8,832 nt of DNA from CAVPRW01 sp046727435 [NCBI: bacterium] (GTDB taxonomy: Bacteria; Tectomicrobia; Entotheonellia; J063): the NCBI GenBank assembly GCA_046727435.1, contig JBKPCR010000491.1:1-8832 (forward strand), in the 5' to 3' direction. Numbering within the stretch: the first letter of the stretch is position 1; every line of letters begins with the position of its first letter. Below are positions 1-8,832 of this stretch, piece after piece. A program made the position numbers and the translations under genes. Below the pieces are notes generated by a model. It had not been told where the DNA came from. It was given only the letters and a program-made list of their open reading frames with translations, and made no database searches.

Positions 1-245
1 GAGGTATGCGGATCGAGTGTCTTCAACATCCCCTTGATAGCGCCTTCAACGAGCTTCTTGTTCTCCATGTCCTCGACATAATTCGATTGCACGAGGGAGA
101 GCACCTCGGTGAACACCCGTAGATTCTCATAATCGTCCCCACGTGCCAGAACACGCCTGGCCATACCCGCCCCGATGAGGAAGCTGGCTGACACCAGCAC
201 CAGCACAACGAGCAGAACTCGCTTACCCCCGAAGAACCTTGGCAT
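1..245 (-). CDS. ctpA: Carboxyl-terminal processing protease (CtpA/S41 family), N-terminal part only
   Basis: This is the first 81 codons of a protease that would cleave periplasmic substrates at their C-terminal tails; the PDZ and catalytic S41 domains lie beyond the window edge. Visible are a short basic N-terminus, a hydrophobic signal/anchor segment at about residues 9-28 (VLLVVLVLVSASFLIGAG), and then the helical region found before the PDZ domain in CtpA proteins: VFTEVLSLVQSNYVED near residues 43-58, an EGAIKGML stretch, and LDPHT at the cut end. This N-terminal pattern is typical of CtpA. The ATG at 245-243 is preceded by GGAGG at 254-258 with an 8-base spacer, which fixes the start. 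It lies 107 bases downstream of the envC-like gene on the same strand, and CtpA-type proteases often follow EnvC-like genes and are known to control peptidoglycan hydrolases. Assignment is from the N-terminus alone, since the catalytic Ser/Lys are not visible. Confidence 0.88.
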   Translation of the reverse strand, partial: MPRFFGGKRVLLVVLVLVSASFLIGAGMARRVLARGDDYENLRVFTEVLSLVQSNYVEDMENKKLVEGAIKGMLKTLDPHT

Positions 246-352
246 ACCCCTCTCCTCCCTGGTTCTTGCCGCTAATCGATCCTCTGCCGGCTATCCACTC
301 TCTCGTCTTCGCCGCTTCCGCCACGCGTGCGCAGAGTCCTTCGGGGCTCAGG

Positions 353-1696
353 CTATGGTCGATTATTGGCAAGCCATTCGAGCGGGTTTTCCGGTTTTCC
401 TTGATGCCGAATTTCGAAATAGAGCGCGGGTCCATTGAGCGCTGCGCCCTCGCCAGTTTTCCCTACGACTTGATTCCGTGTGACCCGGTCGCCCACCTGC
501 ACCATCAACTCCGAGGTATGGGCGTATAGGCTATAATAACTATCTCCGTGGTCGACAATCAAGAGGGTACCATAGCCCTTCAACCGGTCAGCGTAGAGTA
601 CCTGCCCCGCTTCGATGACGCGAAAGTGACTTCCAGGCGAGGCACCGATGCTGATGCCCTTGTTGAAGGTATAAGTATTGAAGGTGGGATGCTTGATCTT
701 CCCGTAGGTCGACACCAGCTTTCCCGCTATCGGCCATGCCAGCTGTCCTCTGAGCTTCGCAAACTTACTATCGCCGTCCAAATAGCGCTCGGCGGGAGGG
801 ACGGGGGTTCCCCGTGTTGGGGTCGCCCGCGCCTGCTGTTGTCGGCGACGTTCTGCTTGGGCTTGTTGCGCCAGAACGCGTTTGCGCTCGCGCTCGAGTT
901 TGGCGATGAGGGCGATGAGGCGCTTCGACGATTCTTCGAGCTCCTGCATGGCGCTGGCGTATGTTCCCTGCTCGTCACGGATTTTCGTGAGGAGCTGATT
1001 TTTTTTCAACTGCTCTTGCTCGATTTCCCCCTGTTTAGCGGTCACCTGTGCGTGCGCCTTTTGCAACTGGTCGGCGCGCCCTTTCACGGATCGCCGTGTG
1101 CGTTCGAGGGCATCGAGGTTATGACGGTGCTGTTGCAGCAAGTCGGCGTCGTACTCCACGAGCTTGACCGAGTAGCGGACTCGCCTGAAGAAATCAGTCA
1201 TATCGGAAGCTGAGAGCAGAAAAGGCAGATAGGCGACGCGTCCTTGCTTATAGAGGGCACGCAGGCGGGTATGTAGGTACCCCTGGCGCGCCTGCAATTG
1301 TTGGGTTAGCTCGTCCATCTGCTTGACGACTGCGGCATGCTTTTCTGCCTGGAGCTTGAGGTTGCGTTCATTGGCCTGAAGTTCGCGCTGCTTTTGTTGG
1401 AGCAAGCGGTCGCTCTCTTCAAGGGCCTGCACCACGTTGCGCTCGTGACGCTTGGTCTTGTCCAAACGGGATTGATACCCTTTAAGCTGATCCTTGACCT
1501 CCTTCAGTTCCTGGCGTTCCTCTTTCAGTCGTTGATCGAGTTCACCCGGTGCTGCAACGCTTTGTAGCGTCCCCACCAGGCACCACATCGGCGTGATGGC
1601 GACCAGCCCAATGGCGAGCCGCAAGCCAGTGCCACATCTGATCAGGCGTCGGAACCGTTGTGGACAATGGCGATATCGGGTCATTGTCATGTGCAT
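353..1696 (-). CDS. envC: EnvC-like murein hydrolase activator (coiled coil plus degenerate LytM/M23 domain)
   Basis: A 447-residue secreted protein. Residues about 26-49 form a hydrophobic signal segment after an Arg-rich N-terminus, with likely cleavage near SVAA/P. Residues about 52-290 are a long charged, Gln/Glu/Lys/Arg-rich coiled coil, interrupted at about 145-187 by the hydrophobic stretch (YLPFLLSASDMTDFFRRVRY) seen in EnvC-type proteins. A Pro/Arg linker follows, then a LytM/M23 fold at about 318-440. The M23 zinc ligands are mostly lost: HxGxD reads NKGIS (N345, S349), and HLHFE reads ALYFE (A424, Y426); only H392 in YAH remains. It should therefore be an activator, as E. coli EnvC is for AmiA/AmiB, and not an endopeptidase. 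It directly follows ftsX, whose TGA overlaps an in-frame ATG (ATGA at 1687-1690), so translation is probably coupled. The start could be 1696, 1690 or 1684; none has a clear Shine-Dalgarno. Confidence 0.9.
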   Translation of the reverse strand: MHMTMTRYRHCPQRFRRLIRCGTGLRLAIGLVAITPMWCLVGTLQSVAAPGELDQRLKEERQELKEVKDQLKGYQSRLDKTKRHERNVVQALEESDRLLQQKQRELQANERNLKLQAEKHAAVVKQMDELTQQLQARQGYLHTRLRALYKQGRVAYLPFLLSASDMTDFFRRVRYSVKLVEYDADLLQQHRHNLDALERTRRSVKGRADQLQKAHAQVTAKQGEIEQEQLKKNQLLTKIRDEQGTYASAMQELEESSKRLIALIAKLERERKRVLAQQAQAERRRQQQARATPTRGTPVPPAERYLDGDSKFAKLRGQLAWPIAGKLVSTYGKIKHPTFNTYTFNKGISIGASPGSHFRVIEAGQVLYADRLKGYGTLLIVDHGDSYYSLYAHTSELMVQVGDRVTRNQVVGKTGEGAALNGPALYFEIRHQGKPENPLEWLANNRP

Positions 1697-2577
1697 GTGG
1701 GTGAGGTCGTACGTCTAAGGGAGAACAAACTCCCCAGCCCTCCCAACACTGCCCCTCCCAGCAATATGCTGGCGATCATCGGCAGAGGGAGGAACTGGAG
1801 AAGGGAGAAGTCGAAGAACAGCTCCCCCATCGGCTTAACCCAGCTCATCAGCACGGCAAACAGAGCATAGCAGAGGCCGACGGCGAGGCTCGTCCCCAGC
1901 ATCCCCTGGAGAATGCCTTCGAGAAAAAAGGGGAATTTGATAAACCACCGCGTGGCCCCCACCAATTGCATGATCTCGATCTCTTCGGCACGGGTATGCA
2001 GAGCCAGGCGGACGGTTGTAGCGATGATGAACATCACTGCTATACCCATGATCCCCCCGATACCGATCACGCCGAATTCCAATGTCCAGACGAGGGTATG
2101 AAAGCGCTCCAGCCAGCGCTCGCCATAGTCGATCTCTTCGATCTCCGGTAATTGTTTGTAGCGTTCGACGCTCTCGCGCAGGAGCTCGGGCTGTCGAAAC
2201 TCGTCGCGTATAGTGACAGTGAATGATGCCGGCAGCGGGTTAGTCTGCAAACCTTCAAGAATCCTCGCCCCCTCCCCCAGGCGCGCGCGCAGCTGCTGCA
2301 TGGCCTGCTCCTTGGAGGTGTATTCTAGCGCTGCCGTCTCTGGGGCATGACTCAGGGCGATTCGTAAGGCCTCGAGGCGTTCGGGGGTGAGAGCATCGCG
2401 CAGGTAAATCACCATATGGACCTGGCTCCCCCAATGCGCGGCAAAGTTACGAAAATTCACGTAGAGGAGCGCCACGCCGCTAACCAGTAGCATGCCCGTG
2501 GCAATCACAAAGATCGCCACCACGTTAACACGGCGATGGCGATAAAAGTTCCGCAGCGCTTCCCGGAGAAAATACAT
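1687..2577 (-). CDS. ftsX: Cell division protein FtsX (permease-like subunit)
   Basis: A 296-residue inner-membrane protein, the usual length for FtsX. With FtsE it forms an ABC-type mechanotransmitter that passes ATP hydrolysis to an EnvC-like partner in the periplasm. Topology read from the sequence: a basic cytoplasmic N-terminus (LREALRNFYRHRR), TM1 at about 18-41, a large extracytoplasmic domain at about 45-160, TM2 about 164-190, the conserved cytoplasmic loop RAEEIEIMQLVGAT (196-209), TM3 about 217-246 and TM4 about 263-287. The four-TM layout and the EEIEIMQLVGAT loop are diagnostic. It lies 22 bases after ftsE, and its stop codon overlaps the start region of the envC-like gene, so the three are almost certainly one transcript. 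No strong Shine-Dalgarno precedes the ATG at 2577-2575, which suggests coupling to ftsE translation. Confidence 0.95.
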   Translation of the reverse strand: MYFLREALRNFYRHRRVNVVAIFVIATGMLLVSGVALLYVNFRNFAAHWGSQVHMVIYLRDALTPERLEALRIALSHAPETAALEYTSKEQAMQQLRARLGEGARILEGLQTNPLPASFTVTIRDEFRQPELLRESVERYKQLPEIEEIDYGERWLERFHTLVWTLEFGVIGIGGIMGIAVMFIIATTVRLALHTRAEEIEIMQLVGATRWFIKFPFFLEGILQGMLGTSLAVGLCYALFAVLMSWVKPMGELFFDFSLLQFLPLPMIASILLGGAVLGGLGSLFSLRRTTSPTCT

Positions 2578-2599
2578 GGAAATTTAGCACAACCCTTGA

Positions 2600-3256
2600 C
2601 TAGGTAGAAAGCAGGCGCCCTTGATCGAGGGTCAAGACACGCCCAGGAGCCGAGGCGACCAGTTGACGGTCATGCGTGGCGAGAAAAACGGTCGTGCCAT
2701 CGGCGTTCACTTCGTAGAGCAGGGCCATGATTTCCTGCGCCAGGACGTCGTCGAGGTTGCCCGTCGGCTCATCGGCCAGGATGACCGCCGGTTCGTTGAC
2801 CAAGGCTCGTGCCAGCGCCACGCGCTGTTGCTCGCCGCCTGAAAGCTGTGGCGGCAGCGCATCCTTGCGATGGGGGATGCCGACGCGCTTGAGGACGTCT
2901 CCGACCCGCCGACGGACCTCCCGTTCGGGAACCGCCAGGACTCGCTGGGCGAAGGCAACATTTTCAAAGGCAGTTTTGGTGGGAAGCAACTTAAAATCTT
3001 GAAAGACAATGCCAATTGAGCGTCGGAACTCTGGAATTCGGCGCCGAGCTAGGCGTGTGACATTGCGACGATTGACGATGATATTCCCACGATCCGGCCG
3101 CTCCGCCGCGTACAGAAGCCGTAGCAGCGTCGTCTTCCCGGCACCACTAGGCCCCGTGAGAACGGCGAACTCCCCGGCTTCTACCCGAAAGGTGATATCT
3201 TCAAGAGCAGGGGAATGGGCCGCAAAGCTCTTGAAGACATGCAACATTTGGATCAT
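2600..3256 (-). CDS. ftsE: Cell division ATP-binding protein FtsE
   Basis: A 218-residue single-domain ABC ATPase that pairs with FtsX. It has every nucleotide-binding motif intact: Walker A GPSGAGKT (35-42), Q-loop VFQDF (85-89), signature [15 protein letters not shown] (138-152), Walker B VILADE followed by PTGNLD (158-169), and the H-loop His in LATHD (H195). The length of about 220 residues, the opening [11 protein letters not shown] and the EPTGNLD box are typical of FtsE and of the related LolD group; the adjacent ftsX decides for FtsE. The chosen ATG is at 3256-3254. An alternative in-frame ATG lies three codons in, at 3247-3245, and neither has a good Shine-Dalgarno. The 98-base gap to the upstream dppF-like gene holds a hairpin (3300-3328), so it is open whether ftsE has its own promoter or is read through from the dpp genes. 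Confidence 0.95.
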
Positions 3257-3299
3257 GAGGCCACAGGCGGCGTCCTCGTGCCGCGTCGATGATCATGTG

Positions 3300-3328
3300 C
3301 ACGGCTTACCAGCATACGGTCAGCCGTG
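3300..3328. repeat. Hairpin between dppF-like gene and ftsE
   Basis: CACGGCT (3300-3306) and AGCCGTG (3322-3328) are perfect inverted arms. Inside them, ACC/GGT (3308-3310 and 3318-3320) add three pairs after one mismatch, leaving a 7-base loop. It sits in the 98-base gap just downstream of the dppF stop when read on the minus strand. There is no T-run on either side, so it is not a standard intrinsic terminator. It may slow or partly stop transcription between the transporter and the division genes. Confidence 0.45.
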
Positions 3329-3354
3329 GGCTGCCCATCCCAGCATATCGTCGG

Positions 3355-4356
3355 CTATGCGGGTGTCCCCAAGCGCTTGGCCTGCACTTCCTTCCAGTAA
3401 TGGCAGGCCACGTAGTGGCCGCCCCCGATGTCCTGCAGCGCCGGCTCAACCGTTTTACAATCGGCCTTGGCATAGAGACAGCGGGTATGAAAGCGGCAGC
3501 CGCTGGGGGGATTGATCGGACTGGGCACGTCGCCTGGGAGGATGATCCGCTGTTTCTTGATGGACGGGTCTGGACGTGGCACAGCCGAGAGCAGCGCCTC
3601 CGTATAGGGATGGGAGGGATTTTCATACAGCTCCCGGTCGGTGGCGAGCTCGACGATCTTGCCGAGATACATCACCGCCACACGATCGCTGATATGCTCC
3701 ACCACGCTCAGGTCATGGGCGATAATCAGATAGGTCAGGTTGAACTCGTGTTGGAGATCCTCGAGCAGGTTGATCACCTGGGCTTGGATTGACACGTCGA
3801 GCGCTGATACGGGCTCATCCCCAATGATCAGCTTGGGGTTCAGCGCCAGCGCACGGGCGATGCCGATGCGCTGGCGCTGTCCACCGCTAAATTCGTGGGG
3901 ATAGCGCCGCATATGCTCTGGACGGAGCCCCACTTTCTCCAGGATATTGGCCACCGTCTCCTCCTTCGCCCGGCCCTTGGCGATCTTATGGATTTCCAGC
4001 GGCTCACCGACGATGCTGGCCACAGTCATGCGGGGGTTGAGGGAGGCATACGGATCCTGGAAGATGATTTGCATCTGGCGTCTAAGGGCACGCATCGGCT
4101 TTTTGCCGAGCTTGAGGATATCTTGCCCCTCGAAAAACACCTCGCCACCGGTCGGTTCGATCAGACGTAGGATCGTCCGGGCCGCTGTCGATTTGCCGCA
4201 GCCGCTCTCGCCCACCAATCCCACCGTTTCGCCAGGGTACAGATCAAAGCTGATGCCGTCTACCGCCTGTACGTATCCGACGGTTTTGGAGAGGATCCCC
4301 CCTTTAATGGGAAAATGCTTTTTCAGGTTCTTGACTTGCAGTAATGGTTGGGCCAT
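3355..4356 (-). CDS. dppF: Peptide ABC transporter ATP-binding protein, DppF/OppF type
   Basis: A 333-residue ATPase that would energise uptake of di- or oligopeptides (or, in some relatives, nickel or other small solutes) as one half of a DppD-DppF heterodimer on the cytoplasmic face. Motifs: Walker [10 protein letters not shown] (49-57), Q-loop [10 protein letters not shown] (99-108), signature [15 protein letters not shown] (156-170), Walker B LIIGDE with PVSALDVS (176-189), and H-loop His214. The C-terminal oligopeptide-transporter extension follows. It has four cysteines (C287, C293, C300, C318) in the spacing that, in Opp/Dpp ATPases of known structure, holds a [4Fe-4S] cluster. EPVSALD and the HKIAKG-type linker favour the F subunit over D. 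The ATG at 4356-4354 has AGGGA at 4364-4368, 7 bases upstream. It lies 36 bases after the dppD-like gene. Substrate cannot be told from the ATPase alone, and no permease genes are in the window. Confidence 0.92.
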
Positions 4357-4392
4357 GGTTCATTCCCTATCCAGTCAAGGTGTTCACCCCGA

Positions 4393-5376
4393 TTAGCCCG
4401 GGAAAAAGCAGGCGCTGTCATGGCCACCTGGCACCTTCTCCAGAGGAGGCTCCTGTTCCTGACAGATCTGTTGGGCTTTTGGACAGCGCGGGTGGAACAT
4501 GCACCCGCTCGGCAAGTTGTATGGGCTTGGCACTATACCCGGGATCTCCATCAGCCGCTGCTTCTGGCCGGTGGCCTTCTCCTCGAGGCGCGGCAACGAT
4601 TGCAGCAGGCCTTGGGTATACGGATGCTGCGGTTGTTTGAAGATCTCCAGAACGGGTCCTTCCTCCACCACTTTGCCGCAGTACATGACGACGACGCGCC
4701 GGGCCGATTCGGCCACCACCCCGAGGTTGTGGGTGATGAGGATGATGGCCATGCCGAGCTGTTCTTTCAGGCCGAACATGAGATCGAGAATCTGGGCCTG
4801 AATAGTGACGTCGAGGGCCGTGGTCGGCTCGTCGGCCAGCAGGATCTTGGGATTACACGACAGCGCCATGGCGATCATGGCGCGCTGGCGCATGCCGCCG
4901 CTGAGCTGGTGGGGATACTCGTGCACACGGCGTTCAGGGGCCGGAATGCCCACCTTCTGCAGCATCTCGATGGATTTCGCGAGCGCATCACGTTTGCTGA
5001 GGCCCTGATGCAGGATGATGGCTTCGGAAATCTGATTGCCGATGGTGAAGACAGGGTTCAAGGATGTCATCGGCTCTTGGAAGATCATCGAGATTTCATT
5101 GCCGCGGATGCGCCGCATCTCAGCGCGCGTGAGTTTGAGAAGATTGGTGCCCTCGAAGATGATCTCGCCACCCACGGTACGCCCCGGGGGATCAGGGACC
5201 AGGCGCAGAATGGAGAGCGCCGTCACGCTTTTCCCACAGCCGGATTCACCGACAACCCCCAGCGTCTCGCCGCGACGTAGTTGATAGCTCACCCCATCAA
5301 CGGCCTTGGCGACCCCATCAGAAGTAAAGAAGGAGGTCCTGAGGTCACGCAGGTCAAGCAATACATCATTGTTCAT
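4393..5376 (-). CDS. dppD: Peptide ABC transporter ATP-binding protein, DppD/OppD type
   Basis: A 327-residue ATPase, partner of the DppF-like protein encoded 36 bases downstream. Motifs: Walker [10 protein letters not shown] (43-51), Q-loop [11 protein letters not shown] (98-108), signature [15 protein letters not shown] (158-172), Walker B ILLADE with PTTALDVT (178-191), and H-loop His216. The LSGGMRQR signature and EPTTALD box mark the D subunit. The C-terminal extension carries C292, C298, C305 and C323 with the CMFHPRCP core, the predicted [4Fe-4S] ligand set of Opp/Dpp ATPases. The ATG at 5376-5374 is preceded by AAAGG at 5386-5390 with a 9-base spacer. Normally dppA/B/C genes would stand upstream in the same operon. 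Here the upstream side is a long stretch without permease genes, so the substrate-binding and membrane subunits must be elsewhere or were lost locally. Confidence 0.93.
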
Positions 5377-5450
5377 GGGAGTCTGCCTTTCATGACTGAC
5401 GTTGGATAGTTACCGAGCGCACGGCGTGTCCCTCCGCTTATGTTTTTCCA

Positions 5451-5479
5451 CTCTTAGCATATTTCGTCGTCGGTGACAA
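5451..5479 (-). promoter_or_regulatory. Weak candidate promoter upstream of dppD-like gene
   Basis: On the minus strand TTGTCA (5479-5474, five of six matches to the -35 consensus) is followed after exactly 17 bases by TAAGAG (5456-5451, only three of six matches to the -10). The predicted start would give a leader of about 70 bases before the dppD ATG. The poor -10 makes this a tentative call. Confidence 0.25.
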
Positions 5480-5783
5480 GGCTTTCTCTCGCACTGGCTC
5501 GTACTGCAGCGAGAAACGGATGGGGGTGAGGGGCGATTACCACACCGAGTTTGCTGTTTCTGCTCTGAGGTGCACAGTGATGCAAGCGAGGAGCGTGGCA
5601 ACCATGAAGCTGCTCAATATCACAGCAGAAAAGGGGCCAGGTCTGCTCCCCAGTCTCTTCCAGGTGAAGCCCAGAGATCATAATGGCTCCCATGAGCCCG
5701 CCTGAATCATACCACACCCCCATCCGACATGCCAAGCCGCGTCGCGCGCCTCGGGCTCTATGCGCTCCCGTCGATTTGACCAT
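5454..5783 (-). CDS. Possible small hypothetical protein, Cys/His-rich
   Basis: An ORF of 109 codons on the same strand as the dppD-like gene and ending 77 bases before it. The ATG at 5783-5781 has AGGAG at 5789-5793 with a 5-base spacer, which is the main argument for it. A second in-frame ATG lies five codons further upstream at 5798, within that Shine-Dalgarno region. The product has a basic N-terminus, no clear signal peptide or membrane segment, and a Cys/His-rich middle (FCCDIEQLHGCHAPRLHHC) that could bind metal. Its third-base GC content is near even, unlike the clearly coding neighbours, and I recognise no family. It may be a chance open frame; if real, it could be the first gene of the dpp transcript. 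Confidence 0.22.
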   Translation of the reverse strand: MVKSTGAHRARGARRGLACRMGVWYDSGGLMGAIMISGLHLEETGEQTWPLFCCDIEQLHGCHAPRLHHCAPQSRNSKLGVVIAPHPHPFLAAVRASARESLVTDDEIC

Positions 5784-5932
5784 GGCGCTCCTTCTCACTA
5801 AAGATTCTTCAGAGTCCTAAAGTGGAAGCACACATCAGAGCGCGAAATGCTACTGCGACCATTGATGAGAAAGCATATACTCACTCGTGCATGCTCGGGA
5901 GACCTCTTTGGGCATCGAGTGTCTTCCATGCT

Positions 5933-5950
5933 CCCCCTTCGTAACGGGGG
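5933..5950. repeat. C5/G5 hairpin, possibly a degenerate REP-like element
   Basis: CCCCC (5933-5937) and GGGGG (5946-5950) flank an 8-base spacer, followed after AATA by another GGGG (5955-5958). The CCCCCTTCG...CGGGGG...GGGG layout resembles dispersed intergenic palindromes of the CCCCCTTTN...AAAGGGGG type that I know from several bacterial lineages. Only one copy is seen here, so the assignment to a repeat family is inference. Confidence 0.35.
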
Positions 5951-5963
5951 AATAGGGGCGAGC

Positions 5964-6004
5964 CCACGGCCAACAAGGTCCCTTGTTTCTGCACTAGGCC
6001 GTGG
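5964..6004. repeat. Two-part stem-loop
   Basis: CCACGGCC (5964-5971) pairs perfectly with GGCCGTGG (5997-6004). Nested directly inside, AACAAG (5972-5977) pairs with CTTGTT (5982-5987) around a GTCC loop. The two stems stack into 14 pairs, with a 9-base bulge on the 3' side (5988-5996). There is no downstream T-run, so this is not a simple terminator. It could be a structured RNA element or a protein-binding site. Its right arm overlaps the start of the 6001-6150 open frame. Confidence 0.45.
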
Positions 6005-6150
6005 CCCGCGGTGCCGCCATCGCGGACGACTTCAGCACCCGCCCTACGGTCGAACTTCAAACGATCCAGCGCGAGAGCCTCTCGCTCCCCCTGGCGATGC
6101 TCCTCAACCACCGGGGTGTGGAGATGGACGATGCCAACCGTCGCATCTAG
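6001..6150 (+). CDS. Short high-GC3 open frame: small gene or remnant of one
   Basis: A 49-codon frame from a GTG at 6001 to TAG at 6148-6150, with an in-frame TAG just before it at 5995-5997. By my count 41 of 49 codons end in G or C, a strong coding-type bias. The product reads like a soluble protein (VARGAAIADDFSTRPTVELQ followed by TIQRESLSLPLAMLLNHRGV), with no signal peptide. There is no convincing Shine-Dalgarno, and I recognise no family. A second open stretch in another frame (6156-6353) continues to the phoD start, so the two may be pieces of one decayed gene. Confidence 0.25.
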   Translation: MARGAAIADDFSTRPTVELQTIQRESLSLPLAMLLNHRGVEMDDANRRI

Positions 6151-6174
6151 GGTGATTCATTCTCGAAGGGGTCC

Positions 6175-6202
6175 TTGTCTGGGACCTTATCGCTCCAGAC
6201 AA
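6175..6202. promoter_or_regulatory. 8-bp perfect inverted repeat upstream of phoD-like gene (operator candidate)
   Basis: TTGTCTGG (6175-6182) and CCAGACAA (6195-6202) are perfect inverted half-sites separated by 12 bases. Their centres are 20 bases apart, about two helical turns, so a dimeric regulator could contact both on one face. It lies about 140 bases upstream of the phoD-like start codon. A hairpin in RNA is equally possible. No flanking promoter of good quality was found. Confidence 0.35.
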
Positions 6203-6343
6203 CACCGGGGCAACAGGCGCTGCGTGGTTACCTTTCTCTGGACCAGGATCAGCCCGCCTGCTCCTATTTCTTGAGGCAGGTGCACTGCTGACAGCGTACC
6301 GGTGGCATAGGCTGGCGATAATCGCGCGCACTGGAGGCATGGC

Positions 6344-7699
6344 ATGGCCTATCTAGTTGTCCCTCATGAAGTTTCAGCGAGCACGGCGACGATCTGGATC
6401 GGCGCCATCGACGAGCGCTTCGTCCCGGGTCAAGTCCGCCTTGTCTCGCATCTGGGCGAACATACCCTGGCCGCTGCTTGGGAGCATTGGGTTGCTCGAG
6501 AAGGGACGCACCACCTCGACTACCAGCGTGTGACTATCACGGGGCTGCAACCGCGTACCCCCATGACGGTGCAACTCCTCGTCAACGGACAGCCCCAAGC
6601 CGATGCTAGGCTCACCACGCTGCCGCCACAACTGCCGACGCTTGAGGAGAAACCTTTTACTGTGCTGTTGGGCTCCTGTTTTTGCAAACGGGAGGACGAC
6701 GAGGGTGCCGTGGGCCGGACGTATGCCCAGCTACCTGCCGGCTCGCGCCCTGACGTGAAAATTTTGTGCGGTGACCAAGTGTACCTCGATGATCCGTGGG
6801 CACATTACCTCTGGCATACGCATGATATCCCGGACCTGGAGGTGGAATTTTTCCGCAATTATCGCGATACGTGGATGCAGGAGCCGGGGTTTCGGCAACT
6901 GCTAACGCAGGGAGCGAACTATTTTTCCCCCGACGATCACGAATACTGGAATAATGCGCCCGATGCCGCGACGGTCATTCGTGATACCTGGTCGAGGAGC
7001 GGTCGCCAGGAGTGGTTCACCACCGCGCGCCAGTTCTACCAGATGTTCCAGAATCCTGCCCCCATCGCGACGTTTACCGTGGACCCGCTGTCGTTTCTCA
7101 TCGCCGACACGCGGTCGAACCGCAGCTCTAACCAAACGGATTTCATGCAGCAGACTGACTTTCAGGCCGTGGCACAGTGGATTCAGAACTTGCCGGGCCC
7201 CGGAGTTCTCGTCATCGGGCAGCCACTCTTCAGCGAAAAAGCTGGCCGCCTGTTCGGGACCTTCGGCGACTGGAATTTGCCGGACTATAACCAATATGCT
7301 CAGCTCGCCCGACTGCTCGTACAGTCGCCCCATTCGATCGTCATCCTCACTGGCGATGTGCATTATGGTCGCATCGCCTGGTGTACTCTCATCTCCGGAG
7401 GTGAGCTGATTGAAGTCATCTCCTCGCCGATGTCGCTGGTCGATAAAAAAGCTGAAGGTTCCTGGGAAGAGGCGCCCAACCTGTTCCCGCCTTTGGTCCT
7501 TCCGGGGGTGGCCAGGGCCCAGGTGCACACACTTGAGGAAGAGACGTTTTCACCCATCACCAGCCATTTTCTGACGTTGGAGTTTGCGGCCACCGGCGCC
7601 CATGTCCGCATGACCGTGAGGCTCTGGCCTGTAGGCCGACAGGGGTCTAGCCTAGGTGCAGGCTTTGGAGAGACGGTTTACCAACGACTCTTACACTAG
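6344..7699 (+). CDS. PhoD-like metallophosphatase, apparently cytoplasmic
   Basis: A 451-residue protein of the PhoD/alkaline phosphatase D family, metal-dependent phosphodi-/monoesterases. Residues about 4-95 form a beta-rich domain like the PhoD N-terminal Fn3-like module (SASTATIWIGAIDE...; ITGLQPRTPMTVQLLV). The catalytic domain follows, with family motifs in order: GSC (110-112), CGDQVYLDD (142-150), DDHEYWNN (197-204), ADTRS (254-258) and TGDVHYG (336-342). The Asp, Cys and His residues expected to bind metal are all present. Unlike B. subtilis PhoD, it starts directly with the Fn3-like domain and has no Tat or Sec signal, so it is probably cytosolic and the substrate unlikely to be extracellular phosphate esters. 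The ATG at 6344 has GGAGG at 6333-6337 with a 6-base spacer. A partner gene starts 10 bases after its stop codon. Confidence 0.88.
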   Translation: MAYLVVPHEVSASTATIWIGAIDERFVPGQVRLVSHLGEHTLAAAWEHWVAREGTHHLDYQRVTITGLQPRTPMTVQLLVNGQPQADARLTTLPPQLPTLEEKPFTVLLGSCFCKREDDEGAVGRTYAQLPAGSRPDVKILCGDQVYLDDPWAHYLWHTHDIPDLEVEFFRNYRDTWMQEPGFRQLLTQGANYFSPDDHEYWNNAPDAATVIRDTWSRSGRQEWFTTARQFYQMFQNPAPIATFTVDPLSFLIADTRSNRSSNQTDFMQQTDFQAVAQWIQNLPGPGVLVIGQPLFSEKAGRLFGTFGDWNLPDYNQYAQLARLLVQSPHSIVILTGDVHYGRIAWCTLISGGELIEVISSPMSLVDKKAEGSWEEAPNLFPPLVLPGVARAQVHTLEEETFSPITSHFLTLEFAATGAHVRMTVRLWPVGRQGSSLGAGFGETVYQRLLH

Positions 7700-7709
7700 G
7701 AGGGCATCA

Positions 7710-8462
7710 ATGCTCGCGATACGGCACTCACAGGCAATGGCACCGAACGCATCCTTGCGCGATGTGCCCGCGCAGCGGCGTGAATCCAATCGTGCATGGC
7801 TAGGACGCCTGGGGTCTACAAGTGGCATTCTCCTGTTAGGGGGTAGCTCCCTGGCACACTTCCGCATCCGGGTGGCCCAATCACATGTCCGAAGCGACCT
7901 GTTACCCAGTTTCTGGTCGTTAGTTGGCATCCTTGAGGACGGCCAAAACTTTGCCTCGGTGCCACTCGATGGGAGTACGGACCCGTCCGATGTGCCGCGC
8001 ACCAATGGGGTTCGGACCTGCCGGCTGGAGGAGTATGACGATCCTGTGCGGTTTCCCAACATCGCCGTACTTCATTTTACGGATGATGAGCGCCCTATAC
8101 GCCAGAATATCGATCGGGTCAAATCCCAACGGAGTGTGATCGATCTCCCGACGTTGATGCTCCCATGGCTAGGGTACATCTGGAGCGTCGGTCAGGCGGC
8201 AAACCCCCTGCTCGGGGGACAAGGGCTCCCCAGTGCGGCATTCGTCGAAACGGTGTATGGCATTGCCGGTATCGAGCTGACACCCGGTTTATCATCGGCC
8301 TCGAGTTGTCCGGAAGCGATCTGGGCCGCAGCCAAGTGGTGGCATCAGTTCTATGGAGCGGAGACAGACATAGGGGACGAAGCCCATGCGGTCGCACGCA
8401 TGCCCACCGGCCATTTTGCGGTTCGGCAGCCCGCCGCCGCCGTGGCCGAGCGCAATCGGTAA
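7710..8462 (+). CDS. Hypothetical protein, partner of the PhoD-like gene; possible inactive permuted papain-fold protein
   Basis: A 250-residue protein whose family I do not recognise by name. The ATG at 7710 has AGGAGG at 7698-7703 with a 6-base spacer, and the gene starts 10 bases after phoD stops, so the two are co-transcribed. No convincing signal peptide or membrane helix; the first 30 residues look disordered. The core (about 38-215) reads like a folded enzyme domain: ILLLGGSSLAHFRIR, SFWSLVGILEDGQ (68-80), YDDPVRFPNIAVLHF (109-123) and PSAAFVETVYGIAGIELTPG (174-193), then SSCPEAIWAAAKWW (198-211). The order matches circularly permuted papain-fold (YiiX-like) proteins, in which a His in an HVGI motif precedes a Cys in CSELVxxAY. 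Here those positions read Leu71 and Ser175, so such an enzyme would be inactive. That fold assignment is inference. An earlier in-frame ATG at 7656 lies inside phoD and is not needed. Confidence 0.75.
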   Translation: MLAIRHSQAMAPNASLRDVPAQRRESNRAWLGRLGSTSGILLLGGSSLAHFRIRVAQSHVRSDLLPSFWSLVGILEDGQNFASVPLDGSTDPSDVPRTNGVRTCRLEEYDDPVRFPNIAVLHFTDDERPIRQNIDRVKSQRSVIDLPTLMLPWLGYIWSVGQAANPLLGGQGLPSAAFVETVYGIAGIELTPGLSSASSCPEAIWAAAKWWHQFYGAETDIGDEAHAVARMPTGHFAVRQPAAAVAERNR

Positions 8463-8645
8463 TCGGCGGGTGGAAACGCAAGCGGTAATATGCCGCCATT
8501 TCGCTTTGCGAACACCTCAATGAACATTTTCAGTGTCCAAGACAGCAGGTGTGGGAAGTAGTGACTCTCAATGAGGTACACTATCTTGAAGCCCTGGTGC
8601 CGTGAAGGTTGTCACCCCTGGCCTGCTACCAACTCGTCGCATTCC
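8463..8645. other. Intergenic stretch after the phoD unit
   Basis: No gene is supported here. CGCAAGCGG (8477-8485) can pair with CCGC (8493-8496) and TTGCG (8506-8510) around a 9-base bulge, a possible 3'-end structure for the phoD transcript. It has no T-run, so it is not a standard intrinsic terminator. A start-less open frame (8489-8605) follows and is discussed among the findings. Confidence 0.45.
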
Positions 8646-8674
8646 TTGACGCCACGTCTGGCATTTGCTATGAT
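8646..8674 (+). promoter_or_regulatory. Sigma70-type promoter with extended -10
   Basis: TTGACG (8646-8651) and TATGAT (8669-8674) each match five of six consensus bases and are exactly 17 bases apart. TGC directly before the -10 (8666-8668) gives an extended -10 as well. Transcription should start near 8681, some 146 bases before the ATG at 8827. This is the best promoter in the window. Confidence 0.75.
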
Positions 8675-8680
8675 ACGAGC

Positions 8681-8767
8681 GTTGTAGGTCAGGTGCCAGC
8701 AGTGCAAGATCCTTGTGAGACATCAAGGAACCGCAACGGCGATACCAGGGCTGGTTGCGGTTTTTTT
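8681..8767 (+). ncRNA. Structured leader RNA (attenuator/riboswitch candidate) or small RNA
   Basis: Starting at the predicted transcription start, this segment of about 87 bases holds a hairpin TCCTTG/CAAGGA (8710-8715 with 8724-8729) that directly abuts an intrinsic terminator. GCCAGC (8695-8700) could instead pair with GCTGGT (8750-8755), which reaches into the right arm of the terminator and would act as a weak antiterminator. I do not recognise a known riboswitch consensus, and the only frame across it runs through the terminator without a run of one amino-acid codon, which argues against a leader peptide. Premature termination would yield a short RNA; read-through would express the gene at 8827. 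Confidence 0.45.
8729..8767 (+). terminator. Intrinsic terminator inside the 5' leader
   Basis: AACCGCAAC (8729-8737) pairs over nine bases with GTTGCGGTT (8754-8762) across a 16-base loop, and a run of seven T (8761-8767) follows. Within the loop ACCA/TGGT can pair as an alternative. It lies between the promoter at 8646-8674 and the start codon at 8827, so it is positioned to limit expression of the next gene and not to end an upstream one. Confidence 0.8.
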
Positions 8768-8826
8768 ATGACCGTTCGATCATGCGCCGCGGCTTTCTTT
8801 TAATCCCAGGTCAGGAGGATTTAGCC

Positions 8827-8832
8827 ATGGCC
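8827..8832 (+). CDS. Start of an unidentified gene, cut by the window edge
   Basis: Only ATG GCC (Met-Ala) is visible. The start is supported by AGGAGG at 8813-8818 with an 8-base spacer and by the promoter and leader upstream. Nothing can be said about the product. Its expression is probably controlled by the leader terminator at 8729-8767. Confidence 0.65.

What the first reader, a model, noticed from the sequence alone, without database searches (positions are those of the whole stretch)
8646..8832. Strong promoter followed by hairpin and intrinsic terminator ahead of the next gene
The promoter has an extended -10, and about 50-80 bases after the predicted start lie a hairpin and a nine-pair terminator with seven T. 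GCCAGC at 8695-8700 can compete with part of the terminator. This is the layout of a riboswitch or attenuator, but I could not match a known class.
Basis: partly seen in the sequence, partly recalled or inferred. Interest (0 to 1): 0.6.

Follow-up and report, generated by a model that had tools for sequence, protein, structure and literature searches.

The report
Promoter with early stop before gene
A strong bacterial promoter is followed within about 90 bases by a well-formed stop signal for transcription and then by the start of a gene, a common layout for a control leader or a small RNA, and nothing found here shows that it is a new kind.

Summary
The core observation holds. A sigma-70-type promoter with extended -10 (8646-8674) is followed by a 9-pair intrinsic terminator (8729-8762) with seven T (8761-8767), then a Shine-Dalgarno sequence and ATG at 8827. 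Such a terminator occurs in 0 of 1000 shuffled windows. The hairpin before it (8710-8729) is ordinary. A better competitor exists on paper: the presumed RNA 5' end (8681-8689) can pair with the terminator's 5' arm (8730-8737). It depends on the exact start site and on transcript length, so it is only suggestive. Rfam gives nothing at gathering scores. No genome is held for the window, no close relative was reached, and only six bases of the frame from ATG 8827 lie inside the window, so conservation and covariation, the deciding tests, could not be run. Most likely this is an attenuator leader, trigger unknown; an independent small RNA gene of about 87 nt is the main rival. An ordinary layout and an unproven candidate: low interest.

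The parts
8646..8674 (+). sigma-70-type promoter, TTGACG - 17 - TATGAT, TG extension of the -10
8681..8681 (+). inferred transcription start, G, 7 bases after the -10; not measured
   Evidence: inference from spacing; sequence
8681..8689 (+). GUUGUAGGU, possible antiterminator strand pairing with 8730-8737 (8 pairs, one bulge)
   Evidence: seen in folds; tested; suggestive only, depends on the start site
8710..8729 (+). hairpin TCCTTG / CAAGGA, 6 pairs, loop of 8
   Evidence: energy ordinary
8729..8767 (+). intrinsic terminator: 9-pair stem 8729-8737/8754-8762, loop 16, T7 at 8761-8767
8786..8832 (+). possible hairpin that covers the Shine-Dalgarno and ATG
   Evidence: (z -1.57, 17 of 200 shuffles as good): not beyond chance
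8813..8829 (+). Shine-Dalgarno AGGAGG (8813-8818) and ATG (8827) of the next gene; 6 bases of this frame lie in the window
   Evidence: start codon inferred; an in-frame ATG at 8782 is also open

Best explanation
A 5' leader of the gene at 8827 with a transcription attenuator. RNA polymerase starts near 8681 at a strong promoter and many transcripts stop at 8761-8767. Under some condition the terminator is prevented from forming and transcription continues into the gene. Shown: the promoter consensus, the terminator, the order of elements, and the lack of a good second sigma-70 site. Inferred: that transcription starts there, that the gene depends on read-through, and that the stop is regulated. 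The trigger (ligand, protein, ribosome on a short ORF, or RNA) is unknown. The most concrete switch on paper is pairing of 8681-8689 with the terminator's 5' arm 8730-8737, which would hold the terminator open.
For: Promoter and terminator are well beyond chance. The best sigma-70 match between promoter and ATG is only 8 of 12. The 5' arm is 91% paired in the transcript 8681-8738; 17 of 1500 shuffles, 7 of 400 in a repeat and 3 of 1007 other real stretches of the window reach that. With the pairing forced, the fold of 8681-8767 (-21.2) lies 6.2 kcal/mol above the terminator fold (-27.4).
Against: The 5'-end pairing was found after the fact. As a plain duplex it is reached by 392 of 5000 dinucleotide and 585 of 5000 mononucleotide shuffles of 8681-8709, by 279 of 5000 shuffles of 8681-8728, and by 645 of 8803 29-base stretches of the window. 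The energy of the 8681-8738 fold is ordinary (313 of 1500 shuffles as low). The arm's pairing is at chance if transcription starts at 8682 or 8683 (204 and 177 of 400 shuffles as good), weaker for 8679 (54 of 400), and fades as the RNA grows (start 8681: 31 of 400 at 8744, 176 of 400 at 8750); with hairpin 1 kept, 26 of 800 shuffles reach it. In the transcript 8681-8753 its probability is 0.0. With the terminator pairs penalised, the best fold (-21.7) is a different one. The leader outside the terminator folds no better than shuffles; the whole leader has z -1.37 (8681-8776) and -1.72 (8681-8832). Rfam: no hit at gathering score. No conservation evidence could be gathered.
Confidence: 0.5

Rival explanations
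1. An independent small RNA gene of about 87 nt (8681-8767) with its own promoter and terminator; the gene at 8827 has another, non-consensus promoter.
For: Promoter, hairpin and terminator make a complete sRNA unit. RNA fragments made by premature termination in 5' UTRs that act as sRNA regulators are documented in E. coli (PMC7815308, passages), so the two readings can both be true.
Against: No Rfam family reaches its cut-off; the one match in the low-threshold scan is isrK, 14.3 bits against a cut-off of 50, E 0.97. The ATG at 8827 lies 59 bases after the T run, with no good sigma-70 site between.
Confidence: 0.3
2. Ribosome-dependent attenuation: translation of a short frame (GTG 8693 to stop 8803, 36 codons plus stop, through the terminator) opens the terminator and couples translation to read-through.
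For: The frame exists and runs through the terminator to 8803, ten bases before the Shine-Dalgarno sequence. Attenuation governed by an upstream ORF is known (PMC12218461, abstract and section list).
Against: Weak start (GTG, poor Shine-Dalgarno by eye), no run of one amino acid longer than three, no Pfam match for the longer frame 8609-8803 that contains it, no relatives to test codon conservation.
Confidence: 0.08
3. A plain leaky terminator: a fixed, unregulated reduction of transcription, or residue of a rearrangement, with no switch.
For: Outside the terminator the leader folds like shuffled sequence.
Against: The strong promoter just upstream is hard to explain as residue, but not impossible.
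Confidence: 0.12

Closest known systems
Terminator-type attenuator leaders and riboswitches (general layout)
   Same: Promoter, short leader, intrinsic terminator, then a gene start with a Shine-Dalgarno sequence; a possible competing helix that uses the terminator's 5' arm
   Different: No match to any Rfam family at gathering score; no ligand, no conservation evidence
Terminated 5' UTR sRNAs of E. coli (PMC7815308, passages seen)
   Same: Short RNA ending in the 5' UTR of a gene, as inferred here
   Different: No target and no expression data here
Upstream-ORF attenuation of a DUF1127 gene in Sinorhizobium meliloti (PMC12218461, abstract and section list seen)
   Same: A short frame and a premature stop lie before the gene
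   Different: No evidence that the short frame here is translated; no relation of sequence was tested
isrK sRNA (RF01394)
   Same: The one match in the low-threshold scan of 8440-8832
   Different: 14.3 bits against a cut-off of 50, E 0.97: chance level

Membership tests
Known Rfam riboswitch, leader or sRNA families | Covariance-model score at or above the family's gathering score | tested here: not met
   0 matches in the whole window; low-threshold scan of 8440-8832 gave one match, isrK at E 0.97
Transcription attenuator (by layout) | Intrinsic terminator between promoter and start codon of the gene | tested here: met
   the gene's start codon and the transcription start are inferred
Transcription attenuator (by layout) | Mutually exclusive antiterminator helix | tested here: inconclusive
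   8681-8689:8730-8737; 17 of 1500 shuffles, but start-site and length dependent and unremarkable as a duplex
Riboswitch | Conserved, covarying aptamer in front of related genes | not testable with these tools
   no genome held, no close relative reached, gene outside the window
Independent sRNA gene | Stable separate transcript, and a separate promoter for the next gene | not testable with these tools
   no expression data; no good sigma-70 site in 8675-8826, other promoter types not examined

The most novel reading that the evidence does not exclude
An undescribed riboswitch-like element: a three-way junction closed by the RNA's own first nine bases (8681-8689) paired to the terminator's 5' arm (8730-8737), enclosing two hairpins, so that stabilising the junction keeps the terminator open and turns the gene on.
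Probability: 0.1. Interest if true: 0.5.

Novelty: new member of a known kind. Interest (0 to 1): 0.2.

Why it matters
If it is a regulated leader without an Rfam match, it adds one more candidate orphan leader, in an organism with no close relative found here. By itself it opens no new question; such layouts are usually ordinary attenuators or small RNAs (my general knowledge, not a count made here).

Tried and rejected
GCCAGC as antiterminator: rejected. Amino-acid attenuator with a long run of one codon: rejected by reading the short frames. A PyrR-like loop, thought of from memory: not among the matches of the low-threshold Rfam scan. The hairpin over the Shine-Dalgarno and ATG: z -1.57 for 47 nt and -0.16 for 65 nt, so not counted. 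Leader and flank (8440-8832) in plasmids: no match; in phages: 4 records, all Shigella phages, E 0.4, 38 bases outside the leader. An exact 18-base pattern of the hairpin in viral contigs: 0. Leader DNA (8640-8832) in 395 genomes of the nearest reachable phylum: 6 of 395 have a match at E 0.01 or better, pieces of 20-37 bases, where about 4 are expected by chance; one of the 6 loci was read (L089, first 2000 of 3037 bases).

Search for relatives. FtsX in genome contigs: none. FtsE, PhoD-like and the 268-aa frame in viral contigs: none. PhoD-like in plasmids: 1 record, Roseibium, 35.4% over 58% of the query. FtsX over genomes reached through those loci: 12 of 17 at E 0.001; 110 of 148 at E 0.001, best identity 39%; 2 of 2 at E 1e-55; 1 of 119 (34% identity) and 0 of 52 at E 1e-50. 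FtsX family model: 20 of 20 match, 8 of 20 over its cut-off, 11 of 14 control genomes match. FtsE: 55 of 59 at E 1e-40, best 58%, paralogous ABC ATPases included. PhoD-like: 0 of 36. I gave these of the 80 loci as genome handles, 17 and the rest. The organism stays unidentified. These empty answers say little about conservation of the leader, since no close relative was among the genomes.

A fold ('no-term', -11.6) evidently kept the terminator bases from pairing at all, and is not used; one search gives the figure with only the terminator pairs penalised (-21.7).

Full report
What is there. The sequence 8640-8832 holds a sigma-70-type promoter TTGACG-17-TATGAT with a TG extension (8646-8674), then a leader, a 9-pair stem AACCGCAAC (8729-8737) / GTTGCGGTT (8754-8762) with a 16-base loop, seven T (8761-8767), a Shine-Dalgarno AGGAGG (8813-8818) and an ATG at 8827. 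The window ends six bases into that frame. The expected start of transcription is G8681, seven bases after the -10; this is inferred, not measured.

Is it more than chance? On both strands of the window there are two extended -10 promoters with at least 10 of 12 matches, this one and one on the minus strand at 5735-5706. Shuffled windows have 0.023 on average (1000 shuffles), and 6 of 3000 shuffles of the intergenic region 8463-8826 have one on the plus strand. A stem of 9 Watson-Crick pairs with T7 occurs at one place in the window, in 0 of 1000 shuffled windows and in 0 of 3000 shuffled intergenic regions. The terminator folds with z -4.19. The looser stock scan has 7 promoter-like sites against 2.7 expected and 6 terminator-like sites against 7.0, and does not list this terminator because of its loop length. 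The other parts are ordinary: 8681-8730 z -0.10, 8768-8832 z -0.16, 8786-8832 z -1.57; the whole leader has z -1.37 to 8776 and -1.72 to 8832. Consensus matches are not proof of function.

The competitor. The best duplex of 8681-8709 with 8738-8762 is reached by 4616 of 5000 dinucleotide shuffles. A better competitor turned up in the folding of growing transcripts. GUUGUAGGU (8681-8689) pairs with ACCGCAAC (8730-8737), eight pairs and one bulge, closing a three-way junction over a weak hairpin at 8693-8705 and the hairpin at 8710-8729. In the transcript 8681-8738 the 5' arm is 91% paired; 17 of 1500 shuffles, 7 of 400 in a repeat, and 3 of 1007 other stretches of the window do as well. Forced, it costs 6.2 kcal/mol against the terminator fold.

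Against it. It was found after the fact. As a plain duplex it is reached by 392 of 5000 shuffles of 8681-8709, 279 of 5000 shuffles of 8681-8728 and 645 of 8803 29-base stretches of the window. The fold energy of 8681-8738 is ordinary (313 of 1500 shuffles as low). With the second hairpin kept, 26 of 800 shuffles reach the arm's pairing. It holds for starts at 8680 (10 of 400) and 8681 (7 of 400), is weaker for 8679 (54 of 400), and is gone for 8682 and 8683 (204 and 177 of 400). For start 8681 it fades as the RNA grows, to 31 of 400 at 8744 and 176 of 400 at 8750; the helix has probability 0.0 in 8681-8753. With the terminator pairs penalised, the best fold is a different one at -21.7. I call it suggestive only.

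Family searches. Rfam has no match in the window at gathering scores, and one match, isrK at E 0.97, in the low-threshold scan of 8440-8832. No tRNA or tmRNA was found.

Neighbourhood. On the minus strand lie the start of a protein that I call CtpA-like (name recalled; it was not scanned against a family library, but it matches, over 57 residues, the frame after envC in locus L081), an EnvC-like M23 peptidase (below NCBIfam's EnvC cut-off), FtsX and FtsE (both over their NCBIfam cut-offs), and two dipeptide/oligopeptide ABC ATPases. On the plus strand lie a PhoD-like protein (E 2.8e-05, 23.8 bits, below Pfam's cut-off of 27) and a 268-aa frame without Pfam or NCBIfam match. Between that frame's end (8462) and 8827 there are 364 bases. 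No sigma-70 site better than 8 of 12 lies between the promoter and the ATG, so read-through is the simplest way to express the gene; promoters of other types are not excluded.

Relatives. No genome is held for the window. FtsX found nothing in genome contigs. The best FtsX match reached was 39% (110 of 148 genomes match) and the best FtsE match 58%, in a phylum reached through genomes labelled Deltaproteobacteria. The organism is thus unidentified. My guess from memory was Nitrospirota; no call tested it, since no record of that name was among the loci. Leader DNA in 395 genomes of the nearest reachable phylum gave 6 with short matches at chance level. Covariation could not be tested.

Literature. 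Two paper searches were answered; the ten papers shown of 197 hold no mention of Nitrospira. Passages of PMC7815308 report many 3' ends in E. coli 5' UTRs and coding regions, which its authors propose are mostly regulatory, some giving functional sRNAs. The abstract of PMC12218461 (with its section list) describes attenuation through an upstream ORF. Passages of PMC10043782 say that thousands of riboswitch classes may remain unfound and that intrinsic terminators are commonly used in expression platforms. So the layout is familiar, and a lack of an Rfam match is not in itself remarkable. I made no search aimed at whether this very element is in print.

Verdict. A promoter and a terminator, both well beyond chance by sequence, in front of a gene start. 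Most likely it is an attenuator leader, with an independent sRNA gene as the main rival, the two not excluding each other. The element cannot be classified from a single sequence.

Noticed in passing
5706-5735, minus strand: A second extended -10 promoter (TTGGCA-18-TATGAT) upstream of the dipeptide ABC ATPase gene (4393-5376).
   Followed up: no
8670-8699, minus strand: A weaker promoter-like site (9 of 12, no TG) overlapping the plus-strand -10, as in divergent overlapping promoters.
   Followed up: no
8686-8693 and 8808-8815: The eight bases AGGTCAGG occur near the RNA's 5' end and again at the Shine-Dalgarno sequence; TGACC at 8769-8773 could pair with either. Probably chance.
   Followed up: partly
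8755-8832: The frame of ATG 8827 is open back to TTG 8755, with another ATG at 8782, so the gene could begin closer to the terminator.
   Followed up: partly
7656-8462: A 268-aa frame overlapping the end of the PhoD-like gene, without Pfam or NCBIfam match and with no relative found in viral contigs.
   Followed up: partly
8738-8748: GGCGATACCAG in the terminator loop equals, as far as I recall, the first bases of the artificial theophylline aptamer; the other half is missing, so taken as coincidence. No call tested it.
   Followed up: no
   Followed up: partly
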